A stretch of DNA of 64,000 bases. Origin: Kribbella sp. VKM Ac-2568. Lineage in GTDB: Bacteria > Actinomycetota > Actinomycetes > Propionibacteriales > Kribbellaceae. The translations under genes were made by a program, and so were the position numbers. The DNA lies in assembly GCF_004345365.1 (NCBI RefSeq), contig NZ_SLVF01000010.1, positions 248,001 to 312,000 of the forward strand, written 5' to 3'. How positions within the stretch are numbered: position 1 is the stretch's first letter; every line of letters starts with the position of its first letter. This document shows, piece after piece, positions 1-64,000 of the stretch. Below the pieces are notes generated by a model. It did not search any database. It was not told the DNA's origin and was given only the letters and a program-made list of their open reading frames with translations.

Positions 1-10
1 GTACGGAAGG

Positions 11-2146
11 TCAGGCCGTGGACTTCATCCGGGCGGCGGCCGACTCGGGCATCGCCTCGTAGCGGGCGAAGCTGCGGGTGAAGGACGCGGCGCCGTGGGA
101 CAGCGAGCGCAGGTCGATCGCGTAGCGGGTGATCTCCACCTGCGGGACCTCCGCCTTCACCAGCGTGCGGTCCTCGCCGACGCGCTCGGTGCCGAGCAGT
201 CTGCCGCGACGGCCGGACAGGTCGCTCATCACCGCGCCGACCAGGTCGTCCGGCGTCAGGACGGAGACGAGATCGACCGGCTCGAGCAGGTTCACCTTGG
301 TCGCGGTGGCGGCCTCGCGGAGAGCGAGTCCACCCGCCATCTGGAACGCCATGTCCGACGAGTCGACGCTGTGCGCCTTGCCGTCGAGCAGGGTGACCCG
401 GATGTTCACCATCGGATAGCCCGCGCCGACCCCCTTCTCCATCTGCGCGCGGATCCCCTTCTCCACGCTCGGGATGAACTGCCGCGGCACCGCGCCGCCG
501 ACCACCTTGTCGACGAACTCGAACTCCATGCCCTCCGGCAGCGGCTCCACCTCGATGTCGCAGACGGCGTACTGGCCGTGGCCGCCGGACTGCTTCACGT
601 GCCGGCCGTGGCCCTTCGCCTTGCCACCGAAGGTCTCCCGCAGCGGCACGCGCAGTTCCACGGTGTCCACCGTCACGCCGTACCGGTTCGCCAGTGCGTC
701 GAGCACGACGTCGGAATGCGCCTCGCCCATGCACCACAGGACGATCTGGTGGGTCTCGGGGTTCTGCTCGATCCGGAGCGTCGGGTCTTCCGCGGCCAGC
801 CGCTGCAACCCGACCGACAGTTTGTCCTCGTCCGTCTTCGCATGAGCCTGTACTGCGACCGGAAGGAGCGGCTCGGGCATCGTCCAGGGCTTGAGCAGGA
901 GTGGATCCATCCTGTCGGACAGGGTGTCGCCGGTCTCCGCGCGAGTGAGCCGCCCGATCGCGCACAGATCACCCGCGACGACCGTGGTGGCGGGTCGCTG
1001 TTGCCGGCCCAGGGGGAACGACAGCGTGCCGATGCGCTCGTCCTCGTCGTGGTCCGCGTGGCTGTTGCCCTCACCGAAGAAGGACGTGAAATGGCCCGAC
1101 ACGTGAACCGTCGTGTCGGGCCTGATGGTGCCGGAGAACACCCGCACCAGGCTGACCCTGCCGACGTACGGGTCCGACGTCGTCTTCACCACCTCGGCGA
1201 GCAGTGGTCCCGAGGGATCGGTGGCCAGCTTGTTGCGCGGTACGCCGTGCGGGGTGAACACCTCGGGCAGCGGGTGCTCCAGTGGCGACGGGAAGCCGCT
1301 GGTCGCGACCTCGAGCAGTTCGTGGGTGCCGAGGCCGGTGCCGCTGCAGACCGGGATCACCGGGAAGAAGGAACCACGGGCGACCGCTCTCTCCAGGTCC
1401 TCGATCAGCACCGCCTGGTCGATCTCCTCGCCGCCGAGATAGCGCTCCATCAGCGACTCGTCCTCGGACTCCTCGATGATCCCCTCGATCAGGATGCCGC
1501 GGAGTTCCTCGATCTGATCGGCGTACTGCGGGTCCGGGGCGTGCGTGCTGCGGTTGCCGCCGTCGTACTCGTAGTACGTCTGGGAGAGCAGGCCGATCAG
1601 CCCCTTGCCGGCCGGGAGGTAGAGCGGCAGGACCTTGTCGCCGAACGCGTTCTGCGCCGTGGAGAGCGCATTCTCGTAGTTCGCGCGAGCGTGGTCCAGC
1701 TTGGTGATCACGACAGCCCGGGGCATCCCGACCCGGTCGCACTCCTGCCACAACGCCTTGGTCGGCTCATCCACGGCCTCGTTCGCCGCGACCACGAAGA
1801 GAGCGCAGTCCGCCGCGCGCAGGCCGGCCCGGAGCTCGCCGACGAAGTCTGCGTACCCGGGGGTGTCGATCAGGTTCACCTTGATGCCGTCGTGCTGCAG
1901 AGGCGCCAGCGCCAGTCCGACCGAGCGTTGCTGCCGGATCTCCGCGTCGTCGCAGTCGCACACCGTCGTACCGTCCACGACGCTGCCCGGTCTTGTGAGC
2001 ACGCCGGAGGCGACCAGCAAGGCCTCGACGAGGGTGGTCTTGCCCGCACCCGACGGGCCGACGAGCACCACGTTACGGATGGCGGCCGGGCTCTCCGCGA
2101 CAGGAGCAGCACCGGCGCCCTGGGAAGTATTCGTCTTGTCTGCCAT
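11..2146 (-). CDS. fusA2: EF-G-like translational GTPase (EF-G2 / FusA2 type)
   Basis: This 711-residue protein has the full EF-G layout: an N-terminal GTPase, then domains II to V. The P-loop near residue 30 reads GPSGAGKTT rather than the canonical AH(I/V)DxGKTT. G3 is DTPG, and G4 reads TKLD instead of NKxD. These changes are typical of the second EF-G of actinobacteria (mycobacterial FusA2), which is not the housekeeping elongation factor; the M. smegmatis homologue is reported to lack ribosome-stimulated GTPase activity. The ATG at 2146 was chosen because AGGAGG lies just upstream on the minus strand; the reading frame extends 19 codons further without support. No str-operon neighbours are present, which fits a stand-alone paralogue. 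Its cellular role is unknown. Confidence 0.9.
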   Translation of the reverse strand: MADKTNTSQGAGAAPVAESPAAIRNVVLVGPSGAGKTTLVEALLVASGVLTRPGSVVDGTTVCDCDDAEIRQQRSVGLALAPLQHDGIKVNLIDTPGYADFVGELRAGLRAADCALFVVAANEAVDEPTKALWQECDRVGMPRAVVITKLDHARANYENALSTAQNAFGDKVLPLYLPAGKGLIGLLSQTYYEYDGGNRSTHAPDPQYADQIEELRGILIEGIIEESEDESLMERYLGGEEIDQAVLIEDLERAVARGSFFPVIPVCSGTGLGTHELLEVATSGFPSPLEHPLPEVFTPHGVPRNKLATDPSGPLLAEVVKTTSDPYVGRVSLVRVFSGTIRPDTTVHVSGHFTSFFGEGNSHADHDEDERIGTLSFPLGRQQRPATTVVAGDLCAIGRLTRAETGDTLSDRMDPLLLKPWTMPEPLLPVAVQAHAKTDEDKLSVGLQRLAAEDPTLRIEQNPETHQIVLWCMGEAHSDVVLDALANRYGVTVDTVELRVPLRETFGGKAKGHGRHVKQSGGHGQYAVCDIEVEPLPEGMEFEFVDKVVGGAVPRQFIPSVEKGIRAQMEKGVGAGYPMVNIRVTLLDGKAHSVDSSDMAFQMAGGLALREAATATKVNLLEPVDLVSVLTPDDLVGAVMSDLSGRRGRLLGTERVGEDRTLVKAEVPQVEITRYAIDLRSLSHGAASFTRSFARYEAMPESAAARMKSTA

Positions 2147-2295
2147 GACGTTCCTCCTGGTTAAGCCACCATTCCCCCAACCCCCGCCCCAGCACAACCC
2201 CAACCCGCCGACAACCCCGCCTGAGCGGACTCTCCCGGGGCGCGCGGCCCTGGCCCCGCCCGCGAGCCGCTCGGCGCGCTGGCCCGCCGGTGTGG

Positions 2296-2407
2296 CTGGC
2301 CGCAGCCGGTACCACGCGGAGGTTGCTGCCGCGATGCCAGCAGCAGCCGGTACTGCGCGGAGGTTGCTGGTGTGGACTGGCAGCGGCCGGTACTGCGTGG
2401 CAGCCGG
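2296..2407. repeat. Three imperfect ~35-40 bp direct repeats
   Basis: Three tandem imperfect copies share the core CAGC-GCCGGTAC-GCG, near 2296-2332, 2336-2370 and 2376-2407; the first two continue into GGAGGTTGCTG. They lie in the non-coding gap upstream of the EF-G2-like gene and downstream of the coiled-coil gene. No function is evident. They may be decayed coding or minisatellite-type sequence. Confidence 0.6.
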
Positions 2408-2430
2408 TGGGGTGGCCAGCGGCGGAGAGT

Positions 2431-2512
2431 GTTGGCGTGGTGCTTGCAGAGAGGGCTGTGACAGCCGGGTGGGGTGGCTACGGGGTGGAGGGGGTTGGCG
2501 TGGTGCTCGCAG
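2431..2512. repeat. Pair of ~19 bp direct repeats 63 bp apart
   Basis: GTTGGCGTGGTGCTTGCAG at 2431-2449 recurs with one change at 2494-2512; similarity continues into AGGGCTGTGAC. The second copy overlaps the 3' end of the coiled-coil gene, so the repeat probably arose by duplication of that gene's tail. No function is assigned. Confidence 0.55.
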
Positions 2513-3533
2513 CTAGGGCTGTGACTACTGCGTGGAGGTCGTCGGGGTGGAGGCGTCGGTCGCGTGTCCGCTCGGCGGCCAGTTCAGCGCGCAGTACTTC
2601 GAGGTCGGCTCGCCGCTCGGCCTCGCCGGCTCGAGCAGCGTCGCGCTCGGCTGTGCCTAGCTCAACCGCGGCCGCCAATCTCCGGAGCTCATTCTCAACA
2701 TCTGCCTGCGTCTTGCGGGCATCGGCCTCGGCAGCTGCAAGCGCCTCGGCTGCCTCTGCCCTCGCGGCGGCTACAGCCCCCTGTCCCGCCCGCTCGGCGG
2801 CGGCGACGGCTTGCTGGGCCTCGTGTTGGGCGGCGGCTACCGCTTCCTGCTTCTCGCGGTTGGCGGTGGTGAGGGCTTCGCGAGTCAGGTGCTCGGCGGC
2901 TGCAAGTGCTTGGCGGGCCTGGTCCTCGACGGCTGTGGCGCGTTCTGATTCTCGGGTCAGCTGTACTTCGGCGGCTTGGCGGGCGGCGATCGCGTCCTGA
3001 GCCTGTTGCCGGGCGGCTCCCAGAGCCTCGGTGGCTTCGAGGGCCTGTCGCGCCGCAGCGTTCGCCCGCTCGACAGCCTCGGCGCGCTCCTTGGCAGCAC
3101 GCTCAGCGGTGGTGACGCTCTGCCGGGTCCGGTGTTCGGCGGTCGCCCGGGCTTCCTCGGCAGCGACCCGGGCTCTCTCGGCCTCGGCGACCTGGGTGTG
3201 AGCAGCCTCGACAGCTCCCACAGCAGCCGCCTCAACCTCGTCCAGCCGCGTTGTCACCGCATGGAGTGCAGCCGTCAGCGCGTCCACCGGCCCGCGGATC
3301 GTGTCGAGGTGCTCCCGCAGCCGCTCCGCATCCAGCCGGAAGGTGCTGCTCCCGGCATCCAGCCCGAGCGCTCCCAGCGCTTCCCGCTCAGCCCGCGCCA
3401 GCTGCGCACAGGTCCGCCCGCCCTCCCACCGCGTATCCCGGCAGAAACTTCGCGGCCGCCCACCCTGCACCCCAGGTCCCGGCAACTCCGCCCGGCACTT
3501 GCTGTATCCGCACCGTCCAGCGTCCTCACTCAT
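2478..3533 (-). CDS. Zinc-finger-like N-terminus plus long Ala/Glu-rich coiled coil
   Basis: The first ~45 residues contain a cysteine cluster (CGYSKC, then FC and TC) resembling a small zinc-binding motif. After it comes roughly 270 residues of almost uninterrupted A/E/R/Q-rich helix, strongly predicted as coiled coil by eye (repeated EA, AAE and RA steps). The overall design resembles KfrA-type DNA-binding coiled-coil proteins of plasmids and integrative elements, although no recognisable HTH is seen. The start at 3533 (MSEDAG) places the cysteine motif at the N-terminus; the frame opens ten codons earlier. A resolvase remnant lies just upstream and a tyrosine recombinase 2 kb away, so it may be a leftover of a mobile element. 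Function unknown. Confidence 0.7.
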   Translation of the reverse strand: MSEDAGRCGYSKCRAELPGPGVQGGRPRSFCRDTRWEGGRTCAQLARAEREALGALGLDAGSSTFRLDAERLREHLDTIRGPVDALTAALHAVTTRLDEVEAAAVGAVEAAHTQVAEAERARVAAEEARATAEHRTRQSVTTAERAAKERAEAVERANAAARQALEATEALGAARQQAQDAIAARQAAEVQLTRESERATAVEDQARQALAAAEHLTREALTTANREKQEAVAAAQHEAQQAVAAAERAGQGAVAAARAEAAEALAAAEADARKTQADVENELRRLAAAVELGTAERDAARAGEAERRADLEVLRAELAAERTRDRRLHPDDLHAVVTALAASTTPTPSTP

Positions 3534-3625
3534 GCCCGTGAGCGTAGAAGTTAGCGGTATCAAAACCTGGTAACTGATTCGGCGTTTCCAAAACCAAACC
3601 TAAACCCCACGAAACCTGTGTTTTG

Positions 3626-3742
3626 TTGGACAGTTTGGGTTGCTTGCCCCGGAGCTTTCCCTTGGCTTTGGCCACGGCCATCCCTTCTCGGGTCCGCAAC
3701 CGCAGCAGGTCGACTTCGAACTCGGCGAAAGTGGCATGCGCG
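3626..3742 (-). pseudogene. Serine resolvase/invertase remnant
   Basis: About 38 codons on the minus strand match the end of the catalytic domain of serine recombinases: FAEFEVDLLRLRTREGMAVA followed by KAKGKLRGKQPKLS. The catalytic serine region upstream and the C-terminal HTH downstream are absent. The frame runs on into unrelated sequence at about 3620. This is a short relic showing past activity of a mobile element between the coiled-coil gene and the SRPBCC gene. Confidence 0.7.
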
Positions 3743-3807
3743 GATGGTTGGGCGGTAGCGGCGCACCCGGCAACGAGGCAGGCGTCGCGTCCACTGCAGC
3801 GGGCGGC

Positions 3808-4248
3808 TCAGCGACGACCGGATTCCATGTACTTCTTGAGCCCAACCCAGTTCCGGCGCTCCCAACCGGGGCCGAAGAAGCTCAGCACCGGGGACAGCAC
3901 CCGCATCGGGCCGAGCAGAACCATGTCCCAGTCCCACCTCAGGCGCGTCCCGCCCTCGACCCCGTCGAATGTCAGCGTTCCGTCGACCCGCAGGTACGAC
4001 GAGCGCACGACATTGTGAAGGCCATGCGGTCTGTCGTACTCCACGATCTCCAGGGCCATCTCGCCCTTCGCGCCCATGCCCTTGGGCGCGGCTACGAATC
4101 GCGAGCCGATGCCGATCGGTCCTTCGCTCACCTTCTCGGCACGCACGATCCGAGGGTTGTACCTCGGCTCGTTCCGCTCATCGGCGACCAGGTCGAAAAC
4201 CTCGTCGACTGGCGCGTCGATAGTGACCTCTCCGTAAATGTGAGTCAT
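3808..4248 (-). CDS. SRPBCC (START/polyketide-cyclase-like) family protein
   Basis: The 146-residue protein begins with the family hallmark TIDAPVDEVFDLVADERNEP, followed by alternating strands and a C-terminal helix (residues ~115-140), as in single-domain SRPBCC proteins that bind hydrophobic ligands. The length is normal for the family and the gene looks intact. Its start lies ~290 bp from the DUF1707 gene, and it is probably transcribed alone. The ligand and reaction cannot be told from sequence. The DNA upstream (4249-4535) holds no convincing gene. Confidence 0.85.
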   Translation of the reverse strand: MTHIYGEVTIDAPVDEVFDLVADERNEPRYNPRIVRAEKVSEGPIGIGSRFVAAPKGMGAKGEMALEIVEYDRPHGLHNVVRSSYLRVDGTLTFDGVEGGTRLRWDWDMVLLGPMRVLSPVLSFFGPGWERRNWVGLKKYMESGRR

Positions 4249-4535
4249 CGCGATGCCCTCCCCGGTCGCGGTTGCCCTCGCGGACCACCATGCTGACTCG
4301 CAAGAAGGCGGACGAACCAGGGCCGTTGGTCAGGATCGGCTACTGGCGAATGTCCCCTCGATCGCGGCGCGGGTTCGGAGGCAGAGCAAGGGTGGGTGCC
4401 GTTCGACCGCTCATCGGCTGACCGGACGTGTGGCACTTCAGCAGCGGTCCTATCGGCCCGCTTTGAGGCGGTGCGGGACACAACGACCCCTCGCACGTTG
4501 GGAGCACGCGGCGCACACGGCTCCAGTCGAACCCC

Positions 4536-4925
4536 CTAGAGGTTCTTCTCCCGGATGTAGTAGATGAGCCAGTAGACGAGAGCCGCAGGTGGTGAGGTGC
4601 ACAACAGGATGATGAGTAGGCGGGAGTCGATTTCATACGTGGGTGACGCAGCTGCTTTCGGCTCGCCCGGCAGATCGCTCACGAGGGCATCGAGTTGCTC
4701 GCGGGTTCGTGCTTCGTGAGCCCCGGCCACGCGTTCTTCGAGCTCGGGCAGGGTCAGCCGGCCAACCGCGTAGTGGTGTTGCAGCTGCGCCGCGACCTGG
4801 TCGCGCTCGGCGTCCGAGGCCCGTACCGCAGGGCTGTTCGCGCGCTCCTCGCTGCCATTCAAGACGACCTCGCTGCTGTTCGTGACGGCCTCGCTGTTGT
4901 TCGTGCCGGCCTCTCTGTTGTTCAT
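4536..4925 (-). CDS. DUF1707 (SHOCT-like) membrane protein with N-terminal heptapeptide repeats
   Basis: Residues ~35-85 form a DUF1707 domain (AVRASDAERDQVAAQLQ, then GRLTLPELEERV and LVSDLP), a short helical module common in actinobacterial membrane and cell-surface proteins. A C-terminal transmembrane segment follows (LLIILLCTSPPAALVYWLIY). The first 35 residues are five degenerate 7-residue repeats of the type xNxSExx. The ATG overlaps the stop of the upstream ArsR-type gene by four bases, so the two form one operon and are probably translationally coupled. The role is unknown; an envelope function controlled by the neighbouring regulator is an inference. Confidence 0.8.
   Translation of the reverse strand: MNNREAGTNNSEAVTNSSEVVLNGSEERANSPAVRASDAERDQVAAQLQHHYAVGRLTLPELEERVAGAHEARTREQLDALVSDLPGEPKAAASPTYEIDSRLLIILLCTSPPAALVYWLIYYIREKNL
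4821..4925. repeat. Five 21-bp in-frame tandem repeats
   Basis: The 5' end of the DUF1707 gene is built of 21-bp units (4925-4905, 4904-4884, 4883-4863, 4862-4842, 4841-4821). They encode MNNREAG, TNNSEAV, TNSSEVV, LNGSEER and ANSPAVR. The central three are the most alike at DNA level. Such in-frame repeats can change number by slippage. Confidence 0.7.
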
Positions 4926-5506
4926 GGCGACCTCTCAGACTCGGGTGCGACGGCGTCCGCAGACGGGCGGTCTTGCAGGTCGACTACCGCGACGACCAGT
5001 CGCGTCCAGACGCCGGGGGCATCTTGGTCCGCGAACCGGGTGGTGAGCCGTTCGACGTCGTCGCGCAGTTCGGCGAGCGCCTCCTCGGTCAGCCGCAGCA
5101 CACCGCGGTACAGATCGACCTCCCGCCGGCCGCCGGCCTGCTTGGACCGATAGGCGGCGTTGATGTCGGCCCGGGTGGCATCCAGCATCGAGCCGAGGAA
5201 CTCGGCCATCTCCTCGGGGCTCACGGCATCGTCGGGGGGTTCGGTGACCGCGGGGGCGTAGACCCGCTCGACCTTGCCGCGGGCTAGCGGCCGGTATTCG
5301 GCGATCTCGATCAGCCCGGCCTTCTCAAGCTGACCTAGGTGGTAGTAGAGCCGGTCAGCCGGAACATCGGTGCGTCCGGCGAGCTCACGTGCGGACTGCG
5401 GCAGCTCCCACAGCACCTCCAGGAGCCGGATGCGCAGGGGATCGGCGAGTGCCTTGTGCACGCCCTGCCATCGCCGGGGCGACGCACCAGAGCCGTGTGT
5501 ACTCAT
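4922..5506 (-). CDS. ArsR-family winged-helix transcriptional regulator
   Basis: Residues ~10-85 form a winged HTH of the ArsR type: LADPLRIRLLEVLWELPQSA, then DVPADRLYYHLGQLEKAGLI and a wing with a VERVYAP strand. The C-terminal ~110 residues are a helical region (EEMAEFLGSMLDATRADINA, then RLTEEALAELRDDVERL) typical of larger HTH proteins with an effector or dimerisation domain. The start is ambiguous: ATG at 5506 (chosen), ATG at 5524 or ATG at 5572. AT-rich sequence around 5548-5565 looks like the promoter, which argues for the inner starts. It is the first gene of an operon with the DUF1707 protein. Confidence 0.8.
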   Translation of the reverse strand: MSTHGSGASPRRWQGVHKALADPLRIRLLEVLWELPQSARELAGRTDVPADRLYYHLGQLEKAGLIEIAEYRPLARGKVERVYAPAVTEPPDDAVSPEEMAEFLGSMLDATRADINAAYRSKQAGGRREVDLYRGVLRLTEEALAELRDDVERLTTRFADQDAPGVWTRLVVAVVDLQDRPSADAVAPESERSP

Positions 5507-5714
5507 CGACCGACCACCGTTCATTGCACTGATTTCCGTTGGTTGGAAGATTTTACAATCAAAAGGGTGCATGCGGCCGGTTGGACCAGGGCGCGCATCC
5601 GGCCGAACGCCTTCGAGCGTTCCGTCGCTCAGGACCCCTGGCGGGCGCGAGTCGGTCCGGAACGGCGCGGCGTGGGAGCCCCAGAGCTCCTGCCGAGTGG
5701 ACGAAAATCAGCAG

Positions 5715-7148
5715 ATGCCGCCGTCGGAACCGCCGCCCTCGGAGACGTCGCCCTCGGCACTGCCAGCCGTGGAGAAGGCGCCTGCGGAGTTGGCCGACTC
5801 GTCAGCGCGAATGCCCGCCCACGGCTCCGACGCGCTAGCAGTCCTGGAGGCCGCGCGAGCAGCAATCACAAGCGCACGAGTTCCGGCGATGGTTGGCCCA
5901 ACAGGTGGCCGCCGCCCAGGCACGGCACCCGGCACGGCCGACGGATCCGGCGCGGACGAGGGGTCGTGGCCGGGGGTCGTGGATCCGGAGGGGTTGCGAG
6001 AGCAACTTGCTGACTGGCTCAGCCAGTACGCGAACGCCGGCACTCGCCGGACCTACGCCTACGCACTCGGCCTCCCCGTCGAGTGGGTCGACTCCCTGGG
6101 ACGCGCCGGCAGCGCCGAGCGGACGCCTGGCCATGCATCTGGCCCGCCAGACCCAGTACCGGGCGATGCACCCGGCCGGGCGCCAGGTCAAGCACCAGGT
6201 CAGGTGCCAGTCGGCAAGACGGGGCCGCTACACCAACTGGCGTGGTTCAGGTGGTGTGCGGGCCGAGGGCTGGATCCGCGGGCGGCTACTGGCAACGAGG
6301 TGAAGGCGTGGCTGCATCAGCTGGACGCGGCCGGAGCCGAGAAGCGGACCAGGCAGCGGATGCTGTCCACCCTCTCCGCCTTCTACGGCCACCTCACTGA
6401 GACCGGCGTTGTCCCAGCCAACCCGGCCGCCCTCAACAGGAGCCGCCTCGGCCTTGGCAGCACCGCCCGCGACGCCTCGCCGACCATCCGGCTCACAGCG
6501 AGCCAACTGCGTGCACTTCTAGACGCAGCAGCCCGACTGCCCAACCGCACACGCCACCGCGACCTGTACTCCGCCCGCGCGGTGGCCGTGGTCGCGCTGC
6601 TGACCCTAGGCCTCCGAGTCTCCGAACTGGTCGGCCTGGACCGCGAGAGCCTCGTCGTGTCCGGGGGAGAGCCGATGCTGCGAGTCCTCGGCAAGGGCGG
6701 CGTCCACCGCGAGGTCTACCTGACCCAGCTAGCAGCCAACGCCCTCCGCGACTACCTGACCGAGCGGGACCGCACCAGCGAAGCATCCACCCCAGCCCTC
6801 CGCGGCCGAACCAGCGCCGGACGAACACCCCTGATCGCCACGCGCGACGGAGGACGCTGCTCCCGCTTCGACGTCAACACGCTGCTCCGGCGGATCGCAG
6901 TACAGGCCGGTCCTGCGCTAGCGGATGTCGCCGACCGCGTACACCCGCACGCCCTGCGGCATGCCTACGTGACCATTGCCCTCGAGCAGGACGCCCGCAT
7001 CCAGCACGTCCAGGCGGACGTCGGCCACGCCACCATCTCCACCACCCAGTACTACGACCGAGGCCGCCGCACCAGGGACACCACAGCCGCGGATCTGGTC
7101 GAAGCCGCCATCAACGCGGCCGGCGACGTACCGCCGAGCTCAGGTTGA
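5715..7148 (+). CDS. Tyrosine recombinase / integrase (XerC/D-like)
   Basis: The catalytic domain carries the whole tyrosine-recombinase set: Arg in LGLRVSELVGL, Lys in GKGGVHREV, HxxR in HPHALRHAY, His in GHATISTTQYY and the nucleophile Tyr in the same segment. An N-terminal SAM-like core-binding region is interrupted by a Pro/Gly-rich linker with PG-x-APGQ repeats, and the first ~100 residues are low complexity. The start is uncertain; ATG 5715 was chosen although it has no strong ribosome-binding site, and the frame is open from 5370. No excisionase or att site is seen beside it. It may be a stand-alone recombinase left by a mobile element. Confidence 0.75.
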   Translation: MPPSEPPPSETSPSALPAVEKAPAELADSSARMPAHGSDALAVLEAARAAITSARVPAMVGPTGGRRPGTAPGTADGSGADEGSWPGVVDPEGLREQLADWLSQYANAGTRRTYAYALGLPVEWVDSLGRAGSAERTPGHASGPPDPVPGDAPGRAPGQAPGQVPVGKTGPLHQLAWFRWCAGRGLDPRAATGNEVKAWLHQLDAAGAEKRTRQRMLSTLSAFYGHLTETGVVPANPAALNRSRLGLGSTARDASPTIRLTASQLRALLDAAARLPNRTRHRDLYSARAVAVVALLTLGLRVSELVGLDRESLVVSGGEPMLRVLGKGGVHREVYLTQLAANALRDYLTERDRTSEASTPALRGRTSAGRTPLIATRDGGRCSRFDVNTLLRRIAVQAGPALADVADRVHPHALRHAYVTIALEQDARIQHVQADVGHATISTTQYYDRGRRTRDTTAADLVEAAINAAGDVPPSSG

Positions 7149-7183
7149 CCGCCGCGGACCCCCGGCATCGGTACATTCGCCGC

Positions 7184-9079
7184 ATGCGTAGGGGATTCTT
7201 CACCGCCATCGTCTCGATCTTCGTCGGGTTCGTGCTGGCCGGGTTCGCGGTACCGACGGTCGCCGCCTCGTCGCTCAGCGACGACGTGATCGATTCGATG
7301 CGGTTCACCTACGAAGTGACTCCGGACGGTGTGCTGCAGGTGCGCGAGGAGATCGTCTACCGCTTCGGGCCGAGCTCCGGCCGGCACGGCATCGTCCGGG
7401 ATCTCGTCACCCGCGAGCCGTACGTCGACGACGACTCGAAGGACCAGCGCTACGACATCTCGAACGTGCGGGTGTCCAGCCCGTCCGGTGACAGCGCCGA
7501 GTTCACCCAGACCGTGAACAAGACGAACAACGACCGCGACCAGAGCCTGCAGCTGAAGATCGGCTCGGCGAACCGGACGGTCACCAACCCGACGGCGACG
7601 TACGTGATCGAGTACGAGGTGCGTGGCTCGTTGCGGCACTTCGACGACCACAGCGAGCTGTACTGGGACGCCACCGGCACGCTCACCGAGGCGGTCACCA
7701 AGAACGTCTCAGTCAGCGTGACCGTCCCGCAGGGCGTGCAGGCGGCCACTTGCTTCGCCGGTCCGCAGGGATCGACGACACCTTGCGACAGCGCGACGGT
7801 GTCGGGTGGAGTCGGTCAGTACAGGCAGGCACTGCTGGACTCGCGCAACGGACTGACGGTCGTCGCGTCGATTACGGCCGGTGCGGTCACCAACGACACC
7901 CCGCTCCTGTCCGATGCGCCAGGGTTGCTCGAACGCCAAGGGCTCACGGTCGGCGGGCTCATCGGCTCCGGCGTCGTCACCATCGGGGCGATCATCGCGG
8001 CGGTGCTCTACGGCAGGAACGGCAACAAGGACCAACGCTTCGCCGGTATGCCGCCGGGCACCTTCCCGCCCGACGGGATGGCCGCCCAGGTGGTCACGGA
8101 CGACCTGAGGGAGGACCAGATCCCGGTAGCGTTCTCGCCGCCGCGCATCCCGGTCGCCGAAGGTGGTCTGCTGATCGACGCGAAGGCGAACACGACCGAG
8201 ACCGCGGCGACGCTGATCGACCTCGCGGTACGCGGCGCCGTCCGGATCGACAACAACGGCCCGGAGCAGAAGGCCGTGCTGCTGAACCCGGCCGCCGCCA
8301 CCGTCCCGCACGAACAGGTACTGATGCAGGGGCTGTTCCCGACCCTGCAGCCGGGTTCGGAGATCGTCCTCGAGCGCAGGCCGACCGGCGACACCTCCAT
8401 GCGCCAGGCCCACGACGCGATGATCGGCCAGTTACGTCAGCAGATCCAGCAGCGCCAGTGGTACCTGCGGATGCCTCGCGCAGGCGGTGGTTCCAGCTTC
8501 GCCAGCGGCGCTCGCTGCGCATGTATCGCGATGGTCGGCTTCTGGGTGTTCGGTGCAGGCTTCGCCGGTACTGCGATCGCGGCCGCCACAGGTGGTCTGG
8601 GTCGTGCCGCGAGCATCGCGATCCCGGTGCTGGCGGTGATCGTCGCCATCGGGCTGTGGATCGGCAAGCGGTCGCAGGGCCAGCGCAACCCGGCCGGCCG
8701 GGCGGTGACGGATCAGCTGATCGGGTTCCGGACCTATCTCGCCACGGCCGAGGCCGACCAGCTCCGGTTCGAGGAGGGCGAGGACATCTTCAGCAAGTAC
8801 TTGCCCTGGGCAATCGCCTTCGGGCTGGCGGACCGCTGGCAGCGGGTCTGCGCGCAGCTGGTCGCCGCCGGCCGGATCACGCCGGATCCCTACTGGTACT
8901 CCGGTCCCGCGTACTACAGCTCGGGATTCGCGGCCGGAAGCATCAGCCAGACCGTGGCGAACACCTTCGACCCACCCCCGGCACCGGCCGGCAGCGGCGG
9001 GGGAGGCGGCAGCTCGTCCGGCTTCAGCGGCGGATCCTCCGGCGGAGGCGGCGGAGGCGGCGGCACCAGCTCCTGGTAA
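7184..9079 (+). CDS. DUF2207 predicted membrane protein
   Basis: The 631-residue protein starts with a signal peptide (RGFFTAIVSIFVGFVLAGFA). A DUF2207 extracytoplasmic domain follows, with the signature RHGIVRDL. A transmembrane segment sits near residue 265 (GLIGSGVVTIGAIIAAVLYG) and two more near 450-505. The C-terminus is a long Gly/Ser tail ending in SSW, common in this family. ATG 7184 was chosen because the signal peptide begins there; an earlier in-frame GTG/ATG adds only a non-hydrophobic leader. The cytoplasmic part contains the FSKYLPWAIAFGLADRW-type motif seen in DUF2207 proteins. The biochemical role is unknown. Confidence 0.85.
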   Translation: MRRGFFTAIVSIFVGFVLAGFAVPTVAASSLSDDVIDSMRFTYEVTPDGVLQVREEIVYRFGPSSGRHGIVRDLVTREPYVDDDSKDQRYDISNVRVSSPSGDSAEFTQTVNKTNNDRDQSLQLKIGSANRTVTNPTATYVIEYEVRGSLRHFDDHSELYWDATGTLTEAVTKNVSVSVTVPQGVQAATCFAGPQGSTTPCDSATVSGGVGQYRQALLDSRNGLTVVASITAGAVTNDTPLLSDAPGLLERQGLTVGGLIGSGVVTIGAIIAAVLYGRNGNKDQRFAGMPPGTFPPDGMAAQVVTDDLREDQIPVAFSPPRIPVAEGGLLIDAKANTTETAATLIDLAVRGAVRIDNNGPEQKAVLLNPAAATVPHEQVLMQGLFPTLQPGSEIVLERRPTGDTSMRQAHDAMIGQLRQQIQQRQWYLRMPRAGGGSSFASGARCACIAMVGFWVFGAGFAGTAIAAATGGLGRAASIAIPVLAVIVAIGLWIGKRSQGQRNPAGRAVTDQLIGFRTYLATAEADQLRFEEGEDIFSKYLPWAIAFGLADRWQRVCAQLVAAGRITPDPYWYSGPAYYSSGFAAGSISQTVANTFDPPPAPAGSGGGGGSSSGFSGGSSGGGGGGGGTSSW

Positions 9080-9217
9080 CGCCGGCGGCCAACCGGGCCC
9101 GCCGTACACACGGCGCCCGCTCGTGGTGACCGTTGGGCGCGCGGCCGGGCCGCCGCGCGCATCGCTGCGGCCCGGAGTGCGGCGGTGGCGCCGGTCAGAC
9201 GGAGCCGGTGGTGCGGG

Positions 9218-9745
9218 TCAGACGGAGCCGCCGGCCGCGGTAGGGGCGGTGGGGTCCGCGCCGTTGTCACCCACCGTCTCGCGGGCGAGGAAGTCCTCCA
9301 GGTGGAAGAGGTTGTCGCCGGCGCGCTTGGCGACGTTGACGAGCGTGGTCATCGCGGCCACTTCCTCGACCTGCTCCTTGAGGAACCACTGCATGAACTG
9401 CTCGCCGACGTAGTCGCCGTCGTCGCGCGCGGTCCTGGCCAGCGTCTCGACCTGCTTGGTGACGGTGATCTCCTGCTGCAGCGCGAGTTCGAGCGGCTCC
9501 AGCGCGGTGTCGAAGTCGTTCACCACGTCGCCGACACCCGGGATGTTCGGCCGGATGTCCTTGTCGAGCAGGTACTGAACCATCATCATCGCGTGGTTGC
9601 GCTCTTCCAGGGACTGCTTGTAGAAGTGCGACGCGAGTTGGGGCAGATCCTGATCGTCGAACCAGACAGCCACTGCCGTGTACTGCTGTGACGCCGTGAA
9701 TTCGTTGCGAATCTGTTCTTGAAGGAGTTTCTGGTACGTGCTCAT
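9218..9745 (-). CDS. Ferritin (BfrB-like iron storage)
   Basis: The 175-residue four-helix ferritin has diiron centre residues in the expected places: Glu in RNEFTASQQY, ExxH in LEERNHAMMM, Glu in QQEITVTKQV and Gln/Glu in LKEQVEEVAAM. It stores iron by oxidising Fe(II) and mineralising it inside a 24-mer shell. The sequence resembles mycobacterial BfrB, including the short flexible tail after the fifth helix (ARETVGDNG...). ATG 9745 gives the usual N-terminus (MSTYQK); the frame is open to 9919 without support. No heme-binding Met typical of bacterioferritin is evident, so ferritin is the better name. Confidence 0.92.
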   Translation of the reverse strand: MSTYQKLLQEQIRNEFTASQQYTAVAVWFDDQDLPQLASHFYKQSLEERNHAMMMVQYLLDKDIRPNIPGVGDVVNDFDTALEPLELALQQEITVTKQVETLARTARDDGDYVGEQFMQWFLKEQVEEVAAMTTLVNVAKRAGDNLFHLEDFLARETVGDNGADPTAPTAAGGSV

Positions 9746-9807
9746 CAGGTCAATGTAGTGCTCGAACGCCCCGATAACATCGTTGGTGAGCCTGACCTGA
9801 CGGCGTG

Positions 9808-10230
9808 TCACCGACCACCCTGCACATGCGAACGGATCGCGGGCAGGTTGCCGAGCGGAGCGAAATAGCCGGCCACTCCGTGGTCGAAGGTGATCGCCGC
9901 GATGCCCTGCTGCAACCACACCGGTGCCTGGGCTACCGCGTCCTCGGGAGCCAGCGCGAGCACCTGGACCTCGGCGTCCGCGGGCACGAGCCCGTTGTCG
10001 ATCGCGAATCCCCGGGCCCGTTGCGCGGAGGTGAAGGCCATCAGGAACGGCTGGTCCTGGTGCACGCCGACGAACGGCTGCGGGTTACCAGGCTCACCGC
10101 GCTGGACGAAGTACCAGCGGTCCAGCAAGAACGTTGCCTCCCACAACTTCTCCTGGTTCTCGGTGCTGGGATCGGCCGCCACCGCCTGGGCCAGCGCGTC
10201 GGTGACACTGGGTTCGAGTGCTTCGGTCAT
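9808..10230 (-). CDS. SseB-like N-terminal domain protein
   Basis: The 140-residue protein shows the SseB-type pattern: an N-terminal helix pair with QEKLWEATFLLDRWYFV, then QPFLMAFTSAQRARGFAIDN and a C-terminal alpha/beta segment ending FAPLGNLPAI. Members occur across actinobacteria with no defined activity; the name comes from an enhancer of serine sensitivity. It lies 62 bp upstream of the ferritin start on the same strand and 17 bp downstream of the DUF2264 gene, so it could be co-transcribed with the latter. Confidence 0.75.
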   Translation of the reverse strand: MTEALEPSVTDALAQAVAADPSTENQEKLWEATFLLDRWYFVQRGEPGNPQPFVGVHQDQPFLMAFTSAQRARGFAIDNGLVPADAEVQVLALAPEDAVAQAPVWLQQGIAAITFDHGVAGYFAPLGNLPAIRSHVQGGR

Positions 10231-10247
10231 ACCTAGACCGTACGAGA

Positions 10248-12158
10248 TCAGTGGTCCCCGAGGCGCACTGTCTCAGTGTCGTCACCGGGGAATGTGATCG
10301 TGATCTCGTGCCCGGCGACGGCGACCTGGATTCCCTCGGCGAGTGCCTCGGGGCGGATCGCGTCACGGGTCAGCAACACCGCGTGAACGAGCACCAGCGG
10401 CTCACCTCCGTGGCTCACCGTCAGGTACGGCGTGGCGGAGTGCGGGCCGAACGGGTTCGCCCCGAGATCGCGGTGCAGGCCGGCCTCGTCGTACCCGTGC
10501 AGGTTGACGACGGCGGACATCAGCCCGTCCGCGTTCCGCGCCGCGGACCAGGCGGGCGACCCGCCGACGGTTGCTGTAGGCAAGGAATCCCCGGCGACGG
10601 CGTACCCGCCGCTGCGGACCAGCGCGCCGGCCGGTCCTTCGACCAGCGAGCAGCGGATCTCCCAGCCGCCGTGCACGACCGAGGCGGTCTCGATCCGCCA
10701 CGGTCCCTCGCTGCCGAGCCACGCCTTGTGCCAGGACGCCGCCGACCGCGTGCCGACCCCGAGGCGGCGGATCCGGCCGCGGTGGCTGGACCTGCCGTGC
10801 TGATCGACGAGCGAGGTGAGGTTGTCGACCCGCTGCAGTGACGCCGCGTCGGAGATCTCCGGCCCCGCATGGTTCGCGTACGCCAGGCGGTCGTAGTGCG
10901 GGTCAGCCGCGGGCTCCACACCTTCCGGCTCGGCGGGCGGTGCGTGGTCGGCGCCGTGGTTGATCAGCCGCACCACCTGATCGTGCCGGCTCGCGTGCAC
11001 GAGCCAGCCGGGCACGGGCATCGCCCGGACCTGGTCCGCCTCGTCGAGCGGCACCGTCTCCTCGGAAGCCGTCCACACCGCGTGCTCCGGCGGCAGCAGC
11101 AACCCGATGAACCCCTTGCTGGCCCAGTACGGCGAACCGGGCCCGGAGTACGCCTGAGTCGTCGGCAGGAACGTGTCATACCACCCGAGCGTCAGCAGCC
11201 CGCGCTCATCCGGTACGCCGTGCTGCACGAAGTGCCGCGCGATCCCCGAGCACAGCCGCCGGGTCTGGCCCGGGGACAGGGGAGTGGCGTCGAGCACGGC
11301 CCCCATCCAGTACGGCGCGGCCGCAGCCATCCGGTACGTGAGCGACCTCCCCTGGTAGACGGGTGCCCCGTCGTTCCCGACCAGGTGCACCGCGTCCTCC
11401 AGGAAGAGGCTCAGCCGCTCCCGGTAGACCTTCAGACGATCGTCGTACTCCGTACCGGAGGTTGCGGCGGCCATCCGGGTCCACAGGCCCGGGTAGAGGT
11501 GCATGGCCCAGCCGATGTAGTTGTCGAAGTTCTGCCCGTCGCCGTCGGAGTACCAGCCGTCGCCGACGTACCAGTCCTCTATCCGGTCAAGGCCGCCCTC
11601 GATGTCGTCCTTGGAGTACGGCGCGCCCACGGACGCCAGGAACTGCTCGCTGACGACCTGGAACAACCGCCAGTTGTTGTCGTGCGTGGTGGACCCGATG
11701 AACCCGCCCAGCCACTCCGCGACGTGCTCCTGGGCGCGGGTGTCCAGCCGGTCCCAGATCCACTCGCGGGACTCGTGCAGCGCGACCGCAATCGCGGCGG
11801 CCTCCACCATCTGCTGCGAGCGCGGGGTGAGCCGCAGCCACGCCTCGGGGTGGTCCGGGTTCGCGCCGTTGGCGACACCGCGGGCATACCGCTCGATCAG
11901 CTTGTCGCAGCCCTCGCCACGGACGCCCGCGATCCGGAAGGCGGCGAGCATGAAGGAGCGTGCGAACCCCTCGAGTTCGTCCGAGTCGGTGCCGGACCGG
12001 CTCGGCCGCCCGGGCAGCACGACGCGGGCGGCGCCGGGGGAGAAGTACGGCACCAGGGAGTCGAGCAGGTGGTCGGCGAGCGCCTCCCAATGCCCACGAG
12101 TCCAGCCGGTTTGACGGGACAGCACGCGGTCGGTGTCGGGCAGGACGAGGCGGGTCAT
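10248..12158 (-). CDS. DUF2264 domain-containing protein
   Basis: This 636-residue protein has an alpha/alpha-toroid-like N-terminal region (TGWTRGHWEALADHLLDSLV, then NNWRLFQVVSEQFLASVG and YVGDGWYSDG) diagnostic of DUF2264, followed by a beta-rich C-terminal half. Family members are found beside sugar-catabolic genes and are thought to act on oligosaccharides, though activity is undefined. Its ATG overlaps the stop of the upstream hydroxyacid dehydrogenase gene by four bases (12155-12158), so the two are coupled in one operon. A LacI-type operator precedes the operon, fitting carbohydrate induction. Confidence 0.88.
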   Translation of the reverse strand: MTRLVLPDTDRVLSRQTGWTRGHWEALADHLLDSLVPYFSPGAARVVLPGRPSRSGTDSDELEGFARSFMLAAFRIAGVRGEGCDKLIERYARGVANGANPDHPEAWLRLTPRSQQMVEAAAIAVALHESREWIWDRLDTRAQEHVAEWLGGFIGSTTHDNNWRLFQVVSEQFLASVGAPYSKDDIEGGLDRIEDWYVGDGWYSDGDGQNFDNYIGWAMHLYPGLWTRMAAATSGTEYDDRLKVYRERLSLFLEDAVHLVGNDGAPVYQGRSLTYRMAAAAPYWMGAVLDATPLSPGQTRRLCSGIARHFVQHGVPDERGLLTLGWYDTFLPTTQAYSGPGSPYWASKGFIGLLLPPEHAVWTASEETVPLDEADQVRAMPVPGWLVHASRHDQVVRLINHGADHAPPAEPEGVEPAADPHYDRLAYANHAGPEISDAASLQRVDNLTSLVDQHGRSSHRGRIRRLGVGTRSAASWHKAWLGSEGPWRIETASVVHGGWEIRCSLVEGPAGALVRSGGYAVAGDSLPTATVGGSPAWSAARNADGLMSAVVNLHGYDEAGLHRDLGANPFGPHSATPYLTVSHGGEPLVLVHAVLLTRDAIRPEALAEGIQVAVAGHEITITFPGDDTETVRLGDH

Positions 12159-13171
12159 GCGATTCTCCCAAGCTCGGCGGCGGTGATGACGTGATGAAGA
12201 GGGGCCCCGGCGGCAAAACGTTCCAGCTCACCCACGGCCAATTCGCCCAATCTCGCGACCTCGTTGCCGACCGCACCGGCCAGGTGCGGCGTGAGGAACA
12301 CGTTGGGCAGTTCCAGCAGCGGTGAATCGGGCAGCAGCGGTTCCGGATCGGTCACGTCGAGCACCGCGTCGATGCGCCCCGAGCGGCATTCGGCAATGAG
12401 CGCGTCCGCGTCGATGATCCGGCCGCGGGCGGTGTTGATCAGGACCGAGCCGTCCCGCAGCAGTCCGAGCAACCGCGCATCGACCAGGCCGACGGTCTCG
12501 GGTAGCAGCGGCGCGTGCACGCTCAGGATGTCGCTGCGGGTGAACAGTGTGTCCAGGTCGACCAGGCTCGCGCCAAGCTCAGCCGCCTCGGCCTCGGACA
12601 GATACGGATCACTGATCAGTACTTCGAGGTCGAACGCCCGGAGTCGCTCAGCCACCATCCGGCCGATCCGCGACGCGCCCAGCAGGCCGACCGTGCTGCC
12701 GTAGTTGCCCGACACGTTGCTCGGATCCGGCCGGTGCTTGCTCAGCTTGTACTCCGCGCCGAGGCGGAACGCCCGCTTCCCGCTCAGGATGATCGTGGCG
12801 ACGGTGAACTCGGCCACCGGCAGCGCGTTCGCCACGACGGCCGAGGACACCTGGATCCCGCGTTCGAAGGCGGCCGGGTCGACGAAATGCTTGACCGAGC
12901 CTGCCGCGTGGATGATCGCCCGGAGCCTGGGGGCAGCGTCCAGCACCTCGGGGGTGATCGACGGGCAGCCCCAGCCGGTGAGCAGGGCGTCGACCTCGCC
13001 GAGCGCCTTCCGGACCTCGGGATCGGCGAGGAAGGCGTCGCCGGGGCCGACCGGGAGCACGGTGGCGACGCGCTCCAGACGGTCGCGCACCTGGGGGACG
13101 AGTACCCGGGCCCGGCTGGACTCGTTCATCGCAAGCATCACGGTCGGCTGGGCGGCGGTGGTGGAGGCCAT
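12155..13171 (-). CDS. D-isomer-specific 2-hydroxyacid dehydrogenase
   Basis: The NAD-binding domain carries the motif GLLGASRIGRMVAERL, and the conserved catalytic elements are present: Arg in NTARGRIIDADAL, Glu in DVTDPEPL and His in NVFLTPHLAGA. The enzyme should interconvert a 2-hydroxy acid and a 2-oxo acid with NAD(P)H; the substrate is unknown. ATG 13171 was chosen; the frame is open to 13210 but the operator upstream argues against a longer start. As first gene of the operon with DUF2264 it probably serves catabolism of a sugar-derived acid. Confidence 0.9.
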   Translation of the reverse strand: MASTTAAQPTVMLAMNESSRARVLVPQVRDRLERVATVLPVGPGDAFLADPEVRKALGEVDALLTGWGCPSITPEVLDAAPRLRAIIHAAGSVKHFVDPAAFERGIQVSSAVVANALPVAEFTVATIILSGKRAFRLGAEYKLSKHRPDPSNVSGNYGSTVGLLGASRIGRMVAERLRAFDLEVLISDPYLSEAEAAELGASLVDLDTLFTRSDILSVHAPLLPETVGLVDARLLGLLRDGSVLINTARGRIIDADALIAECRSGRIDAVLDVTDPEPLLPDSPLLELPNVFLTPHLAGAVGNEVARLGELAVGELERFAAGAPLHHVITAAELGRIA

Positions 13172-13222
13172 GGTGGAGCCTAGGGCAGTCGGTTCGGATT
13201 CGGTGCGCACAGGAGCACGCTA

Positions 13223-13234
13223 GCAAGCGCTTTC
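13223..13234. promoter_or_regulatory. LacI-family operator-like palindrome
   Basis: The core AAGCGCTT at 13225-13232, in the context GCAAGCGCTTTC, matches the symmetric operators of actinobacterial LacI/GalR regulators. It lies about 50 bp upstream of the chosen start of the hydroxyacid dehydrogenase/DUF2264 operon. No LacI gene is in the window, so the regulator is elsewhere. Confidence 0.6.
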
Positions 13235-13509
13235 CGAATCCGCTCGTCCTCCCCGCGTCGTGTCTGGATCCGGACACCCGCGGGCCGGCCTGGACTCACG
13301 CCGCAGGCCTGCTTGGACTCACCCGGCTGCCGGGCTGTGCGACGCCTGGTGGCTTGTAAGGCGTCATCGGTCGAACCACCCGGCAGCGAGCGGCGTACCG
13401 AGAAAAGATCTCGCGGAGCGGAATTACTGCCCAGCGAGGTGACGTTCTCATTGGAGAAGGCAGGATAGAGGGGCCTACCCGCCTGTTGGCCAGTGAGAAG
13501 GAGACGAAG

Positions 13510-14424
13510 ATGCTGCGACCGGACGACCTCTACGAGATCGTCGACGAGTCGGTGGCGACCGGCCCGGCGGCGACGCCGAAGGTGCTGGTGCATTCGCTTG
13601 ACGGGTTCATGGACGCCGGCCAGGCGGGCCGAGTGACGGCCGACCACTTGCTGGAGGTGCTGGACCACCGCCTGCTGGCCAGGTTCGACGTGGACCTGTT
13701 GCACGACTACCGGGCCCGCCGTCCCGAGGTGACCTTCGCCGAGGACCGGTTCATCGACTACACCCCGCCGCAGCTGTCCCTTCACCTGATGAAGGACGAC
13801 GCCGGCGTGGAGTTCCTGCTGCTCGAGGGTGTCGAGCCCGACAACCACTGGAACCGGTTCGCCGGCGCAGTACGGCAGCTGATCGAGCGCTACAACGTCA
13901 CGCTGACGGTCGGCGTTCACGGCATCCCGATGGGCGTTCCGCACACCCGGCCGCTGGGCCTCACGGCGCACGCCACCCGGCCCGAGCTGGTGACGCGGTC
14001 GAACATCTGGGACGGCGAGATGCGCCTCCCGGCGAGCGCCGCCACCATGCTGCAGGTTCGCCTCGGCGAAGCCGGCAAGGACGCGATGGGCTTCGCGGTC
14101 CACGTGCCGCACTACCTGGCCGAGAACCGCTTCCCGGGCGCAGCGCTGGCTCTGGTGCACGCGATCTCCGCGGCGACTGGCCTGCTGCTCCCTAGCAAGG
14201 CGCTCCTCGACGAGGCTGCCGTCACCGGTCGCCTGGTGGACGAGCAGGTGGAGGCCTCTGAGGATGCGTCCGCCGTGGTGAACGCCCTCGAAACGCAGTA
14301 CGACGCCGCGGCTGGTTCGGTCAGCCGGGGGAGTCTGCTGGCGGGGTCGACGCCGTCGGCTGAGGAGCTCGGCGCTGAGGTCGAGCAGTTCCTCGCGGAG
14401 CTGAACCGCGACGACGACAACTGA
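13510..14424 (+). CDS. PAC2 family protein (proteasome assembly chaperone-like)
   Basis: The 304-residue protein contains a PAC2 domain (residues ~15-220): VLVHSLDGFMDAGQAG, LEGVEPDNHWNRFAGAV, VGVHGIPMGVPHTRP and FAVHVPHYLAENRFPGAAL. These ATP-grasp-neighbour proteins are widespread in actinobacteria and related to eukaryotic proteasome assembly chaperone 2; the bacterial role is not settled. ATG 13510 is preceded by AAGGAG six bases upstream, so the TTG at 13486 is unlikely. A strong terminator follows directly, indicating a single-gene transcript. Confidence 0.9.
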   Translation: MLRPDDLYEIVDESVATGPAATPKVLVHSLDGFMDAGQAGRVTADHLLEVLDHRLLARFDVDLLHDYRARRPEVTFAEDRFIDYTPPQLSLHLMKDDAGVEFLLLEGVEPDNHWNRFAGAVRQLIERYNVTLTVGVHGIPMGVPHTRPLGLTAHATRPELVTRSNIWDGEMRLPASAATMLQVRLGEAGKDAMGFAVHVPHYLAENRFPGAALALVHAISAATGLLLPSKALLDEAAVTGRLVDEQVEASEDASAVVNALETQYDAAAGSVSRGSLLAGSTPSAEELGAEVEQFLAELNRDDDN

Positions 14425-14434
14425 TCCGCGACCT

Positions 14435-14480
14435 AACAGCAACGCCCGAAGAGCCTCAGGGTTCTTCGGGCGTTGCTGTT
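14435..14480 (+). terminator. Rho-independent-type hairpin after the PAC2 gene
   Basis: AACAGCAACGCCCGAAGA (14435-14452) pairs perfectly with TCTTCGGGCGTTGCTGTT (14463-14480), an 18-bp stem with a short loop. There is no long U-tract, as is usual for actinobacteria. It begins 10 bases after the PAC2 stop codon. Confidence 0.85.
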
Positions 14481-14632
14481 CGTACGGTCAGGCCGTGGCG
14501 TAGTGGGTGATTCGTGCGGTTGATGGGAGCGTTCATCGAGTTACCGAGTGCGACCGAAAGCTCTCCTAAACAGCTGAGGTGACAACAACCACATCCCGTA
14601 CGCCGGTTGGCCGCCGCCCGGGTGACCCGTCT

Positions 14633-14650
14633 TGACAGCTGAAGCTGTCA
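14633..14650. promoter_or_regulatory. Perfect palindrome at the tesB promoter
   Basis: TGACAGCTGAAGCTGTCA has two 8-bp arms (TGACAGCT / AGCTGTCA) around a GA spacer. It ends nine bases before the tesB ATG and overlaps a TTGACA hexamer at 14632-14637. It is either an operator or a 5'-UTR hairpin covering the start region. No dedicated regulator gene is adjacent. Confidence 0.55.
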
Positions 14651-14659
14651 GGATGAGAC

Positions 14660-15499
14660 ATGCCTGAGTCGCTGGAGGATCTGGTCGAGCTGCTCGACCT
14701 GGAGATGATCGACGTCGACCTGTTCCGTGGCCGGCAACCGCAGACCTCCGCACAGCGGGTGTTCGGCGGGCAGGTGCTCGGCCAGGCGCTGGTGGCGGCC
14801 AGCCGGACGGTAGATCCCGAGCGGATCGTGCACTCGCTGCACGGGTACTTCCTGCGCCCAGGCGACACCTCGGTACCGATCGTCTACAAGCCCGAGCTGA
14901 TCCGCGACGGGCGGTCGTTCAGCAGCCGACGGGTGGTCGCGTCGCAGAACGGCAAGACCATCTTCTACATGTCCGCCTCCTACCAGGTGCCGGAGCCAGG
15001 GCTGGACCACTCGGACCCGATGCCGACGGACCTCCTCCCGCCGGACGAGGCGCCGACCCTCGCGTCGGTCTTCGAGGCAGCGTCAGGGCGCAAGGCCGAG
15101 GACTGGAACAAGGAGTGGGCCGCGCTCGACGTACGGCTGGCCGGGCTCACCGGGCGGCAGTTCTGGATCCGGGCCGCAGGCAAGCTTCCGGACGAGCCGG
15201 CCTTGCACGCTTGCGTTCTGGCCTATGCGAGTGACCTGACGTTGCTCGGGGCAAGCTTGCTCCCGCACGGCATCATCATCGGCGACCGCCGCATCCAGCC
15301 GGCCTCCATCGACCACGCCCTCTGGTTCCACCGCGACTTCCGCGCCGACGAGTGGCTCCTGTACGACCAGGTCTCCCCGTCCGCCTCGGGCGCCCGAGGA
15401 TTCGCTACCGGCCGCCTCTTCAGCCAAGACGGCCGCTTGGTCGCCTCAGTAGCCCAGGAAGGCCTTATCCGCCCCGTCGGCCTGGACCTGGACGACTAG
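14660..15499 (+). CDS. tesB: Acyl-CoA thioesterase II
   Basis: The 279-residue double-hotdog thioesterase hydrolyses acyl-CoA to free acid and CoA. Diagnostic motifs are RVFGGQVLGQALVAASRTV, the LHGYFLRPGD segment of hotdog 1, SIDHALWFHRDFRADEWLLY of hotdog 2 and the terminal GLIRP. The catalytic Asp/Thr/Gln triad region lies at FGGQ, at ASIDHALW and near FATGRLFSQDGRLVASVAQE. Full length for the family. It stands alone, with its own promoter region containing a palindrome. Confidence 0.93.
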   Translation: MPESLEDLVELLDLEMIDVDLFRGRQPQTSAQRVFGGQVLGQALVAASRTVDPERIVHSLHGYFLRPGDTSVPIVYKPELIRDGRSFSSRRVVASQNGKTIFYMSASYQVPEPGLDHSDPMPTDLLPPDEAPTLASVFEAASGRKAEDWNKEWAALDVRLAGLTGRQFWIRAAGKLPDEPALHACVLAYASDLTLLGASLLPHGIIIGDRRIQPASIDHALWFHRDFRADEWLLYDQVSPSASGARGFATGRLFSQDGRLVASVAQEGLIRPVGLDLDD

Positions 15500-15543
15500 T
15501 TCCAGACCCGCGAAACGCCTCGCCTGATCCACCCACCGCCGCA

Positions 15544-15570
15544 TGTCACAGGTGGCCGTGCTGTCTCGTC
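15544..15570 (+). promoter_or_regulatory. ECF41-type promoter upstream of the SDR gene
   Basis: TGTCACA (15544-15550), 16 bases, then CGTC (15567-15570). This matches the published ECF41 consensus TGTCACA-N16-CGTC. The site is 57 bp upstream of the SDR start, and the ECF41 sigma gene lies two genes downstream. Confidence 0.85.
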
Positions 15571-15627
15571 TCGGGTGTCGAAGACAGGTTCTGAGAAGAA
15601 CACACCACCTGATAGCAAGGACTGGTC

Positions 15628-16389
15628 ATGAGTGAGAACACCCACCAGAAGATCGCGCTGGTCACCGGGGCAAACAAGGGGATCGGCCGTGGGGCTGCCG
15701 AGCAACTCGCTGAGCTGGGGATGACGGTTCTGATCGGCGCCAGGGACCCGCGGCGCGGCGAGGAGGCTGCCGCGGCGCTGCGCGCGGCCGGCGACGTGCA
15801 CGCGGTCACCCTGGACGTCACCGACCCGTCCACCGTGCAGGAGGCTGCGAAGCAGGTCGAGGAGCGCTTCGGCCACCTCGACGTGCTGATCAACAACGCC
15901 GGCATCACCGGTTCCGGGCAGGTCTCGCCCCAGGACGCCTACGATCAGGTCCCCAGCTCCGTCGACCTGGACATGGTCCGGGCGGTGTTCGAGACCAACG
16001 TCTTCGGCGTGATCGCGGTGACCAATGCCATGTTGCCGCTGCTGCGGCGGTCGCCGGCGCCGCGCATCGTCAACGTCAGCAGTCATGCCGCGTCGCTGAC
16101 CATCACCAGCGACCCGGACGGCCCGATGGCATCACTGCTGTCGTCGGCCGCGTATTCGCCGTCCAAGACCGCGCTGAGCGCGCTGACCGTGCAGTACGCC
16201 AACGAGCTGCGGAAGGACGGCATCCTCGTCAACGCCGTCGCCCCCGGCTACGTCGACACGGACAGCAACAACCACACCGGGTTCCTCACGGTCGCGCAGG
16301 GCGCCGAGGTCTTGGTGCGCCTGGCCACACTCGGCGCTGATGGACCGACCGCCGGGTTCTTCAGCGCGGAGGGCCCCCTGCCCTGGTGA
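15628..16389 (+). CDS. SDR family NAD(P)-dependent oxidoreductase
   Basis: This is a classical 253-residue short-chain dehydrogenase/reductase. The cofactor motif is TGANKGIGRG, followed by the NNAG motif in DVLINNAGITG, the catalytic Ser near VNVSSHAA and YxxxK in YSPSKTALS, then the VAPGYVDTD segment. The TGANKGIG form suggests relatives of carbonyl reductases; the substrate is unknown. A ribosome-binding site (AAGGA) lies before the ATG. It is preceded by an ECF41 promoter and belongs to the COE-type (oxidoreductase/epimerase) genes that accompany ECF41 sigma factors. Confidence 0.92.
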   Translation: MSENTHQKIALVTGANKGIGRGAAEQLAELGMTVLIGARDPRRGEEAAAALRAAGDVHAVTLDVTDPSTVQEAAKQVEERFGHLDVLINNAGITGSGQVSPQDAYDQVPSSVDLDMVRAVFETNVFGVIAVTNAMLPLLRRSPAPRIVNVSSHAASLTITSDPDGPMASLLSSAAYSPSKTALSALTVQYANELRKDGILVNAVAPGYVDTDSNNHTGFLTVAQGAEVLVRLATLGADGPTAGFFSAEGPLPW

Positions 16390-16401
16390 TGCCGGCCCTG
16401 A

Positions 16402-16429
16402 TGTCACAGCTGGGAGGGGCTGTCTCGTC
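16402..16429 (+). promoter_or_regulatory. Second ECF41-type promoter, upstream of the epimerase-sigma operon
   Basis: TGTCACA (16402-16408), 17 bases, then CGTC (16426-16429). The match continues in the 5'-UTR: GCTGTCTCGTCTCGGG and TTCTGAGA are shared with the promoter at 15544, so the two regions look duplicated. It should drive the epimerase and, by coupling, the sigma factor itself. Confidence 0.85.
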
Positions 16430-16471
16430 TCGGGTTCGAAGGCAGTTCTGAGATCTGGAAAGGTGATGGTC

Positions 16472-17404
16472 ATGCGGGTGTTCGTGGCTGGTGGGTCCGG
16501 GGTTCTGGGGCGGCGGCTGGTGCCCCAGCTGGTTGCCCGTGGCCACCAGGTGACGGCAACGACGACGAGCTCGGCCAAGCTGGGTCTGGTGGAGCAGCTG
16601 GGCGCCGAGGCGGTCGTGATGGATGGGCTGGATGCGGCATCGGTCGGTGAGGCGGTGGCCAAGGCCCGGCCAGAGGTGATCGTGCACCAGATGACCGCGA
16701 TCTCCGTGGCGCATGCCGGCAAGCCCGACATGAAGCACATGGATCAGTGGTTCGCCGGCACCAACCGGCTGCGCCTCGAGGGGACGGACCACCTGCTGGC
16801 CGCCGCCGAGGCGACCGGCGTGACCAACTTCGTCGCGCAGAGCTACGCCGCTTGGAACGGCATCCGTGAGGGCGGCTGGGTGAAGACCGAGCAGGACCCG
16901 ACCGACCCGATGACGGGGACGCCGGCGGAACCCGGGATGAAGGCGATCGGTCACGTCGAGGACGTGGTCCTGAAGGCCGGCGGCGCAGTACTGCGGTACG
17001 GCTGGTTCTACGGGCCAGGCGCCACCGACGACCTGGTCGAGCCCGTGCGCAAGCGGCAGTTCCCGATTGTCGGGGGCGGCGCCGGATACTGCTCATGGGT
17101 GCATCTCGACGACGCGGCGAGCGCTACCGTTCTGGCCGTGGAGAAGGAGGCCAGGGGTGTGTTCAACATCGTCGACGATGAACCGGCCCCGGCCGACGAG
17201 TGGCTGCCCTACCTGGCCGCATGCGCGGGAGCGAGGCGGCCGATGCGGGTCCCCACCTGGCTAGCGCGACCGCTGGCCGGGGAAGTGGCGGTGACGATGA
17301 TGACCGAGGGGCGTGGCTTCTCGAACGCCAAAGCCAAGCGGGAGCTCGGCTGGGAGCTGCAGTACCCGTCGTGGCGGCAGGGATTCAAGGCTGAGCTGGC
17401 ATGA
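16472..17404 (+). CDS. NAD(P)-dependent epimerase/oxidoreductase (extended SDR, ECF41-associated)
   Basis: The Rossmann motif is FVAGGSGVLGRRLVPQL. Later features of extended SDRs follow: VIVHQMTAIS, LRYGWFYGPGA, SWVHLDDAASATVLAVE and GVFNIVDDEPAP. Length (310 residues) is normal. Two ATGs are possible, 16466 and 16472; 16472 is better spaced from GGAAAGG. The stop codon overlaps the sigma factor ATG (ATGA), so the two are translationally coupled. The family is the E (epimerase) class of COE genes controlled by ECF41 factors; the substrate is unknown. Confidence 0.9.
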   Translation: MRVFVAGGSGVLGRRLVPQLVARGHQVTATTTSSAKLGLVEQLGAEAVVMDGLDAASVGEAVAKARPEVIVHQMTAISVAHAGKPDMKHMDQWFAGTNRLRLEGTDHLLAAAEATGVTNFVAQSYAAWNGIREGGWVKTEQDPTDPMTGTPAEPGMKAIGHVEDVVLKAGGAVLRYGWFYGPGATDDLVEPVRKRQFPIVGGGAGYCSWVHLDDAASATVLAVEKEARGVFNIVDDEPAPADEWLPYLAACAGARRPMRVPTWLARPLAGEVAVTMMTEGRGFSNAKAKRELGWELQYPSWRQGFKAELA

Positions 17405-18330
17405 CCCGCACCGAGGAGTTCGAAGACCTGCGGCCGCTGCTCTTCTCGATCGCCTACCGGATCCTGGGCAGTGTGGCCGAGGCCGAAGACGCGGTCCAGG
17501 AGACCTGGCTGCGCTACGAGGCCTCCCCGACACAGCCCGCCTCGGCCAAAGCCTTTCTGTCGGCCGTGGTGACCAGAATCTCGATCGATGTACTGCGGTC
17601 GGCCCGCGTCCGGCGGGAGGAGTACGTCGGGCCGTGGTTCCCGGAGCCGCTGCTGACCGACCCCTACCAGGACCCGGAGCGTTCGGCGGAGCTGGCCGAC
17701 TCGCTGTCGATGGCGGCCCTGTTGTTGCTGGAGCGGCTCAGCCCGCTCGAACGGGCGGTCTTCGTATTGCGGGAGGTGTTCGGTTTCGGCTTCGGTGAGG
17801 TCGCGTCGGCGGTGGGGCGCTCTGAGGCGGCGTGCCGCCAGCTCGCCGTACGAGCGCGCCGACACATGGACGCGGGCCGACCCCGGTTCGATGCCGACCG
17901 AACCGAGCGCGAGGAGCTCGCCGGGCGATTCCTCGACGCCTTCCGGGACGGGGATGTCGACGGGCTGACCGAGTTGCTGGCCGCCGACGTACAGCTGGTC
18001 GCCGACGGTGGCGGCAAGGCCCCGCAATGGGCCGACCGCTTCAGCGGTACCGAAAGCGTGGCCCGGGTGCTCGCCAGGCTCGTCTCGCTGTTCGTTCGGA
18101 TCGGAGCGAAGGTGGAGCCGCACGAGGTGAACGGCCAGCCGGGCGCGATCTTCCGCGACCGGGACGGCAAGATCCTCAGCACCTGGGCGCTCGACGTCCT
18201 CGACGGACAGATCCAGACGATCCGCACAGTCAACAACCCCGACAAGCTGGGCCATGTGGGTCCCGGGGCGGACCCCTGGGCGGCCCTCCGCGAAGCGAAC
18301 CAGGCCCGCCGTCCCACAGACCCGGAATAA
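17401..18330 (+). CDS. sigJ: ECF41-group RNA polymerase sigma factor (SigJ-like)
   Basis: Residues ~5-75 are sigma-70 region 2 (LLFSIAYRILGSVAEAEDAV, then ETWLRYE). Residues ~105-165 are region 4 with the HTH FVLREVFGFGFGEVASAVGR. The C-terminal ~120 residues are the fused SnoaL-like domain that replaces an anti-sigma factor in ECF41 proteins. Its signature DGGGK occurs in LVADGGGKAPQWADRF, and the NPDKL-type end motif is present. In this group the C-terminal domain modulates promoter recognition. The two upstream genes carry matching ECF41 promoters, so the operon is probably autoregulated. Confidence 0.94.
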   Translation: MTRTEEFEDLRPLLFSIAYRILGSVAEAEDAVQETWLRYEASPTQPASAKAFLSAVVTRISIDVLRSARVRREEYVGPWFPEPLLTDPYQDPERSAELADSLSMAALLLLERLSPLERAVFVLREVFGFGFGEVASAVGRSEAACRQLAVRARRHMDAGRPRFDADRTEREELAGRFLDAFRDGDVDGLTELLAADVQLVADGGGKAPQWADRFSGTESVARVLARLVSLFVRIGAKVEPHEVNGQPGAIFRDRDGKILSTWALDVLDGQIQTIRTVNNPDKLGHVGPGADPWAALREANQARRPTDPE

Positions 18331-18348
18331 ATCGGTTCCCTCGTCTGC

Positions 18349-18354
18349 TAACTT
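18349..18354 (+). promoter_or_regulatory. Putative -10 element of the thrS leader transcript
   Basis: TAACTT lies eight bases before the leader-peptide ATG at 18362. A start at about 18361-18362 would make the leader ORF leaderless, a common arrangement in actinobacteria. No clear -35 box is seen. Confidence 0.4.
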
Positions 18355-18361
18355 ATTCATC

Positions 18362-18415
18362 ATGATCAAGCGCGTAGTGGTGACGACGACGTCGGAGTTT
18401 GTCCCGGCGCGCTGA
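18362..18415 (+). CDS. Threonine-rich leader peptide (attenuator)
   Basis: This 17-residue ORF encodes MIKRVVVTTTSEFVPAR and contains three consecutive ACG threonine codons at 18383-18391. It ends 15 bases before a perfect 14-bp hairpin and 88 bases before a threonyl-tRNA synthetase gene. The layout is that of a classical leader peptide whose translation senses charged tRNA-Thr: stalling at the Thr run would disfavour the downstream terminator. It is far below normal gene length and would be missed by gene callers. The assignment is an inference from position, codon content and complementarity. Confidence 0.7.
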   Translation: MIKRVVVTTTSEFVPAR

Positions 18416-18462
18416 CAGCTGACTGTTGATCGAAGCCCCGGGGCGAGTGCCCCGGGGCTTCG
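18369..18462 (+). promoter_or_regulatory. Attenuator: alternative pairings ending in a terminator hairpin
   Basis: Terminator: 18431-18444 pairs perfectly with 18449-18462 (14 bp, loop GAGT). Leader pairing 1:2: AGCGCG (18369-18374) with CGCGCT (18408-18413), supported by GATCA / TGATC outside it, enclosing the Thr codons. Possible antiterminator 2:3: GUCCCGG (18401-18407) with CCGGGGC (18438-18444), seven pairs including one G-U. A ribosome paused on the Thr codons would block 1:2 and free segment 2 to disrupt the terminator. Confidence 0.65.
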
Positions 18463-18502
18463 TCGTGTGGGCACTCGTCTCGACCATCTGAGGAGTGTTC
18501 AC

Positions 18503-19933
18503 ATGTACGACCATCGCAAGCTCGGCCGGGAGCTCGGCCTGTTCGACTCGGACCCGTTGATCGGTGCCGGTCTTCCGTACTGGCTGCCTGCTGGTGCGGC
18601 GATCCGGCAGGCGATCGAGCGGTACATCGTCGACGTCGAACGACGAGCCGGCTACCAGCAGGTGTATTCACCCGTGCTCGGCAAGCGCGAGCTCTACGAG
18701 ATCTCCGGCCACTGGGCGAAGTACAACGAGGATATGTATCCGCCCATGGACGTCGGGGGAGAGCAGGTGGTGCTGCGGCCGAGCCTGTGTCCGCACCACG
18801 CGCTGATGTTCCGATCGCGGGCGCACAGCTATCGCGAACTGCCGCTGCGGATGTCCGAGCTCGGCGGGATGTACCGCTCGGAGCTGTCCGGTGTTCTCGG
18901 TGGGTTGACCAGAGTTCGGGCGATCCAGCTCAACGACGGGCACATCTTCTGCAGCCTGGACCAGGTTGCCGAAGAGGCTGGTGCGGCGCTCGCGTTGATC
19001 AACCAGGCCTATCGCGATCTGGGTATCAGCGCCTCCCGCTATCTGTTGTCGCTGCCTGCCGAGGACGCGAAGTTCGGCGATCCGGCCAGCAAGTACGTCG
19101 GGGACGCCGAGAGCTGGGAGCGAGCCTCCAGCCTGCTGAGGGATGTCCTCGACGGTGCGGGAATCGCGTATGAGGAAGCGCCGGGGGAGGCCGCGTTCTA
19201 CGGACCGAAGATCGACATCCAGGTCGAGGACTCGGCCGGTCGCGAGTCCAGTCTGTCGACCATTCAGGTGGACTTCCACCAGCCGGCCGCGTTCGGGCTC
19301 GAGTTCATGGGTGCCGATGGCAACAAGCATCGCCCGGTGATGGTGCACCGCGCGATCGTCGGCAGCATCGAGCGCGCCGTCGCCCAGTTGATCGAAGTAC
19401 ACGGCGGCGCGTTCCCGTCCTGGCTCGCCCCGGTCCAGCTCGTCGTACTCCCGATCTCTGACAAGGAGGAGGAAGCAGCCGCCAAGGTTCTCCGGCAGGC
19501 GGTTGACCTCGGTCTTCGAGCAGAGATCGCGTACGCCGAGGAGGGCAGCCTGGGCGCGCGGATTCGCCAGAACCGGCTGGTCCCGCATCTGGCGGTCATC
19601 GGTCCACGCGAGGCTGCTGCCGGCGAGATCGCCATCCGCGACCGTGACGGAAGCCAGCACCCCGCGGCACCCGCGGCCGCAGTACTGCGAGATCTCGCGG
19701 CGAGCGCTGATCCGCTGCGGAGGGGTGAACCTCCACGCCATCAATTGCCCGCGCCCAGCCCGGGGCCGAGCGTGCCGCAGCCCGGGGAGGCCGCGATTGA
19801 TGGCCTGGACGTCCGGTCAGCGGGGCTGGAGTTGGCCGATGAGGTGGGTGACGGTGTGGTCGTCGTTGTAGAGCGCGAAGTCCACGGCCTCGCCGGTCCG
19901 CTGGTTGCCGAACTGGACCCGCGACGGGAGTAG
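18503..19933 (+). CDS. thrS: Threonyl-tRNA synthetase, short form lacking TGS and editing domains
   Basis: The protein starts at the catalytic class II core. Zinc ligands typical of ThrRS are present: Cys in LRPSLCPHH, His in IQLNDGHIFCS and His in VMVHRAIVGSIER. Class II motif 2 lies around GGMYRSELSGVLGGLTRVRA. The anticodon-binding domain follows (WLAPVQLVVLPISD to RDRDGSQH). The usual N-terminal TGS and editing domains (~240 residues) are missing. GAGGAG precedes ATG 18503. The C-terminus runs ~65 residues beyond the family end, and the last 117 bp overlap the convergent MaoC gene, suggesting loss of the original stop. It is preceded by a Thr-codon attenuator. Likely an accessory or resistance-type ThrRS. 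Confidence 0.88.
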   Translation: MYDHRKLGRELGLFDSDPLIGAGLPYWLPAGAAIRQAIERYIVDVERRAGYQQVYSPVLGKRELYEISGHWAKYNEDMYPPMDVGGEQVVLRPSLCPHHALMFRSRAHSYRELPLRMSELGGMYRSELSGVLGGLTRVRAIQLNDGHIFCSLDQVAEEAGAALALINQAYRDLGISASRYLLSLPAEDAKFGDPASKYVGDAESWERASSLLRDVLDGAGIAYEEAPGEAAFYGPKIDIQVEDSAGRESSLSTIQVDFHQPAAFGLEFMGADGNKHRPVMVHRAIVGSIERAVAQLIEVHGGAFPSWLAPVQLVVLPISDKEEEAAAKVLRQAVDLGLRAEIAYAEEGSLGARIRQNRLVPHLAVIGPREAAAGEIAIRDRDGSQHPAAPAAAVLRDLAASADPLRRGEPPRHQLPAPSPGPSVPQPGEAAIDGLDVRSAGLELADEVGDGVVVVVEREVHGLAGPLVAELDPRRE

Positions 19934-20674
19934 CAGCGGTTTCCGGAAGTCGACGCGGACCGTGTAGGCGTCGGGCAGACCGCCGCCGCGCTGGATCGAC
20001 GCGAGCGACGCCGCCTTCGCCCACATCCCGTGGGCGATCTGGCGCGGGAACCCGAAGGCCTGCGCCGAGAGCTTCCAGAGATGGATCGGATTGCGGTCAC
20101 CGGAAGCAGCGGCGTACCGGCGGCCGAGGTTGCCGTGCAGGTCCCAGAACGCCGACGGCTCCAGCGAAAGGTCCGGCAGTAGATCGGTGTGCGCGGACGG
20201 GGTGCCCGAGGACCGGCTGAGCAAGGTGGTGGAGTCAGTCCACACCACCTCGTCGTCCACCCGCACTTCGCTGATCACGTCGAAGATGGTGCCCTTCGGG
20301 TGCGGGCGCTCCGGACTGCTGTGCACGCGGATCGCGTAGTCCGCGTGCATCGGCAGCGGCTTCAGTTGGGTGATGGTGTTCGCCAGGTGAACGATGCCCA
20401 TCGGCTTGTACGGGAACGACGGGTCCGACATCAGGTCCAGGTGCAGCGGGAACGCCAGAACATGCGGATACGTGACCGGCAGGGCGGGTCCCGCGCTGAA
20501 CCCCGTCACCTCCCGGTACGCCGTGAGATGGTCCTGGTCGATCGCCGCGTGCGGCAGTTCCAGCGTCAGGCCGTCGGTGTCGGGCTCGTACTCCGCCTTG
20601 CGCAAGGTCGCCTTCACCGTGCGGGCGTACAGCGAACCGAACCCGGGGGTGTCGTCGTACCGTCGGGTGGGCAT
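19817..20674 (-). CDS. MaoC-like hydratase (double hotdog, HtdX type)
   Basis: The 285-residue protein has an N-terminal hotdog-like half and a C-terminal MaoC domain with the hydratase motif YAAASGDRNPIHLW followed by GFPRQIAHGMW, which supplies the Asp/His pair for adding water to enoyl-CoA. It resembles mycobacterial HtdX (Rv0241c), a (3R)-hydroxyacyl dehydratase encoded beside fabG4 and fadA2. The gene starts one base after the fabG4 stop codon, so it is the third gene of the thiolase-reductase-hydratase operon. Its 3' end is overlapped by the extended thrS tail. Confidence 0.9.
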   Translation of the reverse strand: MPTRRYDDTPGFGSLYARTVKATLRKAEYEPDTDGLTLELPHAAIDQDHLTAYREVTGFSAGPALPVTYPHVLAFPLHLDLMSDPSFPYKPMGIVHLANTITQLKPLPMHADYAIRVHSSPERPHPKGTIFDVISEVRVDDEVVWTDSTTLLSRSSGTPSAHTDLLPDLSLEPSAFWDLHGNLGRRYAAASGDRNPIHLWKLSAQAFGFPRQIAHGMWAKAASLASIQRGGGLPDAYTVRVDFRKPLLLPSRVQFGNQRTGEAVDFALYNDDHTVTHLIGQLQPR

Positions 20675-20675
20675 C

Positions 20676-22019
20676 TCAGGCTCCGAGCACGCTCTGGCCG
20701 CAGACGCGGACCACGTTGCCGGTGACTCCCGCGGAGGCCGGATCCGCGAACCACGCGATCGTCTCGGCGACGTCCACGGGTAGCCCGCCCTGCTGCAACG
20801 AGTTGATCCGGCGGCCGACCTCGCGGATCGCGAACGGTACCCTCGCGGTCATCTCGGTCTCGATGAACCCGGGTGCGACCGCGTTGATCCTGATCTGCCG
20901 ATCGCCAAGCCGCGGCGCGAGCGACTGGACCAGACCGATCACACCGGCCTTGGAGGTCGCGTAGTTCGTCTGGCCGTTGTTGCCCGCGATCCCGGCGATC
21001 GAGGCGACGCCGACCACCGAGCCGCCATCGTTCAATGCGCCCGACTCCAGCAGCTGCGCCGTGATCCGCTCGGGCGCGCGCAGGTTGACATCGAGCACCG
21101 CGTCCCAGGCGTCCGTCCGCATGTTCGCGAGCCGCTTGTCCCGGGTGATGCCGGCGTTGTGGACGACGATGTCGAGGCCGCCGAGCTCCGCGCCGGCCGC
21201 CGCGATCCGTTGCGGGGCGTCGATCGAGGTGACATCGAGCAGCAACTCGCTGCCGCCGATCGAGGACATCACCTTGCGCAGGTCGTTGGCGTTCTGCGGT
21301 ACGTCGACGCCGAGCACGGTGGCTCCGTCGCGAGCCAGGGTCTTGGCGATCGCGGCCCCGATACCCCGAGCTGCTCCGGTGACGAGGGCGACCTTGTCCG
21401 CGAGCGGCGCGGCAGGGCCGTTCCCGACGAGCGGACCCGCGCCGATTCGGGCCACCTGGCCGCTCACGTACGCCGACTTGGGCGACAGGAAGAACCGCAA
21501 GGTCGAGTCGAGCTGGTCGTGGGCGTCAGGTGCGACGTAGACCAGGTTGACCGTGGCTCCGCGCTTCACCTCCTTGCCGAGCGACCGGGTGAATCCCTCC
21601 AGCGCACGCTGGGCGACCTGCTGCTCGGGCGCCGCCGACAGCTCCGGAGTCCGTCCGACCACGATCACCCGGCCCGCAGTACCGAGCTGGCGGATGACGG
21701 GGGAGAAGAACCGCTGCAGCGAGGTGAGGTCCGCGGTGGAGGTGGCGCCTGTCGCGTCGAACACGAGGGCCTTGGGGCGCAACTCACTCGAGGCGACGCC
21801 CTCGGCCGCAGTACTGAAGGTGGCTCCGATGTCTCGCAGCAGGGCCTGGATCGCTTTGCCGGTGTCGGTCTCGCTGATCGCGCCGAATACCACCGGGCCG
21901 TCGATCACCGACGAACCCTCGGTCCAGCGCGGCAGCGGGGTCGGGTCGGGCAGGCCCAGGTTCTTGACCAGCGTCCGGCCCAGCGGCGTCCGGGTGAAAG
22001 TCTGGTAGCGGTCCGTCAT
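20676..22019 (-). CDS. fabG4: 3-oxoacyl-ACP/CoA reductase, high-molecular-weight FabG4 type
   Basis: The protein has 447 residues: a non-catalytic N-terminal flavodoxin-like half (residues ~1-200), then an SDR domain. SDR features are LVTGAARGIGAAIAKTLARD for cofactor binding, HNAGITRDK, Ser in VGVASIAGIAGNNGQ, YxxxK in YATSKAGVIG and VAPGFIETEM. It reduces 3-oxoacyl-CoA/ACP to the 3-hydroxy form, as in mycobacterial Rv0242c. ATG 22019 was chosen because AGGAG lies upstream; the frame is open much further but antisense to the thiolase reading. It sits between the thiolase and MaoC genes in one operon. Confidence 0.94.
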   Translation of the reverse strand: MTDRYQTFTRTPLGRTLVKNLGLPDPTPLPRWTEGSSVIDGPVVFGAISETDTGKAIQALLRDIGATFSTAAEGVASSELRPKALVFDATGATSTADLTSLQRFFSPVIRQLGTAGRVIVVGRTPELSAAPEQQVAQRALEGFTRSLGKEVKRGATVNLVYVAPDAHDQLDSTLRFFLSPKSAYVSGQVARIGAGPLVGNGPAAPLADKVALVTGAARGIGAAIAKTLARDGATVLGVDVPQNANDLRKVMSSIGGSELLLDVTSIDAPQRIAAAGAELGGLDIVVHNAGITRDKRLANMRTDAWDAVLDVNLRAPERITAQLLESGALNDGGSVVGVASIAGIAGNNGQTNYATSKAGVIGLVQSLAPRLGDRQIRINAVAPGFIETEMTARVPFAIREVGRRINSLQQGGLPVDVAETIAWFADPASAGVTGNVVRVCGQSVLGA

Positions 22020-22036
22020 CAGTTGCTCCTGCTTCT

Positions 22037-23314
22037 TCACTTCTCGAGGATGGCGACGACGCCCTGGCCACCGGCGGCGCAGATCGAGATCAGGCCACGG
22101 CCACCGCCGTTCTCGTCCAGCTGCTTGGCCAGTGCGGCCACGATCCGGCCGCCGGTCGCGGCGAACGGGTGCCCGGCCGCCAGCGAACTGCCGTTCACGT
22201 TCAGCTTGGACCGGTCGATCTCGCCCAGTGGGGCGTCCAGGCCGAGCCGTTCCTTGCAGAAGATCGGGTCCTCCCACGCCTTCAGGGTCGCCAGCACCTG
22301 CGATGCGAACGCCTCGTGGATCTCGTAGTAGTCGAAATCCTGCAGGGTCAGACCCGCGCGCGCCAGCATCCGGGGTACGGCGTACGCGGGAGCCATCAGC
22401 AGGCCCTCGGCACCCTTCACGTAGTCGACGGCAGCCGTCTGTGAGTGGGTCAAGTAGGCCAGGGGGCGCAGCCCGCGCTCGGCGGCCCACTCGTCGGTGG
22501 ACAGCAGCACCATGGACGCGCCGTCGGTCAGGGGAGTGGAGTTGCCCGCCGTCATCGTCGCGGTCTCGCCCTTGCCGAAGACCGGCTTCAGCTTGGCGAG
22601 CTTCTCGACCGTGGTGTCCGGGCGGAGGTTCTGGTCCTTCTCGAGACCCAGGTACGGCGTGATGAGGTCGTCCTGGAAGCCCCGGTCGTACGCCGCGGCG
22701 AGGTTCATGTGGGAGCGGTACGCGAGCTCGTCCTGCGCCTCGCGGGTGATGCCCCACTCGAGTGCGGTGAGGGCGGCGTGCTCACCCATCGACTTGCGGG
22801 TCCGCGGCTCGGCGTTGCGCGGGATCTCCGGGATGATCGCCTTCGGCCGGACGCGCGTGAGCACCTTCAGCCGGTCCTGCAGGCTCTTGGCGCGGTTGAG
22901 GTCGAGCAGGATGTTGCGCAGGTCGTCGTTGACCGCGACCGGCGCGTCGGAGGCGGTGTCGACACCACCCGCGATGCCGGCCTCGATCTGGCCGAGCGCG
23001 ATCTTGTTGCCGACCAGGATCGCCGCCTCCAGCCCGGTACCGCAGGCCTGCTGGATGTCGTACGCCGGGGTGGTGGCCGCGAGCTTCGATCCGAGGACCA
23101 CCTCGCGGACCATGTTCCAGTCGCGCGCGTGCTTCAGCACTGCGCCGGCGACCACCTCGCCGAGCTCCTGGCCGCCTAGTCCGGTGCGGTCGACCAGACC
23201 GTTGAGGGCGGCCGTGAGCATGTCGGAGTTGGAGGCGTGCCGGTACGTCGTGTCCTGCCTGGCGAAGGGGATGCGGTTGCCGGCGACAACGGCCACCTTG
23301 CGGGTCTCGGTCAC
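22037..23314 (-). CDS. fadA2: Acetyl-CoA C-acetyltransferase (thiolase, FadA2/FadI type)
   Basis: This is a 425-residue thiolase. The nucleophilic Cys is in DIQQACGTGLEAAI, the catalytic His in YYEIHEAFASQVLA, and a further His in LAAGHPFAATGGRI; the C-terminal catalytic Cys lies in ISICAAGGQGV. It catalyses thiolytic cleavage of, or condensation to, 3-oxoacyl-CoA. It precedes fabG4 by 17 bp, and its ATG overlaps the TetR gene stop by four bases, so TetR, thiolase, fabG4 and MaoC form a single operon. The synteny matches the mycobacterial fadA2/fabG4/htdX locus. Confidence 0.95.
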   Translation of the reverse strand: MTETRKVAVVAGNRIPFARQDTTYRHASNSDMLTAALNGLVDRTGLGGQELGEVVAGAVLKHARDWNMVREVVLGSKLAATTPAYDIQQACGTGLEAAILVGNKIALGQIEAGIAGGVDTASDAPVAVNDDLRNILLDLNRAKSLQDRLKVLTRVRPKAIIPEIPRNAEPRTRKSMGEHAALTALEWGITREAQDELAYRSHMNLAAAYDRGFQDDLITPYLGLEKDQNLRPDTTVEKLAKLKPVFGKGETATMTAGNSTPLTDGASMVLLSTDEWAAERGLRPLAYLTHSQTAAVDYVKGAEGLLMAPAYAVPRMLARAGLTLQDFDYYEIHEAFASQVLATLKAWEDPIFCKERLGLDAPLGEIDRSKLNVNGSSLAAGHPFAATGGRIVAALAKQLDENGGGRGLISICAAGGQGVVAILEK

Positions 23315-24162
23315 GGGTTCTCTCCTGCTGTTCGTGAGGTGGAGCGCCGGGCGGTGGCCTTGACGGTCTTGCCGGTCTTCGTGGTTTCTTCGGCCTTGGT
23401 GCTGACCTTGCCGTTTGGGGCGGACCTGGTCGGCCTGCTGCCCGGCGTACCGGCGAAAGCGAGGCGGCCGACGGCGGTGGCGAGGGTCGCGGTGATCGCG
23501 GTGGACCGGACGGTGGCGATGTCGGCCTGGTGCACCACCGGGTGACCCGGGATCTTGTCCGGGCCCGGCCCGGTGCGGGACACGATCAGGCCCATCCGGG
23601 CCATGTGCATCGCGCCGAGGGTCTGGGTGTAGAGGTGGTTGGCCAGGTAGTCGGTGTCGACCTCGTCGAACACGCCCGCCTTCTGCCCGGCCTTCAGGAT
23701 GGCCGAGATCCGCTCGAGCGCGGTGGCCATCGCAGTACCGAGCTTGGTCATCACCGGCTCGGTGATCTCGCCGAACAGCTCCTCGCCGGTGCGCCGGAGC
23801 AGGCTCATCGCGCAGTCCGCGAAGGCCGGATACTCCAGGCAGAAGTCGACGAAGACCTCGCTGAGTGAGCGCAACCGGTTCATCGGCGCCCGGCGCGGCC
23901 CGTCAACGGCCTGCAGCCGCTCGTCCAGCTCGCCGAGGTAGTCGACCAGGGTGAGCGCGAACAGTTCTTCCTTGCCGGCGAAGTGCCGGTAGATCAGCGC
24001 CTTGTTGATGCCGACGCGCTTGGCGATGTCGTCGATCTGGGCGTCGATCGTGCCGCGCTCGTCGAACAATTCGCGGGTGGCGCGGATGATGTCCCGCTCC
24101 CGGTCGCGCCGACGCTCCGCCGTGGTCCGGCGGCGTCCGATCGCGAGCAGCGCGGAGCTCAT
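23311..24162 (-). CDS. TetR/AcrR family transcriptional regulator
   Basis: The N-terminal HTH (residues ~20-70) reads RDIIRATRELFDERGTIDAQ, then DDIAKRVGINKALIYRHFAG, the standard TetR form. A ligand-binding helical domain follows. The C-terminal ~60 residues are rich in Lys/Thr/Ala (VSTKAEETTKTGKTVKATAR), an unusual basic extension. It is the first gene of the thiolase-FabG4-MaoC operon and divergent from an acyl-CoA dehydrogenase, so it probably represses both in response to an acyl-CoA. An inverted repeat in the shared intergenic region is a candidate operator. Confidence 0.9.
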   Translation of the reverse strand: MSSALLAIGRRRTTAERRRDRERDIIRATRELFDERGTIDAQIDDIAKRVGINKALIYRHFAGKEELFALTLVDYLGELDERLQAVDGPRRAPMNRLRSLSEVFVDFCLEYPAFADCAMSLLRRTGEELFGEITEPVMTKLGTAMATALERISAILKAGQKAGVFDEVDTDYLANHLYTQTLGAMHMARMGLIVSRTGPGPDKIPGHPVVHQADIATVRSTAITATLATAVGRLAFAGTPGSRPTRSAPNGKVSTKAEETTKTGKTVKATARRSTSRTAGENP

Positions 24163-24205
24163 GCACCGATCTTAGACACACCGGTACCCCTCGGTGCAAA
24201 CGATA

Positions 24206-24223
24206 GTTACACTCGTGGGTAAC
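24206..24223. promoter_or_regulatory. Inverted repeat GTTAC-N8-GTAAC, candidate TetR operator
   Basis: The palindromic half-sites GTTAC (24206-24210) and GTAAC (24219-24223) lie in the 105-bp gap between the divergent TetR and acyl-CoA dehydrogenase genes. Position and symmetry suit a TetR-family operator controlling both directions. Confidence 0.5.
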
Positions 24224-24267
24224 ATCTCTGCCGAACGATCACCCTGCAGCTCGCTCCGGAGGAATCG

Positions 24268-25668
24268 ATGACCATGACCGAGTCTTCGTCAACCAACTCA
24301 TCTGCGGCCGGTGGCTCTGCCGGCACCGGTGGTGCTGGTGCGGCGCCGGGTGCCGTCGGTGCCGAGGCGGTGTCGGCGGATGTGATGGGTATGGCGGGCG
24401 AGCTCGCGGCCGAGCGGTCGAAGCCGGAGTGGCAGTCCTTCAACCTGAACCTCAACGACGAGCAGCGGGAGATCCGTGACTGGGCGCACGAGTTCGCCGC
24501 CTCGGTGATCCGGCCCGCCGCGTCCGAGTGGGACGAGCGCGAGGAAACCCCGTGGCCGGTGATCCAGGAGGCCGCGAAGATCGGCCTCTACGGCATGGAC
24601 GCCAGCATCAACCTCTTCATCGACCCGTCGGGCTTGCTGATGCCGCTCGTCCAGGAGGAGCTCTTCTGGGGTGATGCGGGCATCGGCATGTCCCTGGTCG
24701 GTACCGGGCTGGCGAGCTCCGCGGTGTTCTCCAACGGCACGCCCGAGCAGTGGAGCCAATGGTTGCCCCGTTGCTACGGAACGCCCGATGACGTTCGTGT
24801 CGCCGCCTTCTGTTCGTCGGAGCCCGGTGCCGGTTCGGACGTATCCGCCATCCGCACGAAGGCGACGTACGACGAGAAGACCGACGAGTGGGTGATCAAC
24901 GGGCAGAAGGCCTGGGCCACGAACGGTGGAATCGCCGACATCCACGTGGTCGTCGCCAGCGTCGACCCTTCACTCGGCAGCCGGGGCCAGGCGGCGTTCG
25001 TAGTACCGAAGTCCGAGGTTCGCGGGCTGGAGCAGGGGACCAAGCTGAAGAAGCACGGGCTGCGCGCGTCGCACACCGCAGACGTGTTCTTCGACAACGT
25101 GCGGATCCCGGCAGCCAACGTCCTTGGTGGCAAGGAGAAGTTGGACGCTCGGCTGGCGAAGGCGCGCGAGAACAACGGCTCGGCCTCGCGTGGCAACGCC
25201 TCGATGGCGACCTTCGAGATGACCCGGCACATCGTTGGCTCCCAGGCGATCGGCATCGCGCGAGCGGCGTACGAGTTCGCGCTGGACTACGCCAAGGACC
25301 GCGAGCAGTTCGGCCGCCCGATCATCGACAACCAGGGCATCGCCTTCAAACTCGCCGACATGGCCACCGAGATTGACGCCGCCCGCCTCCTCGTCTGGCG
25401 CGCCGCCTTCATGTCCGCCGCCCTGATGCGCGGCCAGCAACCCGACTACCGCAACGGCGAGGGCTCGATGGCCAAGCTGAAGGCGTCCGAGGTCGCAGTC
25501 AAGGCCACCGAAGAAGCCATCCAAATCCTTGGCGGCAACGGCTACACCCGCGAATACCCGGTAGAACGCATGCACCGAGACTCAAAGATCTACACCATCT
25601 TCGAAGGCACCTCAGAAATCCAGCGCCTGGTCATCTCCCGGGCGATCTCAGGTATGCGCATTCGCTGA
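24268..25668 (+). CDS. Acyl-CoA dehydrogenase
   Basis: The 466-residue FAD-dependent acyl-CoA dehydrogenase introduces the 2,3-double bond of acyl-CoA. After a ~45-residue Ser/Gly/Ala-rich leader the three ACAD domains follow: helical (QREIRDWAHEFAASVIRPAA), middle beta (AFCSSEPGAGSDVSAIRTKA, then GQKAWATNGGIADIHVVVAS) and C-terminal helical (ALDYAKDREQFGRPIIDNQG, then ILGGNGYTREYPVERMHRDS and FEGTSEIQRLVISR). GGAGGA precedes the ATG. It is divergent from the TetR gene and likely works with the thiolase, FabG4 and MaoC enzymes in fatty acid turnover. Confidence 0.93.
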   Translation: MTMTESSSTNSSAAGGSAGTGGAGAAPGAVGAEAVSADVMGMAGELAAERSKPEWQSFNLNLNDEQREIRDWAHEFAASVIRPAASEWDEREETPWPVIQEAAKIGLYGMDASINLFIDPSGLLMPLVQEELFWGDAGIGMSLVGTGLASSAVFSNGTPEQWSQWLPRCYGTPDDVRVAAFCSSEPGAGSDVSAIRTKATYDEKTDEWVINGQKAWATNGGIADIHVVVASVDPSLGSRGQAAFVVPKSEVRGLEQGTKLKKHGLRASHTADVFFDNVRIPAANVLGGKEKLDARLAKARENNGSASRGNASMATFEMTRHIVGSQAIGIARAAYEFALDYAKDREQFGRPIIDNQGIAFKLADMATEIDAARLLVWRAAFMSAALMRGQQPDYRNGEGSMAKLKASEVAVKATEEAIQILGGNGYTREYPVERMHRDSKIYTIFEGTSEIQRLVISRAISGMRIR

Positions 25669-25680
25669 CGTTTCCGCAGG

Positions 25681-27018
25681 TCAGAGGCCCATTCCAAGGT
25701 CTTCGGGATGCGGCCCGCCGTCCGACTCCCTGGTGTGAATAGGGGAGCGGCCGGCGGCCTGTTCCGTCACAGTTCCGTGAGAGGGAATGGAGAAGAGGCG
25801 AGCCAGCCGGGCATCCACCGCCTTCCGCGCCCGCTCGTGGGAGGACGGGAGCATGTGGGTGTACAGGCGGAGGGTAAAGCCAGGATCTCCGTGGCCTAGG
25901 TACTCGGCGAGTTCTTTGATGTTGACGCCGTCGGCCAGGGTGATGCTCGCGTAGTAGTGCCGCAGCGCGTGCATGCCGGTGTCGCGGTTGGTTTTGTAGT
26001 GACGCCGGCCGCGTGCGTCCTTCGTCGGCATCGGGATTACGCCCGCCTTGGCGAGCGCTGGCTTCCAGACCAGCTCGTCGTACGTGCGAGCGCGGAGGTG
26101 TTGGTCGTCCGTCCACCGGAACAGAAGCTTCACCGTGAGCGGCTTCCCGTCCAGCTTCTCCCACGGCAGGGTGTACGGCCGGGGTTTGGCTGCCTCGATG
26201 TGTTCTTTGAGTGCCAGAGCCGTCCCTTCAGACATCGGCACTGGCCGCTCGGTGTCATTCTTCGGCAGCGCGAACACGAAGTCCCTGCCTAGCTTCTTCA
26301 CTTGCCGGCGTACGTAGATGACCATCTCGGCGAAGTCGATGTCTTGCGTGGCAAGTCCGAAGAGCTCGCCCTGACGTAGCCCACATGCCGCGCCGACGGA
26401 CGCGATCGGCCGGTCTAGCGGTGGATGGCATTCGACGATCCTGAACACGGTCTCATCGCTCCACGCAACGACCCTCCCGGTCTTCTCCGCTGGGACCTTC
26501 ACGACTCCTGCCTTGGCTGGATTCCGTTTGATCGACTCGTCGTCGACCGCGAGTTCCAACGTGCCGTGCAGAACGATGAACGCGGTGCGTGCCGTCGATG
26601 ATCCGAAGCGCGCGTCCAGATCCGCGATCCACCCGGCGATCTCCGACGGCTTGATACTCCTCAACTGCCGCGGCCCGAAGACCGGAGCAACGTGTAGCCG
26701 CAGCGATGACTCATACCTGATCGCGCTGGCCGGATCTATCACGCGCGACTTCAGCCATCGTTCGGCAACCACCTCGAACCGGACCTTGCCGGCGTTCGGA
26801 TCGATGTACTCCCCACGCGCCCGATCCGTCTCCATCGCCGCCGTATGGCGCTCGGCAGCCACCTTGGTGCTGAACACCTGTGTCCGCTCGTTCCGCTCCG
26901 GATCCAGCCATCCAGCCATCCACCGCTTCCCCCGCCCCCACCTCTTGCTCCGCTCCCGCACGACCGTGCCATCCGCCTGCTTCACCGGATGGGTCCACAG
27001 ATCCTTCACATAAGCCAT
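25681..27018 (-). CDS. int: Site-specific tyrosine integrase (phage/ICE type)
   Basis: The 445-residue integrase has an N-terminal arm-type binding region (RGKRWMAGWLDPERNERTQV), a SAM-like core-binding domain and a catalytic domain. Catalytic residues: Arg in GAACGLRQGELFGLA, Lys in FALPKNDTERPVP, HxLR in GMHALRHYYASI, His in LGHGDPGFTLRLY and Tyr in the same strand (YTH). It integrates circular elements at tRNA genes in relatives. Its stop lies 12 bp from the acyl-CoA dehydrogenase stop (convergent). A tRNA-Arg 3' remnant lies 350 bp upstream of the gene, consistent with an attachment site. No excisionase or replication gene is seen nearby. ATG 27018 was chosen over 27048. Confidence 0.9.
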   Translation of the reverse strand: MAYVKDLWTHPVKQADGTVVRERSKRWGRGKRWMAGWLDPERNERTQVFSTKVAAERHTAAMETDRARGEYIDPNAGKVRFEVVAERWLKSRVIDPASAIRYESSLRLHVAPVFGPRQLRSIKPSEIAGWIADLDARFGSSTARTAFIVLHGTLELAVDDESIKRNPAKAGVVKVPAEKTGRVVAWSDETVFRIVECHPPLDRPIASVGAACGLRQGELFGLATQDIDFAEMVIYVRRQVKKLGRDFVFALPKNDTERPVPMSEGTALALKEHIEAAKPRPYTLPWEKLDGKPLTVKLLFRWTDDQHLRARTYDELVWKPALAKAGVIPMPTKDARGRRHYKTNRDTGMHALRHYYASITLADGVNIKELAEYLGHGDPGFTLRLYTHMLPSSHERARKAVDARLARLFSIPSHGTVTEQAAGRSPIHTRESDGGPHPEDLGMGL

Positions 27019-27371
27019 CGCCCTCGCGCCTTCCAGCCGACTGCTCAACCCTTGAGGCTCAACGTGTGGGCAGCTTGCGGAAGGAACCCTGACTGGCTAG
27101 CCGTGAAGCTGGACGCTCACCAGGCATGTCCGACCTGACGCACCGACTGAAGACAACCGCGGATGGAGACACGCCTGAGTCGCGCATCTGGGTCCGGAGG
27201 TGCTCTGACCGGAGCGATGGCACCGCAAGAGTGGGAGCAGTGGTCAGCGCGCCGTCGCTGACACATCACACGCCACGCAGGCCCTCGGCGCGGCGGTCGT
27301 TCGTGGGCCCCGCCGACAGGAGATCCAGAGCCGCCTTTTAGAGAATTGAGTGCCTGACCTGCATGTTTGTG

Positions 27372-27419
27372 TGGTGCCCCGGCAGGATTCGAACGTGCGA
27401 CGCACGGTTTAGGAAACCG
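27372..27419 (-). pseudogene. tRNA-Arg(CCT) 3' half: attachment-site remnant
   Basis: On the minus strand the sequence runs from the anticodon arm CGGTTTCCTAAACCG through a T-arm (CACGTTCGAATCCTGC) to an acceptor 3' end CCGGGGCACCA. No D-arm or matching 5' acceptor GCCCCGG is present upstream, and the T-stem has a mismatch, so it is not a working tRNA. Integrases that use tRNA genes duplicate exactly this anticodon-to-3'-end block, and an integrase gene lies 350 bp away. Best read as an attL/attR copy. Confidence 0.75.
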
Positions 27420-27557
27420 ACGCACCACACCGACATGCGCCCCTCCAGGTGTAACCAGGCAACTGCAGTTCGGTCGATCTTGACTTCAGTCGACTCCGAT
27501 CGACAGCTCTTTGTTCCCACGGCGTTCCCACGCTGAGCTGCTGAGCCGGAGCCCAGT

Positions 27558-27806
27558 TCACGCCGCTCTGAGATGCGGCTGAATCGGGACGAGAGGGGTG
27601 GTCATCCTGCACGCGGGCATCGCCGCCTGAGTCCAGGGATCGACGCCGAGATCGCGTCGTATCTGCTTGACGAAGGCGGCGGACAACCTGATGTGACCAC
27701 CCTCGTGGTCGTCGGGCTTGTCGCCGCGCATGCCAGCGCTGAGCCAGGCGTACATCGCCTCGGTGATTCGTGTGGCCTCTGGCGTCCCATAGACGTTGAA
27801 CGTCAT
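27558..27806 (-). CDS. Small hypothetical protein
   Basis: An 82-residue frame starting MTFNVYGTPEATRITEAMYA, with plausible amphipathic helices (HIRLSAAFVKQIRRDLGVDP) and a normal residue mix for a real protein. No family is recognised. The frame is open 26 codons further upstream. It lies between the tRNA remnant and the broken serine hydrolase, inside the decayed region, so it may be a fragment of a larger gene. Confidence 0.35.
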   Translation of the reverse strand: MTFNVYGTPEATRITEAMYAWLSAGMRGDKPDDHEGGHIRLSAAFVKQIRRDLGVDPWTQAAMPACRMTTPLVPIQPHLRAA

Positions 27807-27882
27807 CGGCACCGTGGGGCGGAGGACAATTGCCTGTAGGTGTGGCTCGTTCGAGTGCGCCCCGGCGTAAGGGGGTGACGCC

Positions 27883-29077
27883 ATGGTGGCTCACTTCGGC
27901 ATCGGTCTTCGCTTGATGGCGGCGGCATCGACGGTTCTCGCGGTGGGCTGCACCTCGGCTGGTGAACACGCGGCACCGCCTTCCGGGTCGGCGGCCACCG
28001 TCGCCCTGGGGGTCGCGTCTCGGTTTCCCGACCCGGCAGCCAGCCCGTTCCCCGCGGAGAGAGTTGCCGCGTTGCAGGCCGTTTTGGACCGGGTCGTCAG
28101 CGACCACGCCTTCTTCGCCGGCAAAGGTGCCCCCGGGCTGACCGCGGCGGTGTTGACCGACGAGGGTTCCTGGATGGGTGCGGCCGGCAGGGGCGGCGAC
28201 GGGCGGCTGCTGGTGCCGGAGGCGATGATGGGGATCGCCAGTATCTCCAAGACCTTCACCGCGGCCGAGGTACTGCACCTGGCCGCCGCCGGGAGGTCGA
28301 CCTGAACGCGCCCATGTCCACCTACGTCGAGCACCGGTTGACCGGCAACGGCGCAACCGTCCGCCAGGCGCTCGACATGCAAAGCGGCATCCGCTACCAC
28401 GAGCCTGACACCCTGGCGCTGCTCGCCGCGGTCATGGCCGCTCCCGGTCGGGACTGGACGCCGCAAGACTCCCTGGCCTCTCAGAAGGGCAAACCTTCGG
28501 CACCCAGTGGTGGCCCCGCCTACAGCGACGCCAACTACTGGTTGCTGGGCCTTCTGGTCGAGAAGGTCACCGGGCGATCGTTGGCCGAGGCGCTGCGCGC
28601 CGACCTGCTCGACCCGGCAGGTCTTGACCGCGTGGCGGTGCAAGACGTCGAACGACCCACGCCACCGCTGGTTGCGCCACCCGGCCGCCTGCGCCTGAGA
28701 CCTGACGGCTACCTGCCGTGCCGGGCGCTCGCCACCGCGGGGGGCGCCGCAGGAGGCATGGCCGCTGACGCGCCCACCCTGGCGCGCTGGGGCTACCGCT
28801 GTACGGGGCGCGGCTGCTACCAGCCGAGACGGTGCACGCGATGATGACACAAGACACTCCCGGCACCGTCTTCCCAGAGGTGGGCTACGGCCTCGGCACG
28901 ATGCTGTTCCTCACAGACCTGACCCAGACCACCGTCGGACACACCGGAAGATCGCCGGCCTACAGCACCATGCTGGCCGTCATCCCATCCCGACACCTCG
29001 CGGCCGCCATCCTGATACCCGACCAAGACCGCAATACCGAGGCCATCATGCAGGATCTCTTCGCGGCCCCTCGGTAG
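27883..29077 (+). pseudogene. Serine hydrolase / beta-lactamase-like lipoprotein, broken by two frameshifts
   Basis: The N-terminal part has a lipoprotein signal (LAVGC lipobox) and the SxxK catalytic motif in GIASISKTFTA. Frame 1 ends at 28305. One missing base near 28292 shifts into the next frame, which reads GEVDLNAPMSTYVEHRL and carries the YSDANYWLLG motif (YxN region). A second shift near 28797 leads to a third frame with ETVHAMMTQ and GHTGRSPAYSTML (HTG motif). Together they make one ~395-residue class C beta-lactamase/D-Ala-D-Ala carboxypeptidase-like protein. AAGGGGGTG precedes the ATG. As it stands the gene cannot make a full product. Confidence 0.85.
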
Positions 29078-29112
29078 GCGCCTTGGAGCCCGTCTTCCGC
29101 GAACGTCCGCTA

Positions 29113-29200
29113 CTAGCCGCGATCCGGTGTAGTTACCCCAATGCTCGGTTACCAACCGGACCGCCTTGGCCTTGGTCTGCTCGTCGTACTTGCTCGGCAT
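29113..29200 (-). pseudogene. IS3-family transposase OrfA 5' fragment
   Basis: About 28 codons beginning MPSKYDEQTKAKAVRLVTEH match the start of OrfA transposases of IS3-family elements, whose HTH follows. Similarity stops at about 29113 where the sequence joins other DNA. No inverted repeats or OrfB were found. It is a truncated insertion-sequence relic next to the broken serine hydrolase. Confidence 0.7.
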
Positions 29201-29398
29201 GAATGCCACCTTCCCAACGAAGGACGCGTGCATCAAACCCGGGGTGGTTCAGTTCCCGCTGTGATGACAGGTCGCGAAGTCAGCCGACGATGCAATCGGC
29301 GGTGTGCAGTGGTCCTGTGAGTCCCTGTGCCGAAGGGTGGGGCCGACCAGGAACACCCGGTGGATCTCGCGGTCTGTACAGCGGTTTGATCGCGGTCC

Positions 29399-31393
29399 TC
29401 AGCCCACGTGGATGCCTGGTCTCCGGGCGGGGTCCGATTCGTGCTGGCGGATGATCTCGCGTACGACGGGCGCGGTGTCACCGCGGCCAAGGATGAGGTA
29501 GCGCAGCAGGTGGCTGAGCGGATTGCCTTCGGACCACTCGAAATGACATTGCGGCATCACTTCAGTGGTGTCGCGCAGTGCGAGGAGGATCGCGGCGATG
29601 GCGTTGGGCACGGCGGGGCTGTCGGCCCGCAGTACGCGGTGACCATCGACCTCGACCCCCTTCACCCGCAGCACGTCACTGAAGGTGGAGGGGTCGACTA
29701 CGTCAATCTCGAGGAACAAGATGTCTGTGCGGTGGGGGACTGGGTCCGTGGCGCGGACGTCGCCCTCTTTCGCGGCGTACTCGGCTGCGTCGCCGGCCTG
29801 CCGCTGGTTGGCGATCAGGTTGAGGATGCCATCGTGGCGATCGAGTCGGTGAGGAATCCGCGGGCCGCGTCGTCGAATTCGATCCGATCAGCGCGCAGTT
29901 CGGTGGTGCGCGAGACCCGCGAGATCAGCGAGACGGTGATGATGCCCGCGATGAACAGGCCGGAGATGGCGATGCCGTCGGGCTTCTCGATGATGTTCTC
30001 GACCAGCGCATAGAGCAGGATCAGGGTGAGGACGGCGAAGGCCAGGGCCGCGCGCCGTTGCCCACGCCGCACGGCAGAGATGGTGACCGCGACGGCGCCG
30101 GAGACCATCATCACCAGGATTCCCGTGGCGTACGCGCCTGCCTGGGCGTCGACGTCGGCCCCGAATGCGATCGTGATGGCGACACTGATGGCGGTGTAGA
30201 CCAGCACCACAGGGCGTACGGCTCGGCCCCATTCGGGCGCCATTCCGTAGGCCGGGAGGTAGCGGGGGCACGATGTTGATCAGGCCGGCCATGGCCGAGG
30301 CGCCCGCGAACCACAAGATCAGCACGCTGCTGATGTCGTAGGCGGTGCCGAAGACTTCGCCAAGCTTCTCGTGCGCGAGGTAGGCCAGGGCCCGGCCGTT
30401 CGCCGCGCCGCCGGGCTCGAACTCCTCGGCCGGGATGAGCACGGTCGTGATGAAGCTCGTCGCCAGCAGATAGACGCTCATGATGAGTGCCGCGGCGGTC
30501 AGCAACTTCTTCGTGTTGCGGATCCGGTTGGCCAGCCGCTCTTTCGCGTCCTGGCCGTCGGCGGCGACCAGCGGCATCATGCTGACCCCGGTCTCGAAAC
30601 CGGACAGGCCCAACACGAGCAGGGGAAAGGCCACGACGGCAGGTCCGACGACTCCGCCGAATCCTTCGCGGCCCTCGGTGAGCGCGTCGACCCAACCGGA
30701 GAACGCGCCGGGAACGGTGGCGACGTCGTAGAGGCCGACAGCCACGACGACGGCGTTGAGGCCGAGGAAGATCGCGACGAGAGGTATCGCGACGCCGACT
30801 GCCTCGCTGAAACCCATCAGGAACACGGCGCCGAGGATCAGCAGCAGCACCACGGTGACGGCGACTTCCTGGCCGTGCAGGAAGTCCGGTGTGTAGGGGT
30901 TCTCGATCAGATGGACGGTCGCGTCAGCTGAGGAGAGCGTGATGGTGATGATCCAGGAGGTGGCAACGAAGCCGAGCAGAATCAGGACGAACAGCTTGCC
31001 CCGCCAGAACGGAAGCAGATGCTCCAGCATCGCGATCGAGCCCTGGCCGTGAGGGCTCTCCTTGGCCACTCGCCGATACATCGGCAGCATGCCCAGGAGG
31101 GTCAAGGCGACGACCAACAGGGTTGCCAGCGGGGACAAGGCACCGGCGGCAAGTGCGGCGATCCCGGGCAGATAGGACAGTGTCGAGAAGTAGTCGACAC
31201 CAGTCAGGCACATCACCTTCCACCATGCGTGTGGGGTCGCGTGCCCTTCGCCCGCCTCCGGGCCGACTGGCTGCACGCGGTGCTCCAGGAGCCAGCTGGC
31301 CGGCCCGCGGGTATTGGCACATGGCTCGCGCGACCCTTGGACGGTGGCCGGCACGATGTACTTCTCTGGTGTCGTCACGCGAGCAGGATGCAT
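29399..31393 (-). pseudogene. APC-superfamily permease broken by two frameshifts
   Basis: The first frame (31393 to ~30262) encodes about ten membrane helices starting [20 protein letters not shown], typical of an APC-type transporter. In a run of five C near 30263 one extra base shifts the frame; the true continuation is [16 protein letters not shown] and further helices (29815-30243 frame). A second shift near 29838 moves to the frame with [20 protein letters not shown] and the soluble tail ending RRPGIHVG. In sum a ~665-residue permease with a cytoplasmic C-terminal domain. A related C-terminal tail lies in the other orientation at 31880-32015. Confidence 0.8.
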
Positions 31394-31475
31394 GACTTGC
31401 GGGCCAGGTCGTAGTCGGTGTTAGAGACTTGTGAGAAGGCCGCCGGTTCGGGCAAGCAGCGGCTATATTCCGGCG

Positions 31476-31625
31476 GTGCGCATAGGAGTGACGCTCTGGA
31501 TCATCGCCATGATGCTCACCGTCACAGGTCTGGTTTCAGCTCTGCGCTATCGAGTCGTCGTCGGCGCCATCCTCATTGGCACTGGCCTCGCACTTGGCCT
31601 GTTGAGCAGCGGCTATCTGGGCTGA
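31476..31625 (+). CDS. Small two-helix membrane protein
   Basis: The GTG-started 49-residue frame reads VRIGVTLWIIAMMLTVTGLV, then a short polar link and VVVGAILIGTGLALGLLSSG: two membrane helices with little else. The frame is open from 31431. No family is recognised, but the strict hydrophobic pattern and good codon usage suggest a real small protein. It lies between the broken permease and the KimA-like transporter. Confidence 0.5.
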   Translation: MRIGVTLWIIAMMLTVTGLVSALRYRVVVGAILIGTGLALGLLSSGYLG

Positions 31626-31864
31626 GAACGGGCGAGGTGGAGTTCGCTGCGGATCAGGGTGTCGAGTCGCCGCCAGGCTGGGGAAGAGGCGTTGACCGCG
31701 CCTTGGATCAGTTGGGGGATGTCTGATCCGGTGTCGAGGCCAGGCAACTCGCCGGTTCCGTATCTGCGTGCCGTCGCCTGAACGATGTGCCGGGCGAGGT
31801 CGACGAGGTACGGATCGCGCGGATCGAGGTCATGGGCATCATCACGCTGCTGTTCAGGGCCGGC
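31613..31864 (-). other. Unassigned minus-strand coding-like stretch
   Basis: A frame without a clear start runs through DPRDPYLVDLARHIVQATAR, YGTGELPGLDTGSDIPQLIQ and SSPAWRRLDTLIRSELHL to a stop at 31613, with GC-rich third positions and a protein-like residue mix. It could be the tail of a decayed gene. Its 5' part overlaps, in antisense, the permease remnant on the plus strand. No function is proposed. Confidence 0.3.
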
Positions 31865-32015
31865 GTGGACGCGCAGGGTGGCCGAGGGGAACCCGTTCCA
31901 CTTCCTCTTCCGCTACTTGAACTCCGGCGAGGGCGATGTACCACCAGTCACCCGCGAAGTCCTCCGCCGCGCCGAACCCAACCGCTCCAAGCGCCCCTGG
32001 GTCCACGTGGGCTGA
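31830..32015 (+). pseudogene. C-terminal remnant of a second APC permease
   Basis: The plus-strand text AEGNPFHFLFRYLNSGEGDV then PVTREVLRRAEPN and the end RPWVHVG aligns with the tail of the broken permease at 29399 ([38 protein letters not shown]). Upstream, IIEVMGIITLLFRAGVDA-like sequence (from ~31830) is in another frame, so at least one more frameshift has occurred. Only the C-terminal ~60 residues of this paralogue survive, in the opposite orientation to its relative. Confidence 0.6.
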
Positions 32016-32120
32016 CGACCTGCGACAGGCCGTCAAGGCCGCGTCAAGATCGGTGGCCCTGGTGTTAGAAAGGCGTCAAGACAGGAACTGCGTCGCACCC
32101 GGTCGGGTTGGCTTGGGGTT

Positions 32121-34145
32121 GTGAGTAGTCGGATCCTTCAGGTGCCCAAGCGTCTTCTGGTGGGTCGCCCGATCCGCAGCGCGCTGAGCAGCGAGCAACT
32201 GCTGCCCAAGAGGCTCGCCATGCCGGTCTTCTGCAGTGACCCGCTGTCGTCGAACGCCTACGCGACCGAAGAGATCCTGTTGATGCTCAGCCTCGGCGGG
32301 CTGGCGTTGTTCCATCTGACCTGGTGGGTGGCCGGGGCAGTCATCGTGCTGCTGCTCGTGGTCGTCGCGTCGTACCGGCAGACCTGTCACGCTTATCCGA
32401 ACGGTGGTGGCGCCTACGCGGTGGCCGGCGCGAACCTCGGCCGAGACGCTTCGCTGATCGCCGCGAGCGCGCTCCTGGTCGACTATGTGCTGACTGTCGC
32501 GGTGTCAGTCGCCGCGGGCGTCGCGAACATCGTGTCGGCCTTCCCGGCACTGGTGCCACACGCGGTCTCGGTGTCGATCGGGCTGGTCGCCGTACTGGCG
32601 TTGATCAACCTGCGCGGCGTCCGTGAGTCGGGCACGATATTCGCGATCCCGACATACGGCTTCGTGATCAGCGTCTTCATCATGATCGCTATGGGCCTGG
32701 CCCGGATGGCCGGCGGTGACACGCCCGCGGCGGAGTCGGCGTCGTATGGAATCCGGCCGGATCACCAGGCGACTGGGCTGCTGCTGGTAGCCCTTGTGCT
32801 GCGGTCGTTCGCCTCCGGCTGTACTGCGCTGACCGGCGTCGAGGCGGTGAGCAACGGTGTACCGCACTTCAAGAAGCCCAAGAGCGACAACGCGGCCAAC
32901 ACGCTGGCGATCATGGGCGGGCTGACCGTCACCATGTTCGCCGGGCTCACCGCGCTCGCGCTCGCCACCCACGTGCATGTCGTGGACGACACCGCCCGGC
33001 TGATCGGTGCGCCCGACGACTACTCCCAGCGGACCGTGATCGCCCAGCTGGGTGCGGCTGTGTTCGGCGGCGACTCGATCTTGTTCTACGTCGTCCAGGT
33101 GTTCACTGCGGCGATCCTGGTGCTTGCGGCGAACACCGCGTTCAACGGGTTCCCGATCCTCGCGTCGATCCTGGGCGGCGACGGCTACCTGCCGCGGCAG
33201 TTGCACCGGCGCGGGGACCGGCTCGTGTTCAGCAACGGCATCGTCATCCTCGCCGCGCTGGCCGGCCTGTTGATCTGGGCGTTCGACTCGAGTACGACGC
33301 GGCTGATCCAGCTGTACATCATCGGTGTATTCGTGTCCTTCACGCTCAGCCAGTGGGGCATGATCCGGCACTGGACGGCCCGGCTCAGGCCATCCGACGG
33401 CAGCCTCGCACCGAGCGGGGCCGCTCGGCGATCGATGCACCGCGCCCGGCTCATCAACGGCGTCGGTGCGGTCGTCACCGGCCTGGTGCTGATCGTCGTA
33501 CTCGTCACCAAGTTCACCCACGGGGCGTACATCGTGGTGATCGCGATGCCGTCGCTGTACCTGCTGATGCGCGGGATCCAGCGCCACTACGGCCGGATCG
33601 CGATCGAGACCAGGCCGAGGCCGGGCGGGGTGACGCTGCCGGCGCGGATCCATGGCGTCGTCCTGGTGTCGAAGCTGCACGAGCCCACCCTGCGCGCCCT
33701 GGCATTCGCCCGCGCCACCCGCCCGACCACCCTGACGGCGGTGACCGTGGACCAGAACCCCGACGAGACCGAGGCCCTGGTCCGGGAGTGGGATGAGCGG
33801 CAAATCCCGGTTCCGCTCAAGATCCTCAACTCGCCGTACCGCGACATCACCGGACCGGTGCTTGCCTATGTCAAAGACATCGGCACGAAGAGCCCTCGCG
33901 ACGTGGTGTGCGTCTTCATCCCCGAGTACGTCGTAGGTCATTGGTGGGAGCAACTACTGCACAATCAGAGCGCACTGCGACTCAAAGCACGGCTGCTGTT
34001 CCAGCCGGGCGTGATGGTCACCAACGTTCCATGGCAGATGGGCTCCTCCGGGGCTGTGCGAGGGCGTTCGGAAGCGAATGCTCAGGTGGTGTCCGCTGGG
34101 GGTGGCCAGGCGAGCGACACCCCGAAGTCTGCTGTGTCACGCTAA
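32121..34145 (+). CDS. KimA-like potassium transporter (APC superfamily)
   Basis: The 674-residue protein has about 12 membrane helices and a cytoplasmic C-terminal domain with a universal-stress-like fold (TTLTAVTVDQNPDETEAL, then PLKILNSPYRDITGPVLAYV). The N-terminus (SDPLSSNAYATEEILLML, then CHAYPNGGGAYAVAG) matches KimA/YdaO proteins, high-affinity K+/H+ symporters regulated by c-di-AMP in Firmicutes. The GTG start at 32121 is accepted; the ribosome-binding site is weak. KdpD/KdpE-type regulators follow immediately (6 bp), which supports a role in potassium uptake. Amino-acid transport remains the alternative. Confidence 0.85.
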   Translation: MSSRILQVPKRLLVGRPIRSALSSEQLLPKRLAMPVFCSDPLSSNAYATEEILLMLSLGGLALFHLTWWVAGAVIVLLLVVVASYRQTCHAYPNGGGAYAVAGANLGRDASLIAASALLVDYVLTVAVSVAAGVANIVSAFPALVPHAVSVSIGLVAVLALINLRGVRESGTIFAIPTYGFVISVFIMIAMGLARMAGGDTPAAESASYGIRPDHQATGLLLVALVLRSFASGCTALTGVEAVSNGVPHFKKPKSDNAANTLAIMGGLTVTMFAGLTALALATHVHVVDDTARLIGAPDDYSQRTVIAQLGAAVFGGDSILFYVVQVFTAAILVLAANTAFNGFPILASILGGDGYLPRQLHRRGDRLVFSNGIVILAALAGLLIWAFDSSTTRLIQLYIIGVFVSFTLSQWGMIRHWTARLRPSDGSLAPSGAARRSMHRARLINGVGAVVTGLVLIVVLVTKFTHGAYIVVIAMPSLYLLMRGIQRHYGRIAIETRPRPGGVTLPARIHGVVLVSKLHEPTLRALAFARATRPTTLTAVTVDQNPDETEALVREWDERQIPVPLKILNSPYRDITGPVLAYVKDIGTKSPRDVVCVFIPEYVVGHWWEQLLHNQSALRLKARLLFQPGVMVTNVPWQMGSSGAVRGRSEANAQVVSAGGGQASDTPKSAVSR

Positions 34146-34150
34146 GCAAT

Positions 34151-35565
34151 GTGGCGCAGAGGGACAGTACAGACTCCGCTGGTGGTCGGAGAGCGTTGCC
34201 GCGCCTGGCGACCGGTTTGTCCCCGGTACGGCGATCAGCCGGACTCGCGGCAGGCGTTGTCGGGCTACCGATCGTCACTACCGTCCTCGTCGAACTCCGC
34301 TCGCAGCTGTCCCTCGAAAGCGTGCTACTGCTGTACCTGCTCGCGGTCGTCCTCGTCGCCGTCATCGGTGGCATCCTGCCGGCCGTTGTCGCCGCTGTCC
34401 TGTCGGTCCTGCTGGCCAACTACTTCTTCACGCCGCCCTTTCACACGCTCTTCGTGGAACAGCGCGACAGCGTGGTCGCGCTGATCGTGTTCGTACTCGT
34501 CGCGCTCACTGTCAGCGTCACGGTGGACCTCGCCGCACGACGACGAGTGGCTGCCGTCCGAAGCCGCATGGAGGCGCAGATGCTCTCCGACCTCGCCGCA
34601 CAGCCTGTGACGAAACGATCGCTGGAAGGCGTCCTGGAACAGGTGCGCGACACGTTCGCGATGACGTCGGTGGCGTTGCTGGTACGGCGCGGCGAGCACG
34701 ACGAGATCGGCGCGATCGTCGGCCCACCTCTGCACGGCCATCCCACCATCACCGCCGCAGCAGGGCAAGGCCTCCGCCTCGTTGCTGAAGGCCCCGAACT
34801 GTTCGCCGAGGACCGCGGCCTGCTGAACAGGTTGGCGATCGCCGCGGCACGAGCTTGGGACACCCAGCAGCTCGCCGGCGAGGCCCGCGGACTGGCAGAG
34901 ATCGACCGGCTGCGCACCGCACTGCTCGCCGCGGTCGGCCACGATCTGCGCACGCCGCTGGCCGGAATCAAGGCGGCCGCGTCCACGCTGCGGCAGAAGG
35001 ACGTCGCCTGGACGGAGGCGGAGCGGGCCGAGCTGTACGAGACCATCGAGGAGTCCGCCGACCGGCTCGACGATCTGATCTCCAACCTGCTGGCGATGAG
35101 CCGCCTGCAGGCCGGTGCAGTTTCGGTCCACCTCGTCGCGACCGCCCTCGACGAGGTCGTCGCCAGGGCACTGATCCACCTCCACGGCGACGGTGTGCAG
35201 GTCGACGTGCCCGATGATCTGCCCCTTGCGCTGATCGATCCCGGACTGCTCGAGCGTGTCATCGCCAATCTGGTAGACAATGCGCGCCGCTACTCACCGC
35301 GCGGCACCGCGGTCCACGTGCACGCGTCGGTCGAAGGGCCAGGATCGGTTCTGCTGCGCATCGTCGACTCAGGCCCTGGCGTCGCCGCCAAGGACCGGGA
35401 CCGAATGTTCGCGCCGTTCCAGCGGCTCGACGACCGATCCGCGGGCGGAGTCGGCCTCGGACTGGCCTTGGCCCGCGGCTTCACCGAGGCGATGGGCGGC
35501 AGCATCACGCCCTCGGACACGCCCGGTGGCGGACTCACCATGACCCTTTCATTGCCGGTGGCAAC

Positions 35566-35569
<4 letters not shown>
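34151..35569 (+). CDS. KdpD-like sensor histidine kinase lacking the N-terminal KdpD/Usp domains
   Basis: A DUF4118-type membrane region (VLLLYLLAVVLVAVIGGILP, then NYFFTPPFHTLFVEQRD) is followed by a GAF-like linker. HisKA has the phospho-acceptor His in AVGHDLRTPLAGIKAAAS. HATPase boxes are NLVDNARRYSP, DSGPGV and GVGLGLALARGF. Full KdpD (~900 residues) begins with a cytoplasmic KdpD and universal-stress domain; these are absent. GTG 34151 was chosen, six bases after the transporter stop. The stop overlaps the response regulator ATG. It probably senses potassium or turgor and controls the adjacent KimA-like transporter; no kdpFABC genes are present. Confidence 0.85.
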
Positions 35570-36240
<671 letters not shown>

Positions 36241-36278
36241 CGAACTGCCTTCGCCCCAGTCCGGCGGCGCAGCAGGAT

Positions 36279-36481
36279 CTAGTCGAGCAGCCGATGCAGC
36301 TCGTCCCCCGCCTCGTCGTACCCGGCATCCCGGATCCGCCGCAGTTCCAGGGATCCCCAGTTCGTCATAGCCCCATCGTCCACGATTGCCGCTAGGACAA
36401 GGTCAAGAATGTCCTCATGCTCATAGGACAGCTGGCTGGAGACGATTATCGCCTCGGCCGGGGTATCCGGGAAAGCAGGTC
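36279..36481 (-). pseudogene. 5'-truncated hypothetical gene
   Basis: A minus-strand frame with no start codon encodes PAFPDTPAEAIIVSSQLSYE, then EDILDLVLAAIVDDGAMTNW and ELRRIRDAGYDEAGDELHRL to a stop at 36279. The protein-like composition and the abrupt loss of frame at 36482, just before the ctaD fragment, suggest the C-terminal part of a lost gene. ATG 36366 inside the frame could start a 29-residue product. Family not recognised. Confidence 0.4.
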
Positions 36482-36575
36482 AGGCTTCCACCGCTGATGA
36501 ATGCTGCCCGACGGACCGGGCTGCGTGTTGACTCTGCCGGCACTCGCTCGACGCGGGTCCAGCCCCGCCAGCGGG

Positions 36576-37316
36576 GTGAAGTTCTTCAACTGGATCGGCA
36601 CCATGTGGGGCGGCTCGATCTCGTTCGACACCCCGATGCTGTGGTCCGTAGGGTTCCTCACCACCTTCCTGTTCGGCGGCCTGACCGGCGTCATCCTCGC
36701 CTCGCCCTCGCTGGACTACCAAGTCTCTGACACGTACTTCGTGGTCGCGCACTTCCACTACGTCGTCTTCGGGACCGTGGTGTTCGCGATGTTCGCGGGC
36801 TTCTACTTCTGGTGGCCGAAGATGACCGGCCGGATGCTCGACGAGAAGCTGGGCAAAGTGCACTTTTGGTTGCTATTCATCGGCTTCCACACCACGTTCC
36901 TCGTGCAGCACTGGCTGGGCGTGGAAGGCATGCCGCGCCGCTACGCGACGTACGGCGCCGACGAGGGGTTCACCACCTTGCATGAGGTGTCCAGCGTCGG
37001 GGCGTTCCTGCTCGGCGCGTCCACACTCCCGTTCCTCTACAACGTCTACAAGTCGCGCAAGTCGCCGCTCGTCGCCGTCGACGATCCGTGGGGCTGGGGC
37101 CGGTCGCTGGAATGGGCCACCTCTTCGCCTCCGCCGCGGCACAACTTCGCCGCGCTGCCGCGGATCCGATCCGAGAGCCCTGCCTTCGACCTGCACCACC
37201 CACACGTCGCGATGTCGGAATACCCGGACAGCGGCGCGCCGCCAGACAACCTGCTGGACGCAGGAGAAGACGAAGGCCGACTCGAGAACCTGAAACAGTC
37301 AAAGGACGACCAGTAG
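36576..37316 (+). pseudogene. ctaD: Cytochrome c oxidase subunit I, C-terminal fragment
   Basis: From [20 protein letters not shown] to the end the frame matches the last ~245 residues of actinobacterial CtaD, including helices with [40 protein letters not shown] and the hydrophilic tail. The first ~310 residues are missing, with the first heme a ligand and the CuB His-Tyr pair, so it cannot form an oxidase. The frame opens upstream at 36501 with unrelated residues. It is a truncated copy of a core respiratory gene whose working version must be elsewhere. Confidence 0.85.
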
Positions 37317-37374
37317 GCGTCAGTTCGGTAGAGCGCGTGCTGCCAGTCAAAGGTCAGGGAGAGCGGGTTCGGCG

Positions 37375-38173
37375 ATGGACAGCCTCACATTCGGCGGTAC
37401 CGCCACGACTCTGTTGCGGCTGGGAGCGTTCACCGTCTTGACCGACCCCAACTTCCTGCACCGTGGGCAACGTGCGTAATTGGGTAAGGGCCTGCGGAGC
37501 CGGCGCCTGACCGAGCCAGCAATGCAGCCGGGCCGACCTTCCGCGACTCGACGCCGTCGTCCTGTCCCAACTGCACGGTGATCATTTCGATCGGATAGCA
37601 CGCCGGGAGCTGGATCATTCGGTGCCGCTGGTGACCACCGTCCACGCTGCCACCCGGCTGAAGCGGTACGGGTTCGCGGCTCAGGGACTGCTGCCGTGGC
37701 AGGTCCATGAGCTGAGGCGAGGCGAAGAGGTGCTAACGATCGAAGCCCTCCCCGCCATCCACGCGCGGGGTCTGCTGGCGGGCCTGCTGCCTCCGGTGAT
37801 GGGCTCGCTGCTGGTCCATCGGACCGGCGGATCTGTGCGCCGACGGATCTACCTGAGTGGAGACACTCTGACCGGAGACCACCTGGACGAGATCCGGAAA
37901 CGCCACCCGGACATCGACACGGTGGTGATGCACCTTGGTGGCACCCGTTTCCTTTTCCACACCGTGACGATGGACGCCGCACAAAGCGTGGACATTCTCC
38001 GGCGAGTTCGTCCCCGGTTAGCCGTGCCCGTGCACTACGACGACTACCGCGTCTTCAAGTCCTCGTTGTCGGACTTCCTCGCGAGCGTCGAGATGGATGA
38101 CGAGAACTGGTGCATCTCGGCTCCTGGCCGCGGCGAAACCTTGCGACTGCCCGATGTCACCCGAGGCAGCTAG
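37375..38173 (+). pseudogene. MBL-fold metallohydrolase, inactivated
   Basis: The reading starts MDSLTFGGTATTLLRLGAFT (UlaG-like N-terminus) and meets a TAA stop at 37477-37479. Homology continues as LGKGLRSRRLTEPAM, then shifts frame near 37530 to LPRLDAVVLSQLHGDHFDRI and on to 38173. The metal motif should be HxHxDH but its first His is Gln (SQLHGDH). Later ligands survive (VMHLGGT, YLSGDT, VPVHYDDY). Stop codon, frameshift and lost ligand together show a dead gene. Confidence 0.85.
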
Positions 38174-38350
38174 ATTCCTGACGGCCGGGTGGGTTGGCCG
38201 TTGTATCCGCGACTATGCACGCTTTGGCGCGCGACAGTCGAGAGTGCCATGCGGAGGGCGCAGGATGTACTCGCTGAGCGCTCGGCACAGGTGCCCCACG
38301 CAGCCATATGGATGACTGTTGCTCGGGGGGCTTCGTCCCTCCTACCGCCC

Positions 38351-39304
38351 TCAGCGCTTTCGCGCGCGCTTAGCCTTTTTCTTGGCGGCTGTCTTCTTCC
38401 CGTCCGCTTTCTTGCTGCCTGACTTCTTTGTCGTCCGCGCGGTGACGTTCTTTTTGGCGGCTCGTGCTTTCGCTTTCACTGTGCCTTTGACGTCCTGGAC
38501 GGTCGAGTAGGTACCGAACAGCGCCGGGTCCGGAGCAGGAGCGGTGCCCGGCCCACCCAGTGGTTCGGGATCGATTAGGTATTCCAGTGGATCGTCGCCT
38601 TCGGTCCATCCGCCTTTCGGTCCTTCGGTGCCGTCGGACAGACCCCAGATGGTGTGGTTGTGAACTTGGTCTTCCTCATCGAAGAAGGCGTTGGGGACGA
38701 TCGGGGTCTCGAGCCCGTCGGTCTCGAGTTCCTCGATCGCTTTCAGCCACTGCTTCTGGTGGACGGTGTCGCGGGCGAGGTTGAACTGGAGCATCGCCTT
38801 GACGCCCGGATCGTCCGTCATGTTGTACAGCCGCGCGGTCTGCAGCCGCCCCTGTGCCTCGGCGGCCGCGTTGGCCCTGAAGTCGGCAAGCAGGTTGCCG
38901 CTGGCCACGATATAACCGCCGTTCCAGGGCACTCCCTGGCAGTTCGCCGGGAGTGCACCGCCGCCGGCCATGATCGCTTGCAGCGGATCCATCCCACCCA
39001 GCATGGCGGCCATCACCGGATCCTGGACCGCCTCGGCAGTCATCGTGGCCGGTGCGCCTTCGAGCAACCGGGCCACCATCGTCGCCAGCATCTCGACGTG
39101 GCCGATCTCCTCGGTCGCCGTGTCCATCAACAGATCCTTGTACTTACCCTCCATCCGGCAGTTCCAGCCCTGGAACAAGTACTGCATCGTCACGCTCATC
39201 TCGCCGAACGCGCCACCGATCAGCTCCTGCAACTTGCGTGCGTACACCGGATCCGGACGCTCTGGCTTTGCCTCGAATTGCAACCGCTTGGTGTGCCGGA
39301 ACAT
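38351..39304 (-). CDS. Manganese catalase with Lys/Ala-rich basic tail
   Basis: The non-heme catalase disproportionates H2O2 at a dimanganese site. Ligand segments are GEMSVTMQYLFQGWN, TATEEIGHVEMLATM, the Glu of AAEAQGRLQTARLYN and LARDTVHQKQW. The core ends near residue 270. The last ~45 residues are an A/K-rich tail (KAKARAAKKNVTARTTKKSG, then AKKKAKRARKR) resembling the basic tails of actinobacterial HU or histone H1, which bind DNA. GAGGAG precedes ATG 39304. The tail may target the enzyme to the nucleoid. The gene appears intact. Confidence 0.93.
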   Translation of the reverse strand: MFRHTKRLQFEAKPERPDPVYARKLQELIGGAFGEMSVTMQYLFQGWNCRMEGKYKDLLMDTATEEIGHVEMLATMVARLLEGAPATMTAEAVQDPVMAAMLGGMDPLQAIMAGGGALPANCQGVPWNGGYIVASGNLLADFRANAAAEAQGRLQTARLYNMTDDPGVKAMLQFNLARDTVHQKQWLKAIEELETDGLETPIVPNAFFDEEDQVHNHTIWGLSDGTEGPKGGWTEGDDPLEYLIDPEPLGGPGTAPAPDPALFGTYSTVQDVKGTVKAKARAAKKNVTARTTKKSGSKKADGKKTAAKKKAKRARKR

Positions 39305-39949
39305 GGAGACTCCTCGGTCGAGAACACCGTGCACCACGAGGTCGTGACCACGGTCGGTTCGGCCCCCGGTACCCCCGGGATCTCCGTCAACACGACGGGC
39401 CAAGACTCAAAGACGGTTTGTTTCGCGCCGGGCGACATCGTCGGCTGACCGGAGAGTCGTGGTACGACTCGATTCTGGTCGACGCCCTGGGCGAAGCATC
39501 AGGGTTGACTTCGAACCACCCAGATCAACCCAGCGCGTTCCCTGGGTCCTTGAACGCCCGGACGCGGCTTCGTCGACAACCTGGTGACCGTCGCCTCGCC
39601 CTGAGCCCTCGATGCTCAGCGCGACATCGGTGTGGATCCCCGCGCGGTGTGGTGTGTCGCTGTGACTCCGGCCACGTCCATCAAAGCGAGCGCGGCGAAC
39701 AAGGCCAGCACCAGGTCAGCAACGCCATCTCTGCGGACACGGACTTCCCCGTCAGCTATCGCAGGATCGGACCTGCGAGCTCTGTTCCCCGTGACGGTGC
39801 GCGATCGACGGTTGTTTCGGCTACGTGAGTACGCCTATGCAGTTCGAGCACCTGATACTCAGCAAGCTGCAAGGGGCTCGCACCGTTAGCGCCTGGTCGG
39901 CGTCGCTGCAGTCGGAAGTCGCATCGGTCACCGGTGACGACGCGGCCAT
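39305..39949. other. About 645 bp without a supported gene
   Basis: All six frames give only low-complexity or interrupted readings. Sequence upstream of the Mn-catalase start presumably holds its promoter. No repeat, tRNA or known protein fragment was recognised before the cytochrome P450 pseudogene. Confidence 0.5.
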
Positions 39950-40770
39950 GTCGGTGATGGGCGTGGGCGCCGCGCCCCGGGCAACCCCGGGCAGACGGCG
40001 GGGCCCGGCGCTGAAGGGGATCAGTGGCCACTCGCCGTCGGAGCGTCCGTCCAACCAGATCTCGGGCTCGAAGTGGTTCGCGAATTCCAGCGCCTGGTCG
40101 TCGCGATGGAACACCGAGGTGACGATCGCGAACTCGGTCCCGGCGGGCGCAGTACCGGCAGCCCACTCGGTCGGCGCGACGCTCTCTCGCAGTACGACGA
40201 GTGTGGTCGGCCACAGGCGCAGGGATTCCTATACTGCGGCGCCCGCGTGGGCGAGCAGCGGCGACTCCTGCGGGTGCTGGGCTTCCTGGACGATGGGATC
40301 GGCGTACTCCGGACGCGCTGCGAGCAACGCGAACAACCGCCAAAGGGCTATTCCTGCTGCGTCGAAGGCGAACAGCCAGTGCGGAACCTGACCCGCCGGG
40401 TCGAGGTCTCCGCCTGGGAGTTGGGTGAGAGCGCCGGCGAGGCTGCCTGGTTCGGCCCGGTTGACGTACTCGTCCAACCGGGCCTGAAAGCGGCGCCGAG
40501 CCGAGGCGTCTCTCAGGTGGAGCTCGGCCCAGTTGGCGTCTGGGCGCAGGGAAGTCGAGCAGCCGGGTCAGCTCGAGGTCGTCGGCCGCCGAGTCGCCAA
40601 TCACGATCCGGCGGACGATCGGCGACCAGATCGCCCGGAACTCCGTCCAGCCCAGGGTCGCCTCGAGCCGATCCAGCTCTTCAGCGATCACTTCAACCAT
40701 CTGGTGGCCGTTGCGGTGTACCGGCTGGTGGGAGTCGAGGACCTGCTCGTTGAGCTGCCGGCGCGCGCCA
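39950..40770 (-). pseudogene. Cytochrome P450, frameshifted
   Basis: Three frames read in order give one P450. Frame A (~40770-40560): MVEVIAEELDRLEATLGWTE and IWSPIVRRIVIGDSAADDLE. Frame B (~40552-40232): I-helix region GQVPHWLFAFDAAGIALWRL. Frame C (~40230-39965): the ExxR motif ESLRLWP, HFEPEIWLDGR and the heme loop PFSAGPRRLPG, where the invariant Cys is Leu in frame. Frameshifts near 40555 and 40231 and the damaged heme loop indicate a dead gene. The substrate of the ancestor is unknown. Confidence 0.75.
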
Positions 40771-41078
40771 CGGAGGGGGGATCGGTAACGAGTACTGCGT
40801 GAGGCTGGAAGCGCCGGAGGTCGCCGACCTTCTCGGTGGCTGCCGCAGAACTCGGTCATCGTCCAAGTCGCTCGGCCAGCCGCGGACGGCGGAGGATCGG
40901 GCCTTGGGCCACCACCGGGAGAAAGATGTCACGAACAGCGCGCCCGGTGTCCGCGATCGAGGCAGTCGGCAAGCTGGATGACATGCAGTTCTGGTGCCCC
41001 TCGTCGCGATCGGGCAAACCGGTTTCGCGGGGTGGGGCGAGGGTACCGGCGGCGCATTGTCGGCGAAGGGACTGGACC

Positions 41079-41501
41079 ATGGGTGACTACGAGGCGTCGA
41101 CCACGGTGGATGTCGCCGCCAATGTGTTGTTCGAGTACCTGGTGGACGTCGAGCGGTTGCCCGAGTACCTGCCGCAGATGACCGAAGCGCACCGGAGCGG
41201 TGGGGACAAGGTTGCGGTCGAGGCGGTGATCCACCCTGAGGGGGAGCCTGAGCGAAAGGTGTCGGGCGAGGCATGGGTGGAGGTTGTCGAGGACGGGAAG
41301 AAGTTGCGTTGGGGTGCACCTGGGCCGCATGAGTACCACGGTGAGCTGGACGTCGACTTTGTTGCCGACGGCACCTCGACGCTCACGGTTCGGCTGCACA
41401 CGGATCATGCCGAGGGCTCGTCCATCGAGGACGATCTCGAGCACACGCTCGCCGGGATCAAGTCCACCGTCGAGAAGGAGGCGGCGAAGCCGTCCGCGTA
41501 G
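41079..41501 (+). CDS. SRPBCC family protein
   Basis: The 140-residue protein begins DYEASTTVDVAANVLFEYLV, the typical first strand and helix of the family, followed by LPEYLPQMTEA and alternating strands with GEAWVEVVEDGKKLRW. A C-terminal helix (EDDLEHTLAGIKSTVEKEAA) completes the fold. GAAGGG lies before ATG 41079. Members bind hydrophobic ligands in an internal cavity; here the function is unknown. It shares only the fold with the SRPBCC protein at 3808. Confidence 0.82.
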   Translation: MGDYEASTTVDVAANVLFEYLVDVERLPEYLPQMTEAHRSGGDKVAVEAVIHPEGEPERKVSGEAWVEVVEDGKKLRWGAPGPHEYHGELDVDFVADGTSTLTVRLHTDHAEGSSIEDDLEHTLAGIKSTVEKEAAKPSA

Positions 41502-41515
41502 GAGGTGCGGTCTTC

Positions 41516-41770
41516 ATGCGACTTGGGTTCAAGCTGATCGCGGAGGCGTTCTCGCCGACCGAGATCGTCGATCAGGCCGTCCGCGCCGAAGCGGCCGGGT
41601 TCGATTTCGTCGAGGTCAGCGACCACTTCCAAACGTGGGTGTCGGAGCACGAACACTCCGGCTTCGACTTCTCGATGCTCACTGCCATTGCGGTTCGTAC
41701 GTCGCGGATCGAGCTCGCGACGGGTGTGACGTGCCCGTTCATCCGCTTTGGTGAAGCGCGTCGATGTTGA
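41516..41770 (+). pseudogene. LLM-class F420-dependent oxidoreductase, N-terminal fragment
   Basis: The frame reads MRLGFKLIAEAFSPTEIVDQ, AVRAEAAGFDFVEVSDHFQ and ELATGVTCPF, matching the first ~80 residues of TIGR03557-type F420-dependent luciferase-like oxidoreductases. Family members have ~320 residues; similarity stops after TCPFIRF and the frame ends at 41770. GGAGG precedes the ATG, 14 bp after the SRPBCC stop, so it was once part of that operon. No catalytic TIM barrel can form. Confidence 0.8.
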
Positions 41771-41833
41771 CGACCGCAAGATCTATGTTCGATTGCACCA
41801 AGGCGGCGGCCAGGTCTGGCGCGGTGGCCGGTG

Positions 41834-42850
41834 TTAGTCACCTCGCGGCCGGGCTGTCGTGGCTTGTTCGGCGGCCGGTGTCTTGGCTGCCGAGGCGCGT
41901 TGGGCGTTGATTTCGGCGCCGAGGAGGACGGCGAGGGAGGACAGGTAGAAGAACAGCAGAGCGGCCATCGGTGTGGCCACCGGCCCGTACACGCTGACAG
42001 TGCGGAACGCGAAGGCGAGGTAGGCCCGGAGCGCGATGCTCCCGACCAGCCACAGGGACATCGCGACCATGGCGCCGGGCAGGTGCGCACGCCACCGGGT
42101 GCGAGTCGGTACGGCGAGGTGGTACATCGTGGTGAGGAGCAGGACGGACAGTGCGGCGATCCCGGGCCAGTACGCCACGGCGAGGCTGGTCTGCACCAGG
42201 TCGTGAGCGCCGCCCGGGACGATCCGCAGCAGGACCCGCGGTCCGGCCACCAGCAACGGCAGGAACACCGCCCCGACGACCAGTGCCGCCAGGTAGAGAC
42301 CGAGCGCCAGCAGCCGGCTATGGACGGCGCCGCGGTGGCTGCGTTGACCGTAGGCGATGGCCAGGGCGTTCACGTAGCTGCTAATCGCCGTCGAGCCGGA
42401 CAACAAAGCCAGCAGGAAACCGAACGAGGCGACGTCTGCCCGGCCGACGGTCAACACGTCATGCACGACCGGCCGGATCAGGGTCGTTACGGCGTCTTCG
42501 GTGACCACACGGGCGGCGACGTCGAGCACCTGCTGTTCCACCGCCGGGACCAGCCCGGGATCGAGCGGGGTGGTCAGGTAGCCGACCAGGCCGAGCAGGC
42601 ACAGCAGCAGCGGCGGCATGGACAGCAGCGTCCAGAACCCGGTCTCCGCGGCCAGGCCCAGCACCCGATGCCGCCAGGCGCTCGCCGCGGCCCGCCGGGG
42701 CAACGCCGCGGCCCGGCCGACCCGCGCCACCACCGGCTCCGCCCACCGCGACCACCACAGTCGGAGGATTGGCAGAACCTCGCGCGCGCCGCGCGCCGTA
42801 CGGTCACGCTGGTGGGCGGCGAACCGCCGCACCGAGCTCACCGGGTGCAT
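41834..42850 (-). CDS. YihY/virulence factor BrkB family membrane protein
   Basis: The 338-residue protein has about six membrane helices with the BrkB pattern: AAETGFWTLLSMPPLLLCLL, GRADVASFGFLLALLSGSTA, YGQRSHRGAVHSRLLALGLY, and PGAMVAMSLWLVGSIALRAY then YGPVATPMAALLFFYLSSLA. The family is often misnamed ribonuclease BN; its transport or envelope role is unresolved. The start lies 11 bp downstream of the AI-2E-type gene stop, so the two are co-transcribed. A disordered charged tail ends the protein. Confidence 0.9.
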   Translation of the reverse strand: MHPVSSVRRFAAHQRDRTARGAREVLPILRLWWSRWAEPVVARVGRAAALPRRAAASAWRHRVLGLAAETGFWTLLSMPPLLLCLLGLVGYLTTPLDPGLVPAVEQQVLDVAARVVTEDAVTTLIRPVVHDVLTVGRADVASFGFLLALLSGSTAISSYVNALAIAYGQRSHRGAVHSRLLALGLYLAALVVGAVFLPLLVAGPRVLLRIVPGGAHDLVQTSLAVAYWPGIAALSVLLLTTMYHLAVPTRTRWRAHLPGAMVAMSLWLVGSIALRAYLAFAFRTVSVYGPVATPMAALLFFYLSSLAVLLGAEINAQRASAAKTPAAEQATTARPRGD

Positions 42851-42861
42851 CGCCGAGGCGC

Positions 42862-44349
42862 CTATCGCGCTGCTGTCGGTGGCGTGGGCGGTGAGCCCGG
42901 ATCACCGGATGGGTGTTCGGGCTCGGCGGGTCGCCGAGACCGACCCCCCCACCGCCGCCGCAGTTGTCTGCCGACGCCGGATGCCCAGGCAATGCCTCGA
43001 GAGCCCGCCGAGCCGGGAGTGCCCGCGGTCGCCGCGGTGCCGTTGCCGGCTGGCTGGGCGCGTAGCACCGCGGCGGTGGGGGTCCCCCAGGGTTCCATCA
43101 GCAGGTGACGGCGCAGATAGATCACGGTTTCGCGGGCGATAGCGGCAAGCGGCAAAGCGACCAGAGCACCGGTAATGCCGTGCAGGTGTCCGCCGAGCAG
43201 GAGCGCGAAGATCACCACCAGCGGGTTGATCCGCAGGCTGTGGCTGAAGACCTGCGGCGCCACCACGTGGCCCTCGAGCTGTTGCAGGACGACGAACAGC
43301 AGCACCAGCCACAGCGCCGTCAGCGGCTCGCCCTGCAACAGCGCAACCAGTACCGCCGGCGCCGCACCCAGAACCGGCCCGAGATAGGGGATCAGCTCCA
43401 TCAGGCCGTAGAACACGCCGAAGAACACCGCGTAGGTCTTCCCGGCGGGAAAGATCCCGAACGCACCGAGCAGCCACAGCGCGGCCCCGGCCGACAGCCC
43501 CATGATGAAACTGAACGTGAGCTGTCCACGGACGTAGCCAGAGACCGCGCGCTGGACCCGCGTCGGATAGTCATCCTCGGCGCCGCCGGCGCCCGGAGGC
43601 ATCAGGTTGCGGGCCAGCGCACCGATCTGCTGACCGTAGAGCAGCATGTAGATCACGATCACCAGAATCAAAATCAGCACGAAACCGGCCTCGACGATCG
43701 TCGTGACCAGGTCGCGGGTGAACGCGACCACATCACCGGAGCCCTGCAGGATCGAGGCCTGCAAGGTATCCAGCGCGGTCTCGCCGGGGCGTTTGATCTG
43801 GATCCCGATGCCGCGCTCGTCCAGCCATCGCTGCAGATCCGCCAGGGACGCGTTCGCCGAGCCAATCAACTGGGGCAGGTCGGCCTGGAACTCCGACACC
43901 TGCGCGGCCACTGGCCGCACCAGCAACGCCACCGCACCGGCCAGGGCGGCGAAGAACGCCACGAACATGACAGCGATCGCGATCCCACGCGGCACCCGGA
44001 CCCGCTCCAGCAGGATGACCAGCGGGTTGACGATCAAGGCAATCACCGCTGCGATCAGAAAGATCATCAATACCGGCGCGGCTGCCCTCGCCAGAGCCGC
44101 CAAAGCGAACAGCGCGACGGCGACGACGATCGCCTGCACCCACCGCGGCACTACCACCGGCTCGACCCGGACCGTTGCCGAGGCGTCTTCGGGCGGGGCC
44201 GACGCGTCTTCGGGCGGGACCGACGCAGCGCCCTCCTGCGAGAGGGCCTTCTGGGACTGCTCGATCTGGGAATGGGTGGCCTGAGAATCCTGGCCGGGGA
44301 GCCGCGGCGACGCCGTATCGCCCAAGGGCCTGTCGTGCTCACTAGTCAT
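42862..44349 (-). CDS. AI-2E family transporter (PerM-like)
   Basis: After a ~65-residue acidic/Gln-rich cytoplasmic segment containing two copies of PPEDAS, the protein has the eight-helix AI-2E/PerM core. Marker segments are RWVQAIVVAVALFALAALAR, ALIVNPLVILLERVRVPRGI, YGLMELIPYLGPVLGAAPAV, LEGHVVAPQVFSHSLRINPL and LLLGGHLHGITGALVALPLA. Members export signals or ions (some are Na+/H+ antiporters); AI-2 export is not implied. ATG 44349 was chosen; the frame continues to 44532 with a non-conserved Arg-rich stretch. First gene of an operon with the YihY gene. Confidence 0.9.
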   Translation of the reverse strand: MTSEHDRPLGDTASPRLPGQDSQATHSQIEQSQKALSQEGAASVPPEDASAPPEDASATVRVEPVVVPRWVQAIVVAVALFALAALARAAAPVLMIFLIAAVIALIVNPLVILLERVRVPRGIAIAVMFVAFFAALAGAVALLVRPVAAQVSEFQADLPQLIGSANASLADLQRWLDERGIGIQIKRPGETALDTLQASILQGSGDVVAFTRDLVTTIVEAGFVLILILVIVIYMLLYGQQIGALARNLMPPGAGGAEDDYPTRVQRAVSGYVRGQLTFSFIMGLSAGAALWLLGAFGIFPAGKTYAVFFGVFYGLMELIPYLGPVLGAAPAVLVALLQGEPLTALWLVLLFVVLQQLEGHVVAPQVFSHSLRINPLVVIFALLLGGHLHGITGALVALPLAAIARETVIYLRRHLLMEPWGTPTAAVLRAQPAGNGTAATAGTPGSAGSRGIAWASGVGRQLRRRWGGRSRRPAEPEHPSGDPGSPPTPPTAAR

Positions 44350-45400
44350 CGCATCCACCACCACACCTCTTGGCCCCAGCGGGTGCCGCGACCCAGCGTC
44401 CCGGTACCCACCCCAGATGGCTGCGTACCCGGTCACCAGGCCACGGGGCGAACCGCGCCGAGGCGACCTCAGTCCGGCTCCAAACGAAGCCGCAGCAGGC
44501 GCTGCGCTCCCCGCGTGGCGGCCACCGATCATCCATTCCAGCGACTAGTGACGTATGCAGTTCGTCGGGCACACACTGAAAGAGATCGACCTCACCAGCG
44601 CCGATCAGCTTCTCGGCCGGGAGGTAGCGATGTATCGCAGGCATTCGGACAGGCGCCAAGAGATCGCCGAACCAGCACAGAGTCGGCGAGGACGGTCCAG
44701 AAAACGATCGCCCATTCCGGTCGAGGAACAAGAAGCGCAGCTCGATCGCCGACTTGTCCTCGCCCGAATCCGGGCCTGGAGCCGCGTTAGGTAGAAGAGG
44801 CAAGCCGCGATCAGGGGCCAGGACACGTTCTGCGGTGACCGGCCGTCTCCGCCGGGCCGTTGGTAGCTCGGCCGAGAGGGCCATTCACCGCCTCGGGGGA
44901 CGGTCGCTCATCCCTCAGGTGGAGGTGGTCGGACGAGCCGCCGGCTCCCCTCATGGATCGGGGCCGCCCGACCACCAGCTGCGGAGGAGGCGCGTTGTGG
45001 CCTGTGCCGCTGGATTCCATCAGCGGCCGTACGGTGGGACGGGCCGCTCGGCGATGCCCCCTCAGGCCGCCAACAGCCCGCCCTAACACTGGAGGAATCG
45101 CGGGTGGCTCGACATTGAGGCCGTGCACCCTGGCCGCCGCCCCTCGCGGGGACCATCCCTCCGCTGGATTAACCGTGCCCAGGCTGCGCGATACCAACCC
45201 TTGGCGGTCGATAATCGGTGTCCGCGTCGTCAGATGCGGTCTGGGTACAGGGAGGGATGGCGGTGGTGCCTGGTGACGGCAGCCGCTGGGCGATTCCCGG
45301 CCTCAACCCCTCCATCCCAACCGAGGCTGGGAACCGCACGTGCGCTTTCCATCTCGCCCGGGTCGGTCACGCCGGGCAAAGCGATGAGGGAGGTGTAGGC
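44350..45400. other. About 1 kb without a supported gene
   Basis: Overlapping frames exist on both strands (for example 44342-44884 minus and 44555-44794 plus) but none has a recognised family, a good start signal or a consistent codon bias that would separate it from its antisense. The left end should carry the AI-2E operon promoter and the right end the STAS gene promoter. Several short GC-rich hairpins are present but none is convincing as a terminator. Confidence 0.45.
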
Positions 45401-45838
45401 GTGGACCTGACGATCAGCAGTGTGGCCCTGGCCGGCCGCGTCGTGCTCACGTTGGCCGGAGCGGCCGCAGAGGAGACCTTGGAGGGCCTGCGGGACCTGG
45501 TAAACGGGTTTCTGAGCGCGGGCCACCGAGACCTTGTGATTGACGTGAACGAGGTGGACTTCATCGACTGCAGCGCGATCGGCGTACTGGTCTGCAGCCA
45601 GACCCGCGCCCGCCGGGCGGGTGGATCCTTGGTGGTGGTCTGTGCCCGGCCCCCCACGCTGAGGCTGTTCGACCTGACCGGCCTGACCCACGCCTTCGAG
45701 ATCCACCCCGACGTCGAAACTGCTCTACACGCCGTAGACCATCCCGCGAAAGTCGTCACCATCTCCGCCGCCATCGCGGTCACCATGGCCGGGCTGGTCA
45801 CTGCGGCGTGGGTGCTGGGATTCATTGCCGGGCTCTAG
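45401..45838 (+). CDS. STAS-domain anti-sigma antagonist with C-terminal membrane helix
   Basis: Residues 1-110 form a STAS domain: LTISSVALAGRVVLTLAGAA, then DVNEVDFIDCSAIGVLVCSQ, with the candidate phosphorylation site Ser58 in DCSAIG, and SLVVVCARPPTLRLFDLTGL. This is the SpoIIAA/RsbV fold that binds anti-sigma kinases. Unlike typical members it ends in one transmembrane helix (VTISAAIAVTMAGLVTAAWV), so it should sit at the membrane. GAGGGAGG precedes GTG 45401. No partner kinase is adjacent; a role in stress signalling is inferred. Confidence 0.82.
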   Translation: MDLTISSVALAGRVVLTLAGAAAEETLEGLRDLVNGFLSAGHRDLVIDVNEVDFIDCSAIGVLVCSQTRARRAGGSLVVVCARPPTLRLFDLTGLTHAFEIHPDVETALHAVDHPAKVVTISAAIAVTMAGLVTAAWVLGFIAGL

Positions 45839-46477
45839 TAGCGGTCATGTCGCCGCCGGTGACAGGTGCCGTGTGGCGCGTGCACCGCGACTACTCTGCT
45901 GGTGGTCCGACTCCGTCGGTCGACATCATCGATGTCGTTCGACCAGCACCTGATCGAACAGATCCTGCCTGTCTGCGTGAGCGCCGAGGAGCCTCCCAGG
46001 GGCCAACAGTGCCAGCAGTGGCGATGGCGCTGGGAGCCGGCCGAACTCGCCTCGATGCCGGACGCTGAACTGTCTGGCCTGGCGGGCCAGCTATCCGCCC
46101 GCAGAAGCAACCCGGCCCCGATCAGGCTGTGCTGGTGTCGATCGGGCGCTGTGCGGGACGAACCGCAGACCCGCCATCCGGTCTCCATCGCATCCTGGAT
46201 CAACAACGGTGCGCGCGCCGCCAGGGACCCTGCCCGCTATCTCCCAGCCCGGCAGGAACCGGTCGACAGCAATCGCCCGACGCGGGACACCAACTTGTTG
46301 AACGCGGTCCTGTACCCGCCGTGTGTGGTCACGCGGCCGGTGACGCGCACTCCCGACCGGAAGGGGTGTGTGGATGCCCGAACCCGGACCCTGAGCAGTG
46401 CAATTGCCAGCTCAGCGAGTGCGCCACGCCTTACCGGCGTGCAGATTGACGACTCTGCTGCCGGGTACCGCTGAGGC
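45839..46477. other. About 640 bp, no firm gene
   Basis: A plus-strand frame (45866-46474) reads SFDQHLIEQILPVCVSAEEP and WEPAELASMPDAELSGLAGQ in its middle, which looks protein-like, but it has no recognised family and its end is Arg/Ser/Thr-rich as in out-of-frame GC-rich DNA. It may hold a decayed gene. The right end contains the promoter region of the PRC-barrel gene. Confidence 0.4.
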
Positions 46478-46834
46478 ATGTTTCCTGCAGAGAACCTACG
46501 CGACTGGCAAGGCCAGAAGGTCATCGACCACGACGGCGACAAAGTCGGCGAGTTGGAGGCGGTCTACGTCGATACCTCCACCGACCAACCAGCTTTCGTG
46601 ACAGTCAAGGTCGGCATGGTCGGGCGCCATCGGCTGGTGTTCGTGCCCGTGGAGGGCGCCACTGTCACCCCCACCACAGTCCGGGTGCGCTACCCCAAGA
46701 AGGTCATCCAGGACGCGCCGTCCATCGACACCGACGGGGAGCTGACCGGCGCCGACGAACCCAAGGTCTTCGCCCATTACGACCTTCCCTACACCGCAAC
46801 CACCGTCGGCGAGCGCCGCCTAGGCCGACGCTGA
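46478..46834 (+). CDS. PRC-barrel domain protein
   Basis: The 118-residue protein has an N-terminal PRC-barrel (residues ~5-75): LRDWQGQKVIDHDGDKVGEL, VYVDTSTDQPAFVTVKVG and FVPVEGATVTPTTVRVRYPK. The tail contains a second short segment with KVFAHYDLPY. PRC-barrels occur in RimM, photosynthetic H subunits and many stress-island proteins, where they mediate protein or surface contacts. The gene looks intact and isolated; function unknown. Confidence 0.85.
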   Translation: MFPAENLRDWQGQKVIDHDGDKVGELEAVYVDTSTDQPAFVTVKVGMVGRHRLVFVPVEGATVTPTTVRVRYPKKVIQDAPSIDTDGELTGADEPKVFAHYDLPYTATTVGERRLGRR

Positions 46835-46955
46835 GGGCCACCTTCCACTGCGGAGACCCTGAGCCCGGCCTCGGAGTGCCACCGCGCGACGCGACATCCA
46901 TGACGCTTGGGCAATCTAGCCATTCGTAGAAGCAGACGGGGTATCACTCATGCCG

Positions 46956-47359
46956 TCACGCAGCCGCCTGTCGACAGGCGCGGCAGACCGCAAGGAAGCT
47001 CAACGTGGGACGACCGCCTCCGAGCGCGAACACGCCGTCGAAGCCCGGGTTGTCGAACTCGTCCGAGCAGGGATGGAGCTTCAGCCCGCGGGCCACGGCG
47101 GTGAGGCAGCGATCCGCCTCGGCGACCCCGTCGGCGGGGATGAGGCGGGCGAAGATCGTCACGCGGTCGCGCTGGGCCGAGGCCAGGTTGAGCACGGCGT
47201 CATTCGCCTCGCGGTAGCCGACGAGGTCCGACACCGGGAACACGATGCCGCGTGCGCCGGCGCCTCGAGCGCATCAAGGGCTTCGGCAGCGTCGCCGGGA
47301 ACCCGCTCGGATCGGTGGCCTGGCGTGGACGTGACCGTCGACATCTCCAGGTCGGACAC
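46956..47359 (-). pseudogene. Amidohydrolase fragment, frameshifted
   Basis: One frame reads HRSERVPGDAAEALDALEA (47359 to ~47255). After a shift the next reads FPVSDLVGYREANDAVLNLA, RVTIFARLIPADGVAEADRC and VARGLKLHPCSDEFDNPGFD, then ends at 46956. This matches the first third of TIM-barrel amidohydrolases of the amidohydrolase-2 type, with LKLHP as a typical barrel strand. The metal ligand HxH at the N-terminus and all C-terminal ligands are missing. Dead remnant. Confidence 0.65.
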
Positions 47360-47500
47360 AGCTCGGCGGAGCGCGTTGACTCCGACGCCAACACCCCGCG
47401 CCCACAGGTCAGTGGACCGGTGGGGCGGTCGCCCGGATGAGTACCACGTCCTCCTCGTCGACGTCGGAGGGGATCGTCCCTGCGGTTTGCTGCGCTCGCA

Positions 47501-48058
47501 TCAGCGGGCCCAGCGGGCCCGCTCGCACGCTCGCACTTCGACGTCGACCAGGCCGGCCCGTTGTAGCCGTTCCAAGGTGGCGTCGGTGCCGATGAGGGAC
47601 GAGTGCACGAGGAGGAGCGCCCCGCCGGGGCGCAGGTGGGCGGGGGCCTCGTCGCACAGCGCGTCGAGGACGATCCGGCCGTCGTGGCCTGCCTCCCACG
47701 CCCGGCTCGCGCCCTGGCGGGGCACGTCGGGCCTCGGTGACGGCACGTAGGGCGGGTTGCTGACGATCAGGTCGAACTGCTCGCCGGCGACGCGTGCGAA
47801 CGTTCGGCCCCGGAGCGTTCGGACGCGGAGGCCGTGCCGGATCGCGTTGAGCGGAACGGTGAGCAGCGCTCGCCGGGAGACGTCGATCGCGGTCGTGGTC
47901 GCGCCGCACTCCGCCGCGGCGAGCGCGAGGACACCGCTCCCAGTGCAGACGTCGAGCGCCTGCGAGCCCGGGCCGATAGCCTCCTGGCGGATGGCGTCGG
48001 CCAGCATCCACGAGTCGGAGATAGGGACGAAGACACCCGGAAGGGTCAGCAGCTTCAT
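47501..48058 (-). CDS. HemK2-like class I methyltransferase (C-terminal frameshift)
   Basis: The SAM-binding motif is ALDVCTGSGVLALAAAECG, and the N-methylating active site is NPPY in DLIVSNPPYVPSP, as in PrmC/HemK and HemK2 methylases that modify release factors or related proteins. An N-terminal segment LTLPGVFVPISDSWMLA is typical of the HemK2 group. In frame the protein ends RACERARWAR at 47501. The normal tail, GPLGPLMRAQ... to ATAPPVH, is in the next frame down to 47409, so one base is missing near 47520. The last ~35 residues are lost but the core is intact. It overlaps the upstream ligase gene by ATGA. Confidence 0.8.
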   Translation of the reverse strand: MKLLTLPGVFVPISDSWMLADAIRQEAIGPGSQALDVCTGSGVLALAAAECGATTTAIDVSRRALLTVPLNAIRHGLRVRTLRGRTFARVAGEQFDLIVSNPPYVPSPRPDVPRQGASRAWEAGHDGRIVLDALCDEAPAHLRPGGALLLVHSSLIGTDATLERLQRAGLVDVEVRACERARWAR

Positions 48059-49200
48059 GCGGTGAAAACCTCTGCGAGCCACGGCACCACGCGCTCGGGG
48101 CCGAGCGCTCGGAGGTGCTCCACGGATGGGTCCTCCACGATCGCTCGTACGTCGTCCAGGCCGCCCTGCGCGTAGGGCTCGGCCGCGTCGATGAGGTCGT
48201 GAAGGCAGCGGCTGGTGGGTCGGGCTTCACCGGTGCGGAGGTCGAGGAGCTCCCCGCGGACGCCGTCGCGGAGCGCGGCCCACCGGTTCTCCGCGATCCT
48301 CCAGGTCGGGGCCGGCGGTTGGAGCTCGCCGAGGTGGTGCAGCTCGGTGAGCCTCAGGGCGAGCGCGTGCACGAGCTGGGCGATCGCGCTGGTCCGAGCA
48401 GTGGTCGCCTGCACGTCGAGGACCCGCAGCTCGAGCGTGCCGTAACGCAGGTGCGGTCGGAGCTCCCACCACCATTCCGACGCATCGGCCACGGCGCCCC
48501 CTCGGACCGCCCAGGCGAGGTCGTCGGCGAACTGCTCCCAGGAGGTGATTATCGGGGGCACGCCCTGCCGGGGCAGCAAGGAAGCGATCACCGGACGCAC
48601 CGAGCACAGGCCGGTGTCCCGTCCGGCGGCGAAGGGGGCGGCCCCTGCCAGTGCGGCCAGCTCCGGGAGGAGGTCCCGCAGCGCGTGGTAGACGCCCAGC
48701 GTGCAGTCGGCCTCGCCGAAGGTCAGATGCACCTGCAACGAGGAGACAAGCTGCCGGCCGATGACCTCCCGGTAGCGGGCGCCGAGCCCGTCGGCCCGCT
48801 CCGTGGGCGATAATGCGGCGGGTCCGTCGAGGAGGGGGTGGACGGGTGCGGCGATCGCGGCCAGGTCGGGGCCGCAGGCGGCGGCGATCAGTGCTCGACA
48901 CGAGCGCAACTCCTCGACGGCGCCCGCCACGTCCTCGTGGACGGAGGTCGCGATCTCGAGCTGGCACGCCAGCAGCTCCGGCTTCACCCGTGGGTCGCCG
49001 ATGCGGGCCACCACGGTGGCGGCATCCGCGGGCAGCCAGCTGCCCCGGTGCACCAGTAGGAGCTCTTCTTCGAACCCAATGGTCCCGGGGACGGTGCTCG
49101 AGAACAACGACCGGAGCAGTGCGGCGTCGAGGGGCGCGCCAACCGACCGGCCGGACGGCAGAGCGCCGGTGGACCTTTGGAATCCGCTCTGTTCGATCAC
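48055..49200 (-). CDS. Glutamate-cysteine ligase (GCS2) family protein
   Basis: The 381-residue protein is a carboxylate-amine ligase of the GCS2/YbdK type. Markers are the Glu-rich motif TIGFEEELLLV, PELLACQLEIATSV, LQVHLTFGEADCTLGV and ELRPHLRYGTLELRVLDVQ near the end of the active site. Such enzymes make gamma-glutamyl amide bonds; the true substrate here is unknown. GTG 49200 was chosen to fit the family N-terminus; the frame is open to 49452. The stop overlaps the start of the HemK2-like gene, so the two form an operon, a pairing also plausible for a small modification pathway. Confidence 0.85.
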   Translation of the reverse strand: MIEQSGFQRSTGALPSGRSVGAPLDAALLRSLFSSTVPGTIGFEEELLLVHRGSWLPADAATVVARIGDPRVKPELLACQLEIATSVHEDVAGAVEELRSCRALIAAACGPDLAAIAAPVHPLLDGPAALSPTERADGLGARYREVIGRQLVSSLQVHLTFGEADCTLGVYHALRDLLPELAALAGAAPFAAGRDTGLCSVRPVIASLLPRQGVPPIITSWEQFADDLAWAVRGGAVADASEWWWELRPHLRYGTLELRVLDVQATTARTSAIAQLVHALALRLTELHHLGELQPPAPTWRIAENRWAALRDGVRGELLDLRTGEARPTSRCLHDLIDAAEPYAQGGLDDVRAIVEDPSVEHLRALGPERVVPWLAEVFTA

Positions 49201-49710
49201 GGGCGGCCCACCACCGGATGGACAATTCCCAGCCCGGCTGCGGGGTGGACGGACTTGGCGTCGGTCACGGATACCCCTCTTCCGTGCCGGGCGCTGCACG
49301 CGCCCCGGCGTTCCTGAGGCTCCCCTCCGAACCCGGACCCTCAGTACCCCCTGACACGTCAGCCAACCCTCGGCAGCGCGCCTGCCGTCACTGAGCTGTG
49401 TATCCGCCGTCGACGGGAAGTGCGACCCGATGACGAAGCTCATTGTCAGCAAGTCGCGTGTCCACCAACGTCCCCGGCGCAGGAGACGACGGTGGATACA
49501 GCCGAGCCCCGAGCTCGAGCTCCAGCACGACGCGGGGCTAGCGCCTGATCACCCCGCTGACGGACTGGCGAGCTAGGTTGCTGGCAGGGGTGAACTCGTC
49601 CGCAGTCAGCCATAGATGCCGCCGAAACTTTTGTGCAGTCTGTCGTTTGCCGGTGATGTACCCGGGTACCGATTGCGCGGGAGCAGCTGGCTGCTGAGGG
49701 GCAGATACCT
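49201..49710. other. About 500 bp intergenic, no gene recognised
   Basis: The stretch includes the upstream open region of the ligase frame, which is Arg/Pro-rich and not protein-like, and the promoter region for it. No RNA gene, repeat or known protein fragment was seen. Confidence 0.45.
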
Positions 49711-50268
49711 GTGGTCTCGAAGTTGCCCCGGACCCTGGCAGCCACTCCATCAGCAGACGGCGCCCAGAGGGGATCCGCGATGACGGCAACGAGTTCCAGT
49801 GCAGTGCATAAGACAGCGTGTGTGGCAACCATGCGTGGCTGCCGTGCTTACGGCGGCCCGGCCCACGGGTGTTTCTGGGTGATCGGGGCAGGGGCGGCAC
49901 CGCCCGCTGCGGTCGACGTGGGGGGCGAGAGCAACGTCGTCTACCGGCTGATCGGCCATCCGAGGACTGGTGCGCCGGCCATGGACCATCTAGGCAACTA
50001 CCTGTACATGCCGGTGGTTCCCGGGGCGACCTCGATTGGATCCGCCCACGAAGCAGACGCGCCTGTTCATATGGTCAGCGGGGCTTTCGTAGGGTCGGAG
50101 CTGACTCCGAAGGTGGACGGCGAGATCTGGACCGTCACACCCGGCCGCCTTGGCGTGCGTGGCTCACACCTCGCCCAGCACGCAGCTCGGCTCGGGGCAC
50201 AGCCGTCCAGTTTCGATTACGCGCGGGTCCGCGCTGGGGCTCGGCCGTTCCGCAAGACCGCGTACTGA
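49711..50268 (+). CDS. Hypothetical protein
   Basis: The 185-residue frame has a protein-like middle (CFWVIGAGAAPPAAVDVGGE, VVYRLIGHPRTGAPAMDHLG, LYMPVVPGATSIGSA) and fairly good codon bias, but no family is recognised. An internal ATG at 49831 may be the real start. There is no clear signal peptide or membrane helix. It lies just before the zinc-ribbon recombinase-like pseudogene. Confidence 0.4.
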   Translation: MVSKLPRTLAATPSADGAQRGSAMTATSSSAVHKTACVATMRGCRAYGGPAHGCFWVIGAGAAPPAAVDVGGESNVVYRLIGHPRTGAPAMDHLGNYLYMPVVPGATSIGSAHEADAPVHMVSGAFVGSELTPKVDGEIWTVTPGRLGVRGSHLAQHAARLGAQPSSFDYARVRAGARPFRKTAY

Positions 50269-50387
50269 CCTAGGCCGCGGCGACAAGTACGCCAGTTGGC
50301 CACTCAACAGCCCCGGTGGGCCGCCGATGCGACGGGGTAACCCGGCGGCCCACCGGACCAGCCCGACCACACCGAGCAGGAGATCCG

Positions 50388-52195
50388 ATGAAGGCCAGTC
50401 GGCGGTTCGGCAGCACGAGCGATTTGTCGAGGGAGGCTGTGCCAGACCTGCGCACCGCGCCCCGACAGGAAATGCGTCCGTTGCGGGAACCAGCGTCCCG
50501 CACACGCCAACACCGGCGAGGGACCGGTCTGCCAAGGCTGCTACACGGGGCCCACTCGTCTTTGCGGTCGCTGCGGCGAGGTCCGCCCGATCAGAGCCCG
50601 CGCGACCGAGGGACAACCTGACCTCTGCGCCAATTGCTACTGGGGACCTATCGGTGAATGCACCCGTGTGTGGCCGGCATCGGCCCGGCCACCACGTGAG
50701 CGAACGAGGAGGCGCCTTCCAATGCCGGACGTGTCAGCCGCGGCCGCGCCGGCGGTGCAGTGACTGCGGTCGCGAGCAGCAAGTGCGAGCCAACTGGCCG
50801 ATCGGCCCGGTCTGCGATGCCTGCTACGCACGGCGCAAGCGCAACCCGCGGCCCTGCACACGCTGCCACGCCTCCCAGGTCCTCGTCGGCCGCACCGACG
50901 AGAACCGCGATCTGTGCGGACCCTGCAGCGGCACGGACATCGCCTTCGTCTGCAACCGCTGTGGCTTCCCCGGCGACATCTATGCGGACGGAGCATGCAC
51001 CCGCTGCGTCGTCGGGGACCGCGTCCGGGACCTGCTGAGCCACGACGAGAAAGGCGGCATCGCCCCGGCACTACGACCCCTTGCGGACGGGCTTATAGCG
51101 CTACACCCTCCGGTGACCGTGCTGAGGTGGCTGCAGAAATGTGCCGGCCCGAGAGTCCTGGCCCAGCTCGTCTCCCAGCGCACCGAGATCTCTCACGCGT
51201 CGCTGGACGTACTGCCCCAAGATCTAACGACTCGCCATGTCAGGGAAATACTTGTTGCCACCGGCATCCTGCCGCAGCGCCAGGAGAACCTGGCCCGCCT
51301 GGAACTCTGGCTCGACAACATCCTCAAGCAGCTGCCGCCGCGCCAGAAGCAATTCATCGCCCCCTTCGCCGAGTGGAGCATCGTTCGCGACGCTCGACGC
51401 CGCGCCGCCCGCGGCCGATACACAACCCGCGCCTGCACGCATGACCGCGCCGACATCCGCATCGCCATCAAGTTCCTGACCTGGCTCGACGAGAACCAGC
51501 TCGACCTGGCCGCCGTGGGCCAGGAGGACCTCGATCTCTGGCTCACCACCCACCCCACACTGCACCGCTCGATCGGCTCCTTCATCCGCTGGACCACCGC
51601 CCGACACCTCACCGGCCAGATCACCATCCCCACAAGACGATCGGGCCTGCCCGCCCGGTTCCTCGGGGAACGGGAACACCACGAGCAACTGAAACGGTGC
51701 CTCAACGACGAGGACCTGCCACTCGAAGTACGGATCACGGGCGCACTGATCGGGCTCTACGCCCTACCTGTCACCCGCCTCGTCGAACCGACCACCGACC
51801 GTTTCCACCGCGACCAGGGGAGTGCTTACCTGTCGATCGACCGCAATCCCGTATTGCTTCCACCCAAGCTGGCCAGGCTGATCGATCGACAGATCGCGCG
51901 AGTGGCATTCATCTCCATGCTCCGGCAACCGCACAATGACGGCCCTCGCTTCCTGCTACCCGGACTACCTCCCACCCGGCCGCTCAGCGCGGGACGGGTC
52001 CAGGTCCTGATGAAGCGGCACGGTCTCGCGGTGATCGCTGCGCGCAACACCGCGCGGATCGAAGCGGTGGCCGACCTCCCGCCGATCGTGATCAGCGACC
52101 TGTTCGGGATCTCTCCGAGAACCGCATACGCCTGGGCGCAGTACGCACAAGACAGCTGGGCAGACTATTTGGCCGTCAGCCAGGACGCCGAATAG
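50388..52195 (+). pseudogene. Zinc-ribbon/XerD-like large protein with N-terminal frameshifts
   Basis: From ~50665 to 52195 one frame encodes a zinc-ribbon array (CSDCGREQQ, CDACYARRK, CTRCHASQV, CGPCSG, CNRCGFPGD, CTRCVVGD), then a helical region (FAEWSIVRDARRRAARGRYT) and an integrase-like C-terminal domain (SIGSFIRWTTARHLTGQITI, LYALPVTRLVEPTTDRF, RNTARIEAVADLPPIVISDL). Similar proteins occur widely in actinobacteria and are loosely annotated as XerD-like; no HxxR/Tyr catalytic set is seen. Upstream the zinc ribbons continue in another frame (KCVRCGNQRPAHANTG, LCGRCGEVRPIR), and an ATG with AGGAGA lies at 50388 in a third. Two frameshifts (near 50437 and 50664) split it. Confidence 0.75.
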
Positions 52196-52354
52196 TGAAC
52201 GAGCTAGCGGGCTCGCCGGATGAGAATGGGCGTTGCAGCGCAAGCACCAGGGTTGGCTACCGCGCGGGCCGTCCCGCGGCGGAGCCGGTGTAGCCGCGCC
52301 CGCGGAAGCGGCAGCCACCGCATGGTGGCCCGGCTGGACGAGCTCAACCGGTGA

Positions 52355-52654
52355 TCAGCTCCCAACTACAGAGCCGGTATCAGGGGCCGCGGCGACTGCC
52401 CAGACCTTCTCAGTGCCGAGGCACGATGTCGCGTGTGCGACCGATGCCAGGACATAACCGCCACCCAGTGACACCGAATCACCCAATTTGGCAAACGTCT
52501 GTCCAGTAGCGTCGACCAGCGCGATCGAGCCATCGCGGAGGGCTACGGACCATCCTGGTGGCCAGGCAACATCGATGTGACGTCCAGCCTTATCGACGAC
52601 CAGGCAATTTGCAGCCTCATCCAGCACAAGGGTTCCCGGCAGCCGCGCTGCCAT
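52355..52654 (-). CDS. Hypothetical protein, beta-rich
   Basis: The 99-residue frame (TLVLDEAANCLVVDKAGRHI, DVAWPPGWSVALRDGSIALV, LGDSVSLGGGYV) resembles C-terminal beta domains of small actinobacterial lipoproteins, where a WPPGW-type strand and GD-x-V-x-LGGG are common. The N-terminal signal sequence usually present is missing, so this may be a 5'-truncated gene. No start-site signal was found. Confidence 0.5.
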   Translation of the reverse strand: MAARLPGTLVLDEAANCLVVDKAGRHIDVAWPPGWSVALRDGSIALVDATGQTFAKLGDSVSLGGGYVLASVAHATSCLGTEKVWAVAAAPDTGSVVGS

Positions 52655-52825
52655 GTTGCGCGCCGGGCGAGTGCCGCCAGGCTCTGACCGATGACGGTCC
52701 TTGTGGTCCGAGATCTAAGAGGTTCTGCGCCATTTCTGAGGGAGTGCGCTGGATGTGGCTGCGGGCATGTGAGCCGACCGTGAAAGAGAGCGGCGATCCC
52801 GCCGCGTCGACCTCACGGAGGAATC

Positions 52826-53200
52826 ATGAACCGCAGGTATTCCGCCCTCGCACTGTCGGCAGTCGCGATGGGCGCCGTGGTCCTCACCACGACCGAAGCG
52901 TCGGCCATGGGGAAAGACCCTGAAGCCGCGTCCGCGTCTCAAAGCGTGCCCGCGCCTCCCGAGTGGCCGGACGAAGGGACCGGCTACCCGGCATCCGAGG
53001 GCAAGAGCCCGGAGTACAACTACCCGAACTACGACCCGAAGTACGAAGTCGCGCCTGTGCAGGCGGCGACGGTGGGCCAGAGCCGGTCGGACGACAGCGG
53101 GGTCGAGGCTCTGCAGGCTGGTGCCTCCGCACTCGGTGGTGCGGCCGTCGCCTTTTCCGGCATGTGGCTGTACCGGCGCCGCCACGCACTGGCCGGTTAG
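52826..53200 (+). CDS. Small exported protein with C-terminal membrane anchor
   Basis: The 124-residue protein has a signal peptide (RRYSALALSAVAMGAVVLTT, cleavage near EASA), a Pro/Tyr/Glu-rich extracellular linker (PEWPDEGTGYPA, SPEYNYPNYDPKYEVAP) and a C-terminal helix GASALGGAAVAFSGMWLYRR with a basic end. This layout is that of small surface-anchored actinobacterial proteins. GGAGG precedes the ATG. No enzymatic domain. Probably a cell-surface or envelope protein of unknown role. Confidence 0.75.
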   Translation: MNRRYSALALSAVAMGAVVLTTTEASAMGKDPEAASASQSVPAPPEWPDEGTGYPASEGKSPEYNYPNYDPKYEVAPVQAATVGQSRSDDSGVEALQAGASALGGAAVAFSGMWLYRRRHALAG

Positions 53201-53299
53201 CCCCGGCCTTCGGGTTTCTCTGCGAGAGAAGTCGGCACCCGCACGCCGCTAGAGGTGGGCCGGCGCGCCGGTTGGCTGGGACCCGTTCTCCCGTCCCTG

Positions 53300-56269
53300 T
53301 CAGTCGACGCGCTGGCTGCCCAGCCGCTCGGCAAGTGCTGCCGCTTCCACCCGACTCGACGTACCGGTCTTTCGCAGGATGTTGGAGACATGGACGCTGA
53401 CAGTCGTGTAGCTGATGACGAGTGCCTTCGCGATCTCACCGTTCGATCGTCCGGCCACCAGGAAGGCCAGGATCTCCCGTTCGCGCGGGGTGAGGCCGCC
53501 TAGCGCTGTCGGACCTTCAGGCATACTCGGCATCGAGACGGGTTCACGAAGCGAGACGCGGGCCATCCGTGCGAGCGACTCGACCTCCTCCTGCAACGGC
53601 TGCGCGCCGAGCTCGACAGCAGTCAGGTGAGCCTGCCGCAACAGATCACTCACAGCTGATCCGCGAGATCCGGCAGCCAGCATGGCCTCCGCCCGGCGCA
53701 GGCGCGAGACCGCTTCCTCCCAAGGCACACCAGCCGTATGACAAGCCTCGATCGCATGCCGCCACAGGTCCGCCTGACCCGTCTGGCCCCTGCAGCGCGC
53801 CACCTCGGCATCGAACAGTGCCTTGAACATCGCCACATCCACGGCATCCGGCCGCTCCGCCGTGAACGATTCCGCTGGCCACTTGGCGATCAGGTCGTCA
53901 AGCGTGGCGACCGCCTGTGCGACACCGTCCGCATCGCCGGCGTCTCGGGCGGCCCGGGCGGTCTCCGCGGCGGCGTGCGCGAATTCCACGAGGATGTCCT
54001 CGCTGTAGTGGGGTCTCGCTGCGTTCGGCACGACGATCCGGCGTTTGAGCCACCGCAGCGCCTTCTGCGGTTCACCGGACGCCAGGAAGACTTCTGCGCC
54101 GGCGAGGGTCAGGTCTCCGCGGAGTCCGGCGAAGTCCTCGGAGATCAGGTTCAGAGCCCGGTCCAGGTGCAGCTTGGCCTCTGCAATGCGCCCGGACCGG
54201 GCGGCCAGCTGTGCCGCCGTTAGTCGAACCGATGCTCCTGCGATGCCTCCGCAGCGCGCTGCCAGCGCCGTCCGAAGCAGCTCGCGACAATCGTTCCAAC
54301 GCCCCTGCCACAGGAGCCCTTCCGCGGCGTGTGAGGCGAGGAAATACGCCCACTCCGACCCCGCCGCGAGCACCTCTTGGAACGCCTCTTGAGCCACCGC
54401 AGTGGCCTCGTTGACCCGGCCGAGATGTTTCAAGCACCTGACCTGCCAGATCGCTGCCTCCTCCAGCCAGTCCGTGGAACCGCACGACCGAGCAAGCCGC
54501 ACGGCCTCTTCCGTGTCCGCCAGTGGGTTCGACGCGACGTCGTGAAGATGTACGAAAGCGCGCGTGCTGAGGGCGGCTGCCAGCGCCAGTTCCGACCCGG
54601 ATCTCCGTGCGGCCTGCACGGCTTCCTCTGCGTGTGCCGCCGCGCTGTCGTACGACTTGTCCCAGCGCTCGGCAAAGGCCAACCCCGCCAACGCCAAGGC
54701 ACGCTCGGGGTTGTCGGGGTAGGCCTGGGTCAGCTGAACCGCCTCGACGAGCTCGTCGACACCCGCCTTCATGGGCGCCGAGCCGCGATATGTCGCCTCG
54801 CACCACGCGAGCAACAAGGTGCTGGTCAGGAGCGGCTCGGAATCCCGGTCGACCACGCCCAACGCCTCTCTCACCAAGTTGACAGCAGAGTCGAGTCGGC
54901 CGGCTCGTCCGCAGACGCGGCTCGCCCGGCGGAGCAAATCGACATGTCCAACTCGTGAGCCTCGGACGTCCGGCGAGATCTGGTCCCACAACGAGCAGGC
55001 ACGCTCCAGGTGGATGGCCTCCTCGGATGTGGCACACAGCTCGGCTGCGTGGCCCGCAGCGGTAAGCGACCACCGGTAGGAATCGTCGACTCTCCCGGCG
55101 TGATGGTTGTGGACTGCCAGGTCGGCCGCCACGCGACCGTCTTGCCCACCCGGCATGCCCTCGAGCACGCGCACGTAGGTCGCGTGCACCTTTACCCTCT
55201 CGCCGGGTGGCATGCCGTCGTACAGGACCTCGGCGAGAAGCGGGTGGCGGAACCAGGGCCGGCCGTCACCGTCGGGTCGTACGACGCCGTGGTCCTGGGC
55301 CTCGGTCAGGCAGCCGGAGAGTAAGCCGGGTTCGACGCCGTGTTCGGCGGCCACGCCGGCAAGCACCGCGAGGTCGGTCGGGCGGCCGCCGACCGCGAGT
55401 ACCCGGGTCGCCTGGCGCGCGGCCGCGGACAGACCGTGCCAGCTGGCCAGCAGCGCGTCGCGGAGCGCCGCGGGTGCAGTGGCCTGGAGTCTTGGCTCGT
55501 CCCCGGACAGGCCACCGACCAGGAGTTCGGTGAGGTAGGGGTTACCGGCCGAGCGCTCGTAGATCTGGGCTGCGAGGTCGATGTCCAGAGCACGGCCGAG
55601 CATGTCCTGGATCTGGGTCTCGGTTGCTGCCAGGTCGAGTCGGTCCAGGTGGATCTCGCTGAACAGCGGCATCCGGCGCATGTCGGCGAGCCAGCCGTGC
55701 AGCGGATGGCCCTCGCCACGGTGCTCCTCGCGACACGTCGCCAGCAGCGCCAGGTGCTGGTCGCGGAACCCGGTGATCAGATAGGCCAGAACGTCCAGCG
55801 AAGTGCGGTCCGCCCACTGCAGATCGTCGATCACCACCACGGTCGGACGCCGGTCGGCGATGCGGTTGACCACCAGGTCGATCAACGGCAGCAGCCGTCC
55901 CGGTTCGCCCGGCGAGGCGTCGCCGAGTGCGGGCAGCACCGTGCCCAGCTCGTCGGCCCCGGCCAGAACCTCGGCGCGCTCCTGAGCGTCCGCCTGTGCC
56001 AGCCAGGACTGGAGCGCACCGGTCACCGGCGCGAACGGAACGGACGCCTCACCGAAGTGCACGCAGGTTCCCCACAGCACCTGGATCTCGGCACCGAAAG
56101 CGTCGCAGACTTCCCGGACCAGTCGTGTCTTCCCTGCGCCTGCCTCGCCGTGCACCATCACTGCACACGGGCGACCACCCGCGGTCGCCTTCAAGGCATC
56201 CGCGAGAAGTCGCTCCTCGACCCCTCGGCCAACGAGCCGAGGACTCGGCCGTGCTTGCACTGCCCCCAT
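53300..56269 (-). CDS. LuxR-family (LAL/MalT-type) ATP-binding transcriptional regulator
   Basis: The ~989-residue protein has an N-terminal AAA-type ATPase: Walker A VHGEAGAGKTRLVREV, Walker B VVVIDDLQWADRTSLDVLAY and sensor LLATCREEHRGEGHPLHGWL. A long TPR-like helical region follows (residues ~380-880), then a LuxR HTH at the end (LTPREREILAFLVAGRSNGE, then VISYTTVSVHVSNILRKTGT). Such LAL regulators activate transcription in response to small ligands bound by the TPR region. ATG 56269 was chosen; TTG 56416 is possible. No obvious target operon is adjacent; the fragment of a DNA ligase lies upstream. Confidence 0.93.
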   Translation of the reverse strand: MGAVQARPSPRLVGRGVEERLLADALKATAGGRPCAVMVHGEAGAGKTRLVREVCDAFGAEIQVLWGTCVHFGEASVPFAPVTGALQSWLAQADAQERAEVLAGADELGTVLPALGDASPGEPGRLLPLIDLVVNRIADRRPTVVVIDDLQWADRTSLDVLAYLITGFRDQHLALLATCREEHRGEGHPLHGWLADMRRMPLFSEIHLDRLDLAATETQIQDMLGRALDIDLAAQIYERSAGNPYLTELLVGGLSGDEPRLQATAPAALRDALLASWHGLSAAARQATRVLAVGGRPTDLAVLAGVAAEHGVEPGLLSGCLTEAQDHGVVRPDGDGRPWFRHPLLAEVLYDGMPPGERVKVHATYVRVLEGMPGGQDGRVAADLAVHNHHAGRVDDSYRWSLTAAGHAAELCATSEEAIHLERACSLWDQISPDVRGSRVGHVDLLRRASRVCGRAGRLDSAVNLVREALGVVDRDSEPLLTSTLLLAWCEATYRGSAPMKAGVDELVEAVQLTQAYPDNPERALALAGLAFAERWDKSYDSAAAHAEEAVQAARRSGSELALAAALSTRAFVHLHDVASNPLADTEEAVRLARSCGSTDWLEEAAIWQVRCLKHLGRVNEATAVAQEAFQEVLAAGSEWAYFLASHAAEGLLWQGRWNDCRELLRTALAARCGGIAGASVRLTAAQLAARSGRIAEAKLHLDRALNLISEDFAGLRGDLTLAGAEVFLASGEPQKALRWLKRRIVVPNAARPHYSEDILVEFAHAAAETARAARDAGDADGVAQAVATLDDLIAKWPAESFTAERPDAVDVAMFKALFDAEVARCRGQTGQADLWRHAIEACHTAGVPWEEAVSRLRRAEAMLAAGSRGSAVSDLLRQAHLTAVELGAQPLQEEVESLARMARVSLREPVSMPSMPEGPTALGGLTPREREILAFLVAGRSNGEIAKALVISYTTVSVHVSNILRKTGTSSRVEAAALAERLGSQRVD

Positions 56270-56420
56270 CCACTCAGTGTCCACCTGCCGGTCCGGCTCG
56301 GATAGGCCATCCAAACTCGACGACCGCGACGGGGCGCCCAGCCAGACGGGTACGACCAACGCCGGAATGCCATTGCCACCGACAACGCCAAGTGGCGCGC
56401 AGAAGAGTTCAGTCAACTAG

Positions 56421-56918
56421 TCGGGCCAGCATCATCCACCGCGGAGAACAGGCACGGATCTGGTCGCGGCAACGCAAAGACCTCACTGGTCGCTTCCCCG
56501 ACATCGCCGCCGCAGCCGCGCGGCAACTGCCGGACGGCTGCGTGCTAGACGGCCAACTCGTCATCCTCGGCGCGGACGGCCGGCTCAGCTTCGACGCCCT
56601 GCAGCGGCGCCTCGTCACCTCACCGGCCAAAGAGCGCAACCTGGTCACCACCGTGCCGGCCTCCTACGTCGCGTTCGACTTACTGGCGATCGGCGGCGTC
56701 GACCTACGCACCCAGCGGTGGACGGTTCACCGGCGGCGTCTTGAGCAGTTGACCGCAGTTTGGACGCTACCGCTACAGGTCTCGCAGGTAACAGCTGACC
56801 TCGAGGACGCCAAGGAGTGGTTCGACGTACTCCCAGCGGCGCTGGGCGTCGAGGGCCTGGTAGTGAAGGGCACAAGCTCCCGGTACGTCGGGGGCCGGCG
56901 CGAGTGGCTGAAGGTGAA
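56421..56918 (+). pseudogene. ligC: ATP-dependent DNA ligase, adenylation-domain fragment
   Basis: RASIIHRGEQARIWSRQRKD, CVLDGQLVILGADGRLSF, ASYVAFDLLAIGGVDLR and EGLVVKGTSSRYVGGRREWL are the motif-bearing strands of the nucleotidyltransferase domain of LigC/LigD-type ligases (motifs III, IIIa, IV and V). The first ~40 residues, including the catalytic Lys of motif I, are missing. The reading stops at WLKV, exactly where a 1,976-bp insertion begins. The OB-fold half continues at 58895. Neither part can be active. Confidence 0.88.
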
Positions 56919-58894
56919 TTCTGTTGGGGTGGACAGTGTTCGCGCGGCTCCGCGAGAACACGTCGTCCGAGGTCAAGGGCGGTCTGGCTGTTGCGGTGCG
57001 CGACAGGTGTCGTGGACGTGTGGTGGTGGGCTGACGGCAGAGCCTGGTCTAGGCCTCGTGGGGCCTGGTGGAGTTGAAGCTCGCCTTCGATCGGCGACCA
57101 GGATGCTCCGCCGCGACAGTTCGCCCGGGCTGCTGGCTGGTCTCCTGAGTAAACGCGGTGGCAGTCCCGAGCGGTGCCGTAGGCGGCGGCGAAAAGCGGT
57201 GGCCGAGGAAGCCCACCACCACGCTCTCGATCGCCGCCGGCGGTCTCGACGCCGTCGAGGCCTTGGGCGCAATGGCGACCGGGGACGGAGCCGGGGAGGG
57301 GAGGCCGCGGCCGAGTTCGCCGCGCGACGCTCACGAGTTGGCGCGCCGGTGCGCGGCACGCCTCACCGTCGCCCGGGCCGCGGAACGGCTCGGCGCCACC
57401 CAGGCCTGGACGAGCCCATTGTCGAGCTATATCGACGGGTCGTGTGGGTGATCACGATGTGCAGGACCATGTCACGGGACGGGAATGGCCCTGTGCGTCT
57501 GCGCTGATGCCCGCGGCGGTGTTGTTGTTGGTGGCCACCGTGGCAGACGTGGAGAAGGGGTAGCCGGCGGCGAGCGCGGGGAGCGGTTGCTCGTGGTCAC
57601 CGACCCAGATCACCGCACCGAGGTCGGCGTCGAACCCCACCACCGTTCCGTGGTCGTTCACCGCGTTGGGCTGGGTCCCCGGCAGGGCACGTGGCCCGGT
57701 CGGTGCCCACACGACCGCGCTCCCCAGGTCCTCGGATCCGCCGGTCAGTACGGCAGAACCGACGATGTAGGGACCTGCGGCGGCGCGTGCGACCGAGTTG
57801 GTGCCGGGCACGGGGCCGGGCAGCGTCGTCAGCCCTTCGCGGACCGTGCCCGCGATGGCCTGCTGCCTGAACTCTTCGCCGGCCGTCTCGGTCCACCCCA
57901 CGACGGCGCCCTGCTGCGTGACGTCGGTGAGGTAGGCCGAGCCTGCCATCACGCCGAGATCCTGGATCGACTGCGGGGAGTTCGCGGACCAGGCGACGGC
58001 GTGGCTGGTCTCCCCGCCTGCCGCGTAGCCGACGATCAGGCCGGCGTCGTTGATCGCCGTCGGCACGGCGAAGCCGCCGCCAGGCAGCAACGGGAGGTCG
58101 ATGACCTGGCCACCGCGCCAGAGGACTCCGTGTGTCGGGGTGTCCACATCTTGGGTGGCGCCGACCACGTCGCCGTGGCTGTTCACGTCCTGCGCGACCG
58201 CGCCCACGCCGCCCGGAGCGGCGAGCACGGTCACATCGCCGTCGTGCCACACCAACGGGCGCGTCCTGCCGTCCACATCGACGCCGTAGCCGGCAAACGA
58301 GTCGTGGCGGTCGCTGTTGTACACGTACCCGGCGCTCCACCCGGCCGGTAGCGGGAGCTCGTTGATCACCCAGGTACAGCCGACCGTCCCATCCAGGGTG
58401 CTTAGCTGCTCCGCCGCCGCGGCCGGAGGCGGCATCTGCATCACCGTCGCCGCGATAACCGCAACGAGACCGGCAAGCTGCGGCAAGCATCGAAAGCGGC
58501 GCACTGAACACACCATTTGTCCCCACCTTTTCAACGACGGATGCGCCACTATAGAGGCCGGAACGGCTCAGATGCGGAAATGCGTGACCTGCCCTGGTGG
58601 CCGCACCGGAGGCGGCGGGCGTTAACGGGGCCCGACTTGTGTGAGCGGCAACGAGAGTCGAAACGACGTCTATCCAGGTGTGCTCACCAGCCGCGGTCCT
58701 GCGCCACGTGTACGGACGGCGATAACGACCGTTCCCGCGCACCGCCGCCGCCCACCGGTTTCGCACGGCTTATGTCCCGGCGCGTCCAACCTAGGCATCC
58801 CACCAGCGGCCAGGTCCGCATCTCCATGTGGGTGTCGCGCACAGACTGCCGACCAGCCGCAATGCGACAGTCCGCGACACCTCTAGGGCCCCAA
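56919..58894. mobile_element. 1,976-bp insertion inside the DNA ligase gene, flanked by TGAA
   Basis: TGAA occurs at 56915-56918 and again at 58895-58898. Removing the insert with one TGAA restores an in-frame ligase reading (WLKV joined to KSQ). The insert holds one clear gene, the HAF-repeat protein, and no recognised transposase. TTGGGG (56924-56929) and CCCCAA (58889-58894) face each other near the ends, but true terminal inverted repeats are not clear. The 4-bp duplication could be a target site duplication. Confidence 0.65.
57452..58516 (-). CDS. Secreted HAF-repeat beta-propeller-like protein
   Basis: The 354-residue protein has a signal peptide (LPQLAGLVAVIAATVMQMPP, cleavage near AAA-AE) and a series of ~50-residue HAF-type repeats: SFAGYGVDVDGRTRPLVWHD, NSHGDVVGATQDVDTPTHGV, NDAGLIVGYAAGGETSHAVA and NDHGTVVGFDADLGAVIW. 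Such repeats form extracellular beta-propeller-like folds of unknown ligand. ATG 58516 is preceded by AAGGTGGGG. The gene is the only clear cargo of the insertion in the ligase gene. Confidence 0.85.
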   Translation of the reverse strand: MVCSVRRFRCLPQLAGLVAVIAATVMQMPPPAAAAEQLSTLDGTVGCTWVINELPLPAGWSAGYVYNSDRHDSFAGYGVDVDGRTRPLVWHDGDVTVLAAPGGVGAVAQDVNSHGDVVGATQDVDTPTHGVLWRGGQVIDLPLLPGGGFAVPTAINDAGLIVGYAAGGETSHAVAWSANSPQSIQDLGVMAGSAYLTDVTQQGAVVGWTETAGEEFRQQAIAGTVREGLTTLPGPVPGTNSVARAAAGPYIVGSAVLTGGSEDLGSAVVWAPTGPRALPGTQPNAVNDHGTVVGFDADLGAVIWVGDHEQPLPALAAGYPFSTSATVATNNNTAAGISADAQGHSRPVTWSCTS

Positions 58895-59295
58895 TGAAAA
58901 GTCAAGCACCGCGAAACCGTGGACGCGTCGGCGGCGTTCTCGGCCCGCTTCGTCACCCGGAGGTTGTGATCGCCGGCTGCTACACAGACGATGGCGAGCT
59001 CGTCATCGTCGGCCGCACGGTAGTGCTCACGGCGGCGCAGTCGGCCGAGCTCGGTGCTGTACTGAAACCGGCGCGTCACGGCCATCCGTGGCCGGACGGG
59101 ATCAGCTCGCAGCGGTGGGGCGGCCGCGATGCGCGCAAGCCGCTCACCAAGGTGGAACCGCTGGTCGTGATCGACGTGCTGGCCGATGCCGCGATGCAGG
59201 CTGGGCAATGGCGGCATGGGCTGCGATACGCCCGGCACCGTCCAGATCTGACTCCTGACGACGTGCCGACCCTCGCAGCACCCGCTGCCACATGA
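58895..59295 (+). pseudogene. ligC: ATP-dependent DNA ligase, OB-fold C-terminal fragment
   Basis: GGVLGPLRHPEVVIAGCYTD, GELVIVGRTVVL, WPDGISSQRWGGRDARKPLT and WRHGLRYARHRPDLTPDDVP match the C-terminal OB domain of actinobacterial ATP-dependent DNA ligases (LigC type, ~310-360 residues). It resumes where the fragment at 56421 stopped: joined across the TGAA copies the frame reads WLKV-KSQAPRNRG. An ATG at 58894 could start a separate peptide, but an OB domain alone has no ligase activity. Confidence 0.85.
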
Positions 59296-59370
59296 CTGGA
59301 CGCGCTCATTGACCGGACCCGGCGTAGCGCGGACGGTATTCCTATATACCGGCCAAAGGGGGTGGGCGGC

Positions 59371-59964
59371 GTGACTGAGCCGGATTCGGGTGCGTCCAGT
59401 CCTGTCAGCGCGGATAGCAGGGAGGACAAGCTGCGGAAGGACCTGGGCATCGAGTACTACGCCATCCTCGACGTGGTCACCGACTACGACCGGCGGCTGG
59501 TGACCGTGAAGGGCTGGTCGGTCACCCTCTCACTGGCCCTCCTGGGGCTGGGCTTCGAGAAGTCGCACTACGCGCTGTTCGGGCTGGCGGCATTCAGCGC
59601 AGCTGCGTTCTGGATGATCGACGCGCTGAACAAGGAGTTCCAGATGGCCTACTACTCGCGGATGCGGGACATCGAGGTGGCCGCCTACTACCTCAACAAG
59701 GTGCCGATGCCGGAGTTCGGGGAGATGTCGGCGCCGCGCATCGACTGGTACTGGAGCTACAAGGGTCACCGGGGTGCCGACGATCCCCGGTACGACAAGA
59801 AGTACGTCGGCCGCCACCCGATCCGCACCCCTTCGACTGGCGGCACCGCCAGCCGTGGCGGCGGACGGCGCCCGAAATCCGCAACCTGCTCCGTCGGCCG
59901 CGCAGGATCCTGTCACAGCGCCGGCCGCCGAGAGAGGACCCGTCCGCGCGGCCACAGAAGGTAA
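59371..59964 (+). CDS. Membrane protein with two helices, C-terminus frameshifted
   Basis: After KLRKDLGIEYYAILDVVTDY the protein has two membrane helices (WSVTLSLALLGLGF and ALFGLAAFSAAAFWMIDALN) and a charged helix (YYSRMRDIEVAAYYLNKVPM), a hairpin layout vaguely like SLATT-type proteins. From ~59833 the frame becomes Arg/Ser/Gly-rich. Another frame continues sensibly (PFDWRHRQPWRRTAPEIRNL, then a third helix HVIVVVVGLVLFVAALAGLP) to a stop at 60069. So a one-base shift probably cut off the natural C-terminus. GTG 59371 is chosen, ~10 bases after AAAGGGGG. Family not identified. Confidence 0.65.
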   Translation: MTEPDSGASSPVSADSREDKLRKDLGIEYYAILDVVTDYDRRLVTVKGWSVTLSLALLGLGFEKSHYALFGLAAFSAAAFWMIDALNKEFQMAYYSRMRDIEVAAYYLNKVPMPEFGEMSAPRIDWYWSYKGHRGADDPRYDKKYVGRHPIRTPSTGGTASRGGGRRPKSATCSVGRAGSCHSAGRRERTRPRGHRR

Positions 59965-60129
59965 TGTGGCAGGTCGCTCTGCCGCATGTGATTGTTGTCG
60001 TCGTCGGCCTGGTCCTGTTCGTCGCCGCCCTCGCCGGCCTACCGGTGATACACGAACATCGTCCCTAGCTTGTGATCCCGACCCGACGAGTGAGCTGAGG
60101 TGTCGCCGCGTCGTGGCAGCCTGGGCTGC

Positions 60130-60798
60130 ATGTGTGGACGCTACGCATCAGCAGCCAGCCGGGCGAACCTGCTCGAGCAGTTCGTGGTCGACGAGCAGAA
60201 CGCGGACGAGCTCCGCGGGCCCGACTACAACGTCGCGCCGACGAAGCAGGCGCCGGTCGTCATCGCGCGGGCGCTGAAAGACGCTCCGGACGATGAGGAT
60301 CCAGTTCGGCAGCTTCGCAGCTTCCGGTGAGGGCTGGTCCCGTTCTGGGCGAAGGACCTGAGGATCGGGTCGAGGCTGGTCAACGCTCGCGCGGAGACGG
60401 TTCACGACAAGCCGTCGTTCCGGGCGGCGTTCAAGTCCCGGCGGGCACTGATCCCGGTCGACGCGTTCTATGAGTGGCTGGAGACCGAGCAGATCAGCGA
60501 GAGCAGCGGCAAGCCGCTGAAGCAGCCGTTCGCGCTGCGCCCAGCCGGCGGGGAGAGCCTGGCGCTCGCCGGTCTCTACGAGTTCTGGCGGGACAAGTCC
60601 AAGCCCGACGACGACCCGGACGCGTGGGTGCCGACGTACACGATCATCGCCATCACCGCGACCGATGAGGTCGGCCGGATCCACGATCGGATGCCGATGG
60701 CGATCGCCAAGGCGCACTGGGACGACTGGCTGGACCCCCGCAATCAGGCCACCGACGACCTGCTGGCGCTGATGGCGCCACCGCTGGATGGGAGCTGA
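60130..60798 (+). pseudogene. SRAP peptidase (YedK/HMCES type) with one nonsense codon
   Basis: The 222-codon frame starts MCGRYASAASRANLLEQF, with the Cys2 that forms the thiazolidine link to abasic sites. NARAET, FYEW (catalytic Glu) and RIHDRMPMA (His) follow, so all active-site residues are encoded. The only defect is TGA at 60328-60330, in place of the conserved Trp of FRWGLVPFWAK. Without it the gene would be full length. SRAP proteins shield abasic sites in single-stranded DNA. A second SRAP remnant lies at 63029. Confidence 0.9.
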
Positions 60799-60837
60799 AG
60801 GTCCTAGTGGAACACCGGCCACTTCCATCAGGCCGTC

Positions 60838-61176
60838 ATGCAGGCCGCGATCCGCGTCAACGCAGAGACACAGGCCAAGTTGGGCCGGATGGACGTGTCC
60901 GAGACGGAACTCTTCAATCAGGCGTTCACGTTGGACTCGCCGAAGAGAGGAGCGGCTCGGCTCCGGCTGGCGGATGACGACGGCAACAAGACCTACCAGA
61001 ACCTCCGCCGCGGCGCACTGGCGTTCGCGGAGGGCCTCTACACCGCGATCCGAAACCCCGGCATGCACACACCGCAACCGAGCGGCGGAGGAGAGGAGCA
61101 ACTCGCTCTTGAGCAGCTAGCGGCGTTCAGCTTGCTGGCTCGGTGGGTCGACCAAGCAATTGTCGACGAGCTCTGA
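60838..61176 (+). CDS. TIGR02391-family protein, C-terminal part
   Basis: QAAIRVNAETQAKLGRMDVS, ELFNQAFTLDSPKRGAARLR, RGALAFAEGLYTAIRNPGMH and EEQLALEQLAAFSLLARWVD match the C-terminal conserved region of TIGR02391 (Ymh) proteins, often ~250 residues and found in phage-like and defence contexts. Similarity extends upstream of the ATG as WNTGHFHQAVM, but a TAG and the end of the SRAP gene cut it off near 60806. So it is 5'-truncated and perhaps non-functional. HEPN-like relatives exist; function here unknown. Confidence 0.7.
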   Translation: MQAAIRVNAETQAKLGRMDVSETELFNQAFTLDSPKRGAARLRLADDDGNKTYQNLRRGALAFAEGLYTAIRNPGMHTPQPSGGGEEQLALEQLAAFSLLARWVDQAIVDEL

Positions 61177-61331
61177 CTATGGGAACGCGTCAATGACGTC
61201 GCACTCCCTCTGAGCGGACGACGTCGCCTCCGGTCAACTGCAGGCTGCGGGGTTGTGTCGATCCGCATCCTCGCCGCGGTAGTGCACCATGCTGTGCACT
61301 GCCGGCACGCTAACAAAGAGAGAGGCGACCA

Positions 61332-61664
61332 GTGGCCCAGAGAGTGGAAATCCTGCTCACAGACGACCTCGACGGCCGCGATCTCCCTGCCGGCAAGGGA
61401 GAGACCGTGACCTTCGCGCTCCACGGCAGCTCCTACGAGATCGACCTCGGCACCAAGAACGCCGCAGCACTCCGCAAGGCGCTGGCTGTCTACATCGAAG
61501 CGGCGCGGCCGATCCGGAACAGGCGAGCCAAGAAGGTCACCCGCTCGACTATCGGCGCTGATGCTCGCACCGTGAAGGCGTGGGCTCGCGCCAACGGCTA
61601 CGAGGTCAACGACCGCGGACGAGTCCCGGCCGACATCAGGAATGCCTTCGAGGCTGCCAACTAG
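61332..61664 (+). CDS. lsr2: Lsr2 nucleoid-associated protein
   Basis: The 110-residue protein has the Lsr2 N-terminal dimerisation domain (VEILLTDDLDGRDLPAGKGE, VTFALHGSSYEIDLGTKNAA, LRKALAVYIEAAR) and the C-terminal DNA-binding domain (VKAWARANGYEVNDRGRVPA, DIRNAFEAAN). The usual RGR hook of the AT-hook-like site is present in NDRGRVP. It bridges DNA and silences AT-rich or acquired genes, the actinobacterial counterpart of H-NS. The GTG start has a purine-rich AGAGAGAGG upstream. Here it sits inside the decayed accessory region, possibly an additional copy. Confidence 0.95.
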   Translation: MAQRVEILLTDDLDGRDLPAGKGETVTFALHGSSYEIDLGTKNAAALRKALAVYIEAARPIRNRRAKKVTRSTIGADARTVKAWARANGYEVNDRGRVPADIRNAFEAAN

Positions 61665-61831
61665 ATTTCACCCTCGCGGACTGCCGGATTCGCGTGGTAC
61701 AGGCCGGAGCGGATGGCGCTCAGCTCGCCCTGGCCGCGCCGCAGCAGTTCGTGGTAGGCCGCAACCGCGCGCTGCGGGTCGCCTAAGCAGGAGACGAGGG
61801 CCTCGTTGTCGGTCCTGACGAATCCAAGCAT
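61661..61831 (-). CDS. Short HEAT-repeat-like protein or fragment
   Basis: The 56-residue frame MLGFVRTDNEALVSCLGDPQ, RAVAAYHELLRRGQGELSAI, RSGLYHANPAVREGEI resembles the first helices of small actinobacterial HEAT-repeat proteins (LRxGLxHxxxxVR). Full proteins have ~70-80 residues and continue with more helices. The stop overlaps the lsr2 stop tail-to-tail. Could be complete or truncated; role unknown. Confidence 0.5.
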   Translation of the reverse strand: MLGFVRTDNEALVSCLGDPQRAVAAYHELLRRGQGELSAIRSGLYHANPAVREGEI

Positions 61832-62010
61832 GACCTCAGTCTCGAGCCACACCAGGAAGCCCGGCAAAGGGATTCCCCATACGCCGAGGGAAGCGCACAC
61901 CGACAGGCGCGTGACTGATCGTCCGCGCCTACTCAGCGATGACGCGATGCTCGACGCGTGGTTCGGGATCCTTACCGATCCTGCCCGCTGACCGCTGCTG
62001 ATCCGACGAT

Positions 62011-62574
62011 TCAGGGCTCGTTCGTTGCCTCGGACAGCAACTCGATTCGTCGATGAAGGCGCTTGGGCCAGTACCACAGGCCCCACAACCAGACGAGGGC
62101 GAACAGGATGTTCGAGCTATGCCAGGCCGAGGTCGTCACGACTTGGCCCACGCCGGAGATCAACAGGAGCACGCCCAGGGCAACGGTCAGTTTGTGTACG
62201 CGGCGGAAGCGGTGCAGCTGCTCGGCGGCGAGGCGTAGAGCCGCCGCCCGGGTTTCTGGATCGGCCGGGATCGGGCCGCGATCGACCGCGCGTCGGGCTG
62301 CCTTCGACTTGTCCGCCGGCAGGTCGCCGATGGCCGCGCGCACCATACGTCGCCGCATGTCGATCGCGAAAGCCACTGGGAGGCCGAATGCCACCGCGCC
62401 GATGAGTCCTCCGACAGCAGCGGCGGTCCAACCCTCCGGCCCGGCGATTTTGAGGGTGACCGCAATCGCGATCCCGAAGGGGAGGCCGGTAGCCAAGGCG
62501 AGGGCCCACCTCGGAAGGTTGGCCAGGTAGCTGCGCACCTGCGCATCATCTCCCATCACCACGACATCGCGCAT
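62011..62574 (-). CDS. Four-helix integral membrane protein
   Basis: The 187-residue protein has helices at LPRWALALATGLPFGIAIAV, WTAAAVGGLIGAVAFGLPVA, HKLTVALGVLLLISGVGQVV and SNILFALVWLWGLWYWPKRL, with a ~60-residue cytoplasmic loop rich in Arg/Ala/Asp (RRRMVRAAIGDLPADKSKAA). It is intact and isolated. No family is recognised. The DNA upstream to 63028 has no supported gene. Confidence 0.7.
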   Translation of the reverse strand: MRDVVVMGDDAQVRSYLANLPRWALALATGLPFGIAIAVTLKIAGPEGWTAAAVGGLIGAVAFGLPVAFAIDMRRRMVRAAIGDLPADKSKAARRAVDRGPIPADPETRAAALRLAAEQLHRFRRVHKLTVALGVLLLISGVGQVVTTSAWHSSNILFALVWLWGLWYWPKRLHRRIELLSEATNEP

Positions 62575-63028
62575 GAGGCCGCTGGTGGTTCCTACTGCAC
62601 GTCACGCACTTGCTCCACGTCGGCCGGTTGAAGGTCTGCTCGGTGGGACGCCGGCCACAGCCTTCTGCGGCCGCTGTCGGCCACCGGCTGCAGAGGTGGG
62701 GCTCCGGATCGGACGAGGGCTCTCCTGAGACGTCGATGTTCGGAAAACCGTTCGAAACTGCTCTACGGCTCGTTCCCTGGAGGAGCCCGCCCTGTCGCCG
62801 GAGCAGGGTGTTCTGCTTCGGCGACCGGCGAAGCAGGCGTGTTAGCCGGTGATCGTCTTATAGGCCAGTTCCGCCAGGGCGGTGGCGGCGGAACAGCCGG
62901 GCCGCTGTAGGCCGCAGACGGATGACCAGCGAATCGCTGCTTGTTGTACCAGAGCGCGGAGGCGCCGGACTAGAGTGATTCCTCCAGCATCGCTGACGGC
63001 GTCCGAGGCGCGTGGCAGGCTGGCGAGT
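62575..63028. other. About 450 bp intergenic
   Basis: No supported gene. A minus-strand run ending at 62842 (ALVQQAAIRWSSV to AELAYKTITG) looks faintly protein-like but has no start codon or recognised family. The right end directly precedes the SRAP remnant. Confidence 0.4.
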
Positions 63029-63094
63029 ATATGTGGTCGATACGCGTCGGTGGCCAGCCGTGCCGATCTGCTCGACGCCTGGCGAGGACGCTGA
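63029..63094 (+). pseudogene. SRAP peptidase N-terminal remnant, start codon ATA
   Basis: ATA TGT followed by GRYASVASRADLLDAW reproduces the first 19 residues of an SRAP protein (compare MCGRYASAASRANLLEQF at 60130). The initiator is ATA instead of ATG, and the frame ends after 21 codons. It is a relic of a second SRAP gene just upstream of ppgK. Confidence 0.7.
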
Positions 63095-63130
63095 CCCGGT
63101 GCGGCAACTGGGGGCGAGGGGAGAGATCAG

Positions 63131-63892
63131 GTGCCCAGGATGAGGACGTCGACCGCTTTCGGGGTCGACATCGGCGGCAGCGGGATCAAGGGCGCCATCG
63201 TCGACCTGGAGACGGGCGACCTGGCCGCGGAGCGGGTGAAGTACCTGACGCCCAACCCGTCCACTCCGGAGCCCGTCGCCGAGGTCGTGGCCCGGCTGGT
63301 CAAGGAGGTCGAGTGGACCGGTGAGCTGGGTGCGACATTCCCGGCCGTGATCAAGAACGGGGTGGCCAAGACCGCCGCGAACGTCGACAAGAGCTGGATC
63401 GGGACCGACGTCGAGAAGGTCTTCACCGACATCACCCACTGCGACGTGACCGTGCTCAACGATGCCGACGCGGCCGGTATCGCCGAGGCCCGGTTCGGCG
63501 CGGCCAAGGGCGTCGACGGCGTGGTCATCCTGCTCACCTTCGGCACCGGTATCGGCAGCGCGCAGCTGCTCGACGGCCAGCTCGTGCCCAACACCGAGCT
63601 CGGTCACCTCGAGCTGGACGGGTACGACGCGGAGAAGAAGGCCTCCTCGGCGGCGAAGGACAACGAGGGCCTGTCGTACAAACAGTGGGCCAAGCGGGTG
63701 CAGCGATACCTTCGGCACGTGGAGAACCTGTTCACCCCCGACCTGTTCGTGGTCGGCGGCGGGGTCAGCAAGTACGCCGACAAGTGGGTGCCGCTGCTCG
63801 AGATCTCCACCCCGGTGAAGCCGGCTCAGCTGCTCAACAACGCCGGCATCGTCGGCGCGGCGATGGCCGCGCACGAGAAGTTCACCGAGTAG
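63131..63892 (+). CDS. ppgK: Polyphosphate glucokinase
   Basis: The 253-residue ROK-type kinase phosphorylates glucose using polyphosphate (or ATP). Motifs are FGVDIGGSGIKGAIVD (phosphate 1), TFPAVIKNGVAKTAANVDKS, VTVLNDADAAGIAEARFGAA (catalytic Asp), LLTFGTGIGSAQLLDG (phosphate 2), ELGHLELDG and the adenosine motif DLFVVGGGVSKYADKW. The size is normal. GTG 63131 follows GGGGAGAG; ATG 63140 is an alternative. A core actinobacterial enzyme that marks the return to intact DNA after the decayed region. Confidence 0.95.
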   Translation: MPRMRTSTAFGVDIGGSGIKGAIVDLETGDLAAERVKYLTPNPSTPEPVAEVVARLVKEVEWTGELGATFPAVIKNGVAKTAANVDKSWIGTDVEKVFTDITHCDVTVLNDADAAGIAEARFGAAKGVDGVVILLTFGTGIGSAQLLDGQLVPNTELGHLELDGYDAEKKASSAAKDNEGLSYKQWAKRVQRYLRHVENLFTPDLFVVGGGVSKYADKWVPLLEISTPVKPAQLLNNAGIVGAAMAAHEKFTE

Positions 63893-63910
63893 GCCGGGCT
63901 ACAACCCGGC
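63893..63910 (+). terminator. Short hairpin after ppgK
   Basis: GCCGGG (63893-63898) pairs with CCCGGC (63905-63910) around a six-base loop, directly after the stop codon. The stem is short and has no U-tract, so it is only a weak terminator candidate. Confidence 0.35.
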
Positions 63911-64000
63911 GCCGGTGTCGGCGGCGGGTCGCCCGTCGTACCGCTAGCGTGCGCGGCCGCCGGTAGCTCGAGGGGAGCTGCGGCGGCAGTCAGCGCGGGT

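Follow-up and report, generated by a model that had tools for sequence, protein, structure and literature searches.

We think it quite probable that three neighbouring genes of the soil bacterium Kribbella sp. VKM Ac-2568, lying within the 64,000 nucleotides analysed here (the window), form an autoregulated ECF41 module, probably horizontally acquired, in which a tail-inhibited sigma factor drives two promoters, P1 and P2. The SnoaL-like tail of the sigma factor probably restrains it, and a small molecule would lift this inhibition. Once free, the sigma factor would direct RNA polymerase to P1, ahead of an SDR gene, and to P2, ahead of an epimerase gene and the sigma gene itself, and would thereby amplify itself while two NAD(P)-dependent enzymes are made; these presumably act on the inducing compound or its products. 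The promoter, extended to CTGTCTCGTCTCGGG around -10, would stay constant, the genes behind it being exchangeable. We infer promoter activity, inhibition by the tail in this protein, the ligand, the substrates and the transfer from sequence. The features are as follows.

15500-18335, unstranded: inserted module, probable extent with approximate ends, between tesB (end 15499) and the leader of a ThrRS-like gene
15544-15570, + strand: P1, TGTCACA-N16-CGTC, upstream of the SDR gene; element also in related loci
15561-15575, + strand: extended -10 word CTGTCTCGTCTCGGG of P1
15628-16389, + strand: SDR-family oxidoreductase, 253 aa (Pfam adh_short 157 bits, cutoff 26.6)
16402-16429, + strand: P2, TGTCACA-N17-CGTC, upstream of the epimerase-sigma pair; element also in related loci
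16420-16434, + strand: extended -10 word CTGTCTCGTCTCGGG of P2
16472-17404, + strand: epimerase/NAD(P)-binding family protein, 310 aa from the start at 16472 (Pfam Epimerase 53.6 bits, cutoff 20.9)
17401-18330, + strand: ECF41/SigJ-type sigma factor, 309 aa, with regions 2 and 4 and a SnoaL-like tail

The Sigma Factor and Its Partner Genes

The original prediction of an ECF41 sigma factor with a DGGGK motif and a SnoaL-like tail, coupled to an epimerase, was borne out. The protein matched both the NCBIfam model SigX4 (367.4 bits, cutoff 323.25) and SigJ PRK09636 (325.9 bits, cutoff 271) over its full length, and it contains Sigma70_r2 (46.7 bits) and Sigma70_r4_2 (45.0 bits) above the Pfam cutoffs. 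Beyond region 4 there is a C-terminal extension of about 150 residues of SnoaL-like type, in which SnoaL_2 scored 26.5 bits on residues 176-250, half a bit under the Pfam cutoff of 27. The extension carries DGGGK at residue 202 and NPDKL at residue 279, both of them ECF41 group motifs. The linker reads WFPEP at residue 79, which differs in one residue from the WLPEP motif named for ECF41 in PMC3426412.

The sigma start at 17401 overlaps the epimerase stop as ATGA (GCATGACC), and this overlap probably couples translation of the sigma factor to that of the epimerase. The epimerase (PF01370) is the C, O or E class partner beside the sigma gene. An enzyme gene followed by sigma, with the promoter ahead of the enzyme, is the arrangement published for ECF41, seen in 97 of 107 such loci (Table 4, PMC3426412). 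A consensus scan of positions 15400-18600 found no housekeeping-type promoter for the sigma gene. The P2 motif starts 12 bp past the SDR stop. The SDR start codon is separated from CGTC by 57 nt, and that of the epimerase by 42 nt if translation begins at 16472; our gene-sorting script chose an earlier in-frame GTG, 33 nt from CGTC.

It had also been proposed that the module unites O and E type genes. The E assignment stood, through PF01370, and the O assignment did not, so that the label is a loose one. The SDR matched only adh_short, adh_short_C2, KR, Epimerase and NAD_binding_10 in Pfam, none of which is among the domains listed for the O class in Wecke 2012 (PMC3426412), where, in the portion of the paper available, FMN, flavodoxin, pyridine-nucleotide, FAD, amino oxidase and similar domains appear and classical SDRs do not. 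The SDR passes the Epimerase PF01370 cutoff as well (31.7 vs 20.9). As for substrates, no NCBIfam model was above its cutoff among the best 25 of 226 matches listed for the SDR and all 15 for the epimerase; the epimerase scored 232.7 bits as a 3-diazoavenalumate denitrifying reductase (AvaA7, NF058621), below the cutoff of 400.

A Shared, Extended Promoter

Both promoters fit the ECF41 target consensus of TGTCACA, a spacer of 16 +/- 1 and CGTC (PMC3426412), with N16 at P1 and N17 at P2. As predicted, one stands ahead of the SDR gene, at 15544, and the other ahead of the epimerase operon, at 16402, and these were the sole matches to TGTCACAN{15,18}CGTC in the 64-kb window (chance mean 0.22, with two or more in 2 of 100 shuffles). 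The genome-wide search for TGTCACA-CGTC suggested at the outset succeeded only in part. The bare motif, TGTCACAN{14,18}CGTC, occurred at 11 sites in the 8.9-Mb genome and at 11 in the reversed control, and being at background it says little at genome scale; we rejected it as a target finder. Even so, 5 of the 11 sites adjoin ECF41 genes, two at the module and three elsewhere. The exact 15-mer CTGTCTCGTCTCGGG, on the other hand, has two copies in the genome, both at the module. Allowing one or two mismatches added 14 further sites, against 19 in all in the reversed control.

Whether the module is self-contained, as originally claimed, depends on how strictly the promoter is read. By strict matches it likely is, the exact 15-mer being limited to this locus. 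P1 and P2 might instead be read by one or more other ECF41 sigma factors, which would make the module part of a cross-talk network rather than a closed unit. The genome holds 18 further ECF41-like loci (E <= 4.9e-35), TGTCACA-N16-CGTC precedes three of their sigma matches, C8:170843 by 31 bp, C3:712784 by 58 bp and C10:212108 by 88 bp, and a looser third site, CTGTCTYGTC, is present at C8:407936, with another ECF41-like gene some 2.9 kb away, so cross-talk is possible. The paralogues' own sites, however, differ around -10 (for example cgatCGTC), and with the confinement of the 15-mer to the module this makes a network somewhat unlikely, and the self-contained module our preferred reading. With paralogues whose sites carry different bases around -10, this genome lends itself to a direct test of how a cell keeps many similar sigma factors from cross-talk.

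The extra bases common to P1 and P2 are mostly a clade-wide extended promoter, TGTCACA-N10/11-CTGTCTCGTCTCGGG. We compared 100 related actinobacterial loci, comprising the window, 20 stretches of relatives and 79 loci of named genomes drawn from the best 80 of 519 (L130 duplicates L073 and was left out of these counts and of the sigma tree). A site with at most four mismatches in the 15-mer was present in 85 of the 100 loci, where genes of six protein families follow it, and 11 loci had two or more. The spacer was 16 in 70 of the resulting 96 sites and 17 in 26. Some of the 15 loci that have no such site (L077, L078, L089, L122, L127, L128, L145, L151, L155, L165, L167, L175, L180, L181, and L193) carry weaker ones. 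The scan requires TGTCAC and so misses variants such as CGTCACA before the L161 epimerase and the longer spacer in the first promoter of L071. Among the best 80 of the 519 loci, 72 had at least one site with at most six mismatches; five rounds of base-shuffled loci, a control that preserves only base composition (as do the shuffles for leader identity and complementarity below), gave zero sites with at most five mismatches and three with six.

In congeneric genomes the pattern TGTCACN-N9-11-TGTCTCGTCTC gave 13 sites in 11 of 38 genomes and none in the reversed control. An orthologous sigma gene lay within about 2 kb of the site in 10 of these 11; in the remaining genome, G005, the site is followed by an epimerase fragment, with a partial match to sigma some 4 kb off. 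A looser extended pattern with spacers of 16 and 17 gave 29 sites in 17 of the 38 genomes, again with a control of 0. Seventeen of these are at orthologous loci (G005 included), seven are beside another ECF41 clade, whose sigma factors are 43-46% identical, and for five no ECF41 gene is seen within the 3-kb locus. Of the latter, two (one being C8:407936) precede genes with similar predicted proteins, which we take to resemble an NADH-dehydrogenase-type oxidoreductase. As a mark private to this clade the extended -10 held only partly: CTGTCTCGTC also stands beside the other clade, at the 7 sites of 29, and the flanks are therefore not wholly private to this sigma factor. Given the control of 0 over 38 genomes, the extended tag allows clean target finding in genomes of the genus.

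The stretches upstream of the two enzyme genes share an exact 17-mer, GCTGTCTCGTCTCGGGT, and over the 25 nt beyond it the SDR and epimerase leaders are 76% alike (mean 0.50 and maximum 0.72 in 1000 shuffles). The original prediction read the roughly 25 bp shared past the promoter as duplication of a promoter-UTR cassette. The likeness itself was confirmed, and the 17-mer and the 76%, beyond all 1000 shuffles, are what a recent duplication of the promoter-leader stretch within this lineage would leave. The SDR leader is, however, nearer the SDR leaders of Nonomuraea dietziae (L123) and of L071 (84% each), and the epimerase leader nearer that of L074 (80%), than the two are to each other, and the 15-mer is conserved across the clade. 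Since the SDR leader is as close to that of Nonomuraea as to the epimerase leader, or closer, a recent private duplication is very improbable; that part of the claim fell. The two leaders likely have a common origin older than this genome.

The shared stretch past -10 could also be a separate regulatory element, either a dyad, CTGTC...GACAG, or an RNA structure. The epimerase leaders contain words resembling GAAGACAG (at least 7 of 8 positions) in 15 of 42 cases, against 1.2 expected, and the SDR leaders in 5 of 11, against 0.2 expected, and the complement of CTGTC is commoner in both leader sets than in 300 shuffles. Shared descent alone could explain these words, though, and the complementarity did not exceed that of shuffles in the CMD, sigma-direct, DoxX and NAD(P)-binding leaders, where 44, 215, 289 and 71 of 300 shuffles, respectively, equalled it. 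An RNA hairpin was discarded, as the predicted folding of the two leaders was no better than that of shuffles (z 0.74 and 0.84). We therefore regard a separate element as improbable and read the stretch mostly as extended promoter.

Probable Insertion of the Module and Exchange of Its Partners

The module looks like a 2.84-kb insert between tesB and the ThrRS-like gene. Each of 24 other congeneric genomes has a relative of the ThrRS-like gene found downstream of the module, and in 17 of them tesB starts 989-1063 bp before it; tesB is farther away in one and absent within 1.5 kb in six. The corresponding distance here is 3843 bp, and the excess agrees with the module size of about 2836 bp. The sigma factor is 88% identical to that of G052, from another family, 86% to that of Nocardia amamiensis and at most 84% to those of congeners. 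For the ThrRS-like synthetase, identity is 71-82% with congeners and 55-56% with three other searched genomes of the genus of G052 (G052 itself not among them). Each of these figures is a single-gene comparison. That the sigma factor is closer to other families than to congeners suggests horizontal transfer, and the module was probably acquired in this way.

Flanking DNA was compared for 21 loci by blastn over about 1.2 kb on each side, a reach at which distant flanks may be missed: groups of two, two and five loci share flanks and 12 share none at the cutoffs used. Among 72,556 plasmid records, 21 carry relatives of the sigma factor (72-80%); several of these replicons are very large, one measuring 11.85 Mb. 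Among repeats of at least 14 nt, no pair was found at the two module ends that would mark a mobile element.

The tesB-to-ThrRS-like gene region varies among congeners anyway, 7 of the 24 deviating.

A variety of genes stands behind the 96 extended promoter sites. Sorted by script, and thus resting on a mechanical choice of reading frame, they comprise epimerase (42), CMD (15), SDR (13), sigma (7), DoxX-type (6) and NAD(P)-binding (5) genes, three in a cluster read partly from DoxX loci and five single cases; an epimerase lies in between at one of the seven "sigma" sites (L134), and one single case, L079, is an SDR in the wrong frame. Pfam confirmed Epimerase, adh_short, DoxX_2, NAD_binding_10, FAD_binding_4 and CMD for one member each. 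Relative to the sigma gene, partner genes are placed upstream, divergently or convergently. When the label of each neighbouring gene ("none" meaning that no reference family was found adjacent to sigma) is mapped onto a quick tree of 100 sigma proteins, no fewer than 20 changes are required; shuffled labels averaged 42.1, and 0 of 200 shuffles came as low. The type of adjoining gene follows the sigma tree in part, yet has changed often. The Kribbella sigma factor itself groups among SDR-linked sigma factors, though it adjoins an epimerase gene; SH-aLRT support is 85-91% at the forks containing it, none of which is starred.

Traces of the epimerase persist at some loci. Epimerase pieces precede the sigma gene in 7 of 45 loci that have no adjoining epimerase, and the same patterns, which were composed after some remnants had been spotted by eye, occur in 0 of 45 after it. 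At L071 a single short open frame retains both ends of the epimerase, its stop overlapping the start region of sigma; L158 has a similar remnant.

These observations would fit an extended promoter that serves, in this actinobacterial ECF41 clade, as an address tag, around which unrelated genes are recruited, lost and re-ordered about the sigma gene, the unit moving between genomes as a compact islet; the Kribbella module might then be a rarely kept two-enzyme intermediate, from which the SDR-only form of its closest relatives may derive by loss of the epimerase. We judge this scheme to be evenly balanced between right and wrong. A fixed promoter tag with many alternative partners gives a way to ask what the partners share, and hence what the ECF41 sigma factor senses.

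Comparison with Known Systems

An SDR of this type together with a complete epimerase was found in the module, in L123 and, divergently arranged, in L161. L071 (genome G052) is like the module in its sigma factor, the nearest one (88%), its SDR (89%) and its two promoter regions. It differs in that the epimerase is mostly deleted to a short in-frame remnant and the spacer of the first promoter is longer. L123, from Nonomuraea dietziae, has the same order of SDR, epimerase and sigma and a promoter ahead of the SDR; unlike the module, it has lost TGTCACA before the epimerase, where the -10 part is still present. SigJ of Mycobacterium tuberculosis belongs to the same sigma family: its solved chain 5xe7_A was matched over residues 4-283 (E 1.5e-50), in a comparison of sequences only.

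In the searched portions of PMC3426412, PMC8999054, PMC11256431 and PMC9205884, the extended promoter, partner exchange behind it and the present module are not described, although part of the extension may be visible in the published sequence logo. According to the available part of PMC3426412, sigma factors of two species activated promoters of this kind and the tail was mainly inhibitory. The ECF41 loci of Bacillus licheniformis and Rhodobacter sphaeroides, as described there (Wecke et al. 2012), resemble the Kribbella module in that the sigma factor has a C-terminal extension, no anti-sigma gene lies next to it, and the target is a partner gene with a TGTCACA-n16-CGTC-type promoter. They have a single carboxymuconolactone decarboxylase target, whereas the Kribbella module has two Rossmann-fold genes under separate promoters, and the word conserved around -10 is longer.

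Promoter sites and partner genes at related loci

TGTCACA-bearing CTGTCTTGTC-type sites were found at two loci, L203 in the window's own genome (G000:C8:407936) and L216 in genome G001. The proteins predicted from the genes behind these sites are alike across both genomes, and this gene is a candidate for an additional ECF41 target. At L083, L131, L132 and L141 the SDR partner belongs to a subtype whose message may be leaderless, because only 8-9 nt separate CGTC from the ATG.

At L132 and L137 the promoter-DoxX unit is present twice in tandem, with epimerase fragments separating the two copies, an arrangement that resembles a duplication of this unit. Another ECF41 gene is adjoined by a CTGTCTCGTCCGTG-type promoter in seven congeners (L200, L204, L206, L211, L213, L221, L224); the next frame, in those of the seven in which it was read, codes for a small, hydrophobic product some 115-125 aa long.

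Module ends

The 8-mer CAGACCCG lies close to both ends of the module:
15503-15510, first copy, close to one module end
18317-18324, second copy, within the last codons of the sigma gene, close to the other module end

The pair could be a trace of insertion, or could have arisen by chance.

Leader frame of the ThrRS-like gene

Two features follow the module:
18363-18414, 17-codon open frame MIKRVVVTTTSEFVPAR, 5' of the ThrRS-like gene
18503-19930, ThrRS-like gene, preceded by the leader frame and hairpin sequence

The frame holds three threonine codons in succession, and GC-rich hairpin sequence lies 3' of it, ahead of the ThrRS-like gene. Among the 24 congeners with a relative of this gene, 22 have comparable TTT frames in the leader; L246 yielded none, and L247 yielded only frames of other kinds. 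The arrangement of frame and hairpin looks like threonine attenuation.
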